A stretch of 64,000 bases of DNA from Streptomyces ferrugineus. Lineage in GTDB: Bacteria > Actinomycetota > Actinomycetes > Streptomycetales > Streptomycetaceae. Position numbers and translations under genes: made by a program. Below the pieces are notes generated by a model. That model did no database searches. It was not told the DNA's origin and worked only from the letters and a program-made list of their open reading frames with translations. The stretch lies in assembly GCF_015160855.1 (NCBI RefSeq), contig NZ_CP063373.1:1-64000 (forward strand), in the 5' to 3' direction. Below, piece after piece: positions 1 through 64,000 of the stretch (positions are counted from its first letter, which is position 1; every line of letters starts with the position of its first letter).

Positions 1-159
1 GTGCGCGAGGAGGTCCGGATCTGGGACCACAAGATCCACCAGTCGCGCCCGGTCCTGCTTCCCCACGAGAAGGGCATCAAGGCACTGCGTCGCTGGTACG
101 CGCAGTTCTATCCGCCGGGCCTTCCCCTCACACAGCCGCGCGACCGCGACCTCGCCTAG
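1..159 (+). CDS. Rieske-type oxygenase, C-terminal end (partial)
   Basis: The open frame runs from the window edge to a TAG and gives 52 residues (EVRIWDHKIHQ..., then RRWYAQFYP). An I-W-[ED]-H-K motif followed about 25 residues later by WYAQFY is what I know from the C-terminal end of Rieske non-heme iron oxygenases of the KshA (3-ketosteroid 9-alpha-hydroxylase) type. The Rieske cluster and mononuclear iron site lie outside the window, so the substrate cannot be judged. The true start is upstream. A GGCGCC hairpin at 163-181 follows the stop and may end the transcript. Confidence 0.55.
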   Translation: MREEVRIWDHKIHQSRPVLLPHEKGIKALRRWYAQFYPPGLPLTQPRDRDLA

Positions 160-162
160 GCG

Positions 163-181
163 GGCGCCCAGGCCCGGCGCC
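163..181 (+). terminator. Short GC hairpin after the Rieske gene
   Basis: GGCGCC at 163-168 pairs with GGCGCC at 176-181 across a 7-nt loop, a few bases after the TAG. There is no U-tract, as is usual in Streptomyces. The rest of the gap to the next gene stop (182-358) holds no gene; it carries two copies of CCGTTCGGCCGA about 42 bp apart. Confidence 0.3.
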
Positions 182-358
182 GCACTCAGCCGTTCGGCCG
201 ACACGACGGCCCGAGGGGCGGGAGGAGCATGGCCGTTCGGCCGAGGTGGGTGGGGGGTGTGGGACGGGAGAGTGGAGTCACGGCGCCCGGCCCGCTCTCT
301 CCCCCCAGACCAGGGCCGGGCGCCCGCTGCGAATCGGCTTGCGGAGGGGTGGTTCCGC

Positions 359-1726
359 TCAGCAGCCGCCGGACGCGGTCGGGGCGCCGATGCCGATCTG
401 GAGGGTGGCCGGGGTCGCGCAGCAGCCGCCGCCGTCGGTGCCGCTCCGGGCGGCGTCGGGGTCGTCGAACAGTCCGGCGCCGCCGCAGACCCCGGTCTCC
501 GGCAGGGTCAACTCCACGCGTTCCGCCGCCTCCTGGTCGCCGGCGATGGCGGCGGTGATGGAGCGGACCTGCTCGTAGCCGGTCATCGCGAGGAAGGTCG
601 GGGCGCGGCCGTAGGACTTCATGCCCACGAGGTAGACGCCCTGCTCCGGGTGGGAGAGTTCGTTCACGCCGTGTGGGTAGACCGTGCCGCAGGAGTGGAC
701 GTTCGGGTCGATCAGCGGGGCCAGTGCGGTCGGGGCCTGGAGTCGCTCGTCCAGGCCGAGGCGGAGCTCGGAGAGGAAGGACAGGTCGGGGCGGAAGCCG
801 GTGAGGACGATGACCTCGTCGACCGGGTCCAGGCGGCGGCCGTCCTCGGACACGAGGACCAGTCGCTCGCCGTCGCGATCCACAGCCTGTGTACGGAAGC
901 CGGTGACCGCGCTCGCGTGGCCGGCCTCGACGGCGGCCTTGGCACGCAGGCCGAGCGCGCCACGGGCCGGGAGCTGGTCGGCCTCGCCGCCGCCGTAGGT
1001 GTTCGCACCGATGCCCCGGCGCAGGATCCACACCGCGTGTGTACCGTCCTCCTCCCTGGCCAGGTCGGCGAGGTGGGCGAGGGCCGTGAAGGCGGAGGCG
1101 CCGGAGCCGACCACCGCGGTGCGCCTGCCCGCGTAACGGGCGCGTACGGCCGGGTCCTTGAGGTCCGGCACGCGGTAGGAGATGTGGTCGGCGGCCGACT
1201 TCTCGCCGAGGGCGGGCAGGCCGTCGGCGCCCGCCGGGCTCGGGACGGACCAGGTGCCGGAGGCGTCGATGACCGCGCGGGCGGTGACGCGCTCCTCGCT
1301 GCCGTCCGCGCCGACGAGGTGCACCGTGAAGGGCTGTTCGTCGCGGCCGGAGTCGACGATCCGGTCGCGACCCGCCCGGGCCACGCCGGTCACCGTCGCG
1401 CCGTAGCGGACCTTGTCGCCGAGGGCGTCGGCGAGCGGCTGGAGGTAGCGCTCGGCCCAGTCGCCGCCCGTCGGGTAGCCGGTCCCGTCGGGGCGCACCC
1501 AGCCGGTGGGGGCGAGCAGCTTCTCGGCGGCGGGGTCGGTGACCTCGGCCCACGGGGAGAACAGGCGCACGTGCGCCCAGTCGCGTACGGCGGTGGCGGC
1601 GGACGGGCCCGCCTCCAGGACCAGCGGTTCGATGTCCCGCTCGATGAGGTGGGCGGCTGCGGCGAGGCCGATCGGGCCTGCGCCGATGACCACGACGGGC
1701 AGCCGGTCGTTGGTGGACGCGCTCAC
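359..1726 (-). CDS. FAD-dependent monooxygenase-like flavoprotein (ArsO-like)
   Basis: A 455-residue flavoprotein. Near the N-terminus it has VVVIGAGPIGLAAAAHL, the GxGxxG dinucleotide-binding motif that binds FAD, and it continues like group B flavin monooxygenases and FAD-dependent NAD(P) oxidoreductases (RTAVVGSGASAFTAL is a second, NADPH-type Rossmann motif near residue 190; TGFRPD lies near the end). The GTG start at 1726 is chosen because AAGGGGA sits 6 nt upstream; longer versions lack a ribosome site. It faces an ArsR gene across about 155 bp with repeated operator-like sequences. In Streptomyces arsenic loci a flavin monooxygenase named ArsO is often found next to arsR, which suggests but does not prove a role in arsenic or thiol redox chemistry. 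No arsenite pump or arsenate reductase is adjacent. Confidence 0.7.
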   Translation of the reverse strand: MSASTNDRLPVVVIGAGPIGLAAAAHLIERDIEPLVLEAGPSAATAVRDWAHVRLFSPWAEVTDPAAEKLLAPTGWVRPDGTGYPTGGDWAERYLQPLADALGDKVRYGATVTGVARAGRDRIVDSGRDEQPFTVHLVGADGSEERVTARAVIDASGTWSVPSPAGADGLPALGEKSAADHISYRVPDLKDPAVRARYAGRRTAVVGSGASAFTALAHLADLAREEDGTHAVWILRRGIGANTYGGGEADQLPARGALGLRAKAAVEAGHASAVTGFRTQAVDRDGERLVLVSEDGRRLDPVDEVIVLTGFRPDLSFLSELRLGLDERLQAPTALAPLIDPNVHSCGTVYPHGVNELSHPEQGVYLVGMKSYGRAPTFLAMTGYEQVRSITAAIAGDQEAAERVELTLPETGVCGGAGLFDDPDAARSGTDGGGCCATPATLQIGIGAPTASGGC

Positions 1727-1743
1727 GACGATTCCCCTTTGCT

Positions 1744-1889
1744 TCGACGTTTGTCGATGGCCTGCTCGGCCAGCATGGCACCTGGTTCGGCGAGCGTCAA
1801 TATAGACATTCATCGAATTCAGCAGCTTGGGGCCCTGGAGGCTCTCTTCCCCGCTGATTCGACGCGTGTCAACATAGACGTATGTCGAA
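1744..1889. promoter_or_regulatory. ArsR operator cluster between divergent genes
   Basis: Two direct copies of GTCAAyATAGACnnnnnTCGAA lie at 1796-1817 and 1868-1889; the second overlaps the ATG of the regulator at 1882. A perfect TCGAC-4-GTCGA inverted repeat sits at 1744-1757, just upstream of the flavoprotein start. ArsR-family dimers bind AT-rich imperfect palindromes of this kind, so these are good candidates for autoregulation and control of the divergent flavoprotein. Confidence 0.55.
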
Positions 1890-2247
1890 CACCGAGGTGC
1901 TGCCGCTGCTGGAACCCGCCCCGGACGAGGCCGTGGCGCCGTGCTGCCCGCCGCTCACCGAGCGCGTGTTCACCGCGGAGGAGGCCGAGACGGCCGCGCG
2001 GATGTTCAAGGCGCTGGGTGATCCGGTGCGGCTGCGGCTGTTCTCCGCGGTCGCCTCGCACGAGGGCGGCGAGGCGTGCGTCTGCGACATCTCCGACGTC
2101 GGCGTCTCCCAGCCGACCGTCTCCCACCACCTGAAGAAGCTCAAGGACGCCGGCCTGCTCACCTCCGAGCGGCGCGGGACCTGGGTGTACTACCGGGTCG
2201 AGCCGTCAGTGCTCGCGGCCATGGGCCGGCTGCTGACCAGGGCCTGA
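1882..2247 (+). CDS. ArsR/SmtB-family metalloregulator
   Basis: A 121-residue winged-helix repressor. It shows the ArsR core: FKALGDPVRLRLFSAV (helix 1-2), CVCDI around residue 62 where As(III) ligands sit in classic ArsR proteins, then the recognition helix QPTVSHHLKKLKDAGLL and the wing RGTWVYYRVEP. A further Cys pair (CCPP) lies near residue 21. These cysteines make arsenite or another soft metal a likely inducer (family knowledge plus inference). The ATG overlaps one of the repeated operator-like motifs and no clear ribosome site precedes it, so a leaderless or very short 5' end is possible. It is divergent from the flavoprotein at 359-1726. Confidence 0.88.
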   Translation: MSNTEVLPLLEPAPDEAVAPCCPPLTERVFTAEEAETAARMFKALGDPVRLRLFSAVASHEGGEACVCDISDVGVSQPTVSHHLKKLKDAGLLTSERRGTWVYYRVEPSVLAAMGRLLTRA

Positions 2248-2261
2248 GGACGGCTCCCGGC

Positions 2262-3323
2262 TCAGAGCGGCTTCTCCGGCCAGTCCAGGAGCCGGGCGCC
2301 GATCACCGCGGTCTGGAGGGTGTAGCGGTGCACGGGGTCGGACGGGTCGGCGCCGGTGAGCTTGTGGATGCGCTCCAGGCGGTAGGTGAAGGCACGCACG
2401 CTCAGCGACAGCCGGCGGGCCGCCTCCGCGGCCACACAGCCGGAGTCGAAGTAGGCGGTGAGGGTGTCCAGGAGCGGGCGCGCCCCGCCCCGGGCCTGGC
2501 GCAGTGGGCCCAGGGCGCTGTGCACGAGGTCCGCCATGGCCTGCCGGTCCCGGGTGAGGACGGGGTAGACGAGGAGGTCGGAGGCGTACAGGACGGGGTC
2601 CTGCAGCTCCAGGCGCTCGGCCAGGTCCAACGCGTTCAGGGCCTGCTCGTAGGACTGGACGACGCCGGCCGCGCCGGGCTGCGAGCGGCCGATCGCCACC
2701 TGTCCGCCCCCGGTGGCGGCGTACGCCTGCTTGGCGAAGTAGGCGAGGACGTCGTCCTGGTCGCCCGGGGCGACGCACACGAGCCGGCCGTCCTTCGTGG
2801 TGAGCAGGATGCTGCGGTCCCCGAACCGGCCTATCAGGGCCCGCTCCACCTCGCGGGGCACGGGGTCGCCCTCCTCGTAGGCGGCGTCGCCGCGCGCCAC
2901 GGCCACCGCGTGCTCGTACGACAGCCGCAGCCCGTAGCGCTCCGCCCGCTGCGCCAGCCGGCCCAGGTCGCTGCGGCCGTACAGCAGGTCGTCGACGAAC
3001 TCGCGCCGGGCGGCCTCCTCCTGGCGTACGGCGAGCCGCTGGGCCCGCTCGTAGCCCTCGGCGAAGGCGTCGAGGGCCTGTGCCACGGCGGCGAGCACGC
3101 TGTCGGTGGTGACGCCGGTCGCCGTCGGCCAGTTGGCCCGGGTCTCGGTCAAGTGGGCGGCCACCAGGGCACGCAGGCCGTGACCGGCCTCCGCGGCCTG
3201 TTCGCCCAGCACCCGGCGTGAGTCGATCTCCTCACGCGTCAGCCGACGACCGGTCGCGGAGGCGTCCGCGAGGATGCCGGCAAACCCGTCCAGGTACTCG
3301 TCGGACACATCCCGCCCCATCAT
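2262..3323 (-). CDS. PucR/CdaR-type helix-turn-helix regulator
   Basis: About 353 residues. The C-terminal 60 residues hold the PucR helix-turn-helix: DSGCVAAEAARRLSLSVRAF followed by TYRLERIHKLTG and a final LQTAVIGARLL helix. The middle (AVAVARGDAAYEEG..., VAIGRSQPGAAGVVQSYEQA) matches the GGDEF-like/CdaR middle region of this family. PucR proteins are usually activators or repressors of catabolic genes; the effector is not evident. Start: ATG at 3323 has GGGGGCC just upstream; an in-frame ATG at 3344 would add seven residues without a ribosome site. It runs convergently with arsR, 14 bp between the stops. Confidence 0.85.
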   Translation of the reverse strand: MMGRDVSDEYLDGFAGILADASATGRRLTREEIDSRRVLGEQAAEAGHGLRALVAAHLTETRANWPTATGVTTDSVLAAVAQALDAFAEGYERAQRLAVRQEEAARREFVDDLLYGRSDLGRLAQRAERYGLRLSYEHAVAVARGDAAYEEGDPVPREVERALIGRFGDRSILLTTKDGRLVCVAPGDQDDVLAYFAKQAYAATGGGQVAIGRSQPGAAGVVQSYEQALNALDLAERLELQDPVLYASDLLVYPVLTRDRQAMADLVHSALGPLRQARGGARPLLDTLTAYFDSGCVAAEAARRLSLSVRAFTYRLERIHKLTGADPSDPVHRYTLQTAVIGARLLDWPEKPL

Positions 3324-3477
3324 GCGCGGCCCCCGGATTCGCATACGTCGTTGGCATTGACGCCCTATTAACGCATCCCCGCGCGGCGGTCGCGTCCGAG
3401 GGCGCCCCTGGCGACATTGCCGTGACCCGGCAGCGTCGGACGCGCGAGAGTGCGCCCCAAGGGGCTGTCAACGGAGC

Positions 3478-3568
3478 GTAAAGAACGTGTACGGTTCCCT
3501 CTGGTGTGCCGGGAAGTCGGGTCGGCGGTCTGTGACAGAAGTCTTTTCGCCGATCGGGGGTGCGGGTC
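3478..3568 (+). promoter_or_regulatory. Antiporter leader element, copy 1
   Basis: The leader contains GTAAAGAACG (3478-3487) and, 15 nt on, a 25-nt block (3503-3527) starting GGTGTGCCGGGAAGTC that recurs with one mismatch upstream of nhaA at 16427-16451. Two mutually exclusive pairings can be drawn: GCCG (3509-3512) with CGGC (3523-3526), and GGTCGGCG (3520-3527) with CGCCGATC (3548-3555), the latter ending against the GGGGG ribosome site. That is the layout expected of an RNA switch controlling translation; ligand unknown. Confidence 0.6.
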
Positions 3569-4819
3569 ATGGTGCTCGTCGTTGTCTTCGGAGTGGCACT
3601 GCTCATCGCGGTGCTGTTGTCCGGTCTCGCCGCCAGGACCGTCCTGTCGACGTCCCTGCTCTTCCTGGTGGGTGGCGCCCTCGTCAGTGACGGGTTCCTC
3701 GGGCTGATCCACATCACCGAGGACAGCGAGATGGTGTCCGTGACGGCCGACCTCGCGCTGTTCGCGGTGCTGTTCACCGACGGCATGCACGTCTCCTTCC
3801 CGAAGCTGCGGGAGAACTGGCGCAACCCCGCCCGCGCCCTCGGGCTCGGCATGCCGCTCGCGTTCATCGGCATGGCCCTGATCACGCACTTCCTGGTGGG
3901 CCTGGACTGGACGACGTCCTTCCTGGTCGGCGCCGTGCTGGCGCCCACCGACCCGGTGTTCGCCTCGGCCATCGTGGGCCGCAAGGAAGTCCCGGCGAAG
4001 CTGCGGCAGTTGCTGAACGTCGAGAGCGGCATCAACGACGGCCTCGCCCTGCCCGTCGTACTCATCCTGATCGCCGCGGCCGGGCCCACCACCGGACACG
4101 CCGAGGCCGACCTCGGGAAGATCGCGCTGGAGCTGGTCCTGGGACTCGTCTTCGGTGTCGTCCTGCCCTTCGTGGTGATCGAGCTCGTACGCTTCCGGCA
4201 CCTGGGCGCGGAGCCGAAGCTCCAGCCGCTGCTGCCGCTGGCGATCGGCGTGATCCTCTACGCCGCCTGCCACCTGACGCACGCCAACCCCTACCTCGCC
4301 GCGTTCTCGGCCGGAGCCGTGATCACCGCCCGCTCCATCGAGGCGAAGGAGGCGTTCGAGCCGCTGGGCGAGGCGCTGGCCGAACTCGCCAAGTTCGCGG
4401 CGCTGCTGGTGTTCGGCGCGCTGCTGACGCCGCAGCTGTTCGGCGAGCTGTCCCTGGGCGGGTACGCGGCCGTCGTCCTGGCCATCGTGCTGATCCGGCC
4501 CGCCTCGCTGCTGCTGTCGCTGCTGGGCACGCGCTTCACCCGGCAGGAGAAGCTGGTCGCGGCCTGGTTCGGGCCCAAGGGCTTCGCGTCCGTGGTGTAC
4601 GGGCTGCTGGTGCTCCAGGCCGGGATCCCGCAGGGCGAGGAGGCGTTCACCCTCATCGCCGTGTGCATCGCCTTCTCGATCATCGCGCACAGCTCCACCG
4701 ACGTACCGATCGCCCGCCTCTTCCACGTCGAGGACCTCGCCGGTGTCGACGGCACCACTCCGGCACCGCGCACCGCCGCGGCGGAGGCGCCCGCCGTACC
4801 GGCACCTGACCGGGGGTAA
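3569..4819 (+). CDS. CPA1-family cation:proton antiporter
   Basis: A 416-residue membrane protein with about 11-12 hydrophobic segments. Landmarks of Na+/H+ exchangers of the CPA1 family are present: GAVLAPTDPVFASAIV near residue 135 and NVESGINDGLALPVVLI near 155, carrying the conserved acidic residues of the ion path, and WFGPKGFASVVYGLLVL near 335. It should exchange Na+ or K+ for H+ at the plasma membrane. The start ATG at 3569 has GGGGG 8 nt upstream; GTG at 3560 falls inside that ribosome site. The next gene, a two-RCK protein, starts 9 bp after the stop, so the two probably form one ion-homeostasis operon. The upstream leader is shared with nhaA. Confidence 0.88.
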   Translation: MVLVVVFGVALLIAVLLSGLAARTVLSTSLLFLVGGALVSDGFLGLIHITEDSEMVSVTADLALFAVLFTDGMHVSFPKLRENWRNPARALGLGMPLAFIGMALITHFLVGLDWTTSFLVGAVLAPTDPVFASAIVGRKEVPAKLRQLLNVESGINDGLALPVVLILIAAAGPTTGHAEADLGKIALELVLGLVFGVVLPFVVIELVRFRHLGAEPKLQPLLPLAIGVILYAACHLTHANPYLAAFSAGAVITARSIEAKEAFEPLGEALAELAKFAALLVFGALLTPQLFGELSLGGYAAVVLAIVLIRPASLLLSLLGTRFTRQEKLVAAWFGPKGFASVVYGLLVLQAGIPQGEEAFTLIAVCIAFSIIAHSSTDVPIARLFHVEDLAGVDGTTPAPRTAAAEAPAVPAPDRG

Positions 4820-4828
4820 CACAACCGT

Positions 4829-6781
4829 ATGGCCCTCATCCCTCAGCCGGCGCGCGGGTTCCCGCAGCCCGGTCACATGATCGTCTGCGGTGACGACGCG
4901 CTCGCCGAACGGCTGGCCGCCGAACTCACCACGGTCTACCGGGAGCGGGTGACCCTCGTCCTACCGCCCGCGCGGCACGCCGATGCCGCCGGGCGGGCCC
5001 GGTCCTGGCCCCTGTCCGGCCCGGTGCAGGCGCTGGTGAGCCGGATGGGAGGGCCGTCCGCCGACGACGGAGCCGACCGGCCCCGAGTGCTGGCGGCCCA
5101 CGAGCTGGACGAGGCCGTCATGGCCGAAGCCGGTGTGCGCGAGGCCGCCGCGATGGCGCTGGTCCATGACGACGACGAGACCAACATCCGTGCCGCGCTG
5201 GCCGCCCGCCGCCTCAACCCGCGTCTGCGCCTGGTCATCCGGCTCTACAACCGCAAGCTCGGCCAGCACCTCGAGGAACTCCTCGACCAGGCCGCCGCGC
5301 TCGCCGTGCCCGGCCTGGACCCGGAGGCGCTGGACACCTCCACGACCGTCCTGTCGGACGCGGACACGGCCGCCCCGGCGCTCGCGGCCACCGCCATCGC
5401 CGGCACCAGCAAAGTCGTCCAGGCCGACGGGCTGCTGCTGCGCGCCGCGGAACGCACCCCGCCCCGCGCCGGCCAGGTCGCCGACCCCGGTCTGTGCACC
5501 CTCGCCCTGCTGTCGTCGACCACGAACGACCCGTCCGGCGAGGAGGGCTCCGACGCCAGCGGCGAGGCGGGGCCGACGCTGCTGCCCGACGAGGACACGG
5601 TGGCCGCCGCCACCGGACGCGGCACCGTGGTCCTGCAGGCCGTCACGCACACCGGCCCGCCGGAGCCGGCGGGGCGGCTGGCGGGCCGGGGAGCGCCGCT
5701 GGGCTCGCTGTTCTCGCGCCGGCTGCGCTGGTCGCTGGCCGGGTTGCTGTCCTGCGTGCTGGGCCTGGCCGTCGCCACCTGGCTGACCACCGAGAACGCC
5801 CATCCGCTGCACGCCGGATACATCACCCTGCTCGACCTCTTCGCGATCAACGACCCGGCGACCGACGACCCCACCGCCCGCCAGGTGCTCCAACTCCTCG
5901 CCGGACTCGCCGGGTTGCTGCTCCTGCCGGTGCTGCTGGCGGCGGTCCTGGAGGCGCTCGGCACCTTCCGCACCGCCTCCGCGCTGCGCCGCCCGCCGCG
6001 CGGCCTGTCCGGCCATGTCGTCCTGCTCGGCCTCGGCAAGGTCGGCACCCGGGTGCTGTCCCGGCTGAAGGAACTCGGCATCCCCGTGGTGTGCGTGGAG
6101 GAGGACCCCGAGGCGCGGGGCATCCCGCTCGCCCGCCGGCTGCGCGTGCCCACGGTCATCGGGGACGTCACCCAGGAAGGCGTCCTGGAGGCCGCCAAGG
6201 TCCATCGCGCGCATGCCCTGCTCGCCCTCACCAGCAGCGACACCACCAACCTGGAAGCCGTGCTGTACGCCCGCTCCGTCGAACCCGGCCTGCGGGTCGC
6301 GCTACGGCTGTACGACGACGACTTCGCCACCGCCGTCCACCGCACCCTGCGCGCCACCCACCCGCAGGCCCTGACCCGCAGCCGCAGCGTCTCCACCCTG
6401 GCCGCGCCCGCCTTCGCCGGGGCCATGATGGGCCGCCAGATCCTCGGCGCCATCCCCGTCGAGCGGCGCGTGCTGCTCTTCGCCGCCCTCGACGTCGCCG
6501 GCCATCCCCAGCTCGAAGGCCGCACCCTCGCCGAGTCGTTCCGCGCCGGCGCCTGGCGCGTCCTGGCCCTCGACACCTCCGCACCGGACGAGCGGATGCC
6601 CGACCTGTCCGCCACCCCCACCCACGACGGCTCCCCCCGACCGACCGGCCTGATCTGGGACATCCACCCCGGCTACGTACTGCGCCCCCAGGACCGCGTG
6701 GTCCTCGCCGCGACCCGCCAGGGCTTGGCCGAACTCCTCGGCCGCCACCCGCACCCGAGCCCTCGGCGCGCGGGTTCGTAG
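4829..6781 (+). CDS. Membrane protein with two RCK (TrkA-N) domains
   Basis: 650 residues. Residues about 10-240 form a divergent TrkA-N/RCK domain (GHMIVCGDDALAERLAAELT). Two hydrophobic helices follow at about 285-310 and 350-385. A second RCK domain begins with GHVVLLGLGKVGTRVLSRLK near 390 and includes TVIGDVTQEGVLEAAKV and ALLALTSSDTTNLEA. The order RCK-TM-TM-RCK resembles a K+-channel subunit, but the stretch between the two helices lacks a TVGYG selectivity filter. It therefore may be a regulatory or ion-transport partner of the antiporter just upstream rather than a classical K+ channel (inference). Stop at 6781 faces a repeat-rich convergent intergenic region. Confidence 0.8.
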   Translation: MALIPQPARGFPQPGHMIVCGDDALAERLAAELTTVYRERVTLVLPPARHADAAGRARSWPLSGPVQALVSRMGGPSADDGADRPRVLAAHELDEAVMAEAGVREAAAMALVHDDDETNIRAALAARRLNPRLRLVIRLYNRKLGQHLEELLDQAAALAVPGLDPEALDTSTTVLSDADTAAPALAATAIAGTSKVVQADGLLLRAAERTPPRAGQVADPGLCTLALLSSTTNDPSGEEGSDASGEAGPTLLPDEDTVAAATGRGTVVLQAVTHTGPPEPAGRLAGRGAPLGSLFSRRLRWSLAGLLSCVLGLAVATWLTTENAHPLHAGYITLLDLFAINDPATDDPTARQVLQLLAGLAGLLLLPVLLAAVLEALGTFRTASALRRPPRGLSGHVVLLGLGKVGTRVLSRLKELGIPVVCVEEDPEARGIPLARRLRVPTVIGDVTQEGVLEAAKVHRAHALLALTSSDTTNLEAVLYARSVEPGLRVALRLYDDDFATAVHRTLRATHPQALTRSRSVSTLAAPAFAGAMMGRQILGAIPVERRVLLFAALDVAGHPQLEGRTLAESFRAGAWRVLALDTSAPDERMPDLSATPTHDGSPRPTGLIWDIHPGYVLRPQDRVVLAATRQGLAELLGRHPHPSPRRAGS

Positions 6782-6838
6782 CACACGGGCGCCGCCCACG
6801 CCGCGGGCGGCGGAGCCAACCACGAGGTGCCGGGACAG

Positions 6839-7202
6839 CCCCGGCACCACCGCGAAACACCGCCCCGACGCCCCACGCCCACACCCGCCACGCCGACCGC
6901 AGGCCCGTGGCACGCGGACGACCATCCCCCCATCAGCACTGCCCCCACCCCGGGGCGGGGAGTGCCACAGGGCAACCACCACGCGCCAGCGCCCCGGCAC
7001 CACCGCGAAACACCGTCCCGACGCCCCACGCCCACACCCGCCACGCCGGCCGCAGGCCCGTGGCACGCGGACGACCATCCCCGCATCAGCACTGCCCCCA
7101 CCCCGGGGCGGGGAGTGCCGCAGGGCAACCACCACGCGCCAGCGCCCCGGCACCACCGCGACGCCCCCGCCGCAGGCCCGTGGCACGCGGGCCGCCGCGG
7201 CC
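6839..7202. repeat. 153-bp tandem repeat in a convergent gap
   Basis: Copies start with CCCCGGCACCACCGCGA at 6839, 6992 and 7145, exactly 153 bp apart; the third is shortened by an internal deletion. The first two are nearly identical. The only frames open through it are long antisense-type frames with biased composition, so I treat it as noncoding. It fills the gap between the plus-strand RCK gene and the minus-strand AAA ATPase gene. Confidence 0.85.
6936..7118. terminator. Repeated palindromic hairpins, probable bidirectional terminator
   Basis: Each full repeat unit holds one near-perfect palindrome of 30 bp centred on CCCCGGGG, with GCACT and AGTGC as outer arms (6936-6965 and 7089-7118). 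A third, different hairpin, CCCGTGCC-CC-GGCACGGG, lies at 7211-7228 inside the 3' end of the ATPase gene. Between converging genes these are natural candidates for termination from both sides. Confidence 0.55.
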
Positions 7203-10200
7203 TCAGTGCTGCCCGTGCCCCGGCACGGGGCGTGCCGCATGTCGAGCAGAGGGGTTGACCACGAGGTGTCGGGGGTCGGTGGCGTGGCGGATGGCGGTTT
7301 CGACGGCCGCGACCCGGTCGGCGAGCAGAGCGAGGGCGGCCACCGCGTGGGTGAGGGGGTCGCCCTCGCCACCGCCGAGGGCCTGGGTGCGGACGTACGC
7401 CGCCTTCAGCTCCTGCCAGCGGGCGCCCTGTTCGGCGGTGAGTGTGCCCCGCAGCTCGGCGAGTTTCAGCAGGTTGGCCTCGGCTCCCGTGGTGAGGGTC
7501 TGGGCCTCGGCCCGGTAGTGGTCGTCGATGAGGGCCGCCACTTCCGGCTCGTTCATGACCGGCTGGATCCGCTGGGCGATCTTGTTCATGTTGCGGTACG
7601 AGCCCTGGAGCTGGAACGGCGGCTCCGTGCGGGTGGCGTCCGTCTGGGCGGCGGAGGCGATGTACGCGGCGTTCACGGCGAGCACCGTCGCCCGGGCCGT
7701 GAGCAGATGGCGCAGGACGGACAGGACGCGCTCCAGCTCGGCCGGGGAGTAGGGGTGGGTGAGCCGGTCCGCCCGGGCCGTCGAGTCGCCCTCGGCGAGG
7801 CGGATGAGCAGGTCGAGGTCGGCGCGGTCGCGGCCGGCGAGGGGGGCGAGGACCGGGTTGGCCGTGAGGGCGTTCTCGATGAAGCTCAGTGCGAAAGCGT
7901 GCTGCTTGCCGGTCAGGACGTCGCCGAGGTTCCACACGTCGGCCCGGTTGGCGAGCATGTCGGGGACGTGGAAGCGGCTGCCGGACTCGGTGTACGGGTT
8001 GCCCGCCATGCAGACGGCGAAGCGCTTGCCACGCAGGTCGTAGGTGCGCGGCTCACCGCCCCGTACGCCGTCGACGCGGCGCGTGGCGTCGCACAGCGGG
8101 ATGAACTTCTGCAGCAGCTCGGGCGAGGTGTGCTGGATGTCGTCCAGGTAGAGAAGGGTGTTGTTGCCCGCCTCCAGCGCGAAGTTGACCTTCTCGACCT
8201 CCTGGCGGGCGGTGGCGTTCGGCGCCTCGGCCGGGTCGAGCGAGGTCACGCCGTGCCCCAGCGCCGGACCGCTGATCTTCACCAGCATCAGACCGAGGCG
8301 GTCGGCGACGTAGTCCATGAGGGTCGTCTTGCCGTAGCCGGGCGGGGAGATCAGCAGGAGCAGACCGCCGGTGCCGGTGCGGTTCGACTCCTCGCCCGTG
8401 GAGCCGAGCTGCTTGGCGAGGCTGTCGCCGATCAGCGGAAGGTACACCTCGTCGATGAGCCGGTTGCGGACGAAGGCGGACATCACGCGCGGGCGGTACT
8501 CGTCCAGGCGGAGCCGGGACCGCTCGCCGTCCAGGAGGGTGCCTCGGCGGTGCTGGTAGGCGCGGTGGCCGGGCACGTCCTGGGCGCGGAAGGCGCTGGT
8601 CCGGGCGAGGAGTTCGTCGACGCGGACCGTGAGGGCGCCGCCGGTGATGCGCGGGTGCGTGCCGAGCAGTCCCTCCACGGTCTCGGCCGGCGGGGCGTCC
8701 GACTCGTAGCGGGGCAGGTCGGGGCAGAGTTCCACGGCGACCGCCTCGGCCAGGTCACCGGGGGTGGTGTCGGTGCCGGTGGACGTCGTGTAGGCGGTGA
8801 GCCACGCCTCGACGAGCTGGCGGCGGGCGGCCAGGTCACCGAGGGCGGCGAGGTCCTCGTCGTACGCCGAACGCCCCACCGTACGGCGGAACTTGTCCAG
8901 CAGGGTGCGGGTGCCGGAGCTGACGACGAAGCCGTCGGGGCCGGTGGTCAGCTCGTCGAAGAGATAGTCGGCGGCGGCGCTCGCGCTCTCCGTGCCGATC
9001 GCCCGCGCCAGCTCCTCCCGCAACTCGGCGATCGCGGGTGACAGCCCGAACGTGTCACGGGCGCGGGCCAGGGACACCGCACGCCGCCGCCAGTCCTGCC
9101 GGGCCTCGGCCGTCGTCCCGTGCGCCCAGAACAGCTGGGCGGCGGCACGGGCCCCCGGCTCATGGCGGAGCAACCCCGCACCCTCGTGCAGCCGCAGCAA
9201 AGCCGTGAGGATCAGGGTGGCGTCGTGGTCGTGGACGCCGCGCTCGTAGCCCTCGTCGTACGCCTCCTCCGCCGCTCTGCGGACGAAGGCGGGCAGGTCG
9301 TCGCTCTGCGCGAGCACCGCCGGACCGTGCTCGTCGAGCAGGCGGGCGGCGAGGTGTTCGGCGCGGTAGACCTCGGGCGACTCGGACGGCAGGAGCCGGT
9401 CCCAGTAGGGGCGGGTGGTCAAGAAGTCCGGGTCGGTGACGGGGGCGCGGTAGTCGGTGCCCGTCACCGCGAAGGCCAGTGCGTCGCCCTGGGGGACCAG
9501 GGTGAGGTCGAGGGGCTGGGTGTTGACGGCGAAGCGGTGGTTGCCCAGGCGCAGGGTGCGGCCGTCGTCGGCGTACAGGTCGGTGCGGTCGCGCAGGGCG
9601 CGGGCCGCTTCCTGGCGGACCGCGTCCAGGCGGCCGTCCAGCTCCTCCGCGCGCACCTGGTCGCCGAGTTCGCGCAGCTCCCCGGCGATACGGCGCACCT
9701 TGGCGGGCATCGGGTCGGAGGTGAAGTACGTGGCGACGGCGTCCGCGTCGGCGAGCGTGGCGGAGCGCCGGGTCACCGTCCGCAGGACGCGGGCCGCGGA
9801 GTCGGCGAGGCGTTCGGCGCGGCGGGCGCGGGCGTCGGCGAGGGTCTGCTTGCGGGCGGAGAGCGCCTCGTGGATCTCGTCGCGCTTGTCGGCGAGCGCG
9901 ACGAGGAAGTCGTCGAACTCGGCGAACCGGGACTCCAGGTTCTCCACCTGGACCAGGAGGCGGGCGAGCTGCTCGTCGCACGCGTCCGGGCTGTCGGCCA
10001 CCGCGAGCGCGGCCGTGACCGCCTGGCCAAGCAGCGCCATCTCGGCGGCGAACCCGGCCCGGCTCTCCCCGTCGAGGAGGGCCCGGCGGCGGGAGTCCAC
10101 AACGGCGCGGGCCCGGTTGACGGCGCCGAGGACCTCGGCGATGCGCTCCAGCACGGAGGTGCGGACCGTGGCGTCGCCGATGTCGAGCCCGGCGACCACC

Positions 10201-12119
10201 TCGGTCACCGCGCCCATGGCGTCGGCGAGTTCGTCGAGACGGGCCGCCAGGGGCGCGGCCTCGGCGACGGTGGTGATCGCCTCGGCGTCGGCGACGAGCC
10301 GCTCGACGTCCGCGTGGTGGCCGGCGAAGGCGTCCTCGCGCGCCAGGTGGGCCACCGCCCGCTGCCCGAAGTCGGCCAGGTCGGCCTCGGTGTCGGTGGC
10401 GAGCGCGTCGATGCGGGCGGTGTCCGCGTACCGCATCTCCTTGAGCGTCAGCAGATGCCCCTGCGCCTGGCGGAGTTCGGTCAGCCCGCTCACCCAGGCG
10501 GCGGCCCCGCGTGGCGCCTCACCGCGCAGGCGGCGTACCACCGTGGCGAGGCGGGCGGCGGTCGTCTCGAGCGCGTCGGCCGCCTGCCGGGTCAGGGTCT
10601 GGACGGTCTCGAACTCGGCCAGCACCTGCTCGGCGGTGGCCCGCACCTGCGTCAGCGGCGTGTGCAGATCGCCGAGTTCGGGCTCGGCGAGCCAGTGGTG
10701 GGTGTCGGCCGCCCGGACGCAGGCGGCCAGCAGCGCCTCGTACATCTCGCTCGTCGGCGTGGTCTCGGCCGCGGCGCGCGTGAGGGAGAGGCAGTCGGAG
10801 ATGCCCCGGACGAGGTCGGCGTTGCCGACGCGGGCCAGCGGTCCGGTGCCGGTGGTCCGGGCGGCGGCGTGGGTGTCGGAGACGTACGGGGAGTTCCACC
10901 GCTGGATCGGGTGGACGCGCTGCGGCTCGTCGCTGCCGGAACGCAGCACCATCAGCGTGCCGTCGTCGAAGAGCGCCCAGCCGTGGCAGGACAGCGGGTT
11001 GGCGATCTCCTTGCGGATCAGGTTGTACGGCAGCAGCAGGGTGCGGCCCGCCGCGCGCGCGTGGAACGCGAAGAGGACGTCCTCGCCGTTCGGGGAGCGG
11101 ACCTCGCGCTCGAACTCCAGCTCCGCCGTGTCGAGTTCGTACGTCTTGTGGCTGCCGGTGGCCAGGCAGTAGCCCCCGGGGAAGACGACGCCCTGGTCCT
11201 CGGGCAGCCGGCGGCAAGCCTGCCCGATGCCGTCGAGGCGGACGACGGTCCTGGTGAGGGTGTTGAAGACCAGGTGGCGGTGGGCGTCCTCCTTGTACGG
11301 GCGGACGCGCAGCAGGATCAGGGCGCCCACGCGCGCGTACGCGATGTCGGCGTCCGCGAGGGACTGCAGCGGCTCGTCGACCGGCTCGGCGTGGATCCCC
11401 TCCCCCGTCTCGGTGTCGTCCTCGGCCTTGACGGTGAGGGTGCCGCCGAGCGTCTCGACGAAGATCTCGCCCTCGATGGACACGTGCGGGTGGCGGCCCA
11501 GGACGTGGTCCTCGCGGGTCGTCGCGGTCCACGCGAAGTCGTGGGAGGGCGGCAGGACGTGGTCGCGGTCGCCGCGCGCGTCCAGGAAGGCGGCCTGTCC
11601 GTCGTCGGACAGCGACCAGCGCAGGACGCGGATGTCGCCGGGCTTGTCGCCGGTCTGGAAGACGGCCAGCAGCTTGCCCTCGACACGGCGCAACTGCAGG
11701 AGGCGGGCCTGACGGTAGTAGCGGTGCAGGGCGGCGAACTCCCGCAGGAAGTCGGGGTCGTCGAGCAGTCCGGGCACGGCGTCGTCGGGCAGCCGGTTCA
11801 GGTCGCGGTCGTGCAGGGCGAGGACGTCGCCCACGGCGGTCTCGGTCTCCGGCTTCGTACCGAGTGCGATGTTGTAGCCGAACAGCAGCACATCGCCGAC
11901 GGCCACGATGTCGCGGGGCACACCGGCCTGCTCGGTGCGCAGCCGCTCGGTGCCGCCGAGTTCGAGCCGGGTGGAGCCGAACTCCTCGATACGCCGGGCG
12001 TTGAGCGCCTCGGCCCGCCGGGCGAGCTCGGCGGCCTGCGCGGTGAGCCGGTCGCGCAGCACCTCGTAGGTGCCGGTGTCGAGCGCGTCGTGGGTGCCGG
12101 TGTCCAGGCCGGTGGTCAT
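7203..12119 (-). CDS. Giant AAA ATPase with DUF3686-type N-terminal region
   Basis: 1638 residues. The N-terminal ~500 residues (propeller-like, with VLLFGYNIALGTKPETE and SHDFAWT) match what I know as the DUF3686/'DNA repair ATPase' family. Residues about 500-900 are helical, Ala/Glu/Arg-rich and probably coiled coil. An AAA module follows near 1250: Walker A SPPGYGKTT (~1258), Walker B LLYLDDIQH (~1323), and CMAGNPYTESGSRF as a sensor region. It resembles MoxR-like ATPases. It is the last gene of an operon with a flotillin and a YqiJ-like membrane protein, so it may remodel proteins at flotillin membrane domains (inference). ATG 12119 follows GAGAGGGA. The last codons run into a hairpin region at 7211-7228. 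The 'DNA repair' label of the family is not supported by anything seen here. Confidence 0.8.
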   Translation of the reverse strand: MTTGLDTGTHDALDTGTYEVLRDRLTAQAAELARRAEALNARRIEEFGSTRLELGGTERLRTEQAGVPRDIVAVGDVLLFGYNIALGTKPETETAVGDVLALHDRDLNRLPDDAVPGLLDDPDFLREFAALHRYYRQARLLQLRRVEGKLLAVFQTGDKPGDIRVLRWSLSDDGQAAFLDARGDRDHVLPPSHDFAWTATTREDHVLGRHPHVSIEGEIFVETLGGTLTVKAEDDTETGEGIHAEPVDEPLQSLADADIAYARVGALILLRVRPYKEDAHRHLVFNTLTRTVVRLDGIGQACRRLPEDQGVVFPGGYCLATGSHKTYELDTAELEFEREVRSPNGEDVLFAFHARAAGRTLLLPYNLIRKEIANPLSCHGWALFDDGTLMVLRSGSDEPQRVHPIQRWNSPYVSDTHAAARTTGTGPLARVGNADLVRGISDCLSLTRAAAETTPTSEMYEALLAACVRAADTHHWLAEPELGDLHTPLTQVRATAEQVLAEFETVQTLTRQAADALETTAARLATVVRRLRGEAPRGAAAWVSGLTELRQAQGHLLTLKEMRYADTARIDALATDTEADLADFGQRAVAHLAREDAFAGHHADVERLVADAEAITTVAEAAPLAARLDELADAMGAVTEVVAGLDIGDATVRTSVLERIAEVLGAVNRARAVVDSRRRALLDGESRAGFAAEMALLGQAVTAALAVADSPDACDEQLARLLVQVENLESRFAEFDDFLVALADKRDEIHEALSARKQTLADARARRAERLADSAARVLRTVTRRSATLADADAVATYFTSDPMPAKVRRIAGELRELGDQVRAEELDGRLDAVRQEAARALRDRTDLYADDGRTLRLGNHRFAVNTQPLDLTLVPQGDALAFAVTGTDYRAPVTDPDFLTTRPYWDRLLPSESPEVYRAEHLAARLLDEHGPAVLAQSDDLPAFVRRAAEEAYDEGYERGVHDHDATLILTALLRLHEGAGLLRHEPGARAAAQLFWAHGTTAEARQDWRRRAVSLARARDTFGLSPAIAELREELARAIGTESASAAADYLFDELTTGPDGFVVSSGTRTLLDKFRRTVGRSAYDEDLAALGDLAARRQLVEAWLTAYTTSTGTDTTPGDLAEAVAVELCPDLPRYESDAPPAETVEGLLGTHPRITGGALTVRVDELLARTSAFRAQDVPGHRAYQHRRGTLLDGERSRLRLDEYRPRVMSAFVRNRLIDEVYLPLIGDSLAKQLGSTGEESNRTGTGGLLLLISPPGYGKTTLMDYVADRLGLMLVKISGPALGHGVTSLDPAEAPNATARQEVEKVNFALEAGNNTLLYLDDIQHTSPELLQKFIPLCDATRRVDGVRGGEPRTYDLRGKRFAVCMAGNPYTESGSRFHVPDMLANRADVWNLGDVLTGKQHAFALSFIENALTANPVLAPLAGRDRADLDLLIRLAEGDSTARADRLTHPYSPAELERVLSVLRHLLTARATVLAVNAAYIASAAQTDATRTEPPFQLQGSYRNMNKIAQRIQPVMNEPEVAALIDDHYRAEAQTLTTGAEANLLKLAELRGTLTAEQGARWQELKAAYVRTQALGGGEGDPLTHAVAALALLADRVAAVETAIRHATDPRHLVVNPSARHAARPVPGHGQH

Positions 12120-12162
12120 GGGTCCCTCTCAAGAAGTCGGTCGCTTTCCCGGCAGGAAAGGA

Positions 12163-12208
12163 CGCGGTCCGGAGCTGCCGTCCCCTCGTGCGGCAGCTCC
12201 GGACCGCG
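12163..12208 (-). terminator. Perfect 18-bp hairpin between flotillin and ATPase genes
   Basis: CGCGGTCCGGAGCTGCCG at 12163-12180 pairs perfectly with 12191-12208 across a 10-nt loop. It lies in the 109-bp gap inside the operon, so it can lower expression of the ATPase relative to the flotillin or protect the upstream mRNA. Confidence 0.7.
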
Positions 12209-12228
12209 GGTCTGTGGGCCCGGGTCGG

Positions 12229-14262
12229 TCAGCCCTTGGCGCTGCCGTTGAGCGTCGTCAGCGGGGTGTCGGCGAGGCCCAGCTCGCCGGCCTTGTCGAG
12301 CAGTTGCTTCACCTGCCCGGCGTTGCCGCCACCGCCGTTCATCAGCTTCATCAGCAGCGCGGACACGGTCAGGTTCTGCACGTCGGCCGTGGACACCGAG
12401 CCGAGGACCCGGCTGAGGTCGTCCGTGAAGCTCGACGTGCCGTCCAGCCAGGGCCCCGCCAGCGCCTGCGCGGTCTCGGAGTGCTGCACGAAGCCGTCGA
12501 CGCCCTTGCCGAGCGCGATGGAGGACACCAGCCGGTCGAAGAAGACCGACTCGCCGCCGACGATGTTGATGTCGGCGCTCTCCAGCCCGGTGGCCAGCAC
12601 CGTGGCCTGCGCCTCGGCGACCTGCCGCTGCACGTCGAGGCCGGCGAGCCGGATGTCCTTCTCGGCCTCCAGGCGCAGCCGGTACTCCTCGTGCGTGCGG
12701 GACGCCTCGTCGAGGGCGGCCATCGCGGCGGCCTTCTCGGTGAGACCGGCGGCCTCGGCCTTCAGCTTCTCGCCGATGGCCGCCGCCTCGGCGAGCGCCT
12801 TGGCCCTGGCGCCCTCGGCCTCGGCCAGCATGCGCGCCTGCGTCGCCTCGGCCTCCGCACGGCCGGCCTTCTCGATGACCTCGGCCTCCTTGTCCCGGAC
12901 CTGGACGGTGGCCAGCCCCTCGGCGGCGGACTCGGCCTGGACGCCCTCGGCGAGCCGCAGCTTGGCCTGGGCGTCGAGGTCGGCGCTCTTCAGCCGGGCC
13001 TCGGCGAGGGTGAGTTCCTCGGCGGCGCGGTGCACGGCGGCCTGCTCGGCGGCCTCCGCGGCCTTGATGTCCTTGACCAGCTTCTCCTGCGCCTCGGCCT
13101 CGGCGGCGATGATGACGGCCTGACGCTCGCGCTCGGCCTCCTCGACGGCGCGCAGCCGCTTGATGGACTCCTCCTGCTCGGCGACCGTACGGTCCACGGC
13201 GACCCGCTCGCGCACGACCTCGGCGATCGCCCGCTTCTCCCCCTCGACCTCCTTCTCGGCGGCGATCCGCGTCAGCTCGGTCTCCCGCTCCCGGGCGATG
13301 ACCTCCAGGAGGCGGTCCTTCTCGATGCGCTCGTTCTCGACGGCGATGACCCGCTCGCGGTTCTTCGCGGCGACGGCGACCTCACGGGCCTGGTTCTCAC
13401 GCTGGACGCCGAGCTGCTCCTCGGTGCGCAGGAACGCGCCCTGCGCCCGCAGCCGCTCCTCCTCCACCACCCGCGCGGTCTCGGCCTCCTCGCGGGCCCG
13501 TACGGTCTCGATCTCGCGGCGCTGCTTGATCTCGGCGTCGGCCTGCCGACGCTCCAGCTCCAGGATGGCCTCGCGGGCGTCGACGTTCTGCCGGGTGATC
13601 TCCTTCTCCTCGGTGCGCTGGAACTCGTTGGTGCGCACGTGCTCGATCGCCGTCAGCTCGGTGATCTTGCGGATGCCCTGGGCGTCGAGGACGTTGGCCG
13701 GGTCGAGCTGGGCCAGCGGCGTCTGCTCCAGGTAGTCGATCGCCGCGTCCTCCAGGTGGTAGCCGCTGAGGTCGACGCCGATGACCTCGATGATCCGGTA
13801 CCTGAGCTCCTCGCGCTTGGTGTAGAGGTCGGTGAAGTCCATCTGCTTGCCGACGGTCTTCAGCGCCTCGGAGAACTTCGCGTGGAACAGCTCCTGCAGC
13901 GTCTCGCGATGGCTCGCCCGCGCCGTGCCGACCGCCTGGGCGACCTTGACGACGTCCTCCACGGTCTTGTTGACCTTGACGAAGAACGAGATCCGGATGT
14001 CGGCGCGGATGTTGTCCCGGCAGATCAGCCCTTCCTTGCCGGCCCGGGTGATCTCGATGGTCTTCACCGAGATGTCCATCACCTCGGCCTTGTGCAGCAC
14101 CGGCAGGACGACCTGCCCGGTGAAGGTCACGTCGACCTTGCGCATCTTGGAGACGATCAGCGCCTTGCCCTGCTCCACCTTGCGGAACAGCCGGGAGACG
14201 ACGAGTACGGCGATCAGGCAGAGGGCGACGAGCACGCCGATGCCCACGGTCATGGCAATCAT
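12229..14262 (-). CDS. Flotillin/SPFH-domain membrane protein (YqiK-like)
   Basis: 677 residues. One N-terminal membrane helix (about 5-25) is followed by an SPFH/band-7 domain (VEQGKALIVSKMRKVDVTF..., IDYLEQTPLAQLDPANVLDA near 175) and a very long Glu/Ala/Arg-rich coiled coil (about 200-560). The C-terminal region has LESADINIVGGESVFFDRLV, typical of flotillins. Such proteins form membrane microdomains on the inner leaflet. The arrangement with a YqiJ-like small membrane gene upstream is as in E. coli yqiJ-yqiK. Start ATG at 14262 has AAGGA about 8 nt upstream. Downstream lie an 18-bp hairpin and the giant ATPase. Confidence 0.9.
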   Translation of the reverse strand: MIAMTVGIGVLVALCLIAVLVVSRLFRKVEQGKALIVSKMRKVDVTFTGQVVLPVLHKAEVMDISVKTIEITRAGKEGLICRDNIRADIRISFFVKVNKTVEDVVKVAQAVGTARASHRETLQELFHAKFSEALKTVGKQMDFTDLYTKREELRYRIIEVIGVDLSGYHLEDAAIDYLEQTPLAQLDPANVLDAQGIRKITELTAIEHVRTNEFQRTEEKEITRQNVDAREAILELERRQADAEIKQRREIETVRAREEAETARVVEEERLRAQGAFLRTEEQLGVQRENQAREVAVAAKNRERVIAVENERIEKDRLLEVIARERETELTRIAAEKEVEGEKRAIAEVVRERVAVDRTVAEQEESIKRLRAVEEAERERQAVIIAAEAEAQEKLVKDIKAAEAAEQAAVHRAAEELTLAEARLKSADLDAQAKLRLAEGVQAESAAEGLATVQVRDKEAEVIEKAGRAEAEATQARMLAEAEGARAKALAEAAAIGEKLKAEAAGLTEKAAAMAALDEASRTHEEYRLRLEAEKDIRLAGLDVQRQVAEAQATVLATGLESADINIVGGESVFFDRLVSSIALGKGVDGFVQHSETAQALAGPWLDGTSSFTDDLSRVLGSVSTADVQNLTVSALLMKLMNGGGGNAGQVKQLLDKAGELGLADTPLTTLNGSAKG

Positions 14263-14350
14263 CAGTGAGGTCCTTGGCAGGTAGGGAGGGTGTGAGCCCC
14301 CTCAGGGCTGGGAGAAGTCGCGCGTCGAGCGGCGCGGTCGCTCAGGTCGC

Positions 14351-14740
14351 TCAGGCCGTCGTCCGGGACGGCCCGCGTTCATCGGGGAAGAGCCGATGCA
14401 GCGGCCGTACCAGCAGTTGGGTCGCGCACCAGGCGGCCACCGCCGCGGCGACGGGAACCACGAGTCCGGTCAGGATGCGCGCCGCTCCGGAGGAGACGAC
14501 CGGTTCGATCAGGAGGTCGGCGCCGAGACTGGCGGACCAGGCGAGCGCCGTCAGCACCGAGAACGCGACCGCGACCGGCACTCCCCCCAGGCCCCAGGCA
14601 TCGGCGTCCACGTCCTCGTCGAAGCAGTCGGAGCCGGTGGCGCCCACGGCGACGAGCAGCCAGAAGCCGGCGACGACGACCAGGGCGACGGTGAAGAAGA
14701 AGGTCGGGAAGCCGGTGGCGGCTTCGACGAACGTCCGCAT
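14351..14740 (-). CDS. Small membrane protein, YqiJ/NfeD-like N-terminal part
   Basis: 129 residues with three hydrophobic helices. The start, FVEAATGFPTFFFTVALVVV followed by a conserved Asp-rich stretch (DCFDEDVDADAWG), resembles the membrane part of YqiJ, the OB-fold partner protein of flotillins. The usual C-terminal OB-fold domain is absent: the protein ends about 20 residues after its last helix. ATG 14740 is chosen over longer frames because GGGGGG lies just upstream and the helix follows directly. It is the first gene of the flotillin operon, 88 bp before the flotillin start. Confidence 0.65.
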   Translation of the reverse strand: MRTFVEAATGFPTFFFTVALVVVAGFWLLVAVGATGSDCFDEDVDADAWGLGGVPVAVAFSVLTALAWSASLGADLLIEPVVSSGAARILTGLVVPVAAAVAAWCATQLLVRPLHRLFPDERGPSRTTA

Positions 14741-15044
14741 TCCCGACCCCCCGATCATCCTGTCCGTAACGGCGGCGGCACGTCCTCCGGGCCCCGATGC
14801 AGTCACCTGCCGGTGCCCGGCATCGGGGCCGTCCCGCGTGCTCCCCTCGATCCTTATCCTGCCGCCCCGAGGGCCTCGTCGCATTGCCGCATTCCGGCAG
14901 TCTTCGCCTCCCCCTCCATGCCGGACTGCGTAAGGAAGGCGTCAAGACTCACGCCAGGACTCGGGTCAGGACTCAGGTCAGGACCCATGTCAGGACCCGT
15001 GCCAGGACCCGTGTCAGGACTCATGTCAGGACGCCGCCGGACCG
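14741..15044. other. Intergenic region holding a 12-bp tandem repeat
   Basis: No gene is supported between the nhaA stop and the YqiJ-like start. About a third of the gap is the 12-bp repeat listed separately at 14941-15036; the promoter of the flotillin operon should lie in 14741-14900. Confidence 0.6.
14941..15036. repeat. Eight-copy 12-bp tandem repeat
   Basis: Eight back-to-back units of consensus GTCAGGACyCrT lie directly downstream of the nhaA stop codon. The period is a multiple of three, so open frames cross it on both strands (T-R-V-R-T-H-V-R type or S-P-D-T-G-P type), but neither has a start with a ribosome site. Confidence 0.85.
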
Positions 15045-16376
15045 TCAGCCGGCCGCCCTGTCCTGCCGTTCGTCCACCGCGGTCGATTCCCCGGCGTCCT
15101 GCTGGTAGATGTCGGGAATGCCGTCGGCGTCGGCGTCGACGGTCTCCTTCTCGTACAGGACCCGGTAGACCCGGTTGCGGCGGCGCAGCAGTACGGCGGC
15201 GAGGAGTGCGGAGGTCAGGGAGCCGACGAGGACGGCGGCCTTGACGTGCTCGATCTGGGTGGCGCCGGAGAAGGAGAGGTCGCCGATGAGCAGGGCGACC
15301 GTGAAGCCGATACCGGCCAGTACGGCCAGCGCGAAGACGTCGGCCCAGGCCAGATCGGGGTTGAGCCGGGCGCGGGTGAAGCGGACCGCGAGGTAGGTGC
15401 CGCCGAAGACGCCCACGGTCTTGCCGAGCACCAGGCCCAGGACCACACCGAGCAGCTCCGCGGAGGTGAACACCTCGCGCAGGGCACTCGCGGAGACGCC
15501 GACGCCGGCGGCGAACAGGGCGAACAGCGGGACGGCGATGCCCGCGGACAGGGGGTGCAGAAGGTGTCCCGTGCGCTCGCCCGGCGACTCCTTCTCGCCC
15601 TTGTCGCGGGTGGCGCGCAGGATCAGGCCCATGGCGACGCCGGCCACGGTGGCGTGGACACCGCCGTTGTACATCAGCGCCCAGGTCGTGATCCCGAGGG
15701 GCACGTACCACCACCAGCCGGTCACCCGCATCCGCTGGAGCAGATAGAAGACGACCAGCCCCGCGAAGGCTCCCGCCAGCGCGAACAGGTTGAGATCGTC
15801 GGTGAAGAAGACGGCGATGACCAGGATCGCGCCGAGGTCGTCGACCACGGCCAGGGTGAGCAGGAAGGCCCGCAGCGCGGCGGGCAGGTGGGTGGACAGG
15901 ACCGCGAGGACGGCGAGCGCGAAGGCGATGTCGGTGGCCATCGGCACCGCCCATCCACTCAGGCTGCCGCCGCCGGAGCCCGCGGTCGCCACGTAGACGG
16001 CGGCGGGCACCGCCATGCCGCACAGGGCGGCGACCACCGGCAGGGTGGCCGTGGCCGGGGTGCGCAACTCGCCGACGACTAGTTCGCGCTTCAGCTCGAT
16101 CCCGGCGACCAGGAAGAAGACGGTCAGCAGCCCGTCCGCGGTCCAGTGGCCGACCGAGAGGTCCAGGCCGAGGTCCGGTATGCCGAAGTGGAAGTCGCGT
16201 ATTCGCTCATAGGAGTCCGCGATGGGACTGTTCGCCCAGATCAGGGCCACCACCGCGGCGACCAGCAGGACCAGGCCACCGACCGTCTCCGTCCGCAGGG
16301 CCCGGGTGACCTCCTGCCGCTCGGGGAGCGGGAGCAACCCGAGGAAGTAGGAGCGGGGACGCGGGGCACCGACCAT
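15045..16376 (-). CDS. nhaA: Na+/H+ antiporter NhaA
   Basis: 443 residues, eleven to twelve membrane helices. NhaA hallmarks are clear: FFLVAGIELKRELVVGEL, PMATDIAFALAVLAV, and LAVVDDLGAILVIAVFFT with the paired Asp residues of the Na+/H+ site, then NPDLAWADVFALAVLAGIGF near the end. It expels Na+ or Li+ in exchange for protons. The C-terminal tail (DADADGIPDIYQQDAGES) resembles a Ca-binding dockerin-like Asp loop but is short. ATG 16376 has GGAGG 9 nt upstream. The mRNA leader (16377-16475) carries the element shared with the CPA1 antiporter at 3569. A 12-bp tandem repeat follows the stop. Confidence 0.93.
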   Translation of the reverse strand: MVGAPRPRSYFLGLLPLPERQEVTRALRTETVGGLVLLVAAVVALIWANSPIADSYERIRDFHFGIPDLGLDLSVGHWTADGLLTVFFLVAGIELKRELVVGELRTPATATLPVVAALCGMAVPAAVYVATAGSGGGSLSGWAVPMATDIAFALAVLAVLSTHLPAALRAFLLTLAVVDDLGAILVIAVFFTDDLNLFALAGAFAGLVVFYLLQRMRVTGWWWYVPLGITTWALMYNGGVHATVAGVAMGLILRATRDKGEKESPGERTGHLLHPLSAGIAVPLFALFAAGVGVSASALREVFTSAELLGVVLGLVLGKTVGVFGGTYLAVRFTRARLNPDLAWADVFALAVLAGIGFTVALLIGDLSFSGATQIEHVKAAVLVGSLTSALLAAVLLRRRNRVYRVLYEKETVDADADGIPDIYQQDAGESTAVDERQDRAAG

Positions 16377-16475
16377 GACAGCCAACCTCCGGGCAGCGAC
16401 GACAGCGGGCTCAATGCCCCATACCTCGCCGACCAGACTTCCCGGCACACCCCGCGCCTTTGACGCGTTCTTTAC
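16377..16475 (-). promoter_or_regulatory. Antiporter leader element, copy 2 (nhaA)
   Basis: Read on the minus strand: GTAAAGAACG (16475-16466), 14 nt, then the 25-nt block beginning GGTGTGCCGGGAAGTC (16451-16427), then GGGCA/TGCCC able to pair across 16413-16388, and the GGAGG ribosome site. Spacing and sequence match the leader at 3478-3527 although the coding sequences are unrelated in family. Confidence 0.6.
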
Positions 16476-16560
16476 AGCCTATCGGCTGATCGGCCCGGGG
16501 CAGCCGGCCGCAGTATCGATCCCGCAACGGCGTATCGCGCTCCCACCACTGGTTTTCTTC

Positions 16561-17181
16561 TCAGGCGCGGGCGAGTTCCGCGGCGCCGAAGGAGACGTTG
16601 AAGCGGTCGCACCAGATGCTGATGCTGCTGTAGCGGGCCAGGTCTACGTCCGCCGGCACGGTGTAGTTCTGGCTGCCCTTGTTGCCCTTGAGCTTGCCGA
16701 GGCTGACGTACTTCCCGTCGTCGAAGACCCCCCAGCCGGCCCGGCCCTCCTTCACCGGCGCGTCGGTCAGCCACACCCGCAGGTCCGGCCCGTTGCTGGT
16801 GTCGAGGTTCTCCAGCCGCACCACATGGCCGCCGTCGGGCAGCCGTACGAGCTTCACGGAGCCGGACGTGGTGTGCTCGTGGCTGATCAGCTCACCGCTC
16901 GCCAGGGTCGTCGGCCCGGCCGGGGCCTCCGGAGCCGATGGGGAGGAGGCACCGGACGGCGCCTCGTCGGAGGGCGCCTCGTCGGACGGCGTCTCGGCAG
17001 ACGGCGTCTCGGCGGACGGCGTCGGGTTGACCACGGTCCCGGGCAGTGCCTCCTGCACGGTGGTGTCCTGCCACAGCTTCCACGGCTGGAACCAGTACAG
17101 CCCGAAGCCCGCCCCGACGACCACCACCGTCAGCACGGCGACCATCCACGGCCTGACCCGCGACCTGCGCGCCCGCCCCAT
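16561..17181 (-). CDS. Membrane-anchored DM13-domain protein
   Basis: 206 residues: a cytoplasmic basic start, one membrane helix (about 13-32), a linker with direct repeats of SAETP/SDEAP, then a DM13 domain (about 90-205): SGELISHEHTTSGSVKLVRL, RLENLDTSNGPDLRVWLTDA, and GSQNYTVPADVDL with SISIWCDRFNVSFGAAEL at the end. DM13 domains are proposed electron-transfer or heme-related domains with a conserved Cys; the single Cys in IWCDRF fits. It is anchored with the domain outside. GGAGGTGG precedes ATG 17181. The gene stands alone and is divergent from the epimerase. Confidence 0.85.
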   Translation of the reverse strand: MGRARRSRVRPWMVAVLTVVVVGAGFGLYWFQPWKLWQDTTVQEALPGTVVNPTPSAETPSAETPSDEAPSDEAPSGASSPSAPEAPAGPTTLASGELISHEHTTSGSVKLVRLPDGGHVVRLENLDTSNGPDLRVWLTDAPVKEGRAGWGVFDDGKYVSLGKLKGNKGSQNYTVPADVDLARYSSISIWCDRFNVSFGAAELARA

Positions 17182-17323
17182 AACGCCACCTCCTGGGAGT
17201 CACTCGATCTCTCACCTATTCATACGGGCGCGGCGGCCGTCCGGGGCCCCGTCACGGATGACGAAACCCTTACGTCCGGCGGGCATGGCCCAGTGGAGCG
17301 GTCCGCGGACCTAGCGTGGCCGT

Positions 17324-18325
17324 ATGCGTGTACTGGTCACCGGCGGTGCCGGGTTCATCGGGTCCCATGTGGTCGAGGCGCTCGCGGCGCGCGGGCACGA
17401 GCCGCTCGTGTTCGACGTACGGGACGATCCCGCCGCCGACGTGCGGGACCCGGCGGCCGTGGGCCGCGCCCTGTCCGGTGTGGACGCGGTATGCCATCAG
17501 GCCGCGATGGTGGGGCTCGGCAACGGGGTCGCCGACGCGGCGGAGTACGTCTCGCGCAACGACCTGGGGACCGCGGTGCTGCTCGCCGCCATGGCGGAGG
17601 CGGGCGTACGGCATCTCGTGCTGGCCGGGTCGATGGTCGTCTACGGGGAGGGGCGCTACGAGTGCGCGCGGCACGGGGTCGTACGGCCCGGGCCGCGTGC
17701 CGTCGCCGACCTCGACGCGGGCCGGTTCGAGCCCGCCTGCCCGGTGTGCGGGGCGCAGCTGTCCCCCGGTCTGGTCGGCGAGGACGCCCCGGCCGATCCG
17801 CGCAACGTGTACGCGACGACCAAGCTCGCCCAGGAGCACCTGGCCGCCGCCTGGGCGCGGTCGACGGACGGGTCGGCGGTGTCGCTGCGCTACCACAACG
17901 TGTACGGCCCCGGCATGCCCCGCGACACCCCGTACGCCGGTGTCGCCTCCTTCTTCCGCTCGGCGCTCGCCCGCGGCGAGGCGCCGAGGGTGTTCGAGGA
18001 CGGGCGGCAGCGCCGGGACTTCGTGCACGTCCGGGACGTGGCGGCGGCCAACGCGGTGGCGCTGGAGGCGGCGGCCGCCCGGGGCGCGCTCTCGGCGTAC
18101 AACACCGGCAGCGGCGAGCCGCACACCGTCGGCGAGATGGCGCGGGCGCTGGCCGCGGCCTACGGCGGTCCCGAGCCGGTCGTCACCGGCGAGTACCGGC
18201 TCGGGGACGTACGGCACATCACCGCGGACTCCTCGCGACTGCGGGACGAGCTGGGATGGAAGCCGGAGGTCGGGTTCGAGGAGGGCATGACGGAGTTCGC
18301 GCGGGCCGGGATGCGCGGCGTGTAG
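17324..18325 (+). CDS. NAD-dependent epimerase/dehydratase (extended SDR)
   Basis: 333 residues. MRVLVTGGAGFIGSHVVEAL is the NAD-binding start of extended short-chain dehydrogenases; NVYATTKLAQEHL gives the catalytic YxxxK; RYHNVYGPGM and RRDFVHVRDVAAA are typical of nucleotide-sugar epimerases such as UDP-glucose 4-epimerase or related 4,6-dehydratases. An unusual insert between the Ser motif (LAGSMVVYGEG) and YxxxK holds CPVCG, a possible half zinc site. It probably acts on a nucleotide sugar; the exact substrate is not evident. Glycosyltransferase genes lie 2-3 kb downstream. Convergent with the histidine kinase gene, with about 30 bp between stops. Confidence 0.88.
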   Translation: MRVLVTGGAGFIGSHVVEALAARGHEPLVFDVRDDPAADVRDPAAVGRALSGVDAVCHQAAMVGLGNGVADAAEYVSRNDLGTAVLLAAMAEAGVRHLVLAGSMVVYGEGRYECARHGVVRPGPRAVADLDAGRFEPACPVCGAQLSPGLVGEDAPADPRNVYATTKLAQEHLAAAWARSTDGSAVSLRYHNVYGPGMPRDTPYAGVASFFRSALARGEAPRVFEDGRQRRDFVHVRDVAAANAVALEAAAARGALSAYNTGSGEPHTVGEMARALAAAYGGPEPVVTGEYRLGDVRHITADSSRLRDELGWKPEVGFEEGMTEFARAGMRGV

Positions 18326-18354
18326 GCCCTGTCGGCCGGTGGTGTCGCCCGCTC

Positions 18355-19467
18355 TCAGGAGACGGCGGTGGGCAGCACCACCTCGAAGCGGCAGCCGCCG
18401 GGGATGTTGCGTACGGTGGCCCGGCCCTGGTGGGCCTCCACGATGCCCCGGACGATGGCGAGGCCCAGCCCCGCGCCGGCCGGGGGCGTCCGGGCGTGGG
18501 TGCCGCGCCAGCCGGTGTCGAAGACGCGCGGCAGGTCGTCCTCCGGGATACCGCCGCAGCCGTCCGTCACCGACAGCACCACGCCCTCGGCGGAACGCTC
18601 CGCGGTGATCGCGACCGTGCCGTCGGCCGGGGTCCGGCGGATGGCGTTGACCAGCAGGTTGCCCAGCACCCGGCTCATCTCCCTGCCGTCCACCTCCACC
18701 GGTACCGGCTCGATCCGGCCGCCCACCAGCCGCACCCCGTGCTCCCGGGCCAGCGGGTCGGCCCCCGCCAGCGCGTCGCCGACCAGGTCGTACAGGGAGA
18801 TCCGGGTGGGGGCCAGGGCGAGGGTGCCGGCGTGGATGCGGGAGAGCTCGAAGAGATCGCCGACCATGTCGTTGAGGCGTTCCACCTCGGTGCGCATCTG
18901 CCGGAGGTAGCGGTGCGGGTCGGCCGCCACGCCGTCCTCCAGGGCCTCCGACATGGCGCGCAGACCGGCCAGCGGGGTGCGCAGGTCGTGCGAGATCCAG
19001 GCGACGAGTTCACGCCGGGAGGTCTCCAGGGCGCGTTCGCGCTCCCGGGACTCGGCGAGTTTGGCGCTGGTCGCCTCCAGCTCGCGGCTGAGGGCGGAGA
19101 GTTCGGCGGTCGCGGGTCCGACAGGCGACGTGAAGGCGCCCCCGTCGCCGAAGGAGCGGGTCGCGAGCGCCAGGGCGTGGCTGCGGGCGGCGACCCAGCG
19201 GCCCAGCAGCACGGCGGTGGCCAGGGAGACGATGGCGGCCATGGCGACGACGGTCGTGACGACGCCCAGGTCGTGCCTGTTCAGGAACATCGCCTGACAG
19301 ACCGCGAGCGTGCCCGCGAGCATCGCGGTAACCGCGACGCCGACGACCACGGTGAGATGCGTGATGAGCGAGCGGCGCCGGATCAGCATCAGGACGACGG
19401 CGCCGAGCGCGCCGGCCGCGCCGGCCCCGAGGAAGGCGATGAGGGCGATGAGCAGGATGTCGCTCAC
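18355..19467 (-). CDS. Sensor histidine kinase
   Basis: 370 residues. Two membrane regions (about 5-28 and 38-90, likely three or four helices with very short outside loops) precede a HisKA domain with ELVAWISHDLRTPLAGLRAM (phospho-His near 175) and an HATPase domain with RVLGNLLVNAIRRTP, VTDGCGGIPEDDL and GAGLGLAIVRGIVEAHQG. The lack of a sizable periplasmic domain suggests sensing in the membrane. The GTG start at 19467 overlaps the response regulator stop (GTGA) and has GGAGAGGAGA upstream, so the two genes are translationally coupled. Confidence 0.92.
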   Translation of the reverse strand: MSDILLIALIAFLGAGAAGALGAVVLMLIRRRSLITHLTVVVGVAVTAMLAGTLAVCQAMFLNRHDLGVVTTVVAMAAIVSLATAVLLGRWVAARSHALALATRSFGDGGAFTSPVGPATAELSALSRELEATSAKLAESRERERALETSRRELVAWISHDLRTPLAGLRAMSEALEDGVAADPHRYLRQMRTEVERLNDMVGDLFELSRIHAGTLALAPTRISLYDLVGDALAGADPLAREHGVRLVGGRIEPVPVEVDGREMSRVLGNLLVNAIRRTPADGTVAITAERSAEGVVLSVTDGCGGIPEDDLPRVFDTGWRGTHARTPPAGAGLGLAIVRGIVEAHQGRATVRNIPGGCRFEVVLPTAVS

Positions 19468-20201
19468 GGTCCGGTCTCCTCTCCCGTGGGCTCGAAGCGG
19501 TAGCCCACGCCCCACACGGTCTGGATCAGCCGGGGCCGGGCCGGGTCGTCCTCGACCTTGCCGCGCAGCCGGCGGACATGGACCGTGACCGTCGACAGGT
19601 CACCGAAGTCCCAGCCCCACACCTCGTGCATCAGGTCCTCGCGGCTGAAGGCCCGGCCCGGATGCCGCAGGAAGAACGAGAGCAGGTCGAACTCGCGCAG
19701 GGTCAGGGCGAGTTCGGTGCCGTTCTTGGTGGCGCGGCGGGCCGCCGGGTCGAGGGCCAGGCCGGCCGCGCCCAGCCGGTGCCCGGTGGCTACGGGCCTG
19801 CTGCGGCGCAGCACCGACTCCACGCGCAGCACCAGCTCACGGGGGCTGAAGGGCTTGGTGACGTAGTCGTCCGCGCCGACCTCCAGGCCCAGGATGCGGT
19901 CGTCCTCGTCGCCACGGGCGGTGAGCATGATGACCGGGACCGGCCCCCGTCCCCGCATCCGCCGGCACACCTCCAGGCCGTCCATGCCGGGCAGCATCAG
20001 ATCGAGCACCACCAGGTCCGGCCAGTGCGCGGCGGCGCGGGTGAGGGCCGTCGGGCCGTCGTCGGCGCGGTCGACGACGTAACCGGCGCGGTCCAGATAC
20101 CCGGCGACGACCTCGGCTACGGTCGGATCGTCGTCGACGACCAGGATCCGGGGGGACCCGTCGGCGGCGTGCGCCCCCAGGGGCTCGTACGGCTGCTGCA
20201 T
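19464..20201 (-). CDS. OmpR-type response regulator
   Basis: 245 residues. Receiver domain: RILVVDDDPT with the acidic pocket, phospho-Asp in VVLDLMLPGMDG, Thr in VIMLTARG and Lys in VTKPFSPREL. The winged-helix DNA-binding domain ends with STVTVHVRRLRGKVEDDPA and IQTVWGVGYRF. It is the partner of the kinase at 18355-19467 and the first gene of the pair. ATG 20201 is the start nearest the receiver; the ribosome site (TTGGGGGC) is close to it. Target genes are not evident; the divergent glycosyltransferase is a candidate by position. Confidence 0.92.
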   Translation of the reverse strand: MQQPYEPLGAHAADGSPRILVVDDDPTVAEVVAGYLDRAGYVVDRADDGPTALTRAAAHWPDLVVLDLMLPGMDGLEVCRRMRGRGPVPVIMLTARGDEDDRILGLEVGADDYVTKPFSPRELVLRVESVLRRSRPVATGHRLGAAGLALDPAARRATKNGTELALTLREFDLLSFFLRHPGRAFSREDLMHEVWGWDFGDLSTVTVHVRRLRGKVEDDPARPRLIQTVWGVGYRFEPTGEETGP

Positions 20202-20324
20202 GCCCCCAAGCCTGGCATTGTGCCCCCGCCGATGCCGCACCGGGCGCCGCATCGGCTTCCGACGTCCGCGTTTCGTAAGGAGCGCCAGCCCGATATGACC
20301 GATTCACGCTCGTAGGGTGAAAGG

Positions 20325-21050
20325 GTGCCGACGACATCCTCCGCATCTCCCGACGTCGACGTGGTGCTCCCCTGCCTGAACGAGGCCGAGGCCCTTCCCT
20401 GGGTGCTCGAACGGATCCCGCCGGGCTGGCGCGCCCTCGTCGTCGACAACGGTTCCACCGACGGCTCGGACCGGGTCGCCCGCGCGCTCGGCGCGACCGT
20501 GGTGCACGAGCCGCGCCGGGGCTTCGGCGCCGCCTGCCACGCGGGGCTGACCGCCGCCACCGCCGACGTGGTGTGCTTCTGCGACTGCGACGCCTCCCTC
20601 GACCCCTCGCTCCTCGTCCCCTTCGTCCGCGAGGTGCGGGCGGGCGAGGCCGACCTGGTGCTGGGCCGGCGCCGTCCGCAGAGCCGGGGCGCGTGGCCGG
20701 CGCACGCCCGGGCCGGCAACCTCGCGCTCGCGCGGATGCTGCGCCGCCGCACCGGACTGCGTCTGCACGACCTCGGCCCGCTGCGCGCCGCCCGCCGCGA
20801 GCCGCTGCTCGCCCTCGGTCTGACCGACCGCCGCAGCGGCTATCCGCTCCAGATGGTGGTCCGCGCGGCCGACGCCGACTGGCGGATCGCCGAACACGAC
20901 GTGCCGTACCTGCCGCGCACCGGCGCCTCGAAGGTGACGGGCACCTGGCGCGGCACCTGGCAGGCGGTACGGGACATGAGCCGCGTCCTGTCCGAGACGC
21001 CGGACACGGCGCCGGACGCGGCGCCGGCCGTCGGAAGGGGCGCGCGATGA
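20325..21050 (+). CDS. Family 2 glycosyltransferase
   Basis: 241 residues. GT-A fold features: VDVVLPCLNEAEALPWVLER, ALVVDNGSTDGSDRVA, GFGAACHAGLTAATADVV and a DxD-like CDCDASLDP that would bind the metal-nucleotide-sugar. RTGLRLHDLGPLRAARREPL and TGASKVTGTWRGT match dolichol-phosphate-sugar-synthase-like enzymes without membrane tail. GTG start 20325 follows GGTGAAAGG. Its stop overlaps the ATG of a 33-codon mini-gene (ATGA), which in turn overlaps the DUF2064 gene. Confidence 0.88.
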   Translation: MPTTSSASPDVDVVLPCLNEAEALPWVLERIPPGWRALVVDNGSTDGSDRVARALGATVVHEPRRGFGAACHAGLTAATADVVCFCDCDASLDPSLLVPFVREVRAGEADLVLGRRRPQSRGAWPAHARAGNLALARMLRRRTGLRLHDLGPLRAARREPLLALGLTDRRSGYPLQMVVRAADADWRIAEHDVPYLPRTGASKVTGTWRGTWQAVRDMSRVLSETPDTAPDAAPAVGRGAR

Positions 21051-21148
21051 CCACGCTCCTCGTCATCGCCAAGCAACCCCCACCGGGCCCCCTGAAGACC
21101 CGGCCCACCCCGGCGAAGGCCACGGCCATCGGAAAGAACGCGCGATGA
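21047..21148 (+). CDS. 33-residue mini-ORF, duplicated start of the next gene
   Basis: Encodes MTTLLVIAKQPPPGPLKTRP plus 13 more residues, clearly the same sequence as the beginning of the following gene (MTTLLVIAKEPLPGRVKTRL). The ATG overlaps the glycosyltransferase stop and its TGA overlaps the next ATG, so both junctions are ATGA. The duplicated DNA unit is 98 bp, which is why the copy goes out of frame and stops. It also copies the upstream GGAAnGnnCGCGCG ribosome-site region. It may be translated as a coupling peptide; no function is known. Confidence 0.6.
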   Translation: MTTLLVIAKQPPPGPLKTRPTPAKATAIGKNAR

Positions 21149-21759
21149 CCACGCTCCTCGTCATCGCCAAGGAACCCCTGCCGGGCCGGGTGAAGACCCG
21201 GCTCACCCCGCCGTTCACGCCGGTGGAGGCCGCGGAGCTGGCTGAGGCCGCGCTCGAGGACACCCTGCGGGCGGTGGCGGCCACACCGGCCGACAAGCGG
21301 GTGCTGGTGCTCGACGGGAAGCCCGGCGCCTGGCTGCCGCCCGGCTTCGACGTCGTGCCGCAGTGCCCGGGCGGTCTCGACGAACGGCTCGCGGACGCCT
21401 TCGCCCGGTGCGCCGGGCCCACTCTGCTGATCGGCATGGACACCCCGCAGGTGACGCCCGACCTGCTCGACGTCGACTTCACCGCCTGCGACGCGTACTT
21501 CGGCCCGGCGCAGGACGGCGGCTTCTGGGCCCTCGGACTGGCCGAGCCCGACCCCGCGCTGCTGCGGGGCGTGCCCATGTCGACGCCGTCGACGGGGGCC
21601 GTACAGCGCGAACGGCTCGTCGACGCCGGGCTGCGCGTGCGCGACCTGCCCCGCCTGCGGGACGTCGACACCGCCGCCGACGCCGAAGCGGTGGCCGCGC
21701 TGGCCCCGCACGGCCGTTTCGCGACGCGACTGGGCCGGTGCGCGGCGGCGAACGGCTGA
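21145..21759 (+). CDS. DUF2064 glycosyltransferase-like protein (TIGR04282 type)
   Basis: 204 residues. Starts MTTLLVIAKEPLPGRVKTRL, a nucleotidyl/glycosyltransferase-like P-loop substitute, with LIGMDTPQVTP (donor-binding Asp) and YFGPAQDGGFWALGL, the defining motifs of DUF2064, a GT-A-fold family sometimes annotated as arsenosugar glycosyltransferase. It is translationally coupled to the upstream mini-ORF and through it to the GT2 gene, so the three are one unit. The substrate is unknown; the arsenosugar label is a family name and is not tested by context, although an ArsR locus lies about 19 kb away. Confidence 0.82.
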   Translation: MTTLLVIAKEPLPGRVKTRLTPPFTPVEAAELAEAALEDTLRAVAATPADKRVLVLDGKPGAWLPPGFDVVPQCPGGLDERLADAFARCAGPTLLIGMDTPQVTPDLLDVDFTACDAYFGPAQDGGFWALGLAEPDPALLRGVPMSTPSTGAVQRERLVDAGLRVRDLPRLRDVDTAADAEAVAALAPHGRFATRLGRCAAANG

Positions 21760-21960
21760 CGAGCGCACCGCCCGTCGCCAACGCTGTGTGAGTCGGGACT
21801 GTCTCTTCCCACCGTTACCACCGTTACCACCGTTCTCACCGAGATCCGGCGCCGCGTCCTTGTGGAATTGTCCGTGATCGGTAACAGACGGATCCCTCGA
21901 CCGCTTTCCCCCCTCTTGCCGGATGCAAAGGCCCCACAGCAACGGCAAGGAACAGAAGAC

Positions 21961-22758
21961 ATGGTGCGAAGCGGCGGACGGGGATGGTTCGGCAAGGTGC
22001 TCGCGGCGGCGCTCGGGGTGGTCGCGGTGGCTGTCCTGGCCGCGTTCTGGAACGGGCAGTTCGGTTCCACCAAGGGACAGCACGCCCAGTCAGGCAAGTC
22101 GACACCCCCCGCCAAGGCGCCCGCTCAGCCACAGGGCGGCCGGAAGTCGGCGCCCGTCTCGGCGGACATCGCGCACGCCTCGGACGGTGGTGCCCGTAGC
22201 GTCAACATCACCATCGACGACGGACCGGATCCCACCTGGACCCCGCAGATACTGCAGGTGCTGCGGGACAACGGGGTGAAGGCCACGTTCTGCATGGTGG
22301 GCCCGCAGGCCCGCGCCCACCCGGACCTGGTCAAGGCGGTGGTGGCGGCGGGGCACCGGCTCTGCGACCACACGGTCTCGCACGACGTCACCATGGACGG
22401 CAAGCCCGAGGCCTACCAGTCACAGCAGATCCTGGACGCCGAGCGCATGATCACCGAGGCGTCCGGGGGCGTCCGCCCGCTGTACTACCGGGCCCCCGGA
22501 GGTGCCTTCACCCCCTACAGCCGCCACCTCGCCGCGTCCCACGGCATGCGCCCGCTCGGCTGGAACATCGACTCCAAGGACTTCGAGCGCGCCGGCACCA
22601 ACGCCATCGTCACCACCGTCAAGGACGAGATCTCCAACGGCCCGACCCTGCTCTTCCACGACGGCGGAGGGGACCGCTCCCAGACCGTGGCCGCCCTGCG
22701 CGAGATCCTGCCGTGGCTGAAGGAGCAGGGGCACACCTTCGGCTTCCCCGTGCGCTGA
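21961..22758 (+). CDS. Polysaccharide deacetylase (NodB domain), membrane-anchored
   Basis: 265 residues: one N-terminal membrane helix or uncleaved signal (about 12-32), a Pro/Lys linker, then a NodB domain with all carbohydrate esterase 4 motifs: NITIDDGPDPTWTP (catalytic Asp pair), DHTVSH (metal His residues), YYRAPGG, and LLFHDGGGDRS. It should remove acetyl groups from peptidoglycan or another surface glycan outside the membrane. ATG 21961 has AAGGAA 9 nt upstream; a longer frame upstream has no ribosome site. Its stop is 4 bp from the stop of the convergent XRE gene. Confidence 0.92.
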   Translation: MVRSGGRGWFGKVLAAALGVVAVAVLAAFWNGQFGSTKGQHAQSGKSTPPAKAPAQPQGGRKSAPVSADIAHASDGGARSVNITIDDGPDPTWTPQILQVLRDNGVKATFCMVGPQARAHPDLVKAVVAAGHRLCDHTVSHDVTMDGKPEAYQSQQILDAERMITEASGGVRPLYYRAPGGAFTPYSRHLAASHGMRPLGWNIDSKDFERAGTNAIVTTVKDEISNGPTLLFHDGGGDRSQTVAALREILPWLKEQGHTFGFPVR

Positions 22759-22762
22759 CGGC

Positions 22763-24325
22763 TCACTGCCATCGCGTCGCGTCGCTGACGGGCGACAGCG
22801 AGGACCGTGTCCGGATCTTCGCCGCCGAGAATCCGTACGTGTCGAAGACGGCCCGGTTCCCGATCGCGCGGTAGCCGAACCACGCGTCCCAGATGTAGGT
22901 CTGCGAGCTGCCGCTCTTCCTGGCCAGGAACCCGTTGGCCAACTCGCGGGCCTTGTCCCAACCGCAGTCCGCGAAGACGCCGCCGCTGACGACGGCGACG
23001 CCGTTCCAGTCGTTCCACAGGTTGAAGTAGACGGTCGCGTCGGGGATGTAGTACAGGCTGCTGCCGGGGCCGACCAGGTACACCCGGTCGTCGGTGGGCG
23101 TCTTGAACCGCTGCCCCGGCTCCGGGCAGGCGCCGGTCGGGGACGGCGGGGGCGAGGAGGCATCGTGCGGCGGTGGCCCCGGCCGGTCGCCGACCGCCCG
23201 CACCAGGGCCGGTCCGACGGCTTCGGGAGAGGTCGCGCCGTCGCAGTGCGGCCAGTCGGCGAAGCTCTTCGCGCGGCTCCACAGGCGGTGCGCGGCCCGG
23301 ATGTTCCACTCCGGGTCCAGCGCGTCGCGAGGGGTGCCGCCGAGTTTGTGCAGCGTGGCGTCGGAGATCTGGAACACGCCCCAGTTCCGGGTGCCGCTGG
23401 GGTTCGGCACGATGTACAGCGGATCGAGGGACGACTGGCAGTCGGCGATGGCGGCCGCGTGGTCGGGCACTTCGCGGAACACCTTGCGGACCCTCTCCCG
23501 CACCTTCCCGGCCGACCAGGTGTCCATCCGGACCGTCGGCGCGTACAGCGCCCTCTTCGTCTCGTCGTCCACCACCCCGTTGACGCTGATGCGGGACAGC
23601 ACCTGGAAGGCGGTCACCCGACGCAGGGTCTCCGGCCCGAACTCCCCGTCGACGTCCAGCTCGGACCCGGCCCGGCCCAGGAGCCGCTGCACCTCCCGTA
23701 CGCAGGCGCCCTGTTGGCCCATGCTCACCGGCTCGGCGCACTCCTCCGAGAACAACAGGCCGTCCTCATGGCCGGCGGTGTCGCCGGAGCCGGACGTGGC
23801 CACGAGCGCCCACGCCGTGGCGCTCAGAGCGAGGACGAGCGCGAGGACGGCGGCCGTCGGCGGTTTTCTGCGGCGCCGGGGTGGGTGGGGGGTGGGTGCG
23901 GGGGTCGGATCCGTGTCCGGGTGCGAGGCCGGGTGGGAGTCCGGGTGGGAGTCCGGGTGCGTGTCCGGGTGGGAGTCCGGGCGCGTGTCTGAGGCCGCCT
24001 CCGGAGCCGGACCCGCCTCGACACCCTGGTCCTCCCCAGGCCCCTCGTCCGTACCACGGTCACGGTCGGACTCCCGTGCCGCGTCCGCCAGGGCCCAGAG
24101 CCGGTGTAATCGGCGCAGTTCCTCCGGTGCCGCCCCGCAGGCCGTGGCGATGCGGTGGGCCGAACCGTAGTCCTGCGGGACGTGCGAGCCGGAGCAGTAC
24201 CGGTGCAGGCTGGATCTGCCTATCCCGGTCCGGCGGGCCAGCGCCTCATAGCTGAGGTCCGCCCGTTCCCTGAGCGCCCGCAGACAGGCCGCGAACTCGT
24301 CGAACTCCACGGGCTGCGATCCCAT
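22763..24325 (-). CDS. XRE-HTH / membrane / peptidoglycan-binding / lysozyme-like fusion
   Basis: 520 residues. Domains in order: an N-terminal Cro/C1-type helix-turn-helix (LRERADLSYEALARRTGIGR, SSLHRYCSGSHVPQ; 10-70), a linker with DSHPDTHPDSHPDSHP repeats, one membrane helix (about 160-185), a PG_binding_1 domain (VREVQRLLGRAGSELDVDGE, GPETLRRVTAFQ), and a soluble-lysozyme/transglycosylase-like domain (GTRNWGVFQIS, LDPEWNIRAAHRLW). Where the catalytic Glu of a xESxxxP motif is expected the protein has CQSSLDP, so Gln297 replaces Glu. The C-terminus is aromatic-rich and unassigned. ATG 24325 has GAGGGGGAAG 6 nt upstream. It may sense cell-wall state and signal to DNA (inference). Confidence 0.8.
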   Translation of the reverse strand: MGSQPVEFDEFAACLRALRERADLSYEALARRTGIGRSSLHRYCSGSHVPQDYGSAHRIATACGAAPEELRRLHRLWALADAARESDRDRGTDEGPGEDQGVEAGPAPEAASDTRPDSHPDTHPDSHPDSHPASHPDTDPTPAPTPHPPRRRRKPPTAAVLALVLALSATAWALVATSGSGDTAGHEDGLLFSEECAEPVSMGQQGACVREVQRLLGRAGSELDVDGEFGPETLRRVTAFQVLSRISVNGVVDDETKRALYAPTVRMDTWSAGKVRERVRKVFREVPDHAAAIADCQSSLDPLYIVPNPSGTRNWGVFQISDATLHKLGGTPRDALDPEWNIRAAHRLWSRAKSFADWPHCDGATSPEAVGPALVRAVGDRPGPPPHDASSPPPSPTGACPEPGQRFKTPTDDRVYLVGPGSSLYYIPDATVYFNLWNDWNGVAVVSGGVFADCGWDKARELANGFLARKSGSSQTYIWDAWFGYRAIGNRAVFDTYGFSAAKIRTRSSLSPVSDATRWQ

Positions 24326-24565
24326 TCGGTCTTCCCCCTCGGCGCCCACCGTCGTACCGCGCCGTCCCTATGTCCCACCGCTGTCCCAGCGGGCCGACTG
24401 AAGTGCAAGGTCACCACACGTCTCGGCGTCCCAGCATCCCACCGGGCGGCGATGCGTTGCCAGCCGCCGAAACGCGCTGCGAGCGTCGGCGTGGCTCGGA
24501 CGACAACACGACCAAGGAGAAACCGAGCCATCAATGCGAATTCCGGCATCCAAGAGAGATCTGTC

Positions 24566-26086
24566 ATGAGCACAACATCCAGCACGGCATCCAGCACAAC
24601 ATCCGGCTCGCAGCGCATATCCGCAAGCCGCCCCCTGCAGACGACACCCCCGATCGCCACCGCCCCACTGACCGCCACCCCCGTACTCGCCCGGGCCGCG
24701 CGGTTCGTCATCAACCTCGCCATCGTGCTGGCGATCGTCACCGCCGGCCTCGTGGCCGGGACCGGCACCAGCGACGCGGCCACCACCCGCGCCCGCATCG
24801 CCGAGATCGCCGAGGCGGAGGTCGGCAAGAACGAGGCGGACGGCAGCTGCCTGAAGTACGGGCCGTGCACCACCACGCCGTGGTGTGCCTACTTCACCAA
24901 GTGGGTGTGGAAGACCGCGGGAATCACCGAACTGCCGGACACCTACGCCGCCCGCGGAGTCGGGCTGTGGGCTCAAAAGCGCGGCCAGTTCAGCCCTCGA
25001 CCCGCGGACGGGATCGGCAACCCCGAAGTCGGTGACCTGGCCGTCTACGGCACCCCCGCCAACGCCACCGGCGGGCACATCGGGGTCATCACCGCAGTGC
25101 ACAGCAACGGCACCCTCACCACCGTCGACGGCAACTACGGCGACAAGGTCGCCCGCCGCACCGTCGACCCCCGCAGGACCACCAGCGGAGTGGACGACCT
25201 GAAGATCTCCGGCTACGTCAAACCCACCGGCGTGGAGACTCCGACGGCGAAGGGGCGGTTGTTCCACAACCTGCGTGCGGCCGCGGACGGCAATTGGACG
25301 GGGGCGGGTCTCGTCGACGGCAATGCCGAGATCACCGACACCGCCGAGGCCGGCGACCGCGACGGTCGCCTGCATGTGCTGACGCTGCTCAACGGCCAGG
25401 TCTTCCACAACACACGCGGCACCGACGGCCACTGGACCGGAGCAAGCCTCATCGACGGCAACGGCGCCATCTCCAAGGTGGCCGCAGCCACCACGTCCAG
25501 CGGAGACCTGCACCTGCTGACACTGCTCAACGGCCGCGTCTTCCACAACATGCGAAGCACCGACGGCCACTGGACCGGCGCCCAGGTCGCCGACGGCAAC
25601 GGCGCCATCTCCGACATCGCTGCCGCCGGCGACCGCGACGGCCGCCTGCACGTGCTGACCCTGCTCAACGGCCAGGTCTTCCACAACATGCGAGGCGCCG
25701 ACGGCCACTGGACCGGAGCAAGCCTCATCGACGGCAACGGCGCCATCTCCAAGGTGGCCGCAGCCACCACGTCCAGCGGAGACCTGCACCTGCTGACACT
25801 GCTCAACGGCCGCGTCTTCCACAACATGCGAAGCACCGACGGCCACTGGACCGGCGCCCAGGTCGCCGACGGCAACGGCGCCATCTCCGACATCGCTGCC
25901 GCCGGTGACCGCGACGGCCGCCTGCACGTGCTGACCCTGCTCAACGGCCAGGTCTTCCACAACATGCGAGGCGCCGACGGCCGCTGGACCGGGGCGAGCG
26001 TCTCCGACCCCAGCGGCCACATCGTCACCATCGCCGCAGCCACCACCCCCAACGGCGACCTGCACCAGGCCACCCTGGCCCCGTGA
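24566..26086 (+). CDS. Secreted CHAP-domain protein with repeat array
   Basis: 506 residues. An unusually long Ser/Thr-rich N-terminus precedes a hydrophobic segment (about 48-70, TSDAATT cleavage region). A CHAP amidase/peptidase domain follows (75-215) with the catalytic Cys in TTPWCAYFTKWVW and His in TGGHIGVITAV. The rest (about 232-500) is an array of 46-residue units VFHNxRxxDGHWTGA...DGNGAIS, a propeller-like or carbohydrate/peptide-binding array, in alternating A/B forms. It probably cuts peptidoglycan or a surface peptide. ATG 24566 has AGAGAG upstream. A strong hairpin follows the stop. The array DNA is nearly identical between copies, a sign of recent expansion. Confidence 0.85.
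   Translation: MSTTSSTASSTTSGSQRISASRPLQTTPPIATAPLTATPVLARAARFVINLAIVLAIVTAGLVAGTGTSDAATTRARIAEIAEAEVGKNEADGSCLKYGPCTTTPWCAYFTKWVWKTAGITELPDTYAARGVGLWAQKRGQFSPRPADGIGNPEVGDLAVYGTPANATGGHIGVITAVHSNGTLTTVDGNYGDKVARRTVDPRRTTSGVDDLKISGYVKPTGVETPTAKGRLFHNLRAAADGNWTGAGLVDGNAEITDTAEAGDRDGRLHVLTLLNGQVFHNTRGTDGHWTGASLIDGNGAISKVAAATTSSGDLHLLTLLNGRVFHNMRSTDGHWTGAQVADGNGAISDIAAAGDRDGRLHVLTLLNGQVFHNMRGADGHWTGASLIDGNGAISKVAAATTSSGDLHLLTLLNGRVFHNMRSTDGHWTGAQVADGNGAISDIAAAGDRDGRLHVLTLLNGQVFHNMRGADGRWTGASVSDPSGHIVTIAAATTPNGDLHQATLAP
25390..26000 (+). repeat. Near-identical 276-bp in-gene tandem repeat
   Basis: Unit starts at 25390, 25666 and 25942 (third partial), each beginning CAACGGCCAGGTCTTCCACA. Copies 1 and 2 differ at only a few bases, including at third codon positions, and each encodes one A/B pair of 46-residue modules. 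Confidence 0.9.
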
Positions 26087-26105
26087 TCCGCCACGACAAC
26101 AGAGA

Positions 26106-26131
26106 GCGGGCCGGTCCCACGACCGGCCCGC
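26106..26131 (+). terminator. Terminator hairpin after the CHAP gene
   Basis: GCGGGCCGGTC (26106-26116) and GACCGGCCCGC (26121-26131) form a perfect 11-bp stem with a CCAC loop, 19 bp after the stop. Confidence 0.8.
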
Positions 26132-26370
26132 CGTCGCCGTTCCGCTCCAGGCGTGTGGCCTTCCTGCGAGAGCGGCCCGAAACGACGCTGTCGCGGCTGG
26201 AGGAAGTGTGGCGGCACCGGCAACAGGCGCTTCAGCGCTCGGCGTTGTAGCCAGCCGCCGCAGTATGGCCGGATCGCGACCGTACCTCCACATCGTTGTC
26301 AGGGAGAGCTTGCGCGACGTCAATTACCCTGCCACCAAGCAGAATTGGCTGACCACCAATGGGGGCGAAG

Positions 26371-28566
26371 ATGCCGGGGGTTCAACAGCGTTGCGCGGCA
26401 CTCGTCGCCGCCGCGCGGGCAAGGCTGCGGCCGACCGGCAACCGCGTCACCGGCTACCTGGCCGTCTGCGCGGTCGGCACGCTCATCGGCAGCTCGCTCG
26501 CCGTCGGAGCCGGCGCCTCCGGCACCCGGCCCAGGATCGCCGACATCGGCGCCTGGCTGGCCAGCAGCGCGAAGGGCGAGGTCGTCCACGCCCATGGGCT
26601 GACCGGTGAGGTGGAGGGCAAAGCCGTGCTGCCGGACGGGATGGCGGGCCATCCGGTCTCGGTCGCGCAGGACGGCGACACGACGCTGGTGCTGGACGAG
26701 CGGACCGGCCGGGTCGTACGGATCGACGCCGCGCAGCTGACCGCCGAGCAGTCGGCGGACTACGGTGCGGCCGGGCTGCAACTGGTCTCCGGGGGCGCGT
26801 ACGCGTACGTCGTCGACCCCGCCAAGGGCACCGTCCAGCGGATCGACCCGGCGATGACGACGGCCGAGAGCCCGCCCGTGGGAGTGGGCGGGAAGCCGGG
26901 GGCGGCCGTGGTGGACGGGGACGGCACACTGTGGGTGCCGCTGCCGGACCAGGGCACGGTGGTGCCGTTCGTCGAGGGCCGCAAGGGCGCGGCGGTGAAG
27001 GTGGCCGAAGCGGGTCACGAACTGGCGTTGACCCTGGCCGGCGGCCGGCCCGTGGTGACCGACGGGACCACCGCCGCGATGACGGTGCTGTCGGCGAGGG
27101 GCGTGCAGGGCACCTTCGAACTGGGCGGCGCCTTCGCCGGGGCGGACCCGGCCGACGTCCTGGTGCCGACGGGCACCGACGGCTCCGCGGTGCCGGTGCT
27201 CGCCGCCGACAGCGGGGACCTGGTGGTGGTGGACGTCCGCAGCAGGCAGACCACGCGTGCCCGCGTGCCGACGGAAGGCCACGATCTGGGAGCACCCCAG
27301 CTCCTGGGCAAGCGGGTCTACATCCCCGACGAGTCCACCGGCAGCCTCCTGGTGTACGACACCTCCCTCTCCGCGCTCACCGAACCGGTACGGGTCACCG
27401 ACGGGGCGGGGTCGCTCGAACTCTTCGTCCGCGATGGCCTGTTGTGGGTGAACGACCCGGACGGCGCCGCGGCCGCGGTCATCGACGCCGAGGGCGAGGT
27501 GCGGCGGATCGGGAAGTACGGGACGGACGCGCCGTCCGCGCGCAAGCCCGGGGACGAGCCGGTGGAGAACAGCGTCCCGACGGGCCCGCCCGCCGCGCCG
27601 CCGATTCCACCTCGGACGGATGGCCCGGGCGCGACGGCTCCGGTGTCGGGTACCCCGTCCGGCGGTGCGTCCGGCAGCCCGTCCCCGGAGGTGTCCGGCC
27701 CCGGGCCGACGCAGCCGGTGCCCGAACCCGGGGCCCCGGGAGCCCCGCAGGCGGAGTCCCGGTCGGGCGCCATCCGGATCACCTTCGCCAAGGCGCTGGG
27801 CGCGACCCCGCAGCGCTATGTGCTCAAGGGGGCGGCACGGGACCAGACGGTCACTCCGGAGGCGGTGGGGCCCGACGGCCCGTTCGCCTTCGAGGTGAGG
27901 GGCGGGTCGTGCGAGGAGCAGTACAGCTTCACCGTGGTGGCGGAGTACGGCGGGGGCAGGCCGGACAAGGAGTCCGTGCCGTCGGCGTTCGCGCGGCCGT
28001 GCATTGCGCCGGGGGCACCGCGGAACGTCACCTTCACTCCGGCCCAGGGCGGACACGGCGGCACGGTGACATGGCAGCCGCCCCAAGGCGAGAACGGCTC
28101 GATGACGTACGTGGTCAATGGGCCCGGCGGGACGGCGAATACCACCAAGCCCAGTTACACGTACGGGAATCTGAAAAACCGCAGCAAGCACGGGGTGTCG
28201 GTGATGGCGAGCAACGCCGCCGGATCGGGCGCGGCGGCGTCCGGGTGGATCGACCTGACCCCTCCCTCTCAGCAGATGTACATCGTGAATAACACCGCCA
28301 ACGAGGACCCCGTCATCATCCGCACGTCGCCCTTGACCTCGGAGGGCGGCCGGGCGGGCACGATGCCCGGCGGGCGGGATGACGTGGTCACCGTCGTCCA
28401 CTGCAAGGTGAAGGGCACTGAAATCCCGTGGTCCAACGGTGAGAAAACTGATGTCTGGGCCTTCCACACCTATCACGACCCCGCCACCGGCAAGGACACC
28501 ACCGGGTACACCTCTGACATCTTCGTGAACTCCCGCTCCAACCCCGACATCTGGGAATGCGAATGA
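26371..28566 (+). CDS. Surface beta-propeller / fibronectin type III protein
   Basis: 731 residues. One N-terminal membrane helix (about 28-50), then a seven-blade-like propeller region (about 85-380; repeated patterns such as TTLVLDERTGRVVRIDA, AYVVDPAKGTVQRIDP, LWVNDPDGAAAAVIDAEG), a Pro/Ser/Gly linker (about 395-450), two fibronectin type III-like domains (450-640; PGAPRNVTFTPAQGG, TVTWQPP), and a C-terminal region (HCKVKGTEIPWSNG, WAFHTYHDPATGKDT). It is the first gene of a coupled operon: its TGA overlaps the MoxR ATG. The same order (FN3 protein, MoxR, DUF58, transglutaminase-like) is conserved in actinobacteria. ATG 26371 is preferred because GGGGGCGAAG precedes it; ATG 26359 is possible. 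Confidence 0.85.
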   Translation: MPGVQQRCAALVAAARARLRPTGNRVTGYLAVCAVGTLIGSSLAVGAGASGTRPRIADIGAWLASSAKGEVVHAHGLTGEVEGKAVLPDGMAGHPVSVAQDGDTTLVLDERTGRVVRIDAAQLTAEQSADYGAAGLQLVSGGAYAYVVDPAKGTVQRIDPAMTTAESPPVGVGGKPGAAVVDGDGTLWVPLPDQGTVVPFVEGRKGAAVKVAEAGHELALTLAGGRPVVTDGTTAAMTVLSARGVQGTFELGGAFAGADPADVLVPTGTDGSAVPVLAADSGDLVVVDVRSRQTTRARVPTEGHDLGAPQLLGKRVYIPDESTGSLLVYDTSLSALTEPVRVTDGAGSLELFVRDGLLWVNDPDGAAAAVIDAEGEVRRIGKYGTDAPSARKPGDEPVENSVPTGPPAAPPIPPRTDGPGATAPVSGTPSGGASGSPSPEVSGPGPTQPVPEPGAPGAPQAESRSGAIRITFAKALGATPQRYVLKGAARDQTVTPEAVGPDGPFAFEVRGGSCEEQYSFTVVAEYGGGRPDKESVPSAFARPCIAPGAPRNVTFTPAQGGHGGTVTWQPPQGENGSMTYVVNGPGGTANTTKPSYTYGNLKNRSKHGVSVMASNAAGSGAAASGWIDLTPPSQQMYIVNNTANEDPVIIRTSPLTSEGGRAGTMPGGRDDVVTVVHCKVKGTEIPWSNGEKTDVWAFHTYHDPATGKDTTGYTSDIFVNSRSNPDIWECE

Positions 28567-29501
28567 CCTTCGCCGAGACCTTCCACACCCTCGCCGACAA
28601 CATCGAACACGTCGTCAAGGGCAAGCGCGACACCATCGAACTCGCCCTCACCTGCCTCTTCTCCGAAGGCCACCTCCTGATCGAGGACGTGCCCGGCACC
28701 GGCAAGACCACCCTCGCCCGCTGCCTCGCCGCCTCCATCGAGGCCGACTTCGCGCGTGTGCAGTTCACCCCGGACCTGCTGCCCTCCGACATCACCGGCG
28801 TCACCGTCTACCGCCAGAACACCGGCGTGTTCGAGTTCCTCCCCGGCCCGGTCTTCGCCAACATCGTGCTCGGCGACGAGATCAACCGCGCCTCCCCCAA
28901 GACCCAGTCCGCGCTGCTGGAGGTGATGGAGGAGCGCCGGGTCACCGCCGACGGCACCACGCATCCGGTGCCCCGCCCGTTCATGGTGCTCGCCACCCAG
29001 AACTCGGTGGACATGGGCGGTACTTACCCGTTGCCGGAGGCACAGCTCGACCGGTTCCTCATGCGGATCACCGTCGGCTACCCCGACCACGCCTCCGAGG
29101 TCACGGTCGTCAAAGGGGCCGGCACCACACCCGAGTCGCTGGCCCCCGTCGCCACCGCCCGGGAGGTCGCGGAGCTCATCGAGGCCGCCGCCGACGTGCA
29201 GGTGGCCGACGCGCTGTACGACTACCTGGTGCGGGTGGTGGCGGCGACCCGCTCCCTCCCCGACGTACGCCTCGGCGCCTCGCCGCGCGGCTCCGTCGCC
29301 CTGTTGCGCGCGGTCCGGGTGCGGGCGGCCTCGCAGTCCCGGCCGTACGCGTTCCCCGAGGACGTCAAGGCGCTGGCCGGGCCCGTTCTGGCGCACCGGC
29401 TGATCCTCACCCCGGAGGCCGAGCTGAGCGGCCGTACCGGCACGGACGTGATCGAGGAAGTGCTGGCCACGGTCGAGCTGAACAGCGGGGCACGCCTCTG
29501 A
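28563..29501 (+). CDS. MoxR-family AAA ATPase
   Basis: 312 residues. Walker A in IEDVPGTGKTTLARCLA (~35-50), Walker B in ANIVLGDEINRASPKTQSAL (~100), sensor 1 in MVLATQNSVDMGGTYPLPE and an Arg-finger region LDRFLMRITVGYPD. MoxR ATPases act as chaperones that assemble or activate protein complexes, generally together with a DUF58/vWA-like partner, which is the next gene. The ATG overlaps the upstream stop (ATGA); an alternative ATG lies 6 nt earlier. Confidence 0.95.
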   Translation: MTFAETFHTLADNIEHVVKGKRDTIELALTCLFSEGHLLIEDVPGTGKTTLARCLAASIEADFARVQFTPDLLPSDITGVTVYRQNTGVFEFLPGPVFANIVLGDEINRASPKTQSALLEVMEERRVTADGTTHPVPRPFMVLATQNSVDMGGTYPLPEAQLDRFLMRITVGYPDHASEVTVVKGAGTTPESLAPVATAREVAELIEAAADVQVADALYDYLVRVVAATRSLPDVRLGASPRGSVALLRAVRVRAASQSRPYAFPEDVKALAGPVLAHRLILTPEAELSGRTGTDVIEEVLATVELNSGARL

Positions 29502-30661
29502 TGCTGTCGGCCACCGGGTGGGGCACGCTGGTGGCGGGCGCCGTGCTGACCACCACCGGCTACGTGCTCGGGTACGGCGAGGCCGCGGCACTCGGCACGG
29601 CCTGTCTGCTGGCCGTCGCCGTCGCCGTGCTGTGGGCGCTGCCCGCACCCGTGCTGGGCACCGAGCGGCGGATCACGCCGAGCCGGGTGAGCCGGGGCGA
29701 TCCCGCCGAGGGGGTGGTCACCCTCACCAACACCGGGGGGCGCACCCGGCGGGGGCTGCGCGCCATCGACCGGTGCGGCGAGCGGGACATCGCCGTCGAG
29801 GTGCCGCCGCTGCGCCCGGGCACGTCTTACGAGGTGCGGTACGCGCTGCCGACCGCTCGCCGCGGCCGCGTCCCGGTGGGGCCGCTGCGGCTGGAGCGCA
29901 CCGATCCGCTCGGCCTCGCCCGCCGCATGCGGCCGTACGACGCCGCGGACACGCTGCTCGTACGGCCCCGGATCCGCCCGCTGCCCGTGCTGCCGTCCGG
30001 GCGGGCGCACCACGTCGAAGGCCCGGCCTCCGACAGCGCCGACGACGGCACGCTGACCTTCCACGCGCTGCGCGAGTACGTCCTCGGTGACGACCTGCGC
30101 CGGGTCCACTGGCGTTCGACGGCCCGCACCGGCACGTTGATGGTCCGCCAGATGGTCGACGTCTCGCTCCCGCACACCACGCTCGTGCTCGACACCCGGC
30201 GGCGTGCCTACGCCTCGGAGGACGACTTCGAGCTGGCCGTGGACTGCGCGGCGTCCATCGCGTACGCGGCCGCCCGCTCCCACTTCCCTGTGCACCTGAC
30301 CAGCGAGGCGGGGGCCCTTCTGCACACCGACGGCTCGGGTCACGACGGCGAGGCCCTGCTGGACGCGCTGGCCGTGGTGCGCCGCTCGGAGCTGCCGTCC
30401 GTGGCCGCCGCCTTCGACGGCCTGGAGGGCCACCACGGCAGCGGGGCGCTGGTCGTCGTGACCGGCACGGGCGACACCCGGGGTCTCGGCGCCGTCGACC
30501 GGGTTCGGCACCGTTTCGACCGGGCGACCATGGTGCGCGTCGGCGCCACCGAAGCCGCGACCACGCGCGACGGCGTCGACCCCGTTGGCGACGTACGGCA
30601 GTTGCGCGTCGCCTCCCTGGACGAACTGCTGGCCGGATGGCGCCGGGAGGCCGCCCGATGA
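29501..30661 (+). CDS. DUF58 membrane protein
   Basis: 386 residues. Two N-terminal membrane helices (about 5-50) are followed by an extracellular-like Ig/arrestin-type region and then the DUF58 core DDLRRVHWRSTARTGTLMVR (~200), which is the family signature, and a vWA-like C-terminal half (HTTLVLDTRRRAYASEDDFE). It starts one base into the MoxR stop (TGATG). It is the standard MoxR partner and connects the ATPase to the membrane transglutaminase-like protein downstream. Confidence 0.93.
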   Translation: MLSATGWGTLVAGAVLTTTGYVLGYGEAAALGTACLLAVAVAVLWALPAPVLGTERRITPSRVSRGDPAEGVVTLTNTGGRTRRGLRAIDRCGERDIAVEVPPLRPGTSYEVRYALPTARRGRVPVGPLRLERTDPLGLARRMRPYDAADTLLVRPRIRPLPVLPSGRAHHVEGPASDSADDGTLTFHALREYVLGDDLRRVHWRSTARTGTLMVRQMVDVSLPHTTLVLDTRRRAYASEDDFELAVDCAASIAYAAARSHFPVHLTSEAGALLHTDGSGHDGEALLDALAVVRRSELPSVAAAFDGLEGHHGSGALVVVTGTGDTRGLGAVDRVRHRFDRATMVRVGATEAATTRDGVDPVGDVRQLRVASLDELLAGWRREAAR

Positions 30662-32940
30662 GCACTACGGCCCCGGCCGCCCCGACGGGCACCGCGGGAG
30701 AGGCGGACCGGGCCGGGCGGCTGTGGTCGCTGCTTCCCGTGGCCGCGCTGTGCGGCGCCGCCGGGTACGGATTCGCCCGGATCTTCCCGCCGTCCGAGCT
30801 GCTTCCGGTACTGGCGGTGGCCGTGTGCGCGCCGATCGCCCTGTCGGTGGCGCTGTCGGGCCTGCTCCGCCGCCGCGCGGCCGCCCGGGAGGTCCGCCCC
30901 ACCCTCCCCCTGTGGCCGTCCGTGCTGCTGACCGCGGCCGCGTGGGCCGTCGTCGTCAGCGCGACGCTGTTCCACGAGGTGAGCGACGGCCTGCCCGGCG
31001 GTGCCGCGCTGCGCGCCGCGTGGTCCGCGCTGCTCGATGCCCCGCACACCCTGCTGTCCACGATCCTGCCGGCCCCCGGCGACCCCGAACTGCTGGTGCT
31101 GCCGCACGCGGTGGTCTGGACGGCCACCGCGGTCTCCGCCGAACTCGCCCTGCGCACCCGTGCCGCGCTGCTCCCGGCCCTCCCCGCGGTCCTCGCCTTC
31201 GGCTTCCCGCTGGTGCTCGGCGCGGACGGCCCCGGATCCTCGTACCCGGCCGCGGGCGCGCTGGCCGCCGCAGCCGCGCTGCTGATCCTCGTACGCTCAC
31301 CGGCCCGGCTTCCACCACGCGCCCTGGCCCTGCGCCTGCCGGCCGTGACCGCGATCGGCCTGGTCGCGGCATTGCTGGGTCCGCACCTGCCCGGCCTCGG
31401 CACCCCCTACCGCCTCGCGCAAGCGGCCACACCACCGGCCGAACGCCCCCAGTCCACCAGCCCGTTGGACCAGGTCGCGGCCTGGATGCGCAACGGGGAG
31501 GAGAAGATCTTCACGGTACGGACCTCGGGCGCGGCCCCCGGCAACTACCGCCTGGCGGTCCTCGACAGATACGACGGCACGACGTGGACGAGCACCACCG
31601 GACTGACCCGCACCGGCGGCCGGGTCCCACCGGAAACGACGGCCACCCCGACCGGAACGGACAACGCCAAGACACTCGAACAGCGTTTCACCGTGCAGTC
31701 ACTGCCCGGCATCTGGCTGCCGGCCGCCGACCGGCCGACGTCCGTGAGTACACCCGAGGGCACCTCCCTGTCCGTCGACCCGGCCAGCGGAGTGCTCTCC
31801 ACGGGCGAGCCCGTCCCCCGCGGCTTCACCTACACGGCGACGTCCCGCCTCCCCAAGTACGACGACGCGGAACGACTACGACAGGCAGCGGCAGCCGCTG
31901 CCGACGACCCGGCACAGGTGGCCCTCCCCCGCGTCGACGCGGCCGGGCAACCCATCCCCTCCGTAGGGTCCTTCAGGAAGATCGCCGAGCGGGTGACCCG
32001 GGGCAGCAGCCATCCGTACGAGCGGGCCGTACGACTGGCCGACTGGCTGCGCACGACCTACCGCCTCGACCCCGGGGCGCTGCCCGGCCACACCTACCGG
32101 AGCCTGGAGTTCTTCCTGGCGGGCGGCGCGGGCGGCACGTCCGAGCAGTTCGCCGCCTCGTTCGCGGTACTGGCCCGCACCCTGGGTCTGCCCACCCGGG
32201 TGGCCGTGGGGTTCCGCCCGGGCACGCGGACCGGCGCCGGCACCTGGCAGGTGCGCGGACGGGACGTACTGGCCTGGCCGGAGGTGAAGTTCAGCGGTGT
32301 CGGCTGGGTGCCGTTCCATCCGACACCCGGTGAGGCCGGGCAGGGCGGCTCCTCCGCGGTGTCGGCACAGCAGCCCGAGGAACCAGCCCAGAAGCCGGAC
32401 CGGGACAGCACCGCCCCGACGCGCCCGTCGACACCCGCGCACACATCGGACCAGGCATCCCCGGCCACCGAGGGCGCGCCCGGCTCCGGCCCGCCCCTGT
32501 GGCTCACCGCCCCGCTCGCGCTGCTTCTGCTCACCACGGCCTACGTCCTGTACGCCCTCTGGCTGCCGTACAACAGGCGCAGCCGACGCCGCAACGACCC
32601 GGACACACGACGCCGGCTCCTCGGCGCCTGGCAGCAGATCACCGAACGCCTCACGGAGATCGGCCTCCCCGACACGGGAGCACATACGGCACAGGAGATC
32701 GCCGCCTTCGTCGAGCGGCACGTGGGCGGCACCGTGGGCCAACGCCTGCCGACCCTGGCCACACTGGTCAACGAGGTCGAGTACGCCAACCGCAGCCCCG
32801 ACGCCGCGAACGCCGACGCCGCGTGGGAGGCCTGCGAGGCGATCGAAAGGACCGTCCACCTCCGGGTACCGCACCGCACCCGCCTGGTCCGCCTCCTACG
32901 CGCCGCGGCCCCGGGCCGTCGCCCTGCCCGAAGCACCTGA
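30658..32940 (+). CDS. TgpA-like membrane protein with inactive transglutaminase domain
   Basis: 760 residues: five to six N-terminal membrane helices (about 20-250), a large outside region, a transglutaminase-core fold (about 440-565), one more membrane helix (~620) and a DUF4129-like cytoplasmic tail. The core aligns well with the family (EQFAASFAVLARTLGLPTRV, WPEVKF, GWVPFHPTP) but all three catalytic residues differ: Ser495 for Cys in GGTSEQF, Leu538 for His in RDVLAW, and His554 for Asp in VPFHPT. So it should not form or cleave peptide bonds by the usual chemistry. ATG 30658 overlaps the DUF58 stop (ATGA). It completes the four-gene operon. A terminator hairpin follows. Confidence 0.88.
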   Translation: MSTTAPAAPTGTAGEADRAGRLWSLLPVAALCGAAGYGFARIFPPSELLPVLAVAVCAPIALSVALSGLLRRRAAAREVRPTLPLWPSVLLTAAAWAVVVSATLFHEVSDGLPGGAALRAAWSALLDAPHTLLSTILPAPGDPELLVLPHAVVWTATAVSAELALRTRAALLPALPAVLAFGFPLVLGADGPGSSYPAAGALAAAAALLILVRSPARLPPRALALRLPAVTAIGLVAALLGPHLPGLGTPYRLAQAATPPAERPQSTSPLDQVAAWMRNGEEKIFTVRTSGAAPGNYRLAVLDRYDGTTWTSTTGLTRTGGRVPPETTATPTGTDNAKTLEQRFTVQSLPGIWLPAADRPTSVSTPEGTSLSVDPASGVLSTGEPVPRGFTYTATSRLPKYDDAERLRQAAAAAADDPAQVALPRVDAAGQPIPSVGSFRKIAERVTRGSSHPYERAVRLADWLRTTYRLDPGALPGHTYRSLEFFLAGGAGGTSEQFAASFAVLARTLGLPTRVAVGFRPGTRTGAGTWQVRGRDVLAWPEVKFSGVGWVPFHPTPGEAGQGGSSAVSAQQPEEPAQKPDRDSTAPTRPSTPAHTSDQASPATEGAPGSGPPLWLTAPLALLLLTTAYVLYALWLPYNRRSRRRNDPDTRRRLLGAWQQITERLTEIGLPDTGAHTAQEIAAFVERHVGGTVGQRLPTLATLVNEVEYANRSPDAANADAAWEACEAIERTVHLRVPHRTRLVRLLRAAAPGRRPARST

Positions 32941-32948
32941 TCAAGCGC

Positions 32949-32987
32949 GTGGCGCCGCCCGCCCGTGAACCGGGCGAGCGGCGCCAC
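32949..32987. terminator. Bidirectional terminator hairpin
   Basis: GTGGCGCCGC at 32949-32958 pairs with GCGGCGCCAC at 32978-32987, with an inner CCCG/CGGG stem, in the 63-bp gap between converging genes. Confidence 0.8.
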
Positions 32988-33003
32988 ACACCGAATCGTG
33001 AAC

Positions 33004-33312
33004 TCAGCCGGGGAACGGCTTGCTCGCGTTCTCATCGGCCTTGATGCAGGCGTCGAGCCTCTTCTGAATGGCGGCCGCGTCGTTGAGGGCCTTGCTGGCC
33101 GCCGCGGTCTCGCCCAGCCGCTTCAGCTTCGCGGCCTTGGCCTTGAGGTCGGCGATCTGCTGGCGCATCTTGTTCTTGTTGCACGTGATGGCGGCCCTGA
33201 CCGAGACCGCGCCCTGGTCGGCCGAGGTGGCGGCCTGAGCAGGCATCGACGTGACGAAGAGGCCACCGACGATGGCCGCGGAGACGGCCAGGGCGGAGAA
33301 GCGCTTGGTCAT
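33004..33312 (-). CDS. Small secreted helical protein, unknown function
   Basis: 102 residues. A clear Sec signal peptide (MTKRFSALAVSAAIVGGLFV, ending AQA before ATSADQ) is followed by a mature protein of about 75 residues with two Cys (AAITC, RLDAC) that could form one disulfide, and a Lys/Ala-rich amphipathic helix between them (QIADLKAKAAKLKRLGETAA). I do not recognise the family. ATG 33312 has GGGGGAAA 6 nt upstream. It stands alone between a terminator and a secreted peptidase gene on the same strand 93 bp further on. Confidence 0.8.
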   Translation of the reverse strand: MTKRFSALAVSAAIVGGLFVTSMPAQAATSADQGAVSVRAAITCNKNKMRQQIADLKAKAAKLKRLGETAAASKALNDAAAIQKRLDACIKADENASKPFPG

Positions 33313-33405
33313 GAGTGTTTCCCCCAGATAGGGCTTGCGTTGGTCGCAGTGGATCTTACAGAGCCCTGTTGACTCACCAGTAACTGGCCGCACTGCCAGC
33401 CGACT

Positions 33406-34983
33406 TCATCGGTACGTCCCCGTGCCCACCAGATCCGGCAGCGGATTGACGAGGTCGCCGTTCGGGGACTGGCGTTGGGTGGCGGGGTCGGTGGGCCAGA
33501 CCGCGGGGCAGTGGGTGTTCTCGCGGGGGGTCTTGAGGGTGGTGAGGTAGGTGTCGATGGCGTCGCGGGCGCAGGGGCTGAGCCAGTAGTCGCCGTGGCC
33601 GACACCGTCGTAGGTGAGGAACACGGCCTCGCGGCCGATCTGGCGGGCCGCGTTGGAGGCCCAGGCGTGCGGGGTGGCCGGGTCGAAGCGGCTGTTGGTC
33701 AGCAGGATCGGCGGGGTGCCGTCGACGTCGAGCCCGCGCTGCGGGTTGGTCACCTCGGCCGGCCAGTTCTGGCAGCCGGTCTGGACCGTCCAGCCGAGTG
33801 TGCTGAAGCGGGTGACGGGGGCGCGGCGGGCGAGTTCGCGTTCGTGGCGGGCGAGGGTGGCGTACGAGGGGACGTCGAGGTCGTAGTCCTGGCACATCAC
33901 TGAGAGGAACGGGTATGGCGTCGGCTCGCCGTATCTGTCGAAGGACCGGGTCGCCGCGGGGGCCGTGGCGTCGAGGTCGGCGAGGGTCTGCGCGAAGTCG
34001 AACCAGGAGGCCGGGTCGTACATGTGGCGCAGGGCGAAGGCCTGGAGGTCCTGGGGGGTGACCGTCTGGGGCGGGTCGCCCGGCAGGACCAGGTCACCGG
34101 CCTCCGCGCGCTGGTACAGCGAGTCGAAGAGGGCGCGGGCGTCACCGTCGTGGATCGCGCAGGACGCCGTACGGGCGCACCAGTCGGCGAACTGGCCGTA
34201 CGACGACTCCACCGCGTCGGTCTCGGTCTTCTGGAAGGCCCAGTTGCCCAGGCTGTGGTCCATGTTGGAGTCGAGGGTCATCGCGCGGACGCGGTGCGGG
34301 TAGCGCTCAGCGTACTGCTGGCCGATCGCGGTGCCGTAGGAGACGCCGTAGTAGCTGATCCGCTTCTCGCCGAGGCCGGCGCGGATGGCGTCCATGTCGC
34401 GGACGACGCTGCCGGTGTCCATGTGGTCGGCCAGCGGGCCGGTGAGGTCGCGGCAGCTCTCGCCAAGCGCGCGGTTGGCCTCGCGCAGGGCGGCGAAGGA
34501 GGCCGGGCTGTCCGGGAAGAGCAGCGCTCCCTGGGCCTCGATCCGGTCCGCGTCGCACTTCAGCGGGTTGCTGCGGGCGACGCCGCGCGGATCGAAGCCC
34601 ACGATGTCGAACCGCGCCAGCAGTTCGGGCGAGAAGGAGTCGGGGGCGGTGAACGCGAAGTTCACGCCGGAGCCGCCCGGACCGCCCGGGTTGATCAGCA
34701 GCGAGCCGATCCGTCGCTCGGGGTCGGTGGCCCGGTGACGGGCGAGGGCCAGGTCGATGGTGGCACTGTGCGGCCGTCTCCAGTCGACGGGCACCTCGAC
34801 GGTGGCGCACTCGAATCCGCCCTGGCCGGAGGGGGATTCACAGGGTTCCCAGGATATTCGCTCGGGGGCGGCCACGGCGGCCGTCCCCGCGAGTAACTGT
34901 CCCAACAGGGTGGTGACCAGGGCGCCGACGGCCAGCTTCCCGCGCGCCTTCACGCGCGGAAGCAGTGGGGAGTTGGATGACAC
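33406..34983 (-). CDS. Secreted alpha/beta-hydrolase, tripeptidyl aminopeptidase type
   Basis: 525 residues. Signal peptide (LAVGALVTTLLGQLLAGTAA, then VAAPERI), then an alpha/beta hydrolase of the Streptomyces Tap/SlpD/SlpE group: oxyanion region INPGGPGGSG, GFDPRGVARSNPL, nucleophile Ser in YYGVSYGTAIGQQYAERYPH, acid Asp in NSRFDPATPHAWA and His in YDGVGHGDYWLSPCA. These enzymes remove tripeptides from the N-termini of secreted proteins. Start GTG 34983 has GGAGGG 6 nt upstream; the longer frame upstream has none. Six or more Cys in the mature part fit an extracellular enzyme. Confidence 0.92.
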   Translation of the reverse strand: MSSNSPLLPRVKARGKLAVGALVTTLLGQLLAGTAAVAAPERISWEPCESPSGQGGFECATVEVPVDWRRPHSATIDLALARHRATDPERRIGSLLINPGGPGGSGVNFAFTAPDSFSPELLARFDIVGFDPRGVARSNPLKCDADRIEAQGALLFPDSPASFAALREANRALGESCRDLTGPLADHMDTGSVVRDMDAIRAGLGEKRISYYGVSYGTAIGQQYAERYPHRVRAMTLDSNMDHSLGNWAFQKTETDAVESSYGQFADWCARTASCAIHDGDARALFDSLYQRAEAGDLVLPGDPPQTVTPQDLQAFALRHMYDPASWFDFAQTLADLDATAPAATRSFDRYGEPTPYPFLSVMCQDYDLDVPSYATLARHERELARRAPVTRFSTLGWTVQTGCQNWPAEVTNPQRGLDVDGTPPILLTNSRFDPATPHAWASNAARQIGREAVFLTYDGVGHGDYWLSPCARDAIDTYLTTLKTPRENTHCPAVWPTDPATQRQSPNGDLVNPLPDLVGTGTYR

Positions 34984-35069
34984 GTGCGTCCCTCCATGAA
35001 TCAGAAGTTCACAGATCGGATCACAGCATCGTTTCAACGCCCTTGTGAATCAAGGGATATGAGGGTCGA

Positions 35070-35960
35070 TCAGGACAGCAGTCGGGTCGTCGACGGGGTG
35101 ATGATCTCGTCGGTGAGCCACCGGGCGACGGCGACGGGGTACGGCGCCGGCAGTCCCAGGACGACGTGGCGGAAGCCGGCGTCGAGCGCCTCGCCGATGG
35201 CGGTGCGGGTGGCGGCGGGGCGGTCGTAGAAGACCGGCAGGTGGATCGAGCGGGTGATCGCGGCGGGGTCGCGGCCGAGCTCGGCGCAGTAGCGGTCCAG
35301 CAGGGCGCCGCGGCGGACGGCGTCGTCGATGTCGCCGCCGGGGATGTTCCACAGGCCGGCGTGCTCGGCGGCCACGCGCAGCGTCGCCGCCGAGCGTCCG
35401 CCGACGAGGATCGGCGGGTGGGGGCGCTGGACGGGCTTGGGGTTGCCGAACCCCCCGGTGAGGTGGTGGTGGGTGCCGTGGAAGTCGAACGGTTTCTGCT
35501 CCGTCCACAGCCGCCGGATCAGTGTGCAGGCTTCGGCGAGGCTTCCCACGGCGTGCTCGGTGTCGTGGAAGGGCAGGCCGTGGGCCTCGTACTCGCGCCG
35601 GGCCAGCGGGTGGCCGGGGCGGGAGCCGACGCCGATGCCGAAGTCGAGCCATCCGCCGGACACGATGTCGACGGTCGCGGCGATCTTGGCCAGCAGCGCG
35701 GGCGGCCGGAACCGGTTGCTGGTCACCAGGACGCCGAGGCGGAGCCGGCGGGTGTGGGCGGCCAGCGCCGTGAGCAGCGTCCAGCCCTCGTAGGTGGGTC
35801 CGAGCGGGTCGCCGGCGATCGGCATCAGGTGGTCGAACAGCCACGCGTGCTCGATCTCGGGGATCGCGTCCGCCTCGCGCCAGACGCGCAGGACGTCGTC
35901 GTAGCCGACCTGCATCGGCGCGGTCATGATGCCGAAGGCGGGGTGGAGTGGGTCCGGCAT
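35070..35960 (-). CDS. LLM-class flavin-dependent oxidoreductase
   Basis: 296 residues of a luciferase-like TIM barrel: AWLFDHLMPIAGDPLGPTYE, RLRLGVLVTSNRFRPPALLA, VDIVSGGWLDFGIGVGSRPG and RPHPPILVGGRSAATLRVAA are the standard blocks of F420- or FMN-dependent members. The substrate is unknown. ATG 35960 has GAGGACT upstream; a long frame continuing further upstream is fortuitous. It is followed in the same direction as the aldo/keto reductase, 23 bp apart, so both are probably one operon controlled by the divergent TetR gene. Confidence 0.88.
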   Translation of the reverse strand: MPDPLHPAFGIMTAPMQVGYDDVLRVWREADAIPEIEHAWLFDHLMPIAGDPLGPTYEGWTLLTALAAHTRRLRLGVLVTSNRFRPPALLAKIAATVDIVSGGWLDFGIGVGSRPGHPLARREYEAHGLPFHDTEHAVGSLAEACTLIRRLWTEQKPFDFHGTHHHLTGGFGNPKPVQRPHPPILVGGRSAATLRVAAEHAGLWNIPGGDIDDAVRRGALLDRYCAELGRDPAAITRSIHLPVFYDRPAATRTAIGEALDAGFRHVVLGLPAPYPVAVARWLTDEIITPSTTRLLS

Positions 35961-35983
35961 GGAGTCCTCGTCTCCCTCGGGCG

Positions 35984-37006
35984 TCAGCGGCGGCGGCGCA
36001 GCGACGGGTCGAGCAGTGACGGCGGGGTGTCGTGCTTCTCGTGGGGTGCGAGGTCGGTGCCGGGGGCGACGATCGCGTCGATGGCGTCGAGTACGTCGGC
36101 GGAGAGCACCGTGTCCGCGGCCGCGAGCTGCGCCCGGAGGTGGTCCGGTGTGCGGGGGCCGATGAGGGCGCTGGTCACGGCGGGGTGCGCGGTCACGAAA
36201 CCGAGGGCGAGCTGGATCAGGGTCAGGCCGGCCTCGTCGGCGACCCCGGCCAGTTGCTCGACGGCGTCGAGCCTGGTCCGGTTGGCGGGGAGGGTGAGGT
36301 CGAAGCGGTCCGGCATGAAGGTGGAGCGGCTGGTGGTGACGGCCCGGCCCGCGCGGACCGCGCCGGACAGCCAGCCCGAGGCCAGCGGGCTCCACACCAG
36401 CACCCCGAGCCCGTACTGCTCGGTCACGGGCAGGACGTGGGTCTCGATCCCGCGCTGCAGGATCGAGTAGCTGGGCTGTTCGGTGACGTAGCGGCTCAGA
36501 TGACGCTCGCGGGCCGCCCACTGGGCCTGCACGATGCGGTGTGCGGGGAAGGTCGAGGAGCCGAAGTAGCGGATCTTTCCCGCGCGTTGCAGATCGGTGA
36601 GCGCCGACAGGGTCTCCTCGTCGTCGGTGCTCGGGTCCCATCGGTGGATCTGGTACAGGTCGACGTGGTCGACGCCGAGGCGGCGCAGGCTGTCGTCCAG
36701 GGCGGTGACCAGCCAGCGGCGCGAGCCGCCCCGGTGGTTGCGCTCCTCGCCCATCGGCATGGACGCCTTCGTGGCCAGCACGATGTCATCGCGGCGGCCG
36801 GCGATGGCCTTGCCGACCATCTCCTCCGACTCTCCGGCGCCGTACATGTCGGCGGTGTCGATGAGGTTGATCCCGCCCTCGAGAGCGGCGTCGACGAGGG
36901 CGGTGGCCTCCTCCTGGGTGGTGCGCCCGATCCGGCCGAAGTTCATCGCGCCGAGCGCGAGGGCGCTGACCTGTACACCGGTGCGGCCCAGGGTGCGGTA
37001 CTGCAT
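35984..37006 (-). CDS. Aldo/keto reductase
   Basis: 340 residues. The family tetrad is visible: Asp in NLIDTADMYGAGESEEMVGK with Tyr four to five residues on, Lys in VLATKASMPMGE, His in LYQIHRWDPST. The N-terminus MQYRTLGRTGVQVSALALG and the NADPH-loop region near 230-310 (ALIGPRTPDHLRAQLAA) fit the YdbC/Tas-like branch. It reduces aldehydes or ketones with NADPH; substrate unknown. ATG 37006 has GGGGAGA 7 nt upstream. It faces the TetR gene across twin palindromes. Confidence 0.93.
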   Translation of the reverse strand: MQYRTLGRTGVQVSALALGAMNFGRIGRTTQEEATALVDAALEGGINLIDTADMYGAGESEEMVGKAIAGRRDDIVLATKASMPMGEERNHRGGSRRWLVTALDDSLRRLGVDHVDLYQIHRWDPSTDDEETLSALTDLQRAGKIRYFGSSTFPAHRIVQAQWAARERHLSRYVTEQPSYSILQRGIETHVLPVTEQYGLGVLVWSPLASGWLSGAVRAGRAVTTSRSTFMPDRFDLTLPANRTRLDAVEQLAGVADEAGLTLIQLALGFVTAHPAVTSALIGPRTPDHLRAQLAAADTVLSADVLDAIDAIVAPGTDLAPHEKHDTPPSLLDPSLRRRR

Positions 37007-37029
37007 GACCGTATCTCCCCACAATCAAG

Positions 37030-37070
37030 CGGAACACTGTTCCGGATTGACGATACGGAACGCTGTTCCG
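37030..37070. promoter_or_regulatory. Twin palindromic TetR operators
   Basis: CGGAACACTGTTCCG at 37030-37044 and CGGAACGCTGTTCCG at 37056-37070 are palindromes that differ only at one base near the centre, with centres 26 bp apart. They lie 24-64 bp upstream of the reductase start and before the divergent TetR gene, the normal place for TetR autoregulation. Confidence 0.8.
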
Positions 37071-37169
37071 TTTTGGCAAGCGCGATGGCGTACCGTGAGA
37101 GCGCAGCGTGCGGGCGCAGGTGTGACGGCACACGTGAGGGCACAGCGTGAGGGCACAGGGAGTGGCTCG

Positions 37170-37757
37170 GTGAAGGACGACGAGGGCGCTGGGTGCACGG
37201 CCGCGCCCAAGCGCAAGGACGCCCGGCGCAACCAGCAGACCTTGCTCGACGCGGCCGCAGCGGTGTTCGTCGCGAAGGGCGTGGACGCGCCGGTGCGCGA
37301 CATCGCGGCCGAGGCCGGCGTCGGACTGGGCACGATCTACCGGCACTTCCCGACGCGCGCGGATCTCATCATCGCCGTCTACCGGCACCAGGTCGACGCC
37401 TGCGCCGAGGCCGGGCCGGCCCTGCTGACGACGAGCGCGACCCCGTACGCCGCGCTACGGCAGTGGATCGACCTCTTCGTCGACTTCCTGGTCACCAAGC
37501 ACGGACTGGCCGCCGTGCTGCGGTCCGACAGCGCCGGCTTCGACGCCCTGCACGCCTACTTCCTCGACCGCCTCGTGCCCGTGTGCGCCCAACTGCTCGA
37601 AGCGGCCACCGCCGCCGGCGAGATCCGCCCCGGCATCGAGGCCTACGAGCTGATGCGCGGCGTCGGGAACCTCTGCGTCGGCGCGGACAGCGACCCCCGC
37701 TACGACGCACGCCGACTGGTGGAACTCCTCGTCGCGGGCCTGCGCCGGGGGCACTGA
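37170..37757 (+). CDS. TetR-family regulator
   Basis: 195 residues. The N-terminal DNA-binding domain reads RRNQQTLLDAAAAVFVAKGV, then VRDIAAEAGVGLGTIYRHFP and TRADLIIAVYRH, the classic TetR helix-turn-helix. The C-terminal domain (residues 75-195) is of the TetR_C_33-like type (VLRSDSAGFDALHAYFLDRL). GTG 37170 is chosen with GGGAG about 9 nt upstream; longer frames cross the operator region. It probably represses itself and the divergent aldo/keto reductase and LLM oxidoreductase genes through the twin palindromes. Confidence 0.92.
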   Translation: MKDDEGAGCTAAPKRKDARRNQQTLLDAAAAVFVAKGVDAPVRDIAAEAGVGLGTIYRHFPTRADLIIAVYRHQVDACAEAGPALLTTSATPYAALRQWIDLFVDFLVTKHGLAAVLRSDSAGFDALHAYFLDRLVPVCAQLLEAATAAGEIRPGIEAYELMRGVGNLCVGADSDPRYDARRLVELLVAGLRRGH

Positions 37758-37791
37758 CAGCCGAGCCGATGAAACTTCGTGTGCAGGTGTG

Positions 37792-37870
37792 TTGACCTCT
37801 GTTCGGATCGTCTTCTAGCTTGCGGGAGCCAACCGACGACCTGTCGGCCCATGTTCGAGATTTCGCGAAC
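37792..37870 (+). promoter_or_regulatory. Cellulase promoter and imperfect operator
   Basis: TTGACC (37792-37797) and TAGCTT (37816-37821) with an 18-bp spacer look like a vegetative promoter about 75 bp before the cellulase start. An imperfect inverted repeat GTTCGaGA/TTTCGCGAAC at 37853-37870, between promoter and start, may bind a sugar-responsive repressor. It is not the CebR palindrome. Confidence 0.45.
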
Positions 37871-37893
37871 ACGCCTGCTCGGAAGGGGATGTC

Positions 37894-38919
37894 GTGCCAC
37901 GAGAGAACCAACGCCGGACAGCCTGCCTCGGTGCGTTGCTGGCCTGCGTCACGGCATTCGGGGGCACGCTCGCCACCCCCGCGTCCGCGTACGGCCACAC
38001 CCCGGTGCCGCCCGTCAGCGACTTCCGCGGGGTCAACTGGGCCGACCCGCGTGACAACTTCGCCGACGACGAGGTCGTGCCCTCGGGGCTGTCCACCTCC
38101 GACGGCTACGCCACCACCTACGCCAAGTCCGAGGCGATCATCGGCGGGTTCGCCGAGCTGGGCGCCAACACGGTCCGGCTGCCGGTCAACCCGTCCTCCG
38201 TCAACGGCCCCTTCTGGAAGGCGTACCGGGGCGCGATCGACGCCGCCACCGACCAGGGGTTCAAGGTCATCCTGGGCTACTGGGAGGCCGACGACGCCAA
38301 GGACGGCAGGATCGACGACCGGGCCGACTGGAACCGGATGTGGGCACGGATCACCTCCGCCTACGCGCGCGACTCCAAGGTGTACTTCGAGCCGATGAAC
38401 GAGCCGTTCGGCTACACCTCCCAGGAGTGGCGCGACATCGCCGCGCGGTGGGTGACCGGCCACCGCTTCGTGCCCCGCGACCGGATCCTCATCGGCGGGA
38501 TCAAGTACAGCGAGGACGTCAAGCCCGTGTGCGCCGACCGCCGGCTCGACGGCACCCGGCTGGCACTGCACAACTACGGCTTCTGGCACACCGACTGGAC
38601 CAGCTACGACCAGTGGAAGCAGGACTTCAAGGAGCGCATCGGCGGCTGTGCCTCGCGCACCGTCCTGGACGAGTTCGGCGCCACCATGACCTCCGGCCTG
38701 AACTACAACGGCCCGGTCGACGGCTCCCACGAGATCGCCTACATCCAGGCCGCCACCGACACCATCCGCGAACTGGGCCTGGGCTCGGTCTACTGGCCCG
38801 GCCTGCGCGACGGCGACACCTACTCCCTCACCACCCTCCAGGGCACGGGCACCGACCTCACCCTGAAGGTGAACAACCAGAGCGGACTGGACCGCCTGCA
38901 CTGGGCCTGGCGGCAGTAG
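37894..38919 (+). CDS. Secreted GH5-type endoglucanase (cellulase)
   Basis: 341 residues. A signal peptide (LGALLACVTAFGGTLATPAS, cleavage near ASA-YGH) precedes a glycoside hydrolase family 5 barrel: FRGVNWADPRDNF at the start, TVRLPVNP, the acid/base Glu in YFEPMNEPFG, and the nucleophile Glu in TVLDEFGATM, with SVYWPGLRDGD near the end. It should hydrolyse beta-1,4-glucan or a related glycan outside the cell. No carbohydrate-binding module is attached. GTG 37894 has AAGGGGAT upstream. Alone in its transcription unit; a 7-bp stem follows the stop. Confidence 0.9.
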   Translation: MPRENQRRTACLGALLACVTAFGGTLATPASAYGHTPVPPVSDFRGVNWADPRDNFADDEVVPSGLSTSDGYATTYAKSEAIIGGFAELGANTVRLPVNPSSVNGPFWKAYRGAIDAATDQGFKVILGYWEADDAKDGRIDDRADWNRMWARITSAYARDSKVYFEPMNEPFGYTSQEWRDIAARWVTGHRFVPRDRILIGGIKYSEDVKPVCADRRLDGTRLALHNYGFWHTDWTSYDQWKQDFKERIGGCASRTVLDEFGATMTSGLNYNGPVDGSHEIAYIQAATDTIRELGLGSVYWPGLRDGDTYSLTTLQGTGTDLTLKVNNQSGLDRLHWAWRQ

Positions 38920-38925
38920 GGCGGT

Positions 38926-38960
38926 AGCCGGGAGCGGCCAACGCCGTTTCCGGCCCGGCT
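38926..38960 (+). terminator. Possible terminator after the cellulase
   Basis: AGCCGGG (38926-38932) can pair with CCCGGCT (38954-38960), seven bases after the stop; inner GGCC/GGCC-type pairing adds some stability. Confidence 0.4.
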
Positions 38961-39019
38961 CACGGGGAACCCGGGGTGCCACGTCATCGAGAGCTGGATG
39001 AGAGAGAAGCTGAAACGCC

Positions 39020-39199
39020 GTGACCGCGCGCACCGCCCAACGAGAAACCCTGAAGGTGCCGGATACCGGCTGGACCAAGGCCCGTCAGCTGCGCCGCAAG
39101 ACGATCCGCACCTGCGTCGCAGCCGTTGAGGACGACAGAAAATCCCCGCCCTCGGCCCATACCAGCGCCGAGTGGAACATCGTGCGGGGCGAGGACTGA
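39020..39199 (+). CDS. Small hypothetical ORF upstream of a methyltransferase
   Basis: GTG to TGA encodes 59 residues (TARTAQRETLKVPDTGWTKA ... SAEWNIVRGED). Codon choice has the high third-position GC of real genes in most of its length and it ends 12 bp before the methyltransferase GTG. No family is recognised. The ribosome site (GAGAGAAG) is weak. It could equally be a leader sequence; low confidence. Confidence 0.3.
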   Translation: MTARTAQRETLKVPDTGWTKARQLRRKTIRTCVAAVEDDRKSPPSAHTSAEWNIVRGED

Positions 39200-39210
39200 G
39201 GAACACCGCC

Positions 39211-39888
39211 GTGGCGACCGAAGCCCTCAGCGCCTCCGTCCGGCTCCGCTGCTGGGTCCCACGGGGGGTCTATCCCCCGCAGACCGACACCCGGCTGCTG
39301 GGCCGGGCACTGCGCCGCGAGGGTGTCACGGCCGGGGCGGACGTACTGGACCTGGGCACCGGAAGCGGGATCCTCGCCGTGCAGGCGGCCCGCCTCGGCG
39401 CGCGGGTCACCGCGGTCGACATCTCCTGGCGGGCGCTCGCCGCCGCCTGGCTGAACGCCCTGCTGAACGGCCGGACGCTGCGGGTGCGCCACGGTGACCT
39501 GGCGGCCGCCGTGCCCCGCCGCCGCTTCGACCTGGTGCTGGCCAACCCGCCCTATGTGCCCGCCCCCGGCCCCGTGCCGCCCCGCGGCCGCGCCAGGGCG
39601 TGGGACGCCGGGACCGACGGGCGGCTGCTGATCGACCGGATCTGTGACACCGCGCCCACGTTCCTGCGGCCGTCGGGGACGCTGCTGATCGTGCACTCGC
39701 ACCTGTGCGGCATCGGCGCCACGCTGGCCCGCCTGGAGCACGCCGGTCTGCACGCGGAGGTCGTCGACCGCACCCGGCTGCCCTTCGGCCATGTCCTGCG
39801 CTCACGGCTCGCCTGGCTGCGCGAGCAGAGGCTGCCGGCCGGCACCACGACGGAGGAGCTGGTGGTGTTCCGTGGTGAGTTCTGCTGA
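39211..39888 (+). CDS. HemK-like class I SAM methyltransferase
   Basis: 225 residues. VLDLGTGSGILAVQAARLGA (SAM-binding glycine loop) and RFDLVLANPPYVPAPG, with the NPPY motif that marks N-methyltransferases acting on amide or amino groups (HemK/PrmC, RsmC, DNA adenine types). It lacks the N-terminal helical domain of PrmC, so the target is not the release factors; a small-molecule, rRNA or peptide amide is possible. GTG 39211 has GAGGA 7 nt upstream. The CDGSH gene begins inside its last codons (overlap 14 bp), linking them in one operon. Confidence 0.85.
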   Translation: MATEALSASVRLRCWVPRGVYPPQTDTRLLGRALRREGVTAGADVLDLGTGSGILAVQAARLGARVTAVDISWRALAAAWLNALLNGRTLRVRHGDLAAAVPRRRFDLVLANPPYVPAPGPVPPRGRARAWDAGTDGRLLIDRICDTAPTFLRPSGTLLIVHSHLCGIGATLARLEHAGLHAEVVDRTRLPFGHVLRSRLAWLREQRLPAGTTTEELVVFRGEFC

Positions 39889-40093
39889 ACGCCCGCGCCG
39901 TGTCCGCGTCCAGCGCGACGGACCCCTCCTCATCGAAGGGCCCGTCGAAGTGGTGGGCGAGAACGGCGAGGTGACGGCCTCCCGGCGGTTCACGGTGGCC
40001 ATCTGCACCTGCCGCCGCAGCCGTACGTTTCCCTGGTGCGACACCAGCCATCGCCGCTGCGGCAGGCGATCCGGCACGGGCCGGCCCGGATGA
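39875..40093 (+). CDS. CDGSH-type 2Fe-2S protein (mitoNEET-like)
   Basis: 72 residues. The defining cluster motif C-x-C-x2-[ST]-x3-P-x-C-[DE]-x2-H is present as CTCRRSRTFPWCDTSH, which binds a labile 2Fe-2S cluster with three Cys and one His. The N-terminal half (RVQRDGPLLIEGPVEVVGEN) is the usual beta-rich lead. GTG 39875 and the adjacent GTG 39872 are both possible starts. It overlaps the methyltransferase upstream and the heme-oxygenase-like gene downstream (ATGA), so it is probably the electron or cluster donor for that enzyme (inference from position). Confidence 0.92.
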   Translation: MSSAERPRRVRVQRDGPLLIEGPVEVVGENGEVTASRRFTVAICTCRRSRTFPWCDTSHRRCGRRSGTGRPG

Positions 40094-41097
40094 ACCACCC
40101 CGGACCACCGCCGCTGCCCGAGCCGCGCGGCGCCCTCTCCGCCGCCGTGACCGCGCTGCTGCGGGGGTCGGACTCTGGAAGCGTTCCCTCGCCGGCGAAC
40201 TGCTCACCGTACGGCGACGACCTGCACCTCGCCCTCTATGTCCTGTACGAGCTGCACTATCAGGGCTTCGCGGGCGTGCCCGACGACCTCGAGTGGGACA
40301 GCGGCCTGCTGGCGTACCGGCGCACGATCGAGGACCGCTTCCTGGGCGCGCTGCGCCGGGACGTGCCGGTCGACGCCACCGACACGGCACGGCAGGCGCT
40401 CGACGAGCTGCAGGCCGAGCCGGTGCACGGCGCCGGCAGCGTCTCGCACTTCCTGCGGGACGAAGGAAACCTGCGGCGGCTGCGTGAATACGCGGCGCTG
40501 CGCTCGCTGTACCACCTCAAGGAGGCCGACCCGCACGCCTGGGTGCTGCCCCGGCTGCGCGGGCGGGCCAAGGCGGCCATGGTCGCCGTGGAGTTCGACG
40601 AGTTCGGGGCGGGCCGCACCGAGGACATCCACGCGCAGCTGTTCGCCGACCTCATGGCGGACCTCGGGCTGGACACGGCGTACGGGCACTACGTCGACGC
40701 CGCCCCGGCCGAGGCGCTGGCCACCGTCAATCTGATGTCCCTGCTCGGTCTGCGCCGGGCACTGCGCGCGGCGCTCGTCGGGCACTTCGCCGCCGTCGAG
40801 GTGACCTCGTCCCCGGCCTCGCGCCGCCTCGCCGAGGCGCTGCGGCGGGTGGGGGCGGGCCCGGCGGCCGTGCGGTTCTACGACGAGCACGTGACGGCGG
40901 ACGCGGTGCACGAGCAGGTCGTACGGCACGATGTCGTCGGCGGGCTGCTGGCGGACGAACCGCAGCTGGAGGGCGACGTGGTGTTCGGCATCCGCGCGAC
41001 CACCCACCTCGAGGACCGCCTGGCGGCGGAGCTGCTCGATGCCTGGCGCGGCGGCGGGAGTGCGCTGCGCGTCCCGGCGCTCACATCCCGTTCCTGA
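40090..41097 (+). CDS. Heme-oxygenase-like iron-dependent redox enzyme
   Basis: 335 residues, all-helical. LALYVLYELHYQGFAGVPDD and VAVEFDEFGAGRTEDIHAQL supply the E-x-x-H-type ligands expected for heme-oxygenase-like di-iron oxidases (iron-containing redox enzyme family, TENA/HO superfamily). A later VHEQVVRHDVVGGLL supplies further His residues. Such enzymes perform N-oxygenation, C-C cleavage or desaturation in natural-product pathways. Here the only partners are a CDGSH protein and a methyltransferase; no biosynthetic cluster is seen. ATG 40090 overlaps the CDGSH stop (ATGA). Confidence 0.85.
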   Translation: MNHPGPPPLPEPRGALSAAVTALLRGSDSGSVPSPANCSPYGDDLHLALYVLYELHYQGFAGVPDDLEWDSGLLAYRRTIEDRFLGALRRDVPVDATDTARQALDELQAEPVHGAGSVSHFLRDEGNLRRLREYAALRSLYHLKEADPHAWVLPRLRGRAKAAMVAVEFDEFGAGRTEDIHAQLFADLMADLGLDTAYGHYVDAAPAEALATVNLMSLLGLRRALRAALVGHFAAVEVTSSPASRRLAEALRRVGAGPAAVRFYDEHVTADAVHEQVVRHDVVGGLLADEPQLEGDVVFGIRATTHLEDRLAAELLDAWRGGGSALRVPALTSRS

Positions 41098-41132
41098 CGC
41101 ATTACTTCTACCGGTCGGGGTACTTCGGGTCC

Positions 41133-42191
41133 ATGAGAACGAGCGTGCTGGACACCGGCTCCAACACGGTGCGGCTGGTCGTGTGCGACGTGGGGGACGG
41201 GGTGCCGCTCCCGGTGCACACCGCGAAGTGGAAACTGCGTCTGTCCGAACACGTCGGCAGCGACGGCCGCCTCGGGGAAGAGGCCACGGAGCGCTTGGTC
41301 AAGGCGTTGCGCTCGGCCTGCGACATGGCACGGCAGTGGGACGCGCCCGAGCCCTTGGCGTTCGCGACCTCGGTGGTGCGCGACGCACCCGACCGGGAGG
41401 ACGTGCTGGCGGCCGTGCACAGCCGGACCGGGCTGCGGCTGCGGGTGCTGCCGGGTGAGGCGGAGGCCCGGCTGACGTTCCTGGGCGCCCGGCGCTGGAT
41501 GGGCTGGCGCTCGGGCCCGCTGGCCCTCTTCGACATCGGCGGCGGCTCCCTCGAAGTGGCGTTCGGCCGGGGCAGGACACCGGAGTTCGCGGCCTCACTG
41601 CCACTCGGCGCCAACCGCCTCACCCGCGAGTTCTTCGGCGCGGCGGACCCGCCCCCGCCGTCCGACGTGACCGCCCTGCGCCGCAGGGTGCGCCACCAGT
41701 TGCGGGACGTCTCCGCCCGGATCCGCTGGGAGCATCCGCAGACGGCCGTCGCGACCTCCCGGACCTTCCAGCAGCTCGCACGGCTGTGCGGCGCCGCTCC
41801 GGGCCGCCGCGGCCCCTTCGTCGAGCGGACACTGCGCCGCCGGGACCTGCGCCGTGCGATCGACCGGCTGGCCGCACTGTCCGCCGCCGAGCGCTCCGAC
41901 CTGCCCGGCATCTCCACACCCCGGGCGGGACAGAGCCTGGCGGGGGCCATCGTCGGCCACGCCGCGATGAAACTGAGCGACGTGAAAACCCTGATGATCT
42001 GCCCCTGGGCCCTGCGCGAGGGCATCCTGCTGCGCCACCTGGAGGACGGCGCCGACTGGTGGGCCGACCTGGACCGGCACGCCCCCGCACGACCGAGCCG
42101 GGACGGACACGACCCCGCACGACCGGGCCTGGACGGCGTACCGGTCGGCTCCCGGGCACTGCGCGTGGCCACGCCACCGTCGCCGCGCTGA
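41133..42191 (+). CDS. Ppx/GppA-family phosphatase
   Basis: 352 residues. The ASKHA-fold phosphate loops are clear: SVLDTGSNTVRLVVCDVGDG at the N-terminus and PLALFDIGGGSLEVAFGRG near 130, with LPGEAEARLTFLGAR between. Family members hydrolyse polyphosphate or pppGpp. The length (about 310 catalytic residues) matches the shorter Streptomyces homologues rather than E. coli Ppx. The tail (after HLEDGADWWADLDRHAPARP) is repetitive and its DNA is partly duplicated downstream of the stop. It begins 35 bp after the heme-oxygenase-like gene and may be in the same transcript. Confidence 0.9.
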   Translation: MRTSVLDTGSNTVRLVVCDVGDGVPLPVHTAKWKLRLSEHVGSDGRLGEEATERLVKALRSACDMARQWDAPEPLAFATSVVRDAPDREDVLAAVHSRTGLRLRVLPGEAEARLTFLGARRWMGWRSGPLALFDIGGGSLEVAFGRGRTPEFAASLPLGANRLTREFFGAADPPPPSDVTALRRRVRHQLRDVSARIRWEHPQTAVATSRTFQQLARLCGAAPGRRGPFVERTLRRRDLRRAIDRLAALSAAERSDLPGISTPRAGQSLAGAIVGHAAMKLSDVKTLMICPWALREGILLRHLEDGADWWADLDRHAPARPSRDGHDPARPGLDGVPVGSRALRVATPPSPR

Positions 42192-42268
42192 AGCGATCCG
42201 AGACGACACGACACGACACGAACACCGTACGACCGGATCTGGACGGCATCCCGGTCGGCTCCCGTGCA
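42109..42268 (+). repeat. Imperfect duplication of the ppx 3' end
   Basis: About 54 bp at 42109-42162 (GACACGACCCCGCACGACCG...) recur at about 42215-42268 with roughly nine differences, 106 bp further on; the second copy lies mostly after the stop codon. Both end in GGTCGGCTCCCGkGCAC. Confidence 0.7.
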
Positions 42269-42417
42269 CGCCCCCCGCAGAGTCCGCCTCCCAGTACCCT
42301 CCCCCGCGCCCGGAACACCCGCCCGCCGTTGTTACGCCCCTCGGGCCAACGGGTACTCGCGAGCGCGTATCGGTGGCACCGGTACCGCCATCACACGCTC
42401 CCCCCGGAAGAGGCACG

Positions 42418-43389
42418 ATGCCCGACTTCGGATACTTCCTGTCGTGCGAGGAACACACCCCGGCAGAACTGGTCGACCAGGCCCGGATGGCCGAGCAGGC
42501 CGGCTTCGACTCGCTGTGGATCTCGGACCACTACCACCCGTGGAACGACGAGCAGGGCCAGAGTCCCTTCGTATGGACGGTGATCGGAGCCCTGTCCCAG
42601 GCCGTCTCACTGCCCGTGGAAACGGCGGTGACCTGCCCCTTCATGCGGATGCACCCCGCGGTGACCGCCCAGGCGGCCGCGACCGGCGCGGCCCAGCTCG
42701 GCGGCCGGTTCCGGCTGGGCGTCGGCACCGGCGAGGCCCTCAACGAGCACGTCCTGGGCGACCACTGGCCCGAGGCGTCGGTACGGCTGGAGATGCTGGA
42801 GGAGTCGCTGCAGATCATCCGGCAGCTGTTCACCGGCGAGCAGACCAGCCACTACGGCAAGCACTTCACCGTCGAGAACGCCCGCCTCTACACCCTGCCC
42901 GACGAGCCGGTCCCCATCGACGTCTCCGCCTTCGGCCCACAGGCCGTCGAGACCGCGGCGCGCATCGGCGACGGGCTGATCACGACGATGCCCGACACCG
43001 CCCTGATCGAGCGCTTCCGCCGCGCCGGAGGCGGCACCAAGCCGGTGTACGGCGGCGTGAAGGTGTGCTGGGGCGCGGACCGCGCACAGGCGGTACGCAC
43101 CGCGCACCGCCTGTGGGCGAACGAGCGACTCCCCGGTGAACTCGGCCAGATCCTCCCCACGCCACGCCACTTCGAGCAGGCCTCCGAGCTGGTCACCGAG
43201 GACCAGGTGGCGTCCGCCGTACCGTGCGGCGACGACCCGGACGCACACCTCAAGGCGCTGGGCGCGTTCGTCGACGCCGGCTTCGACACGGTGTACGTCA
43301 GCCAGATCGGCAAGGACCAGCAGGGCTTCTTCGACTTCTACCGCACGAAGGTCCTGCCGCGGCTGCGCGACGGCCGGCACGGCAGCTAG
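42418..43389 (+). CDS. F420-type LLM oxidoreductase (TIGR03557/FGD-like)
   Basis: 323 residues. FGYFLSCEEHTPAELVDQAR, DSLWISDHYHPWNDEQGQSP and RFRLGVGTGEALNEHVLGD are the blocks of the F420-dependent glucose-6-phosphate dehydrogenase-like subgroup of luciferase-like enzymes (the 'G..TGEALNE' block is diagnostic). The substrate is unknown; many members do not use glucose-6-phosphate. ATG 42418 has GGAAGAGG upstream. Its TAG and the stop of the convergent gene share the palindrome CTAG, so the two coding regions overlap by 4 bp. Confidence 0.9.
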   Translation: MPDFGYFLSCEEHTPAELVDQARMAEQAGFDSLWISDHYHPWNDEQGQSPFVWTVIGALSQAVSLPVETAVTCPFMRMHPAVTAQAAATGAAQLGGRFRLGVGTGEALNEHVLGDHWPEASVRLEMLEESLQIIRQLFTGEQTSHYGKHFTVENARLYTLPDEPVPIDVSAFGPQAVETAARIGDGLITTMPDTALIERFRRAGGGTKPVYGGVKVCWGADRAQAVRTAHRLWANERLPGELGQILPTPRHFEQASELVTEDQVASAVPCGDDPDAHLKALGAFVDAGFDTVYVSQIGKDQQGFFDFYRTKVLPRLRDGRHGS

Positions 43390-44075
43390 CGGGTGTCACG
43401 GGGCACGGACGGCGTGACGTCGGGTGCCCGGGCGGCGGTCGTCACCGAGAAGGTGTCGCCGATGCGGACCCGGTCGTAGAACCACTGGGCGTCCTTCTCG
43501 GTGCCGAAGGCGATCAGGCCGCCGCGGACGTCGTAGTCGCTCAGGGCCTTGAGCCGGGAGACGAACAGTCCGACGTAGTGCGGCCGGTCCGCCTCGTCGC
43601 GCAGCTCGACCACATACGGGACGCTCACCGCGGCGGAGCCCTTGGACGGCACCGCGAAGGTCAGCTCTCTCGGGTTCTGCTTCGCGACCACCGTCAGCGG
43701 GCCCGTGGACTCCAGCGGCGCGGCGAAGTCCGACACGACCGGCAGCTCCCGGCCGCCGAGCGCGAGAGTCCGCCCGCGCAGGTCGAGCACGCCGGAGACG
43801 GGCGTCGGGGTGGCCGTGGCCGGCGGGGTGGAACCGGCGTGCGTCGCGGGCGGGACCCGGCTCCCGGGCGGATGGTCCGGGCTCCCGCCGGGGTTCAGGT
43901 TCACGGCGAGGCCCAGGACGACGAGGGCCGCGGTGCCCGCGCCGAGGGAGATCGCGACACGGCGCCGGCGCCCGCGGCGCGTCGCCCGCGCCCGGATCCC
44001 GGCGCCATCGACGACCGGCGGGGTCGCCTCGGCGGCGGCCAACTCGCGCAGCGCGGCAGAGAGTTCATCGGACAC
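43386..44075 (-). CDS. Membrane anti-sigma-like protein with YkuD-like outer domain
   Basis: 229 residues: a short cytoplasmic part (about 1-50), one membrane helix (about 52-72), a Pro/Thr linker, then an extracellular domain (about 95-225). That domain (TGPLTVVAKQNPRELTFAVP, GGLIAFGTEKDAQWFYDRVR, IGDTFSV) resembles the end of L,D-transpeptidase (YkuD) domains, but the SHGC motif with the catalytic Cys is replaced by VRGGL. The resemblance is my reading and needs a profile search. It overlaps the ECF sigma gene by 11 bp, the usual position of an anti-sigma factor. GTG 44075 has GGAAGGAGAG upstream. Confidence 0.65.
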   Translation of the reverse strand: MSDELSAALRELAAAEATPPVVDGAGIRARATRRGRRRRVAISLGAGTAALVVLGLAVNLNPGGSPDHPPGSRVPPATHAGSTPPATATPTPVSGVLDLRGRTLALGGRELPVVSDFAAPLESTGPLTVVAKQNPRELTFAVPSKGSAAVSVPYVVELRDEADRPHYVGLFVSRLKALSDYDVRGGLIAFGTEKDAQWFYDRVRIGDTFSVTTAARAPDVTPSVPRDTR

Positions 44076-44580
44076 GGCCGCTCTCCTTCCGGACCGGCAC
44101 ATCGGCCTCGTCCCCCGCAAGCCGCTTCGCCAGCTCCGCGCGCCCCCGGGACAGCCTCGCCTTGACGGTTCCCACGGGCGCACCGGTCTCGGAGGCTACC
44201 TGTTGCACACTCAGGTCGCACAAATGGTGCAGGACGATCGCCATCCGCTGTGCCTCGGGCAGTTCCCGCAGGGCCGCCACGAGCGCGGTGTGCTCGGGTC
44301 CCGGCCCCGGTGTGGAGTCGGGCGGCGGAGAGCGCCGCACCAGCTCCAGCCAGCGCTTGGCGCGCCGCCAGCGGCTCACCGCCAGCCGCATGGCCACCGT
44401 GCGGACCCACGCCTCGGGAGCGCTGTCCGCCAGGAACCGCGCCCGCCGGTCCCAGGCCCGTACGAACGCCTCCTGTACGACGTCCTGGGCCTCGCCGTGG
44501 TCCCCGGTGAAGGCGTAGAGCTGACCGGTCAGCCGGGGGAACGCGGCCGCGTAGAAAGCGTCGAACTCGTCCTCGGTCAT
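44065..44580 (-). CDS. ECF RNA polymerase sigma factor
   Basis: 171 residues. Region 2: DEFDAFYAAAFPRLTGQLYA, GEAQDVVQEAFVRAWDRRAR; region 4: LRELPEAQRMAIVLHHLCDL, SVQQVASETGAPVGTVKARL with the -35-binding helix. This is the SigE-like Streptomyces ECF type with DLSVQQVA. It is co-transcribed and overlapping with a one-helix membrane protein (43386-44075) that is probably its anti-sigma factor. ATG 44580 follows GGTGGAGGC. Divergent from a second, membrane-tethered sigma-like gene; the 285-bp region between may hold autoregulated promoters for both. Confidence 0.93.
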   Translation of the reverse strand: MTEDEFDAFYAAAFPRLTGQLYAFTGDHGEAQDVVQEAFVRAWDRRARFLADSAPEAWVRTVAMRLAVSRWRRAKRWLELVRRSPPPDSTPGPGPEHTALVAALRELPEAQRMAIVLHHLCDLSVQQVASETGAPVGTVKARLSRGRAELAKRLAGDEADVPVRKESGRVR

Positions 44581-44865
44581 GCCTCCACCGTCAGTCTCCG
44601 CCGTCGGTCTCCACCGGAATCGATGCCCTTCGCGTGCAACCCGGCCACCTCCGCCGTGCGTACAGGTCCCGTAGGTCGCGCAGGCCGCGGCCGGCGCAGC
44701 ACAACCCCACAGGGAAGACGGCGCACAAGGGTTCCAGGCTCCCTCCTCCTCCACGGCGTTGGCTCGACGGCCGCCCAACCTACCGTCCGCGACGGGCAGT
44801 TGCCCGACCAGGACGGACGCCACGCGCCGGCCACGACCGTGTTCCCGAACCGAAGGACCCCCCAC
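44581..44865. other. Divergent promoter region between two sigma cassettes
   Basis: No gene is supported here. It must contain the promoters of the ECF operon (minus) and of the tethered sigma/PBP operon (plus). I could not pick out a convincing -35/-10 pair; GAAC-containing sequences (AACCGAAGGA, CCCGAACCG) lie near the plus-strand start. Confidence 0.5.
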
Positions 44866-45924
44866 GTGCCACCACCCCACGACGCGCTCCCCACCGGCCA
44901 CGACTTCGCCGCATACGCCCGCACCCACTGGCCCCGGCTGCTGGTGACCGCGCGGCTGCTCACCGACGACGACGGTGCGGCCGAGGAACTGGTGCGGAGA
45001 ACGCTGGCGCGGCTGTGCGCACGATGGCGACGCGTTCCGCGCGACGACGTGGACTTCCACGTCCTGCGCTGTCTGGTGCGGGTCCACCTGCGCCGACCGC
45101 GCGGACGCCGGGCCGCTCGGCGCCGGACCGTGCTGGTGCTGCGCTTCCAGGAGGGCCTGACGGACACGGAGATCGCCCAGGTGCTGGGCTGCTCGCCGGG
45201 CGCGGTACGGGCCCGGGTCCGGCACGGGCTGCGGGCGGCCGGCGCCGATCCCGGCCGGCTGCGCGAGGTGTACGCCGATGCCGCCCGGGACGTCGTCCCG
45301 TCCGAGGTGCCGCTGGCCGAGGTCCAGGCGCGGGGCCGCGTCCTGCGCCGGCGCCGTATCGCCGTGGCGTCGGCCGTGTGCGCGGCGCTGCTGGCGCCGG
45401 CCGCCCTGCTCGGCGCCGACCTGATCCGGGGCGGCGACGCGGGGAACGGGGAGTCCGCGGCCGGCGCCACCCATGCCGCGGCCAGCCCGGTCCGGGTCGT
45501 GACGTCGGGCGAGCGGGTGACCGCCGGGCCCGGGATCCAGGTCTGGCTGACGGCCGACGGCGGACACTGGTCGGTGCCGTGGCCCGTCGCCGGGGACGAC
45601 GGCGACCGCCCGCTCGACGAACCGGGCGTCTCCGTACGGGTGGACACCGTCAAGGGCGGCTTCGTCCTGTCGGGCCTCTTCCACGGCCTGCGCGGCGAAC
45701 CCAGCCGCGTGGCGGTGAGAACCGGCGACGGTGGCGCCGCCACCGCGAAGGTCCTCGTCCTGGCGGGCAGCGCGGGCTGGGGCGTCTGGTACGCGAAGGC
45801 ACCGCTGCCCGAGAAGAACATGAAGGCGCTGCTGGCCGACGGCGGGGACGAGCCGATGGTCACGGTGTACGACGCGGCGGGCAAGGCCGTCGCACGCTCG
45901 GACCGCGAGTGGTGGCGGATATGA
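44866..45924 (+). CDS. Membrane-anchored sigma-70-like protein (sigma/anti-sigma fusion type)
   Basis: 352 residues. The N-terminal 130 residues are an ECF-like sigma: degenerate region 2 (HDFAAYARTHWPRLLVTARL, DGAAEELVRRTLARLCARWR) and a good region 4 (VLRFQEGLTDTEIAQVLGCS, PGAVRARVRHGLRAAG). A linker with Arg-rich VLRRRRIAVAS leads into one membrane helix (about 168-188) and an outside domain of about 160 residues (VTAGPGIQVWLTADGGHWSV, GSAGWGVWYAKAPLP). So sigma, membrane helix and sensor are one chain. Whether the sigma part is released by proteolysis or acts at the membrane is unknown. GTG 44866 has GAAGGA 8 nt upstream. The stop overlaps the PBP ATG (ATGA). Confidence 0.8.
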   Translation: MPPPHDALPTGHDFAAYARTHWPRLLVTARLLTDDDGAAEELVRRTLARLCARWRRVPRDDVDFHVLRCLVRVHLRRPRGRRAARRRTVLVLRFQEGLTDTEIAQVLGCSPGAVRARVRHGLRAAGADPGRLREVYADAARDVVPSEVPLAEVQARGRVLRRRRIAVASAVCAALLAPAALLGADLIRGGDAGNGESAAGATHAAASPVRVVTSGERVTAGPGIQVWLTADGGHWSVPWPVAGDDGDRPLDEPGVSVRVDTVKGGFVLSGLFHGLRGEPSRVAVRTGDGGAATAKVLVLAGSAGWGVWYAKAPLPEKNMKALLADGGDEPMVTVYDAAGKAVARSDREWWRI

Positions 45925-47603
45925 CCGGCACCCATCGCGAGCGCCTGTCGCTGCGCATCCGCTTCCGCCGCACCCGGGGCCGACGCCTGCGCCGCCTCCT
46001 CCACGCCGTCCTCGCCCTGATCGCGACGCTGTGCACGGCAGCGGTCGTCGCGTACCAGCTGACGCCCATTCCGCGGCCGCACCCCGAGACGGTCACCCAG
46101 AGCACGGTGTTCCTCGACACCCGGGGCGCCTATCTGGGCCGGCGCGGGCCGGTCGACCGGCAGGACGTGCCACTGTCCGCGGTCCCCCGGCATGTGCAGG
46201 AGGCCGTGATCGCCGCGGAGAACCGCTCCTTCCGCACGGACAGCGGAATCTCACCGCGGGCCATCGCACGCGCCACGCTGGCGGCGCTGACGGGCGGCGC
46301 ACCGCAGGGCGGCTCCACCATCACCCAGCAGTACGTGAAGAACGCGCTGCTGAGCCCGGAGCGCTCCCTGACCCGCAAAGCACGCGAGGCGATCGTCGCG
46401 ATCAAACTGGACCGCACCCGCAGCAAGGACGAGATCCTCGAGGGCTATCTCAACACCGTCTACTTCGGCCGGGGCGCCGCCGGGATCCAGTCCGCCGCGC
46501 GCAACTACTTCGGCGTGGACGCGAAGAACCTGACCGTCGCGCAGGGCGCCGCGCTGGCGGCCATCGTCAACATCCCCTCGTACTACGAGAAGGCGGGCTC
46601 CGACCGGAAGGCGACCGCGAAGCTGCGGGACCGCTGGGAGTGGGTGCTCGACGCGATGGCGGCGGGCGGCGCCATCACCACGGGGCAGCGGGCCGAGGCG
46701 CGCTTCCCGGCGTTCCGGTTCTACCCGCCGGGCGAGACCGAGGGGCAGCGGCAGTATCTGATCGACGTCGCCGCGAAGGAGGCCGCCGACCGCCTCGGCA
46801 TCACCGAGGACCAGCTCGCCAGCGGCGGCTACAGCGTGACGACCACCTTCGACCTGGCCCTCCAGGACCGCGCCACCCAACTCGTCCAGGACCATCCCGG
46901 GGGCACGGGCGGCGTCCGTATGCATACGGCCGTCGTGGGCCTGGTGCCCGGCGACGGAGCCGTACGCCTGCTGTACGGGGGCTCGGACTACGCGCGCCAG
47001 CCCTTCAACGACGCGGTGAGCGGAGCGGTGGAGGCGGGCACCGCCCTGGAGCCGTTCGACGGGCTGCGGCGCCCGGCCGGGCCACTGCGCGCCCTGCTGG
47101 AGACGCCGGCCCCGACCCCGCTGAACCTCACCGCGGCGTACGCGACCCTGGCGGCGGACGGCGAGCACGCCACCCCGTACACCGTCGCCCGCATCACCCG
47201 GGAGGGCCGCACCGTCTACCGGGCCGGCCCCGAAGTGCGGCGCGTCCTGGACGAGAAGGAAGCACTCGTGGCGAAGGCGAGGACGGAATCCGTCCTGGCA
47301 CCGGTCGCCGCCATCGGCACCGGCCCCGCCTCGCCGCTGCCGAAGCTGTTCACCACCGGCGGGGCGGGCGGCGGAACCACCCGACGGACGGTGTGGACGA
47401 CCGGCTACGACGCCCATCTCGCCCTGACGGTCGCCCTGTTCGCCGACCGGCCGGGCGCCAAGAAGGGCACGACGGTACCGGCCCAACTGCCGAACGAGCC
47501 GCGGCCGGTGGAGTTCGCGCAGGGGGTGGCGGCGGGGGTCTGGGGGGCCGCTGCGGCGAAGGGCGAGAAGGATGAGAAGGGGGAGTCCGCCCCCGAGGGC
47601 TAG
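45921..47603 (+). CDS. Class A PBP with intact glycosyltransferase but degenerate transpeptidase
   Basis: 560 residues. A membrane helix (about 27-48) precedes a GT51 domain with catalytic Glu100 in AAENRSF, GGSTITQQYVKNALLSPERS, RKAREAIVAIKLDR and GYLNTVYFGRGAAGIQSAAR, so lipid II polymerisation is likely. The second half has the outline of a penicillin-binding domain but the SxxK serine motif is replaced by T374-A-L-E377 (EAGTALEPF where PGSxFKPF is expected) and the KTG region reads TTGGAGGGTT. It is also shorter than usual (about 560 against 700 or more). It should be a monofunctional glycosyltransferase. Translationally coupled to the tethered sigma-like protein, which is unusual. Confidence 0.88.
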   Translation: MTGTHRERLSLRIRFRRTRGRRLRRLLHAVLALIATLCTAAVVAYQLTPIPRPHPETVTQSTVFLDTRGAYLGRRGPVDRQDVPLSAVPRHVQEAVIAAENRSFRTDSGISPRAIARATLAALTGGAPQGGSTITQQYVKNALLSPERSLTRKAREAIVAIKLDRTRSKDEILEGYLNTVYFGRGAAGIQSAARNYFGVDAKNLTVAQGAALAAIVNIPSYYEKAGSDRKATAKLRDRWEWVLDAMAAGGAITTGQRAEARFPAFRFYPPGETEGQRQYLIDVAAKEAADRLGITEDQLASGGYSVTTTFDLALQDRATQLVQDHPGGTGGVRMHTAVVGLVPGDGAVRLLYGGSDYARQPFNDAVSGAVEAGTALEPFDGLRRPAGPLRALLETPAPTPLNLTAAYATLAADGEHATPYTVARITREGRTVYRAGPEVRRVLDEKEALVAKARTESVLAPVAAIGTGPASPLPKLFTTGGAGGGTTRRTVWTTGYDAHLALTVALFADRPGAKKGTTVPAQLPNEPRPVEFAQGVAAGVWGAAAAKGEKDEKGESAPEG

Positions 47604-47751
47604 GCTCACGCTTTGCCTTAGGGATCTGTAGTGACGTGCGGTGCCGTGTTGCCTGCCGGTCGCATGTGAGTGCACGGATCGAATGTGTGACCTTTCCGCA
47701 CTCGCGTCGTTGATCGGATGACAGCACCACGGGTGAAGGGGAGGGGTTCCG

Positions 47752-49734
47752 GTGAGCCGGAGGCTGCCGCTCGGGAAGGGGGAGACGGCCCGCATCGCCT
47801 GTGCCCGTGGTCTGCTGCGGACCGGCGTGGTGGAGAAGACGGGCGAGGTGCTGTCGGCCGCTGTGCTGGCCGAGCGGGTGGGCTGGGCTGCGGATCTGGT
47901 GTCCGGCATGGCCGCTGGGCTGCTGGCCGCGCACTGGAACGGCGCCGATGTGGACCTGCTGGCCTCGGGTGTGGACGCCGAGGGCAGGGGGCTGCCGTCG
48001 CAGGCGTGGATGGCGCTGCGGCGCCTGGGCTGGACGATCAGCCCACCCGCGGGTGCCCGTGTCAACGACCGGATCGTGCGCATGGCCCAGGAACAGGCCG
48101 GGCGCCTGCTGCGGTCAGCCGCCTGGCGGGCCGACCTGACCACGGGAGTGATCGAGTCGTGGCCCGCCGACCCCGCGAAGCGGACCCCCGAGGAATGGGA
48201 CGCCGTCCGTGACGCGGTCCCCGACGGGCGGCACCTGCCGTCCGGTGTGATCAGATCCCGGACCCGGCAGGTCGCCGCCTTTCAGGGTCGGCACGGCCGG
48301 TTGCCGACCGATGTGTTCGAGCTGGAGAGCGCACCCGACGCGGCACGGATGCTGTTGCTGTCTGCCTGTGACGGCCAGCAGGCCACCATCGCCCGAGCCG
48401 ACGATCCGGGCCGGGCGCTGCTGCGGCTGCAGCTGCCCACCCGCCCCGACCCGCGCTCCTACCGGGACTGGACGTGGGTGGCGTGCCCGATCACGTTGCC
48501 GCCCACCGTCCCGCCCGGCGCGGTGCTGCACCTGCCCACCCTGCGCATCCGCCGGGGCGGAATACGGGCCGATCTCTCCTACACCCATGTCGTGCCGAAG
48601 GCCCTGCACACCGGGCACACCGTGGCCCTCGGCGTGGACTGGGGTCTGAACACACTGCTCAGCGCGGGCGCCGTCAGGCTCCACGACAACGGGACCATCA
48701 CCGCGCTGGGCTCCGGCGCCCAGTTCCGCGCGGGCGGAGTACCCGCCAAGCAGCACCGGCTGCGCCGCGCAGGCGAGTTTCTGCACGCCAAGACCGACCA
48801 CTACCAGCAGCTCATCAACGACACCGACGGCCACTCCCTGACCGGCAAGCACGCCGTGCTGGCCGAGGAGATCCGGCACGTGTCTGCCCGGCGCTCGAAC
48901 CTCAACGACGCCCTGGCCTGGTCCGCCGCCCGGTGGACGGTCGACCAGGCCATCACCTCCCGTGCGAGCGTGATCTACGTCGAGGACCTGCGCTCCATGG
49001 AGGCCCGGGGCATGGGCCGCACCCTCAACACCCGCCTGTCCCAGCAGGTCCGCGGACAGATCGTGGAACGGATGCGACATCTGGCCGCCGAGGCGGGCAT
49101 CGCCGTGGTCACCGTCCCGGCCCGGGGCACATCCCGGCACTGCCCTGGCTGCCTGGTCCCGCTGCGCCACTGCAAAGCCCCCGACCGGCCCACCACACCG
49201 GGCTGGAAGTGGGCCATCTGCCCGAACCCGGACTGCGGTTGGCAGGGCGACCGTGACATGGGCGCGTGGCAGCGCGTCGCCGCCCGTGGCCTGGCCCACC
49301 AGGCCAGGACCGTCACCGACCGTGCCAGCGGCACGATGGTCATCCGCAGCGTGGTCGACAAGCTCGAAGCCACCGCGGTGGTCGAACCGGCCACCACACA
49401 TACTCGCCGGGACCGGTCCAAGACCGGACCCACCCGGCGCAGCACCACACGCCCCGCGCCCAGGCGACGCAGGGCACCCTCCCCCACCGGCCCCTCGGGT
49501 CCGGCGGGCAAGCGTCCGGAGGGACACGCTCACACGGGCCCAAGACGGCTGCCCCGCGCAGCCCACCGGCACCAGGGCGTGACGACGATCAGCACACCCA
49601 CCACCCGCCGACACCGGCCAAAAGGGGCGGCACTGGGCGTAGGATTCCACCTGCACGCCCACGCCACCCCGCCACGGTGGGAACCGATCCAGTCGATCCC
49701 GCAACCTGCGGATCACACAGGATCACTCAGCTGA
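47752..49734 (+). CDS. Large solitary TnpB-like RuvC nuclease
   Basis: 660 residues. The RuvC-like triad is intact: D296 in LGVDWGLNTLL, E411 in VIYVEDLRSMEARG, D502 in GDRDMGAW. A four-Cys zinc ribbon sits between the last two (C464-x2-C467, C490-x4-C495, as CPGC and CPNPDC). About 290 residues precede the first Asp and a basic, Pro/Arg-rich tail of about 130 residues follows the last, longer than in typical 400-residue TnpB. TnpB proteins of IS200/IS605 and IS607 elements are RNA-guided nucleases; here no TnpA or serine recombinase is present. GTG 47752 has GGGAGGGG upstream. The tail-coding DNA is where a guide RNA would be expected. Confidence 0.82.
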   Translation: MSRRLPLGKGETARIACARGLLRTGVVEKTGEVLSAAVLAERVGWAADLVSGMAAGLLAAHWNGADVDLLASGVDAEGRGLPSQAWMALRRLGWTISPPAGARVNDRIVRMAQEQAGRLLRSAAWRADLTTGVIESWPADPAKRTPEEWDAVRDAVPDGRHLPSGVIRSRTRQVAAFQGRHGRLPTDVFELESAPDAARMLLLSACDGQQATIARADDPGRALLRLQLPTRPDPRSYRDWTWVACPITLPPTVPPGAVLHLPTLRIRRGGIRADLSYTHVVPKALHTGHTVALGVDWGLNTLLSAGAVRLHDNGTITALGSGAQFRAGGVPAKQHRLRRAGEFLHAKTDHYQQLINDTDGHSLTGKHAVLAEEIRHVSARRSNLNDALAWSAARWTVDQAITSRASVIYVEDLRSMEARGMGRTLNTRLSQQVRGQIVERMRHLAAEAGIAVVTVPARGTSRHCPGCLVPLRHCKAPDRPTTPGWKWAICPNPDCGWQGDRDMGAWQRVAARGLAHQARTVTDRASGTMVIRSVVDKLEATAVVEPATTHTRRDRSKTGPTRRSTTRPAPRRRRAPSPTGPSGPAGKRPEGHAHTGPRRLPRAAHRHQGVTTISTPTTRRHRPKGAALGVGFHLHAHATPPRWEPIQSIPQPADHTGSLS

Positions 49735-49817
49735 TCAGAGACGCTTGGGCGCGACGAGTCACCTACGAGGAGCTGAGACGTGGTCGGTCTTCCGGGCGCG
49801 CGTTGACGCAGTGGGCC

Positions 49818-51104
49818 GTGACCGGCCTGTCATCGCATGCTGCCCCTGATGTCGCGGCACGCGGGCTCTGGATGGGCCAGACGGCCTCCCAACTCGGCGA
49901 ACACACCAGCCTGGTGGTCCTGCCGCTCTTCGCCGTCCTGACCCTCGACGCCAGTGCCGGCGAACTGGGCGTCCTGCGTGCGGTGGGGCAAGCACCGATC
50001 CTGTTGCTCGCGCTCTTCGCCGGCGCGTGGGTGGACAGGTGGCGGACCCGCACGACGATGGTCCTCACGGACGCCGGCCGGGCGCTGGCCCTGGGTGCCG
50101 CCGCCCTGGCGGGCCTCTGTGGCCTGCTCGGTCTGCCCGGCCTGCTGGCGCTCGCCTTCACCGTCGGCGCCCTGTCCGTGTTCTTCGACGTGGCCTACCA
50201 GGCGTCTCTCGTACGGCTGGTGGAACGCGACCAACTGGTGCGCGGCAACAGCCTGCTCGAAGGCAGCCGGTCCGCGGCCCAGATCGGCGGCCCAGCGCTC
50301 GGCGGGGCATTGGTTTCCCTCCTCTCGGCGCCGATCGCCACCGCCTCCAGCGCGCTGTTCTTCGCGCTGTCGTTCCTGTCGATCCGGCGGATCCGCCGAG
50401 ACGAATCGCTCCCGGAGCGCCGCCCGGCACACGCTCCGCGGGTCTGGCGACGGATTCACGAGGGCCTGCGCTTCGTCGCCGGCGCCCCCGCGCTGCGGAC
50501 CGTGTGCCTCGCCTCGGCCGCCTTCCAGTTCTCCTTCGCGGCCATGATGACCGTCTACCTGCTCTTCCTGCCGCGGGAACTGCACCTGTCGGGCACCGTC
50601 GTAGGGCTGGCGCTGGCGGCGCCGGGCCCGGGCGCGCTCCTGGGCTCACTGCTGGCCGCCCGCCTGCCGGGCCGGTTCGGTTACGGCCTCGTCCTCGTCT
50701 GCGCGGCGGCACTCGGCGACGGCGTGTTCCTGTGTGTGCCCGCGCTGCACGGCTCCTCCGCGGTGACGGTGGCCGTGCTCCTCGTGGCCGGCTTCGTGTT
50801 CGGGACCGGCAGCCAACTGGTGAACGTCACGGTCATGGCCGTCCGGCAGGCCGTCACCCCGGACGGGATGCAGGGCCGCGCGGCCGCGACGATCACGTTC
50901 GTCGGCATGGGGCTGACCGCGCTCGGCTCACTGCTCGGCGGACTTCTCGCCGAGCAGTGGGGCCTGCGCACCGGTCTCCTGGTGACGGCCGCGGGCATGA
51001 TGCTGTCTCCGGTGGTGATGGCGGTGTCCCCACTCGCCCGCCTGGGACGGGAGCTTCCGACGGCGCCGTCACCTGTTCTTGGGCGGAGGCTCGGAAAGCG
51101 TTGA
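49818..51104 (+). CDS. Major facilitator superfamily transporter
   Basis: 428 residues, about twelve hydrophobic segments. The start GLWMGQTASQLGEHTSLVVL, the loop WVDRWRTRTTMVLTDAGRAL after helix 2-3 (the MFS A motif) and the central loop RRIRRDESLPERRPAHAPRV fit the enterobactin exporter EntS/DHA3-like group. The substrate is unknown. The start is uncertain: GTG 49818 gives the usual N-terminus but no good ribosome site is visible, and TTG 49803 is an alternative. The gene begins 83 bp after the TnpB-like gene, so its original promoter region may have been replaced by that insertion (inference). Confidence 0.82.
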   Translation: MTGLSSHAAPDVAARGLWMGQTASQLGEHTSLVVLPLFAVLTLDASAGELGVLRAVGQAPILLLALFAGAWVDRWRTRTTMVLTDAGRALALGAAALAGLCGLLGLPGLLALAFTVGALSVFFDVAYQASLVRLVERDQLVRGNSLLEGSRSAAQIGGPALGGALVSLLSAPIATASSALFFALSFLSIRRIRRDESLPERRPAHAPRVWRRIHEGLRFVAGAPALRTVCLASAAFQFSFAAMMTVYLLFLPRELHLSGTVVGLALAAPGPGALLGSLLAARLPGRFGYGLVLVCAAALGDGVFLCVPALHGSSAVTVAVLLVAGFVFGTGSQLVNVTVMAVRQAVTPDGMQGRAAATITFVGMGLTALGSLLGGLLAEQWGLRTGLLVTAAGMMLSPVVMAVSPLARLGRELPTAPSPVLGRRLGKR

Positions 51105-51341
51105 AAACCGGGGAGGCTGGGGGAGACCCAGACCCTGCTCTTCGCGTTCGCATGGAGTCGGACATAGAGGTGGACGGAGTTGAACGAAGAGGCTGTGCAC
51201 GCTGTCCGCCTCGGCCATTCGGCCGATCCGGCAGGCGCGTTCCGGCACGTAGGCTTCGCTGCGTAATCTTGAAGACGTGCGTGGCCGACAGGCTTGCCGG
51301 TCAGGCCGGTTCACCCGAGCGAATCCGAAGGATCAGCGAAC

Positions 51342-51857
51342 GTGTCGTTGAAGAACAGCCGTCGTCTCAGGCTCGCCTCCGTCGCCCTCGTCGTGGCGCT
51401 CTCCGGCCTGGCCACCGCAGGGCCGGCGATAGCCGCCACGCAGCCGCCCGTCGCACAGGCGCCGGCCGGATCGCAGGAGCAGACGCCCGCCGTCCCCACC
51501 GGCTTCGTCGACCTGCCCACCGCCCCCCTGACGGCCGACAGCGAGCAGCACGAGTTCACGGTCACCTACCGCAACGACGGCACGACGGACCGGACGGTCG
51601 CCCCGCAGCTCCTGGTGCTCTCGCCGGACGCCGGACCGTTCCTCGACCCGGCGGACATCAAGCTGGAACGGCGCACCTCGCACGGCTGCTGGGAGTCCGT
51701 GGAGGTCGGCACCCAGACAGGCACGCTGTTCACGGACCTGGCGACGGCCCGGCGCACCCTGCACGCGGGCGAGACGCTCACTCAGGTCTACCGGATCACC
51801 GTCGTCGACCCGCAGGCTGAGGGCACGGTGGCCCCGAGGGTGGCGCTGTACGACTGA
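51342..51857 (+). CDS. Secreted beta-rich protein, unknown function
   Basis: 171 residues. A Sec signal peptide (RLRLASVALVVALSGLATAG, cleavage near AIA-ATQ) leads into a Pro/Gln-rich stretch and an immunoglobulin-like domain (HEFTVTYRNDGTTDRTVAPQ, LTQVYRITVVDPQAEG). One Cys only (SHGCWESV). No sortase signal. I do not recognise a family beyond 'DUF11/Ig-like secreted'. GTG 51342 has GAAGGATC 8 nt upstream. The 237-bp gap before it shows nothing I can name. Confidence 0.75.
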   Translation: MSLKNSRRLRLASVALVVALSGLATAGPAIAATQPPVAQAPAGSQEQTPAVPTGFVDLPTAPLTADSEQHEFTVTYRNDGTTDRTVAPQLLVLSPDAGPFLDPADIKLERRTSHGCWESVEVGTQTGTLFTDLATARRTLHAGETLTQVYRITVVDPQAEGTVAPRVALYD

Positions 51858-51975
51858 ACGAGCCAACGGGCGGGGATTCGTGGAACTCCCGGGGCGGGGT
51901 GGACGTTGGCTGGATGACACGCGAAGCGCAAGCGGACGACCGGAACGACACAGGCTCAAGCCGAGGTGGCGACTG

Positions 51976-52545
51976 ATGGCGATGTGGGATCGACTCAAGG
52001 ACCAGGCCAAGGGACTGCAGCAGCAGGCCCAGGGCATGCGAGGTGCCGGCGGCCACGGCCAGCCAGGATCCGGGTCCGGCGGACACGGCCGCTCCGGCGG
52101 CGGCTCCAAGGCCCAGCTGGTCAGCGCGCTGAAGTCACAGCTCACCTCGCTCAAGACGGAGCTGAAGAGCGGTGCCTACCGGGACGCCAGCATGGCCATG
52201 TGCGCCCTGGTCGCCGCCGCCGACGGGAATGTCGACCCCGCTGAGCGGCAGCACGTGGAGTCGCTGATCCTGAACAACGACGTCCTGCAGAACTTCCCGT
52301 CCGAACAGCTCCGCCAGCGCTTCAACAAGCACGTCGACCAGCTCGCGTTCAACTTCCAGCAGGGCAAGACCCAGGCCCTCCAGGAGATCGCCAAGGCCGC
52401 GAAGAAGCCGACCGAGGCCCGGGCGGTCGTACAGACCGGCTTCGTGGTGGCCGGCGCGGACGGCTACATCGCCCCGGCCGAGGAGCAGGTCCTGCGCGAG
52501 GCATGCCAGGCACTCGGGCTGCCGGCCCAGGAGTTCGGGCTCTGA
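51976..52545 (+). CDS. TerB-family protein
   Basis: 189 residues. A Gly/Ser/His-rich linker (residues 20-45) precedes a TerB helical domain with its two acidic metal-binding loops, AAADGNVDPAERQHV and AGADGYIAPAEEQVL, and FNFQQGKTQALQEIAKAAKK between. TerB proteins bind divalent metals and are linked to tellurite resistance and membrane-associated stress complexes. No other ter genes are nearby. Two ATGs (51976, 51982) are possible; GAGGTGG lies upstream of the first. Monocistronic as far as can be seen. Confidence 0.9.
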   Translation: MAMWDRLKDQAKGLQQQAQGMRGAGGHGQPGSGSGGHGRSGGGSKAQLVSALKSQLTSLKTELKSGAYRDASMAMCALVAAADGNVDPAERQHVESLILNNDVLQNFPSEQLRQRFNKHVDQLAFNFQQGKTQALQEIAKAAKKPTEARAVVQTGFVVAGADGYIAPAEEQVLREACQALGLPAQEFGL

Positions 52546-52685
52546 GGCGACGGTAGTTAGCGGGCCGCGTCCGCGTCGGCCGACGTACGCGGTGTTCGGG
52601 CGGCGCGGCGCGGTCGGCGCATCGGGGGCGGGGAGACGGACACCCGGGAGGCCCGCGACGGGGGAAGCGGACGAACGGGGTCGGC

Positions 52686-53853
52686 TCAGATGTCCCAGGC
52701 CCCCGACGGCTCGTCGAGCCAGGCGCGTTGACCGTCCTTGGTGACCGTCAGGCCGAACCGTTCGAAGCCGGGTTCCCCGACCGAGCGCCACCATGCGAGC
52801 GCGGCGGCCGCCTCGTCCCAGAGCCTGCGCGGCCCGGACTGCCAGACCTGGGATTCCTCCTGGCCGTCACGGAACATGACGCACGCCCACGACCGGTCGG
52901 TCAGCCCGTAGAACCACGCAGGCCGGGCGCCGTCCCGCTTCTGCGCCACTGTGTGGAAGCAGTTGCGGACTCTCAGCCCTATCGCGAACCGCGTAGGCGT
53001 GAAGCGGCCCGCGCCGAGCAGATCGGTTTCCGTGACGGTCGTCGTGCTCCCGGTCGGCCCCACTCACGCCGTCCGTGACGTACGCGTGGTGCCCGGGGAA
53101 CGGCGACCGCTGAGCACGCATCTTCATGAACTCCACGGGCCTCAGGAAACGCCCGTCGGCGCTCCCGTCGTCGCCCACGACGAGCCGCACAAGGGCGTCT
53201 TCATTGCCGAAGTACGTACCCCACGGGGCGAGGACGATCCCCCCGGGCTGGGCGTCACGGATCCACGCAGCGGGAATCCGCCGCACCCCAGCCGTGGCAA
53301 TGATCCGGTCGTAAGGCCCTCCCGCCTCGTCGCCGTCCTCCCCGTCGCGTTCAAGCACCAGAAGAGGCACACCGAACCGGGCGCACCGCTCCCGTGCTGC
53401 GGCGGCCACCGCGGAATCGATCTCGATACTGGCGACGTTCTCGTGACCGAGCCGGTGGGCGAGCAGCGCCGCGTTCCAGCCCGTCCCCGTACCGATCTCC
53501 AGAACTCTGTGACCGGCCTCCACGTCCAGGTCCCTCAGCATGCGGAAGACCACGGACGGCATCGACGCCGACGACGTCGGCACACTGCCGCGCCCCTTGC
53601 TCCTGCCGTCGTCCCACTGCGTGACGACCGGCACGTCGGAGTTGGCGTACGAGAACCACAGGCCCGGCTCGCACTCCAGGTCCACGGTGACGGTGCGGCC
53701 GGTATCCATGTCGTACGGCCACATCCGCTTCGGCAGGAACGCGGACCGTGGCACAGCAGCGAAGGACGGCATCCAGTCAGCGCTCAGGTGCTTGCGCTCA
53801 AGGAGGGAACGGCCCAGCTCGGACCGCCCCTCCTCCACTCCTTCGAGAGTCAT
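52686..53853 (-). pseudogene. PIMT-like methyltransferase with one-base frameshift
   Basis: The first part encodes a protein-L-isoaspartate O-methyltransferase-like domain (RHLSADWMPSFAAVPRSAFL region, then VLEIGTGTGWNAALLAHRLG) and runs to about HHAYVTDGVSG. The conserved C-terminal part (TVAQKRDGARPAWFYGLTDR, QVWQSGPRRLWDEAAAALAW) is in another frame from 53063 down to 52686. Removing one G from the GGGG run at about 53057-53060 joins the two as VSGPTG. The joined product of about 389 residues would match the stand-alone 'FxLD-system methyltransferase' type of Streptomyces. Either a real mutation or a homopolymer read error. It follows the DUF6415 gene by 2 bp. Confidence 0.75.
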
Positions 53854-53855
53854 CC

Positions 53856-54506
53856 TCAGCCGATGACCTTTGGTCCGCCGTCGGGTGACGGCTCATCGGT
53901 CGGCCCGGGCCACGGCTCACCGGGCAGACCATCGCCGCCCTCGCCTCCGCCGCCTCCGCCGCCTCCGCCGCCTACGACCATCCGGTGAACCGCTTCTTCC
54001 CTCACCGAGCCCTCCTTGACTTCGGTCTTCGTACTCGCACACGAGACGTGGATCCGGCCGGACTGTTTCGCACCCCCGAAAGGGCTGACGCTCCCGTATG
54101 GCACCGACGCCTCATCGCTCTTGATCGGCTTGTCGCAGGCCAGGCACATGACCGCGCCTGTGAGCGTGGCATGGTGGTCGCACAGGGCCACGACGGAGCG
54201 GGCGAGCCGCATCGCGCGTTCGGTCTCGCCGTGCAGGCCTGCCGCCTCCGGCTCGTGCAGCCGCCGCTTCGCCTTGCCGACGCCGACCAAGGCGACTCGC
54301 GCGGGAACGTCGCTCGGGGGCCGACTCGCCGCGAGTTCCTCGATGGCCGGGATCAACCGCTGAAGGAAGCTATCGAGGTCCCGGTGCCAGAGCTTCAGGG
54401 TCTCGTGTCGCGGGAGCGTCCGCTGGTCGAGGAACCAAGACGCCGCGGAGCGCATCGTCGCTGGGTTGGGCGCATACGTGTCCGCCTCCTCCTGGGCGGT
54501 GTTCAC
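53856..54506 (-). CDS. DUF6415-family protein
   Basis: 216 residues. A helical N-terminal half (LPRHETLKLWHRDLDSFLQR, ARRVALVGVGKAKRRL region, RAMRLARSVVALCDHHATLT) is characteristic of the Streptomyces DUF6415 family, often labelled 'natural product biosynthesis protein'. A CLACDK motif, a later HVSCAST and a run of ten Gly (VVGGGGG...) follow. Molecular role unknown; such genes commonly sit in small regulatory cassettes with GntR and methyltransferase genes, as here. The GTG start overlaps the stop of the small upstream gene (GTGA). Confidence 0.75.
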   Translation of the reverse strand: MNTAQEEADTYAPNPATMRSAASWFLDQRTLPRHETLKLWHRDLDSFLQRLIPAIEELAASRPPSDVPARVALVGVGKAKRRLHEPEAAGLHGETERAMRLARSVVALCDHHATLTGAVMCLACDKPIKSDEASVPYGSVSPFGGAKQSGRIHVSCASTKTEVKEGSVREEAVHRMVVGGGGGGGGGGEGGDGLPGEPWPGPTDEPSPDGGPKVIG

Positions 54507-54703
54507 CGGGTCTCCGCCGACCGTTCAGTGCGGCAGCTCGGGCATGCGCAGGGCTGGGTCGGGGGCATCAGCGGCTGCGGCTCGGTGCCGTACAGGATGC
54601 CCACGGTGCCGCGCTCCTCGGTCACCGCGCCGTAGCGGTCCACGGTGTACACCCGAAGCGTCATCTTGAAGCCGGGATCTCTCGAGGTTGTAGCGTTCGT
54701 CAT
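54503..54703 (-). CDS. Small protein with C-terminal CxxC motif
   Basis: 66 residues. RVYTVDRYGAVTEERGTVGI is a beta-rich start; CACPSCRTERSAETR at the end gives a CPSC pair. Similar short proteins precede DUF6415 genes in other Streptomyces (from memory). ATG 54703 has GAGAGAGCAGG upstream. It is the first gene of the operon with DUF6415 and the methyltransferase. A strong palindrome (54828-54853) lies about 125 bp upstream, so the divergent-looking GntR protein may control it. Confidence 0.6.
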   Translation of the reverse strand: MTNATTSRDPGFKMTLRVYTVDRYGAVTEERGTVGILYGTEPQPLMPPTQPCACPSCRTERSAETR

Positions 54704-54827
54704 GTCGACCTGCTCTCTCAGGTTGGCCACGCCCCGGGACCGTGTCAGCGGTCGCCGGGGTCCGCACTTCCGGCAGCCGGGCACAGCGCGGCCGCAGATA
54801 CGGCCGGCGAGCACGGCACAACAAAGA

Positions 54828-54853
54828 GACTGGACCGGTGGACCGGTCCAGTC
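54828..54853. promoter_or_regulatory. 26-bp palindrome between GntR stop and small operon
   Basis: Arms GACTGGACCGGT and ACCGGTCCAGTC pair perfectly around a GG centre. It is positioned upstream of the 54703 operon and downstream of the GntR gene. Confidence 0.65.
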
Positions 54854-54872
54854 AAGCGGCTCGGGAAAGGCG

Positions 54873-55592
54873 CTACCTCATCGGGTACCTGTCGGTCTCC
54901 TCGAACACGTGCGACGCAGTGACGCCCTCCTCGCACACCAAGGGACGTCGGTCCTGGTCATACGCCGAATGCAGCACGACGGCGACGGCAGCGGGCTGGG
55001 CCACCTCAAGCAGACGTGCCTCCTCCTCGGTGGCCAGACGCACTGTCTTGACGTCAACACCTTCAAAGGGCGAGCGGCCTGTTTCGCGTCGCACGTAGTG
55101 GGTCGTTCCCTCGGCGATCGGGCCCGTCATGGCCAGCCGAGGGGCAGAGTCCGCGATATCCGGCGGGAACCAGGCGGTGACCAGCGTGCCCGGAGTTCCA
55201 TCGTCCAGCAGGACCAGCCGCGCCCGGCGCAGTGCGGCTTCACCGGCCGCCAGACCGAGGACATCGCGCACGCGCTCCGGCGGCACCGCCCGGTCGGGCA
55301 CCCCCAGCCTCCGAAAAGGTGCGCCACCCGACACTCGTGCGGAACCTGCCCGACGCCCACCGGCAGGCCGTGCGACCGGCGTCTCCACCACTGTGAACCC
55401 CGCGCCTTGGCGTGCGATGACGAGGCCATCGTTGCGGAGCACGTCGTACGCCTTGACCACCGTCGCCCGAGACACATTCCACTGCTCCGCCAGGTCACGA
55501 CCAGACGGCAGCAGGTCGCCGGGACCGAACTCCCCGCCCGCGATCCGGGTCCGCAGGTCCTCGGCAATCTGCTCGTACTTCAGCAACGACAT
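54873..55592 (-). CDS. GntR-family regulator with UTRA domain (HutC type)
   Basis: 239 residues. The winged helix reads EQIAEDLRTRIAGGEFGPGD, LLPSGRDLAEQWNVSRATVV, KAYDVLRNDGLVIARQGAGF; the C-terminal 150 residues form a UTRA ligand-binding domain (LVTAWFPPDIADSAPRLAMT, HYVRRETGRSPFEGVDVKTV, YDQDRRPLVCEEGVTASHVF). A small-molecule effector is likely. ATG 55592 has GGAAGAG upstream. It is divergent from the methyltransferase at 55649, with a GGAC-TG-GTCC palindrome between, and a larger related palindrome lies beyond its stop. Confidence 0.93.
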   Translation of the reverse strand: MSLLKYEQIAEDLRTRIAGGEFGPGDLLPSGRDLAEQWNVSRATVVKAYDVLRNDGLVIARQGAGFTVVETPVARPAGGRRAGSARVSGGAPFRRLGVPDRAVPPERVRDVLGLAAGEAALRRARLVLLDDGTPGTLVTAWFPPDIADSAPRLAMTGPIAEGTTHYVRRETGRSPFEGVDVKTVRLATEEEARLLEVAQPAAVAVVLHSAYDQDRRPLVCEEGVTASHVFEETDRYPMR

Positions 55593-55610
55593 GAGTGCGC
55601 TCTTCCGATC

Positions 55611-55632
55611 ACTGGACTGGTCCACCGGTGAA
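55611..55632. promoter_or_regulatory. GntR-type palindrome at the divergent promoter
   Basis: TGGAC-TG-GTCCA at 55613-55624 followed by ACCGGTGA shares the ACTGGAC/ACCGGT words of the palindrome at 54828-54853, 19 bp upstream of the GntR start. Confidence 0.55.
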
Positions 55633-55648
55633 CCCCCAGAATGCCCCC

Positions 55649-56476
55649 ATGACGAGCCCCGAGGTAGCGCCGGAGATCGTGAGGTTCTACACCGAGACCA
55701 TCGATGAGGCCCATCGACTGAGTACGACAGCGGACGGCCAGCTCGAGATGGTACGCACGCAGGAACTGCTGCGCCGCTACCTGCCCCCACCGCCCGCCCG
55801 GATCCTCGACGTCGGCGGCGGGCCTGGGGCGCACGCCCGGTGGCTCATCGAGGACGGCTACACCCTGCACCTCATCGACCCGATCGCCCGTCACCTTGAG
55901 CAGGCCAAGCAGACCGGCGCCACCGTCGAACTCGGCGACGCCCGCCGGCTGACCGCCGAAGATGACTCCTACGACGTGGTGCTCCTGCTGGGCCCGCTCT
56001 ATCACCTTCTCAAGCGCGCCGACCGCGATCAGGCCCTCGCCGAGGCCCGTCGTGTACTCAAGCCGGGCGGCCTCCTGGCGGCCGCGGGCATCAACCGGTA
56101 CTCCAGCCTGTTCGAGCACGCCGCCTTCGCGCACCTCCACAAGGATGCGATGCGCAGGAGCATCGGCGACATCCTCGCCTCCCAGATCCACGACGGGAAG
56201 AAGGCGTTCACCGCTGCCTACTTCCACAGCGGCGAGCAGTTGCGCGACGAGGTGGCCGCGGCGGGCTTCGAGGCCGCCGAGGTGTTCGGCGTCGAGGGCC
56301 CGGCCTGGTCCCTGCTCGCCGCGGCCGAGCGAAACACCGGCAACGACTTCCGGCACTCCGCGCTCTTCGAATCGGCGCTCGCTGCGGCCCGCATGGCAGA
56401 GCCGTACCCGGAACTGCTGGCGGCAAGCTCCCACCTGCTGGCCGTCGGCCGGCGAGCAGGCACCTCCCCCGCGTGA
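55649..56476 (+). CDS. Class I SAM-dependent methyltransferase
   Basis: 275 residues. ILDVGGGPGAHARWLIEDGY (SAM glycine loop), LHLIDPIARHLEQAKQ, DVVLLLGPLYHLLKRADRDQ and ARRVLKPGGLLAAAGINRYS are standard methyltransf_11/25 blocks. The target is unknown. ATG 55649 or GTG 55628 can be the start. It is divergent from the GntR gene and probably its target through the palindrome at 55613. Its TGA overlaps a fortuitous GTG that reads into the IS110 remnant downstream. Confidence 0.88.
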   Translation: MTSPEVAPEIVRFYTETIDEAHRLSTTADGQLEMVRTQELLRRYLPPPPARILDVGGGPGAHARWLIEDGYTLHLIDPIARHLEQAKQTGATVELGDARRLTAEDDSYDVVLLLGPLYHLLKRADRDQALAEARRVLKPGGLLAAAGINRYSSLFEHAAFAHLHKDAMRRSIGDILASQIHDGKKAFTAAYFHSGEQLRDEVAAAGFEAAEVFGVEGPAWSLLAAAERNTGNDFRHSALFESALAAARMAEPYPELLAASSHLLAVGRRAGTSPA

Positions 56477-56579
56477 GCCGTCCTAGCGTTTCCACGCCGC
56501 GCGACACCCTCAGCCTTCTCGACCCAGTCGAGACACCAGTCAGCGAATCCGACCTGCCCAAGGGGACTGAACCGCCCGT

Positions 56580-57336
56580 CCCCAGGACGCTCGTCGAGCC
56601 ACACTTGCCCGCGTTGTGGGCCGGACACAACTCAGCGGCATCTTCCCCGCAGGAGAGGGCCTTCGACTACGCCGAACACGAAGGCGCGCTGATCCTGCTC
56701 ACCGGCTATCAGACGCCGACGGTCATACGCCGCCGCGGCCAGAGCCGCCTCACTGCCTGGCTGGCAGGCCGCAAGGTGCGCAACCCCGACGCGGTGGCCG
56801 CTAACGCGCTGCAAGCCGCGCAAGCACAGCACGCCGAGCTGCCCGGACAGGACATAGCCGTCGGCATCGTCGCGGACACCGCCACGCAGATCCTCGCGCT
56901 GGACCAGCAGATCTGGCACACCTTCCGCGCTCACCCGCAGGCCCACATCATCGAGTCCCTACCGGGCATGGGCCCGATCCTGGGCGCCGAGTTCATCGTC
57001 TCCGCGGGAGACCTCGCCGCCTACCCCGACTCAGGGCACCTCGCCTCCGCCGCCGGCTTCGTGCCCGTTCCGCGCGACTCCGGACGCCGCACCGGCAACC
57101 TCCACCGCCCCAAGCGCTACAGCCGACGCCTGCGCCGCGTCTCCTACCTCTCCGCGCAGACCAGCATCGTCCGCGACGGCCCCAACCGCGACTACTACCT
57201 CAAGAAGCGACGCGACGGCTGCAAGCACATCCAAGCCGTCATCGCCCTCGCCCGTCGACGCGTCAATGTGCTCTGGGCCCTACTGCGCGATGGAGGGCTC
57301 TTCACCCTCCCCCCACCAACTGCGCACGCTGCTTGA
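56580..57336 (+). pseudogene. IS110-family transposase remnant
   Basis: Residual C-terminal two-thirds of an IS110/IS1111-type transposase. AFDYAEHEGALILLTGYQTP, VIESLPGMGPILGAEFIVSA-like text, HLASAAGFVPVPRDSGRRTG and ARRRVNVLWALLRDG are diagnostic (Transposase_20 region with its conserved Ser). The N-terminal DEDD nuclease domain is missing. A one-base deletion near 56655 puts the preceding piece (RTQLSGIFPAGE) in another frame. Not functional. It marks past transposition at the edge of the accessory region. Confidence 0.8.
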
Positions 57337-57399
57337 ACAGGCCAGCGCTCCCCACCTCCCTGGCGATAGCCTGCGAGCCACCCCAGAGAGGCGGGTCCA

Positions 57400-57678
57400 G
57401 TGGGCTTCGACGCAGAACGATCAGAGCGCATCGCCGCCATGCGGGAAACCGCCCGGCCCGTCTGGGAGGCAAGTGGCAATACGGACGTCCTCCAGCAGTT
57501 CCTCAAGGACAACGGGTGCCACGGAGTGGAAGCCGTGTTCGTCACCATGGGCCTCTTGGACTGCGATCTTGCCGAAGCCCAACGCGCCTTCTTCAGCGCC
57601 CCGTGCCGCGACGCCGAACGCCGGTTCCACAACGAAGCCTTGGACCTGCTTGCCAAGGACGCCGCCAACGACGCCTGA
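57400..57678 (+). CDS. Small hypothetical protein
   Basis: 92 residues. SERIAAMRETARPVWEASGN, VLQQFLKDNGCHGVEAVFVT and MGLLDCDLAEAQRAFF suggest a compact helical fold, vaguely like the C-terminal part of ribosomal L7/L12-like domains used in some immunity or regulatory proteins, but I cannot name the family. GTG 57400 has GAGGCGGG upstream. It sits between the IS110 remnant and the metallopeptidase cassette, convergent with the latter. Confidence 0.6.
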   Translation: MGFDAERSERIAAMRETARPVWEASGNTDVLQQFLKDNGCHGVEAVFVTMGLLDCDLAEAQRAFFSAPCRDAERRFHNEALDLLAKDAANDA

Positions 57679-57762
57679 CCGCAGGCGGTGCCATGACTGG
57701 GCCATTGAGACTCCACGGACCTAAGTGGCACAGCCCGCTGAATCAGTAATCAACCTCGCGAT

Positions 57763-59346
57763 TCAAGCGCCCAAGCCGGAGTTACGGCGCCACCGAGCCT
57801 TCAATTGGAACCTGTCGTCAACATCCAACTCGCCGAGATTGTGAAGACGGTCGATCATGGACGAAATGCTGACGTGCAAGCGCATGGCCAGACTTGAGAT
57901 TGTCTCAAGATCCCGAATGTCACCATTGATCTGCGCGAGATGGTCTCGCAGTAGCCAGGTAGGCATCAAGAAGGCGGCCGCGAAGGCGTTAGCGCGCTGC
58001 TCTACAAAAAGAGGAGCCCATGGGCCAGAAGCAACAGCTAGCTCACTGGCCCGATTACGATCAAGCAGCAGGTGGGCTAGTTCATGCGCCAGCGTAAAGC
58101 GCTCGACCTCGCGACTCTGCCCCCACTTTGTTTGAGTGTTACAAAACACCTTAGGGCGTTGGTTCGGCCCGAAAACAGAAACCGCACGAATTTCCCGATC
58201 GGAAAGGGTGATTTTCTCGTGCGGAATATCCAAAGCAGCAAATGCTGAATGAATGTCGACCCATGACCGATCTTGGTGCGCGTTCAGCATTTCACACGCT
58301 CGCTCACCAAGCCAGCTTCCCTGCTCTCCTGGTGTTAGCTCTCGCACCTCAACCGGATCAAAGGAGAGTGCAAGCTTGTTAAGCCAAGGTGACGCATCGC
58401 TAACGTGATTCTTAACCAGCGCTCCGGCAAGGGTGATCACGTCGTCGCGATTAATAGAAGGGCTGTACGCGCCGTACACCAACTGTGCGTAAGCACTACC
58501 TTGAACAACGAGTGCCGTGACGCGATTGGCCCCCGTGATCTCTCGCCGCACACCGTCGGAGACGCCAGCAAGCGCCTGGTCAACGGCCGAAGAGATGTCG
58601 TTGTATTTTTCAGTGTCCGTCCCAAGGCCCGCCAGCCAGGCCATACGGTTGAGGGCGTTAGAGTCACTAGAAATCGCTTCGATATTTGCGATCAGAGCGG
58701 CCACCCGACGTGAATCAGGTAGCCTTCGCCGAAGCTCCTGTGATGCAGCTTGGAGTACTGCATAAACGACTTCGGCAGCCTTTTCTAGATCAACCTCATA
58801 GCGCCTATGCGGGGCAAGGAAGGTGAATTCTTCAGGAATGCCGATGAGCCTCTCGGCTCCTGTAGACACCTCAAGCGAGGATCCATAGCGGCGCATATAG
58901 ACATCCGGGAAGAGCCCACCTTCGCGGGCAGCCCTAACGCTGTGCCTATCCCACCAAGTGGTCCACTCGTCGAGCCACTCAAATTCATCCAATTCCTTGA
59001 GCGAAATCGGAGGACTCTTGGTCAGCGCCATAGCCTCAGCAGCCGAATAGCCGACATTCTTCAGAGGGAGCTGCTCTTCGTGGAAAATAGGGTCCCAGTT
59101 TTGGGTTAGCCACTCCAGGAAGGAGATCATATACCAATGGGCAGCCTCAATTACCTCACCCTGCTCAAGGTGCGCACACAGGTTCTCTCCGGCCACCCAC
59201 AACGCGAAAGAACCCCAAGAGTTGGCCTCCTCAGGGGTAGCGCGATCCTGCTCCCCGTGAGGGTTACGCAAAAACGAAAGCTTGAATGCAAAATCGGCAG
59301 GGTCTCCTGCCTGCATCTCCCAATTGCTCACAGTCATTGCGGTCAC
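57763..59346 (-). CDS. Large ImmA/IrrE-type metallopeptidase
   Basis: 527 residues, base composition visibly lower in GC than the neighbours. The C-terminal ~150 residues are an ImmA/IrrE zinc-peptidase domain: HExxH in RFTLAHELAHLLLDRNRASE (about residue 420) and EQRANAFAAAFLMPTWLLRD, followed by SLAMRLHVSISSMIDRL. The N-terminal ~330 residues are helical and unassigned. Family members cleave repressors (ImmA on ICEBs1 ImmR, IrrE on DdrO) or sit in toxin-antitoxin and phage-defence loci. GTG 59346 overlaps the stop of a small upstream gene (GTGA); TTG 59349 and ATG 59337 are alternatives. Function with the small partner is unknown. Confidence 0.85.
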   Translation of the reverse strand: MTAMTVSNWEMQAGDPADFAFKLSFLRNPHGEQDRATPEEANSWGSFALWVAGENLCAHLEQGEVIEAAHWYMISFLEWLTQNWDPIFHEEQLPLKNVGYSAAEAMALTKSPPISLKELDEFEWLDEWTTWWDRHSVRAAREGGLFPDVYMRRYGSSLEVSTGAERLIGIPEEFTFLAPHRRYEVDLEKAAEVVYAVLQAASQELRRRLPDSRRVAALIANIEAISSDSNALNRMAWLAGLGTDTEKYNDISSAVDQALAGVSDGVRREITGANRVTALVVQGSAYAQLVYGAYSPSINRDDVITLAGALVKNHVSDASPWLNKLALSFDPVEVRELTPGEQGSWLGERACEMLNAHQDRSWVDIHSAFAALDIPHEKITLSDREIRAVSVFGPNQRPKVFCNTQTKWGQSREVERFTLAHELAHLLLDRNRASELAVASGPWAPLFVEQRANAFAAAFLMPTWLLRDHLAQINGDIRDLETISSLAMRLHVSISSMIDRLHNLGELDVDDRFQLKARWRRNSGLGA

Positions 59347-59636
59347 CAATACTCTTTGATGCTTCGACGCGATACTCGCTGGTCAGCTAACCACTGGCGC
59401 CGAAGTCTCTCGGGCACTCTCCTCCACTCGACCGGGAAGCCATGCCAGCAGTCCGGGGCGTGTTCATGCCCACAGTAAGCCCGCTCCCCGTCCGTAGCAT
59501 ATCTCTTACCCGGCTGGCTAGGGTCTACAACGCTGTCTGCTAGGAGTGTAGGCCCGTCAGCTCCCGGCGGGCAGAGCGAGCCGCGCGCGCCCGGCTGCCA
59601 CGGTTCCTTGTGCTTCGCGTTGGGCTCATACTTCAA
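59343..59636 (-). CDS. Small Cys/His protein coupled to the metallopeptidase
   Basis: About 97 residues (from TTG 59636; earlier starts are possible). ERAYCGHEHAPDCWHGFPVE carries C-x2-H and C-x-H pairs, followed by a Trp/Arg-rich stretch (EWRRVPERLRRQWLADQRVS, RRSIKEYW). Two further Cys occur (SLCPP). I do not recognise the family. Its stop overlaps the start of the metallopeptidase gene, so the two are made together; it could be a substrate, antitoxin-like partner or regulator (inference). Confidence 0.5.
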   Translation of the reverse strand: MKYEPNAKHKEPWQPGARGSLCPPGADGPTLLADSVVDPSQPGKRYATDGERAYCGHEHAPDCWHGFPVEWRRVPERLRRQWLADQRVSRRSIKEYW

Positions 59637-60421
59637 GTTCCCCCCAGTTACCGTAAGTAACGCCCATGCTGCCATGCAGCACCAGTGTCCGGGACAGTGC
59701 CCCTGAGGAGCAAGGGCCTGAGTCACTCGCACAGGGGATTGCCAGACGCGCGTGCCTTCCCGACCGACGTTCGCAGCGTCGGCCTACTCAGTGACCTTCA
59801 ATCGATCACTCGGGAAGGTACGCCCTTCGCGTGCTCCCAGAGGCCCGATCCACAGGTCATGAGCATTGCTCGCCAGACGCAGGCCACCGCTCAAGACGCC
59901 TATAGCATCGCGTCAGTGCCGTCGCACGACAAGCGCACGGGATGGTGCAAGGAACAAGGAGGAATCACAGGGAAGCGGCCCAGCCCGACGCGGCCACGGT
60001 CCGGTCGTTCGCCCAGGTCAACGCCCGAAACGGCCCCAATGGCCGCAGCTTCCCAAGTTGAGATCATCAACGCTTGGGACCGCTTCCTTCTTCACAGCGC
60101 GCACCAACGTGTGCTCAATGAAGATCCATCATCTTGAAGTCGCTGGTCACGGGGCTGGTGTGAGTCGTTGATCGTCTCCTCGTGCTGGCCACGGGCGCTT
60201 GTCGGCACTCAAGATCGTCTGCCGTTCCGGCGATCACTGGATCCACGGGTTCCCCGGTGTGACCGATCTGCCCTGTGTGTGAGAAGTTCCTGACACACCG
60301 AAGCGCGACCATTACGTCAGCTACTACAGCTGAGGGGTAGCCAACCGATGACAGTTGTGGGGGCAGCGGGCGTCTTCGACCCACACACAGCCACAGCGAT
60401 TGCCCAGGACGGAGCACACAC
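59637..60421. other. Intergenic region without recognised genes
   Basis: 785 bp with mixed composition and no frame I would defend. It contains the first copy of the ~148-bp direct repeat (60115-60262). The promoter of the metallopeptidase cassette should lie in 59640-59800. Confidence 0.5.
60115..60262. repeat. Direct repeat copy A
   Basis: Starts TCAATGAAGATC and contains GCTGGTCACGGGGCTGGTGT; about 80 percent identical to copy B (60990-61135) over its length, 875 bp upstream of it. The strongest block (about 28 bp from TGCTGGTCACGG-type sequence to GAGTCG) is almost identical. Confidence 0.85.
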
Positions 60422-60976
60422 ATGCAGGACTTGGCCCGCGGTGCCGCCTTGGCCTACGACGCTTCCGTGATCCTCCGGATCGGGAGCGCGGTTTTCGTCG
60501 TGTGTCCGGACGAGCGTCTCCAGTCCCTGTACTACCGCGTGGACGGGGGAGTCCGGTCCGTGTGGCGCTATGTGCGCGGTTCCGAGATCCACCCCAGACT
60601 CGTCCAAGAGGCTGAGGAGGCGAACCGCAAGTTGTGGGAGCAGGCTCCCGCCCTCCCTCTCCCCGAGGAGTTCCTCGCCGGTTACCGAGACCTTGCCGCT
60701 GCCACCCTCGCGCATCTGGATCGGGACGAGGCCATGTCCCGCGACGAGATCTCCGCGCGTGCCATCGAAACGGTCGGCTTCCTCGAAGCCGGGCTGGACA
60801 CTGCCGCAGGCGCCGTGGTCTTCGAACGGTCGTGCCAGGCAGTCACCGAGTCACTCCTCGAGGGCTGGGCTGACGACCCACTGTCCACGATGAGACGGCT
60901 ACGCCGCGAGACCGACGTGTGGGCCCTGGCATACCAGCGGTTCGTGAGGCCGGAACTGGGGCGCTATCACGGCTGA
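60422..60976 (+). CDS. Orphan protein between direct repeats
   Basis: 184 residues. LARGAALAYDASVILRIGSA, FVVCPDERLQSLYYRVDGGV and a helical C-terminal half (PLPEEFLAGYRDLAAATLAH, DEAMSRDEISARAIETVGFL). No family recognised. ATG 60422 has GGACGGAG 7 nt upstream and codon use is normal for the organism. It is exactly framed by two direct repeats, copy A ending 160 bp before it and copy B beginning 14 bp after its stop. Confidence 0.75.
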   Translation: MQDLARGAALAYDASVILRIGSAVFVVCPDERLQSLYYRVDGGVRSVWRYVRGSEIHPRLVQEAEEANRKLWEQAPALPLPEEFLAGYRDLAAATLAHLDRDEAMSRDEISARAIETVGFLEAGLDTAAGAVVFERSCQAVTESLLEGWADDPLSTMRRLRRETDVWALAYQRFVRPELGRYHG

Positions 60977-60989
60977 CTCTCAGTCAGCT

Positions 60990-61135
60990 TCAATGAAGAT
61001 CAGCTATCTTGAAATTGCTGGTCACGGGGCTGGTGTGAGTCGCAGACCGTGTCCTCGTGTTGGTCACGGGCGGTTGCCGGAGCGCAAGATCTGTCGCTTC
61101 GGTGATCACGGATCCTCGGTTTCCCCGGCGTGCGC
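60990..61135. repeat. Direct repeat copy B
   Basis: Second copy, in the same orientation as copy A. It lies directly upstream of the decayed gene starting at 61175 and so may be that gene's original 5' region. Confidence 0.85.
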
Positions 61136-61174
61136 GGGTGCCCGTCCGTACGATCCGGGCGGGAGGTGCGTCAG

Positions 61175-61617
61175 GTGGCCAGAGACGCAGGACCGGGCCT
61201 TCGTGAGATGATCACGGCCCGTAGGGCCGAGCTGAGGCGCAGGCAGAGAAGTTAAGCCAGCAGCTTGAAGAGGTGCGCGACGAGCTGGAGGAACTCGCCG
61301 TCGCCGAGCGGGTCGCGCGTCGGCTGGCCGAGCAGCTGCACGCCAAAACGGAACGGGAAGCGACGCCGACGCAGGCTGCCGGGCAGGTCGCGGGCCGTGC
61401 GGCGCTGCTGGTGCCGCAGCGCGAGCGCTGTATGGACGAGGCGGTCCTGCCCGCGGACTACCAGCAGATCATGGATGTGGTGCGGCGGGCGCAGGGGCCG
61501 GTCATCCAGTCTGCTCTGTCGGAGCCGATGGCTACAGTCCGGACATGCTGCTGCCACGTCCTGTGGAGGGGGCCGAAGGCCCATATGACGCCGAGTACCT
61601 GCCCCGGTTGGAGATGA
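61175..61617 (+). pseudogene. Decayed small gene with frameshift
   Basis: GTG 61175 has an excellent GGAGG site and encodes VARDAGPGLREMITARRAEL, but a stop occurs after 26 codons (TAA 61253). Continuing in another frame gives QQLEEVRDELEELAVAERVA, RRLAEQLHAKTEREATPTQA and DYQQIMDVVRRAQGPVIQ, which reads as one coiled-coil plus helix-turn-helix type protein common in Streptomyces (from memory). The frame then becomes meaningless where DUF1963 begins (61545). Confidence 0.6.
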
Positions 61618-62180
61618 CGTTCCACGCTGTTGAAGAGCCCATCACCAAACCCGTCGCCAAGCTGGGCGGCGACCCCGTATGGCTGGATGAGCCCTGCTGG
61701 CCAGTGCACCCCGGTACCCGGGAGCCGCTGGACTTCATTGGGCAGTTCCCTGTCCCTGTGGAGGCCAGTGAGGAGCGACGCATGGCGTATCTCTTCCTGT
61801 CGTACGACGACTACGAGACCGGTGGTGTGGACCCAGAAGACGGCGAAGCCGTTCTGCTCATTCAGCCTGGTGGCCGGATACCGGAGTTTGCGGCCATTGG
61901 GCCGGCGGGGACAAAGGGGCGCTCCCTGTGGCGGTTCGGCCCCGAGGAGAAGTTGGTGCCTGTCGAGTTCCGGGTCGAACTGACGCCGGTTCCGGACGAG
62001 GTGGAGCGGAACCTGGAGCTGCATGGCGTCGTCGACGTCGACAACTACCTCGGGGGGCGACCCGCCTACCCCGACTGGGCAGGAGTCAAGGCACCGTGGC
62101 GCTTCTACTTCTGTCTGGCAGGCACCGACCTCGACGAGCAGTACTTTCTGAACTTCGCCCATGGCTACGGATACGCCTAG
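61545..62180 (+). CDS. DUF1963 (YwqG-like) protein
   Basis: 211 residues. PVAKLGGDPVWLDEPCWPVH, LDFIGQFPVPVEASEERRMA and a late FYFCLAGTDLDEQYFLNFAH are typical of DUF1963/YwqG proteins, a family seen in polymorphic-toxin immunity and in stand-alone genes. Role unknown. ATG 61545; no strong ribosome site. Preceded by a decayed gene. The 294-bp gap that follows (62181-62474) shows nothing I can name. Confidence 0.85.
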   Translation: MLLPRPVEGAEGPYDAEYLPRLEMTFHAVEEPITKPVAKLGGDPVWLDEPCWPVHPGTREPLDFIGQFPVPVEASEERRMAYLFLSYDDYETGGVDPEDGEAVLLIQPGGRIPEFAAIGPAGTKGRSLWRFGPEEKLVPVEFRVELTPVPDEVERNLELHGVVDVDNYLGGRPAYPDWAGVKAPWRFYFCLAGTDLDEQYFLNFAHGYGYA

Positions 62181-62474
62181 CTGAGCCCCGACCGTCGGGA
62201 AGGCCGCCTCAGCTGGGAAGCAGCATAGGACCGTGCCGCCGTCTCGGCTTCCGTCTCATTCAGCGCGGTTCACGGCCGTTCAGGCGAGACCGGGGCCGTC
62301 CCCACCACAGTTGGAAAGCGTGCGCGTGATGCGAGTACGTCGACGAGTCGCTCACCCAGCATGGCGTCCACGTAGTCGCACTGACGGCCAGTCACAAGCT
62401 CCGGCGTACCAGCTCACGGACTGTCGGTGCGTCTCGCCGTCAGCTATGGGTGCCCTCCCCCAGCCTGCCCCCGC

Positions 62475-63488
62475 CTACCCCAACCCCCGCACCCGAGCCA
62501 CACCGTCGGCAAGGACGCGCCGGCAGTACGCAAGGTGACCGCCGTCGTAGCCGCGTGGCCCGCACTCCACCACCAGGATGAGGCCCAGGTACAGGTGGTA
62601 CAGGGCCAGGCGGTGCTGGAAGGTGGGGCTGGTGAAGTCGAGGGTGCCGCCGGCCTCGGTGTAGCCGGTGGCCAGGTCGCTGTCGGGGCCGGTGTCGCCG
62701 CCCATGGCGAGGGAGACCAGTTCGGCGGCGGGGTCGCCCCAGAAGGCTCGTTCGTGGTCGATGAGTCCGGTGATGCGGGGTCGCCGGCGGCCGCTTGCGC
62801 AATCCGACGCCTCCGTCTCCTCGATGAAGATGTTGCCCGGCCACAGGTCGTAGTGGACCAGCCGGGGCTCGGTGACCTCGTCCAGGGCGTGTCCGCCCTC
62901 GGACACCAGGGTCCGGATGTCAGCGGGCGTCGCGCCCAGCGGTGACTGCCAGCGCGCGGCGTCGTCGAGGAGCGCGTCGACCATGGCGGTGAAGGCCGTC
63001 CTCCAGTCCGGGGCGGACAGCGCGGACTCGGCGGCCGGGTAGCCGAAACGGCCGTCCTCGGCGGTCAGGGTGTGCAGCCGGGCGACGGCGGCGCCCAGTT
63101 GGCGGCGCAGTTCCCTCGCGGTGGACGGCGGCAGGCGGTCGGCCGCCTTGTCCCACGGGGTGCCGTCCAGGACGGAGACCGCGAGGAAGTCCTCGTCGGC
63201 GTGGAGGAGTTCGGGGGTCGGGACGTCCCCGTCCGGCAGCTTCGCGATGCGGCGGTAGACCATGGCCTCGGTCGCGAGGATGCCGCGCTCGTAGCGCAGG
63301 ACCGCGGCTTCGGGCGGCGGGGCGAGCTTCACTACGGCGGGGCGGCCGTCGTCGAGGAGGACGCGGTAGGCCGTGTTGAACCAGCCGTCGGTCAGCTCGG
63401 ACTCCAGACGGCATCCGATGCCCGCGGAATCGCGGAGCAGGGCGTCGAGGTCCGCGGGAGACAGGTGGCGCTTGGTCCGGCTCTGCAT
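62475..63488 (-). CDS. Aminoglycoside phosphotransferase-fold kinase
   Basis: 337 residues. APH fold: N-lobe with VVKLAPPPEAAVLRYERGIL (Lys), catalytic loop HYDLWPGNIFIEE (H-x-D-x4-N), metal-binding Asp in ITGLIDHERAFWGDPAAELV. A regular family member of unknown substrate; such proteins phosphorylate aminoglycosides, choline-like or sugar substrates, and resistance cannot be inferred from sequence alone. ATG 63488 has no good ribosome site, so the start is tentative. A LacI-type palindrome lies 62-75 bp upstream. Confidence 0.85.
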   Translation of the reverse strand: MQSRTKRHLSPADLDALLRDSAGIGCRLESELTDGWFNTAYRVLLDDGRPAVVKLAPPPEAAVLRYERGILATEAMVYRRIAKLPDGDVPTPELLHADEDFLAVSVLDGTPWDKAADRLPPSTARELRRQLGAAVARLHTLTAEDGRFGYPAAESALSAPDWRTAFTAMVDALLDDAARWQSPLGATPADIRTLVSEGGHALDEVTEPRLVHYDLWPGNIFIEETEASDCASGRRRPRITGLIDHERAFWGDPAAELVSLAMGGDTGPDSDLATGYTEAGGTLDFTSPTFQHRLALYHLYLGLILVVECGPRGYDGGHLAYCRRVLADGVARVRGLG

Positions 63489-63808
63489 GGGGCACGCTTT
63501 CGGGCGGCGGGGCGGCGGGGCGGCAAGGAGGTGGTGACGGACGCGATCACGGGAGCGCTCCCACAGTGGCGAGTCGCTGCCGACCCGGTCAAGGGCCCCG
63601 GCACCGGCCCTCTGAACCCCAGCCCTCCGAAGCCCTGAGCTGAACGGCACTTCACGCGCCGCTCCCGTAGTCCCAGCGGCTGATCTGCCGGCCGCTCCGT
63701 ACTGCGTTCTCAGTACCGGCGAATGTCGGCAGCCGCACGACGACACGGCACCCCCGTCCCCGAGAGCCTGGGCACACGTTCGAGTCCCAGATGTGGAGAC
63801 CCCCTGCC
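63489..63808. other. Divergent intergenic region
   Basis: 320 bp between the kinase and the MMPL gene. It holds the GGGAGCGCTCCC palindrome (63551-63562) and a GGCGG/GGCGG run near 63500. No gene is supported. Confidence 0.5.
63550..63563. promoter_or_regulatory. CebR-like palindrome
   Basis: CGGGAGCGCTCCCA matches the Streptomyces CebR (LacI family) operator TGGGAGCGCTCCCA at 13 of 14 positions. In S. griseus and S. scabiei CebR controls cellobiose uptake and cellulolysis. Its neighbours here are not obviously sugar genes, so it may serve another LacI protein. Confidence 0.45.
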
Positions 63809-64000
63809 GTGGCTACTTTCCTGTATCGAGTGGGCCGTCTGGCCTTCCGGCGGCGCTGGTACGTCGCCCTGGTCTGGGCGGCCGTGCTGGCCGCCGTCGG
63901 GCTGGGTGCCCTGAAGGCCCCGGGAGCCTCCGACGAGGAGTTCTCCATGCCGGGCATCGAGTCGCAGAAGGCGTTCGACCTGATGGACGAGCGCTTCCCC
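63809..64000 (+). CDS. MMPL-family transporter, N-terminus (partial)
   Basis: The first 64 residues: VATFLYRVGRLAFRRRWYVA, a membrane helix LVWAAVLAAVGLGALKA, then GASDEEFSMPGIESQKAFDL, the typical beginning of Streptomyces MMPL/RND transporters that export lipids or drugs. GTG 63809 is the usual start of the family; an in-frame ATG at 63791 is possible. The gene runs off the window. Confidence 0.88.
   Translation, partial: MATFLYRVGRLAFRRRWYVALVWAAVLAAVGLGALKAPGASDEEFSMPGIESQKAFDLMDERFP

Follow-up and report, generated by a model that had tools for sequence, protein, structure and literature searches.

The window analysed here, a stretch of 64,000 nucleotides from Streptomyces ferrugineus (contig NZ_CP063373.1, positions 1 to 64,000), carries two antiporter genes of unrelated families, each preceded by the same short leader sequence. 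The preliminary description had reported a 25-nt block shared by the two leaders. Both the block and the disparity of the genes were borne out: 24 of 25 bases are common to 3503-3527 (+) and 16451-16427 (-), the sole difference being T/G at column 17, and the gene behind copy 1 matches Na_H_Exchanger (PF00999), that behind copy 2 nhaA (PF06965). The features of the two loci are as follows.

3490..3495, + strand: TACGGT, the likely -10 hexamer for copy 1, beginning 13 nt ahead of the G that opens the element
3503..3526, + strand: element copy 1, 41.5 bits with the covariance model; stem 3508-3511 with 3523-3526; G in place of T at column 17
3548..3555, + strand: CGCCGATC, complementary to 3520-3527 (GGTCGGCG) and adjoining the candidate ribosome site GGGGG at 3556-3560
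3569..4819, + strand: CPA1-type antiporter gene, ATG at 3569 (mechanical ORF from GTG 3560), PF00999 at 1e-42
4829..6781, + strand: gene for a TrkA_N (RCK) protein (PF02254), directly downstream of the CPA1 gene
15045..16376, - strand: nhaA, ATG at 16376, PF06965 at 6.8e-131, TIGR00773 above its cut-off
16388..16398, - strand: CGCTGCCCGGA, pairing with the 3' half of the element and overlapping the candidate ribosome site GGAGG at 16390-16386
16428..16451, - strand: element copy 2, 45.7 bits with the covariance model; stem 16446-16443 with 16431-16428
16476..16481, - strand: candidate -10 hexamer TAGGCT of copy 2, starting 30 nt before the element

For the CPA1-type gene, the top NCBIfam model is a K+/H+ antiporter, with a score under the cut-off. 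With 7 mismatches in the next-best 25-mer of the window, there is no third copy, and the two present are not due to chance. In the whole genome, a single contig of 9.96 Mb, the element occurs four times including these two; the others precede a SulP/STAS gene, a relative of BicA and DauA (L033), and a second nhaA (L034).

Within the genus, the element GGnGnGCCGGGAAGnCUGGUCGGC was matched in 197 of 199 genomes (21-nt pattern, at most 1 mismatch), and the reversed pattern found no match in the same 199. A 24-nt pattern allowing up to 3 mismatches matched 100 of 148 genomes of the class, own genus included, with zero matches for the reversed control; a few of the class-level matches at 3 mismatches are chance. 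A covariance model built here (R1), the kind of search that the preliminary description had proposed, picked up the element in 57 of 198 genomes drawn from the whole phylum, own genus again included. At least 120 stretches were matched in a scan of 84,980 species genomes, and among the 80 titles listed all but two, one Chloroflexi (L099) and one Ktedonobacteraceae (L114), read as actinobacterial. When 30 NhaA loci were picked from 45 class genomes by their protein alone, 16 carried the element at 36-46 bits, and the remaining 14 had nothing above 16 bits. The best sites show 0 or 1 mismatch in the former and 5 to 8 in the latter, and the element is thus either intact or absent.

From these searches we assembled a set of 287 distinct copies, omitting those with more than 3 mismatches, those too close to the end of a locus and seven chance matches. 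Five of the seven (L206, L207, L208, L210, L211) have a downstream gene of no family in the set and no clear -10, and the other two (L272, L273) have no family match. A typed gene lies on the same strand within 700 nt of 253 of the 287 copies, and the flanks differ from copy to copy. The presence of two copies only in the window could have been taken for coincidence or a mobile repeat, an idea which the varied flanks and typed neighbours speak against, which the genus and class matches and the protein-picked NhaA loci refute, and which is now hardly credible.

Genes for ion transport or its regulators follow 222 of the 287 copies, as judged by tblastn to representatives that were Pfam-typed, except for an APC-like permease (no Pfam match). 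They comprise NhaA (143), CPA-type exchangers (41), CitMHS/NhaD-like proteins (16), the APC-like permease (6), which may be KimA-like, Mrp (6), TrkA (3), Na/Ca exchangers (3), SulP (2) and TrkH (2). The other assigned genes encode STAS (5), DUF2254 (5), ABC (5), alpha/beta hydrolase (5), PEP-synthase-like (3) and FAD monooxygenase (2) proteins and six families seen once; 31 copies were unassigned and 3 too short. This census is biased towards what the search patterns detect; in the species scan alone, NhaA stands behind 63 of 132 copies. Ten proteins of the unassigned set were scanned, yielding five telling matches (a membrane pyrophosphatase, a P-type cation ATPase, an NfeD-like, a Crp-like and a selenium-binding protein), one weak TOBE match and none for the other four. 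The earlier suggestion of a cation- or pH-responsive element fits this gene set, as far as gene content can indicate a signal.

Twenty of the 24 columns are constant in the 16 protein-picked copies, the variable ones being columns 3, 5, 15 and 17. The 287-copy set repeats this pattern, its constancy at columns 1, 2, 9-14, 16 and 18 being by construction because the search pattern fixed them. Such conservation might conceivably reflect a leaderless upstream ORF (beginning M-C-R-E-V-W-S-A or M-P-G-S-L-V-G) whose translation is coupled to that of the gene, given that a GTG is found at, or close to, the probable start of transcription and that the GTG of copy 2 at 16448 is in frame with nhaA. The substitutions are of the wrong kind for this. 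In the GTG-TGC frame, the third positions (columns 4, 7, 10, 13, 16, 19 and 22) are constant in the 16 protein-picked copies, and variation falls at column 3, inside the start codon, and at columns 5 and 15, where it changes the amino acid; in the GTG-CCG frame, column 5 falls inside the start codon and has a base other than T in 74 of the 287 copies. A conserved peptide is contradicted by this substitution pattern, and translation coupling from an upstream ORF is very improbable.

Columns 6-9 pair with 21-24 (GCCG/CGGC) in a 4-bp stem that closes an 11-nt loop, GGAAGnCUGGU. Compensatory changes in this stem were found in four genomes of four genera, as GUCG/CGAC (G244, G298) and GCUG/CAGC (G287, G336), and each of the four copies is preceded at 13 nt by TAnnnT and followed by a PF06965 gene. 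The variant-stem search that gave G244 and G298 matched 6 of 246 genomes, 3 of them judged real including a copy with a broken pair (L205), against one match for the reversed control; a second such search matched 4 of 246, 2 of them judged real. Pair counts agree: in 26 seed rows, hand-chosen from 41 distinct cores, 99% of positions are paired with 4 double-change cells, and in all 94 matches (89 loci, 51 distinct rows, chance ones included) 98% are paired with 5 such cells, figures reached by 0 of 500 shuffles in either case, which are no probabilities since the rows are related. Further pair types, one of five pair measures, show no excess in either row set. The covariation anticipated for homologous leaders is therefore present but confined to two stem pairs and few events. 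One stem pair is broken in three copies (L205, C.A; L271, C.A; L268, U.C), which precede a PF00999 gene, a gene without Pfam match and a TrkH-like gene, respectively, and a G.U pair occurs in two (L043, L269). One further copy, L246, has a G-C swap in the stem (37.9 bits); it was kept among the 287 but outside the four good compensated copies, as it has no clear -10 and the ORF 314 nt downstream encodes a selenium-binding-protein homologue. It is very likely that the element is a real RNA element found across the phylum.

The preliminary description had also proposed that the block of copy 1 can form two competing stems, and two indeed appear in folding calculations. The predicted fold of copy 1 pairs 3520-3527 with 3548-3555, beside GGGGG, and that of copy 2 covers GGAGG. 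We examined such pairing in the leaders whose ribosome site could be recognised (229 of 287), the 58 without a clear site being omitted. The duplex of the 3' part of the element with the leader just before the start codon has a mean of -10.33 kcal/mol vs -8.40 in shuffled leaders (p 2e-16), and for columns 16-24 the predicted pairing with the region of the ribosome site reaches 0.578 vs 0.25 in shuffles (Wilcoxon 3e-28; above 0.5 in 147 of 229), both p-values ignoring relatedness. Across the same leaders, no duplex excess was found for four other element segments, nor any excess of predicted pairing between the 5' part and the ribosome-site region. In 83 of 229 leaders, vs 35 in shuffles, the motif CGAYC is found no more than 14 nt 5' of the ribosome site. 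The conserved stem, which in the predictions is mutually exclusive with the ribosome-site pairing, is almost never predicted in full leaders (0.005 vs 0.062 in shuffles); an alternative stem of columns 6-10 with 16-20 is also possible. The leaders would thus possess an expression platform in the form of an alternative pairing over the ribosome site, and these models make switching at that site likely.

In 187 of the 287 copies, a TAnnnT hexamer has its first base 11-15 nt ahead of the G that opens the element, compared with 10-15 of 287 in four windows shifted by 10-40 nt. Taking it as a -10 hexamer places the predicted transcription start at or next to this G. Copy 1, with TACGGT, fits this spacing, as do 80 of the 143 nhaA copies. 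The element of copy 2 would be internal to its leader, its candidate -10 lying 30 nt upstream. The predicted starts accordingly lie at the block or 5' of it, and none falls 3' of the block, a position that would have told against an RNA. Conservation of spacing, also expected, holds with respect to the -10 but does not extend to the start codon. The element is in sense orientation to the downstream genes. The idea of a cis-acting RNA before unrelated antiporters finds support in the compensatory changes, the likely transcript start, the orientation and the complementarity to the ribosome site.

The decamer GTAAAGAACG had been described as preceding the block in both copies, by 15 and 14 nt. 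It is present exactly twice in the window, at 3478-3487 (+) and 16475-16466 (-), but it lies 5' of TACGGT (3490-3495) in copy 1 and 3' of TAGGCT (16481-16476) in copy 2. With at most 1 mismatch, it occurs within 60 nt of just 24 of the 287 elements, at several distances. On account of this differing position relative to the -10 and of its rare and uneven occurrence it was rejected as a component; it is promoter-region sequence outside the element.

A site so close to the -10 could also be a DNA operator, bound by a transcription factor just downstream of the hexamer, in which case the start-site spacing of the 187 copies would follow and the stem would simply be an inverted repeat in DNA. The loop, however, is asymmetric, and the spacing is fixed in those 187 of 287 copies only, copy 2 keeping the form of the element at 30 nt. 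Moreover, both arms have changed together in single copies of G244 and G298, genomes which hold canonical-stem copies elsewhere, and the coexistence of both forms argues against a co-evolving DNA-binding protein. The complementarity of the 3' half to the ribosome site would also be needless for a DNA site. We consider an operator improbable.

We favour, with some reservation, the view that the block belongs to an actinobacterial class of cis-regulatory RNAs and acts as a translational switch, OFF by default and ON when its hairpin is stabilised. The mRNA would often start with GGnGn, followed by the 4-bp stem and its loop. By default, the 3' half (CUGGUCGGC) would pair with sequence immediately ahead of the ribosome site or across it, so that little translation would take place; a trigger stabilising the small hairpin would withdraw the 3' strand, free the ribosome site and allow the ion-homeostasis genes to be translated. 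That the switch turns ON with its trigger is an inference: since the sequence by itself predisposes the ribosome site to be covered, something has to assist the conserved hairpin if it is to form. The trigger would most probably be Na+ or cytoplasmic pH, acting directly or via an RNA-binding protein.

Several observations sit less easily with a switch, namely the few covariation events, the three broken-pair copies, the rarely predicted stem and the 14 of 30 NhaA loci that lack the element. An aptamer of 24 nt would be remarkably small. The element also stands before genes for ABC transporters, alpha/beta hydrolases, PEP-synthase-like enzymes and FAD monooxygenases.

That the RNA itself senses an ion or pH is a possibility towards which we remain slightly sceptical, a protein partner being its main rival. 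In its boldest form, a phylum-wide 24-nt aptamer at or near the mRNA 5' end would directly sense Na+ or protons and coordinate the translation of at least 8 transporter families, which is rather speculative. The hairpin could instead be the site of a conserved RNA-binding protein reporting a broader stress, so that the protein and not the ion shifts the two folds. A small stem whose loop hardly varies, with no further conserved part detected, would suit such a site, as would the target genes without obvious cation link, but 222 of the 287 targets serve ion transport or its regulation, as for known ion riboswitches, and we regard this alternative as rather unlikely.

The foot of the stem may bear on pH. 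Among the 72 class and phylum copies with U or C at column 5 and G or A at column 25, U.G occurs in 39, C.A in 27, C-G in 4 and U-A in 2. U at column 5 goes with G in 39 copies, A in 2 and others in 3, and C with A in 27 and G in 4 (Fisher 2e-13, relatedness ignored); A at column 5 occurs with G (9) or A (8) at column 25. An early impression that C was exclusively paired with A was dropped once C-G copies turned up. U.G and protonated C.A can replace one another as wobble pairs, and C.A mimics U.G only when the A is protonated, so that the C.A copies may have a built-in pH dependence.

Comparison with Rfam, where the Na+/Li+ riboswitches and nhaA motifs had been named as candidates, did not link the element to a known family: it has no match in Rfam 15. 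No model matched in the window at gathering score; at E<=5, the sole match was a Pyrobaculum sRNA model close to copy 1, far below cut-off, with none around copy 2, and 20 related loci searched at E<=1 gave no ion-riboswitch match. The Na+-I, Li+-I and Li+-II motifs presumably each have a model in the library searched. The c-di-AMP (ydaO) riboswitch, a much larger RNA, controls K+ and osmotic genes; it too had no match at the window (E<=5) or the 20 loci (E<=1). We found no description of the element in the open-licence PMC literature, and neither nhaA nor antiporter occurs in the main text of a 2010 motif survey, as available to us (PMC2864571).

The closest parallels are functional. The Na+-I riboswitch (DUF1646 motif), a leader RNA found ahead of Na+/H+ antiporters and further sodium-related genes, is described in sections of two papers as activating expression with Na+ (PMC9337991, PMC9646797). 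Our element too is a leader RNA before cation antiporters; unlike the two helices P1 and P2 with conserved bases in both that are set out in parts of one of these papers, it has a single short hairpin and is smaller, and the words 'Actinobacteria' and 'Streptomyces' are absent from that paper's main text as consulted (PMC9337991). The Li+-I and Li+-II riboswitches (nhaA-I and nhaA-II motifs) lead nhaA and activate expression, most of them, in the opinion of the authors in the portions consulted, via ribosome-site access (PMC9646797). The element resembles them in leading nhaA with predicted ribosome-site control, but differs in lacking an Rfam match and in serving more transporter families. 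By analogy, it would work like the Na+ and Li+ riboswitches, controlling cation transporters through the ribosome site, and appears to be a hitherto undescribed RNA switch governing salt or acid balance. If so, many transporters of the Na+/H+, K+/H+ and related kinds, in a large phylum of medical and industrial importance, would be under one RNA signal, read by an unusually small, conserved leader RNA. The identical 24 nt shared by many genes offer an experimental handle.

The dauA motif (SRC-36-1) is presented, in the relevant part of its source, as 57 Streptomyces leaders before a STAS gene, with a three-stem junction that includes the SD (Narunsky et al. 2024; PMC11109978). The L033 copy likewise leads a SulP/STAS gene. 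Compared by description alone, the dauA motif differs in having been described for one gene and with a three-stem junction (PMC11109978), and it may overlap with a subset of our copies, as a local view of some of them.

A GTG at position 16448 of the minus strand, within the copy of the element that precedes nhaA, shares the reading frame of this gene, and automatic annotation may therefore place the nhaA start inside the element itself. 5' of the element, some Streptomyces nhaA copies apparently carry a small GC-rich hairpin, recognized by eye only, with arms of the type CGCG..CGCG or GCGUC..GACGC. Similar candidates precede the elements at loci L172, L126 and L118; the one in the window is:

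16452-16475, minus strand, candidate GC-rich hairpin before the nhaA copy (by eye only)

The source genome carries a further copy (L033:2001-2021; G000:C1:4799836) upstream of a SulP/STAS transporter gene, for which the nearest NCBIfam models are BicA and DauA, both under the cut-off. The published dauA motif (Narunsky et al., 2024) may overlap this leader. In some genomes, three elements lie inside about 5 kb (L035 in G187; L038 and L039 in G066); the genes around them are CPA1 and nhaA, together with STAS genes or small genes of unassigned function.

The element is also present at genes for DUF2254 membrane proteins of unassigned function (L048, L063, L248, L249 and L250), which suggests that these proteins take part in ion balance. 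Members of an alpha/beta hydrolase family, whose role is unassigned, lie downstream of it at L086, typed by Pfam, and at L090, L115, L269 and L277, assigned by similarity. PEP-synthase-like proteins follow it at L078, the only one typed, L094 and L103, and also resemble rifamycin phosphotransferase, under the cut-off. Together with the ABC transporters and FAD monooxygenases that follow the element at other loci, these PEP-synthase-like proteins hint at a broader signal behind the element.
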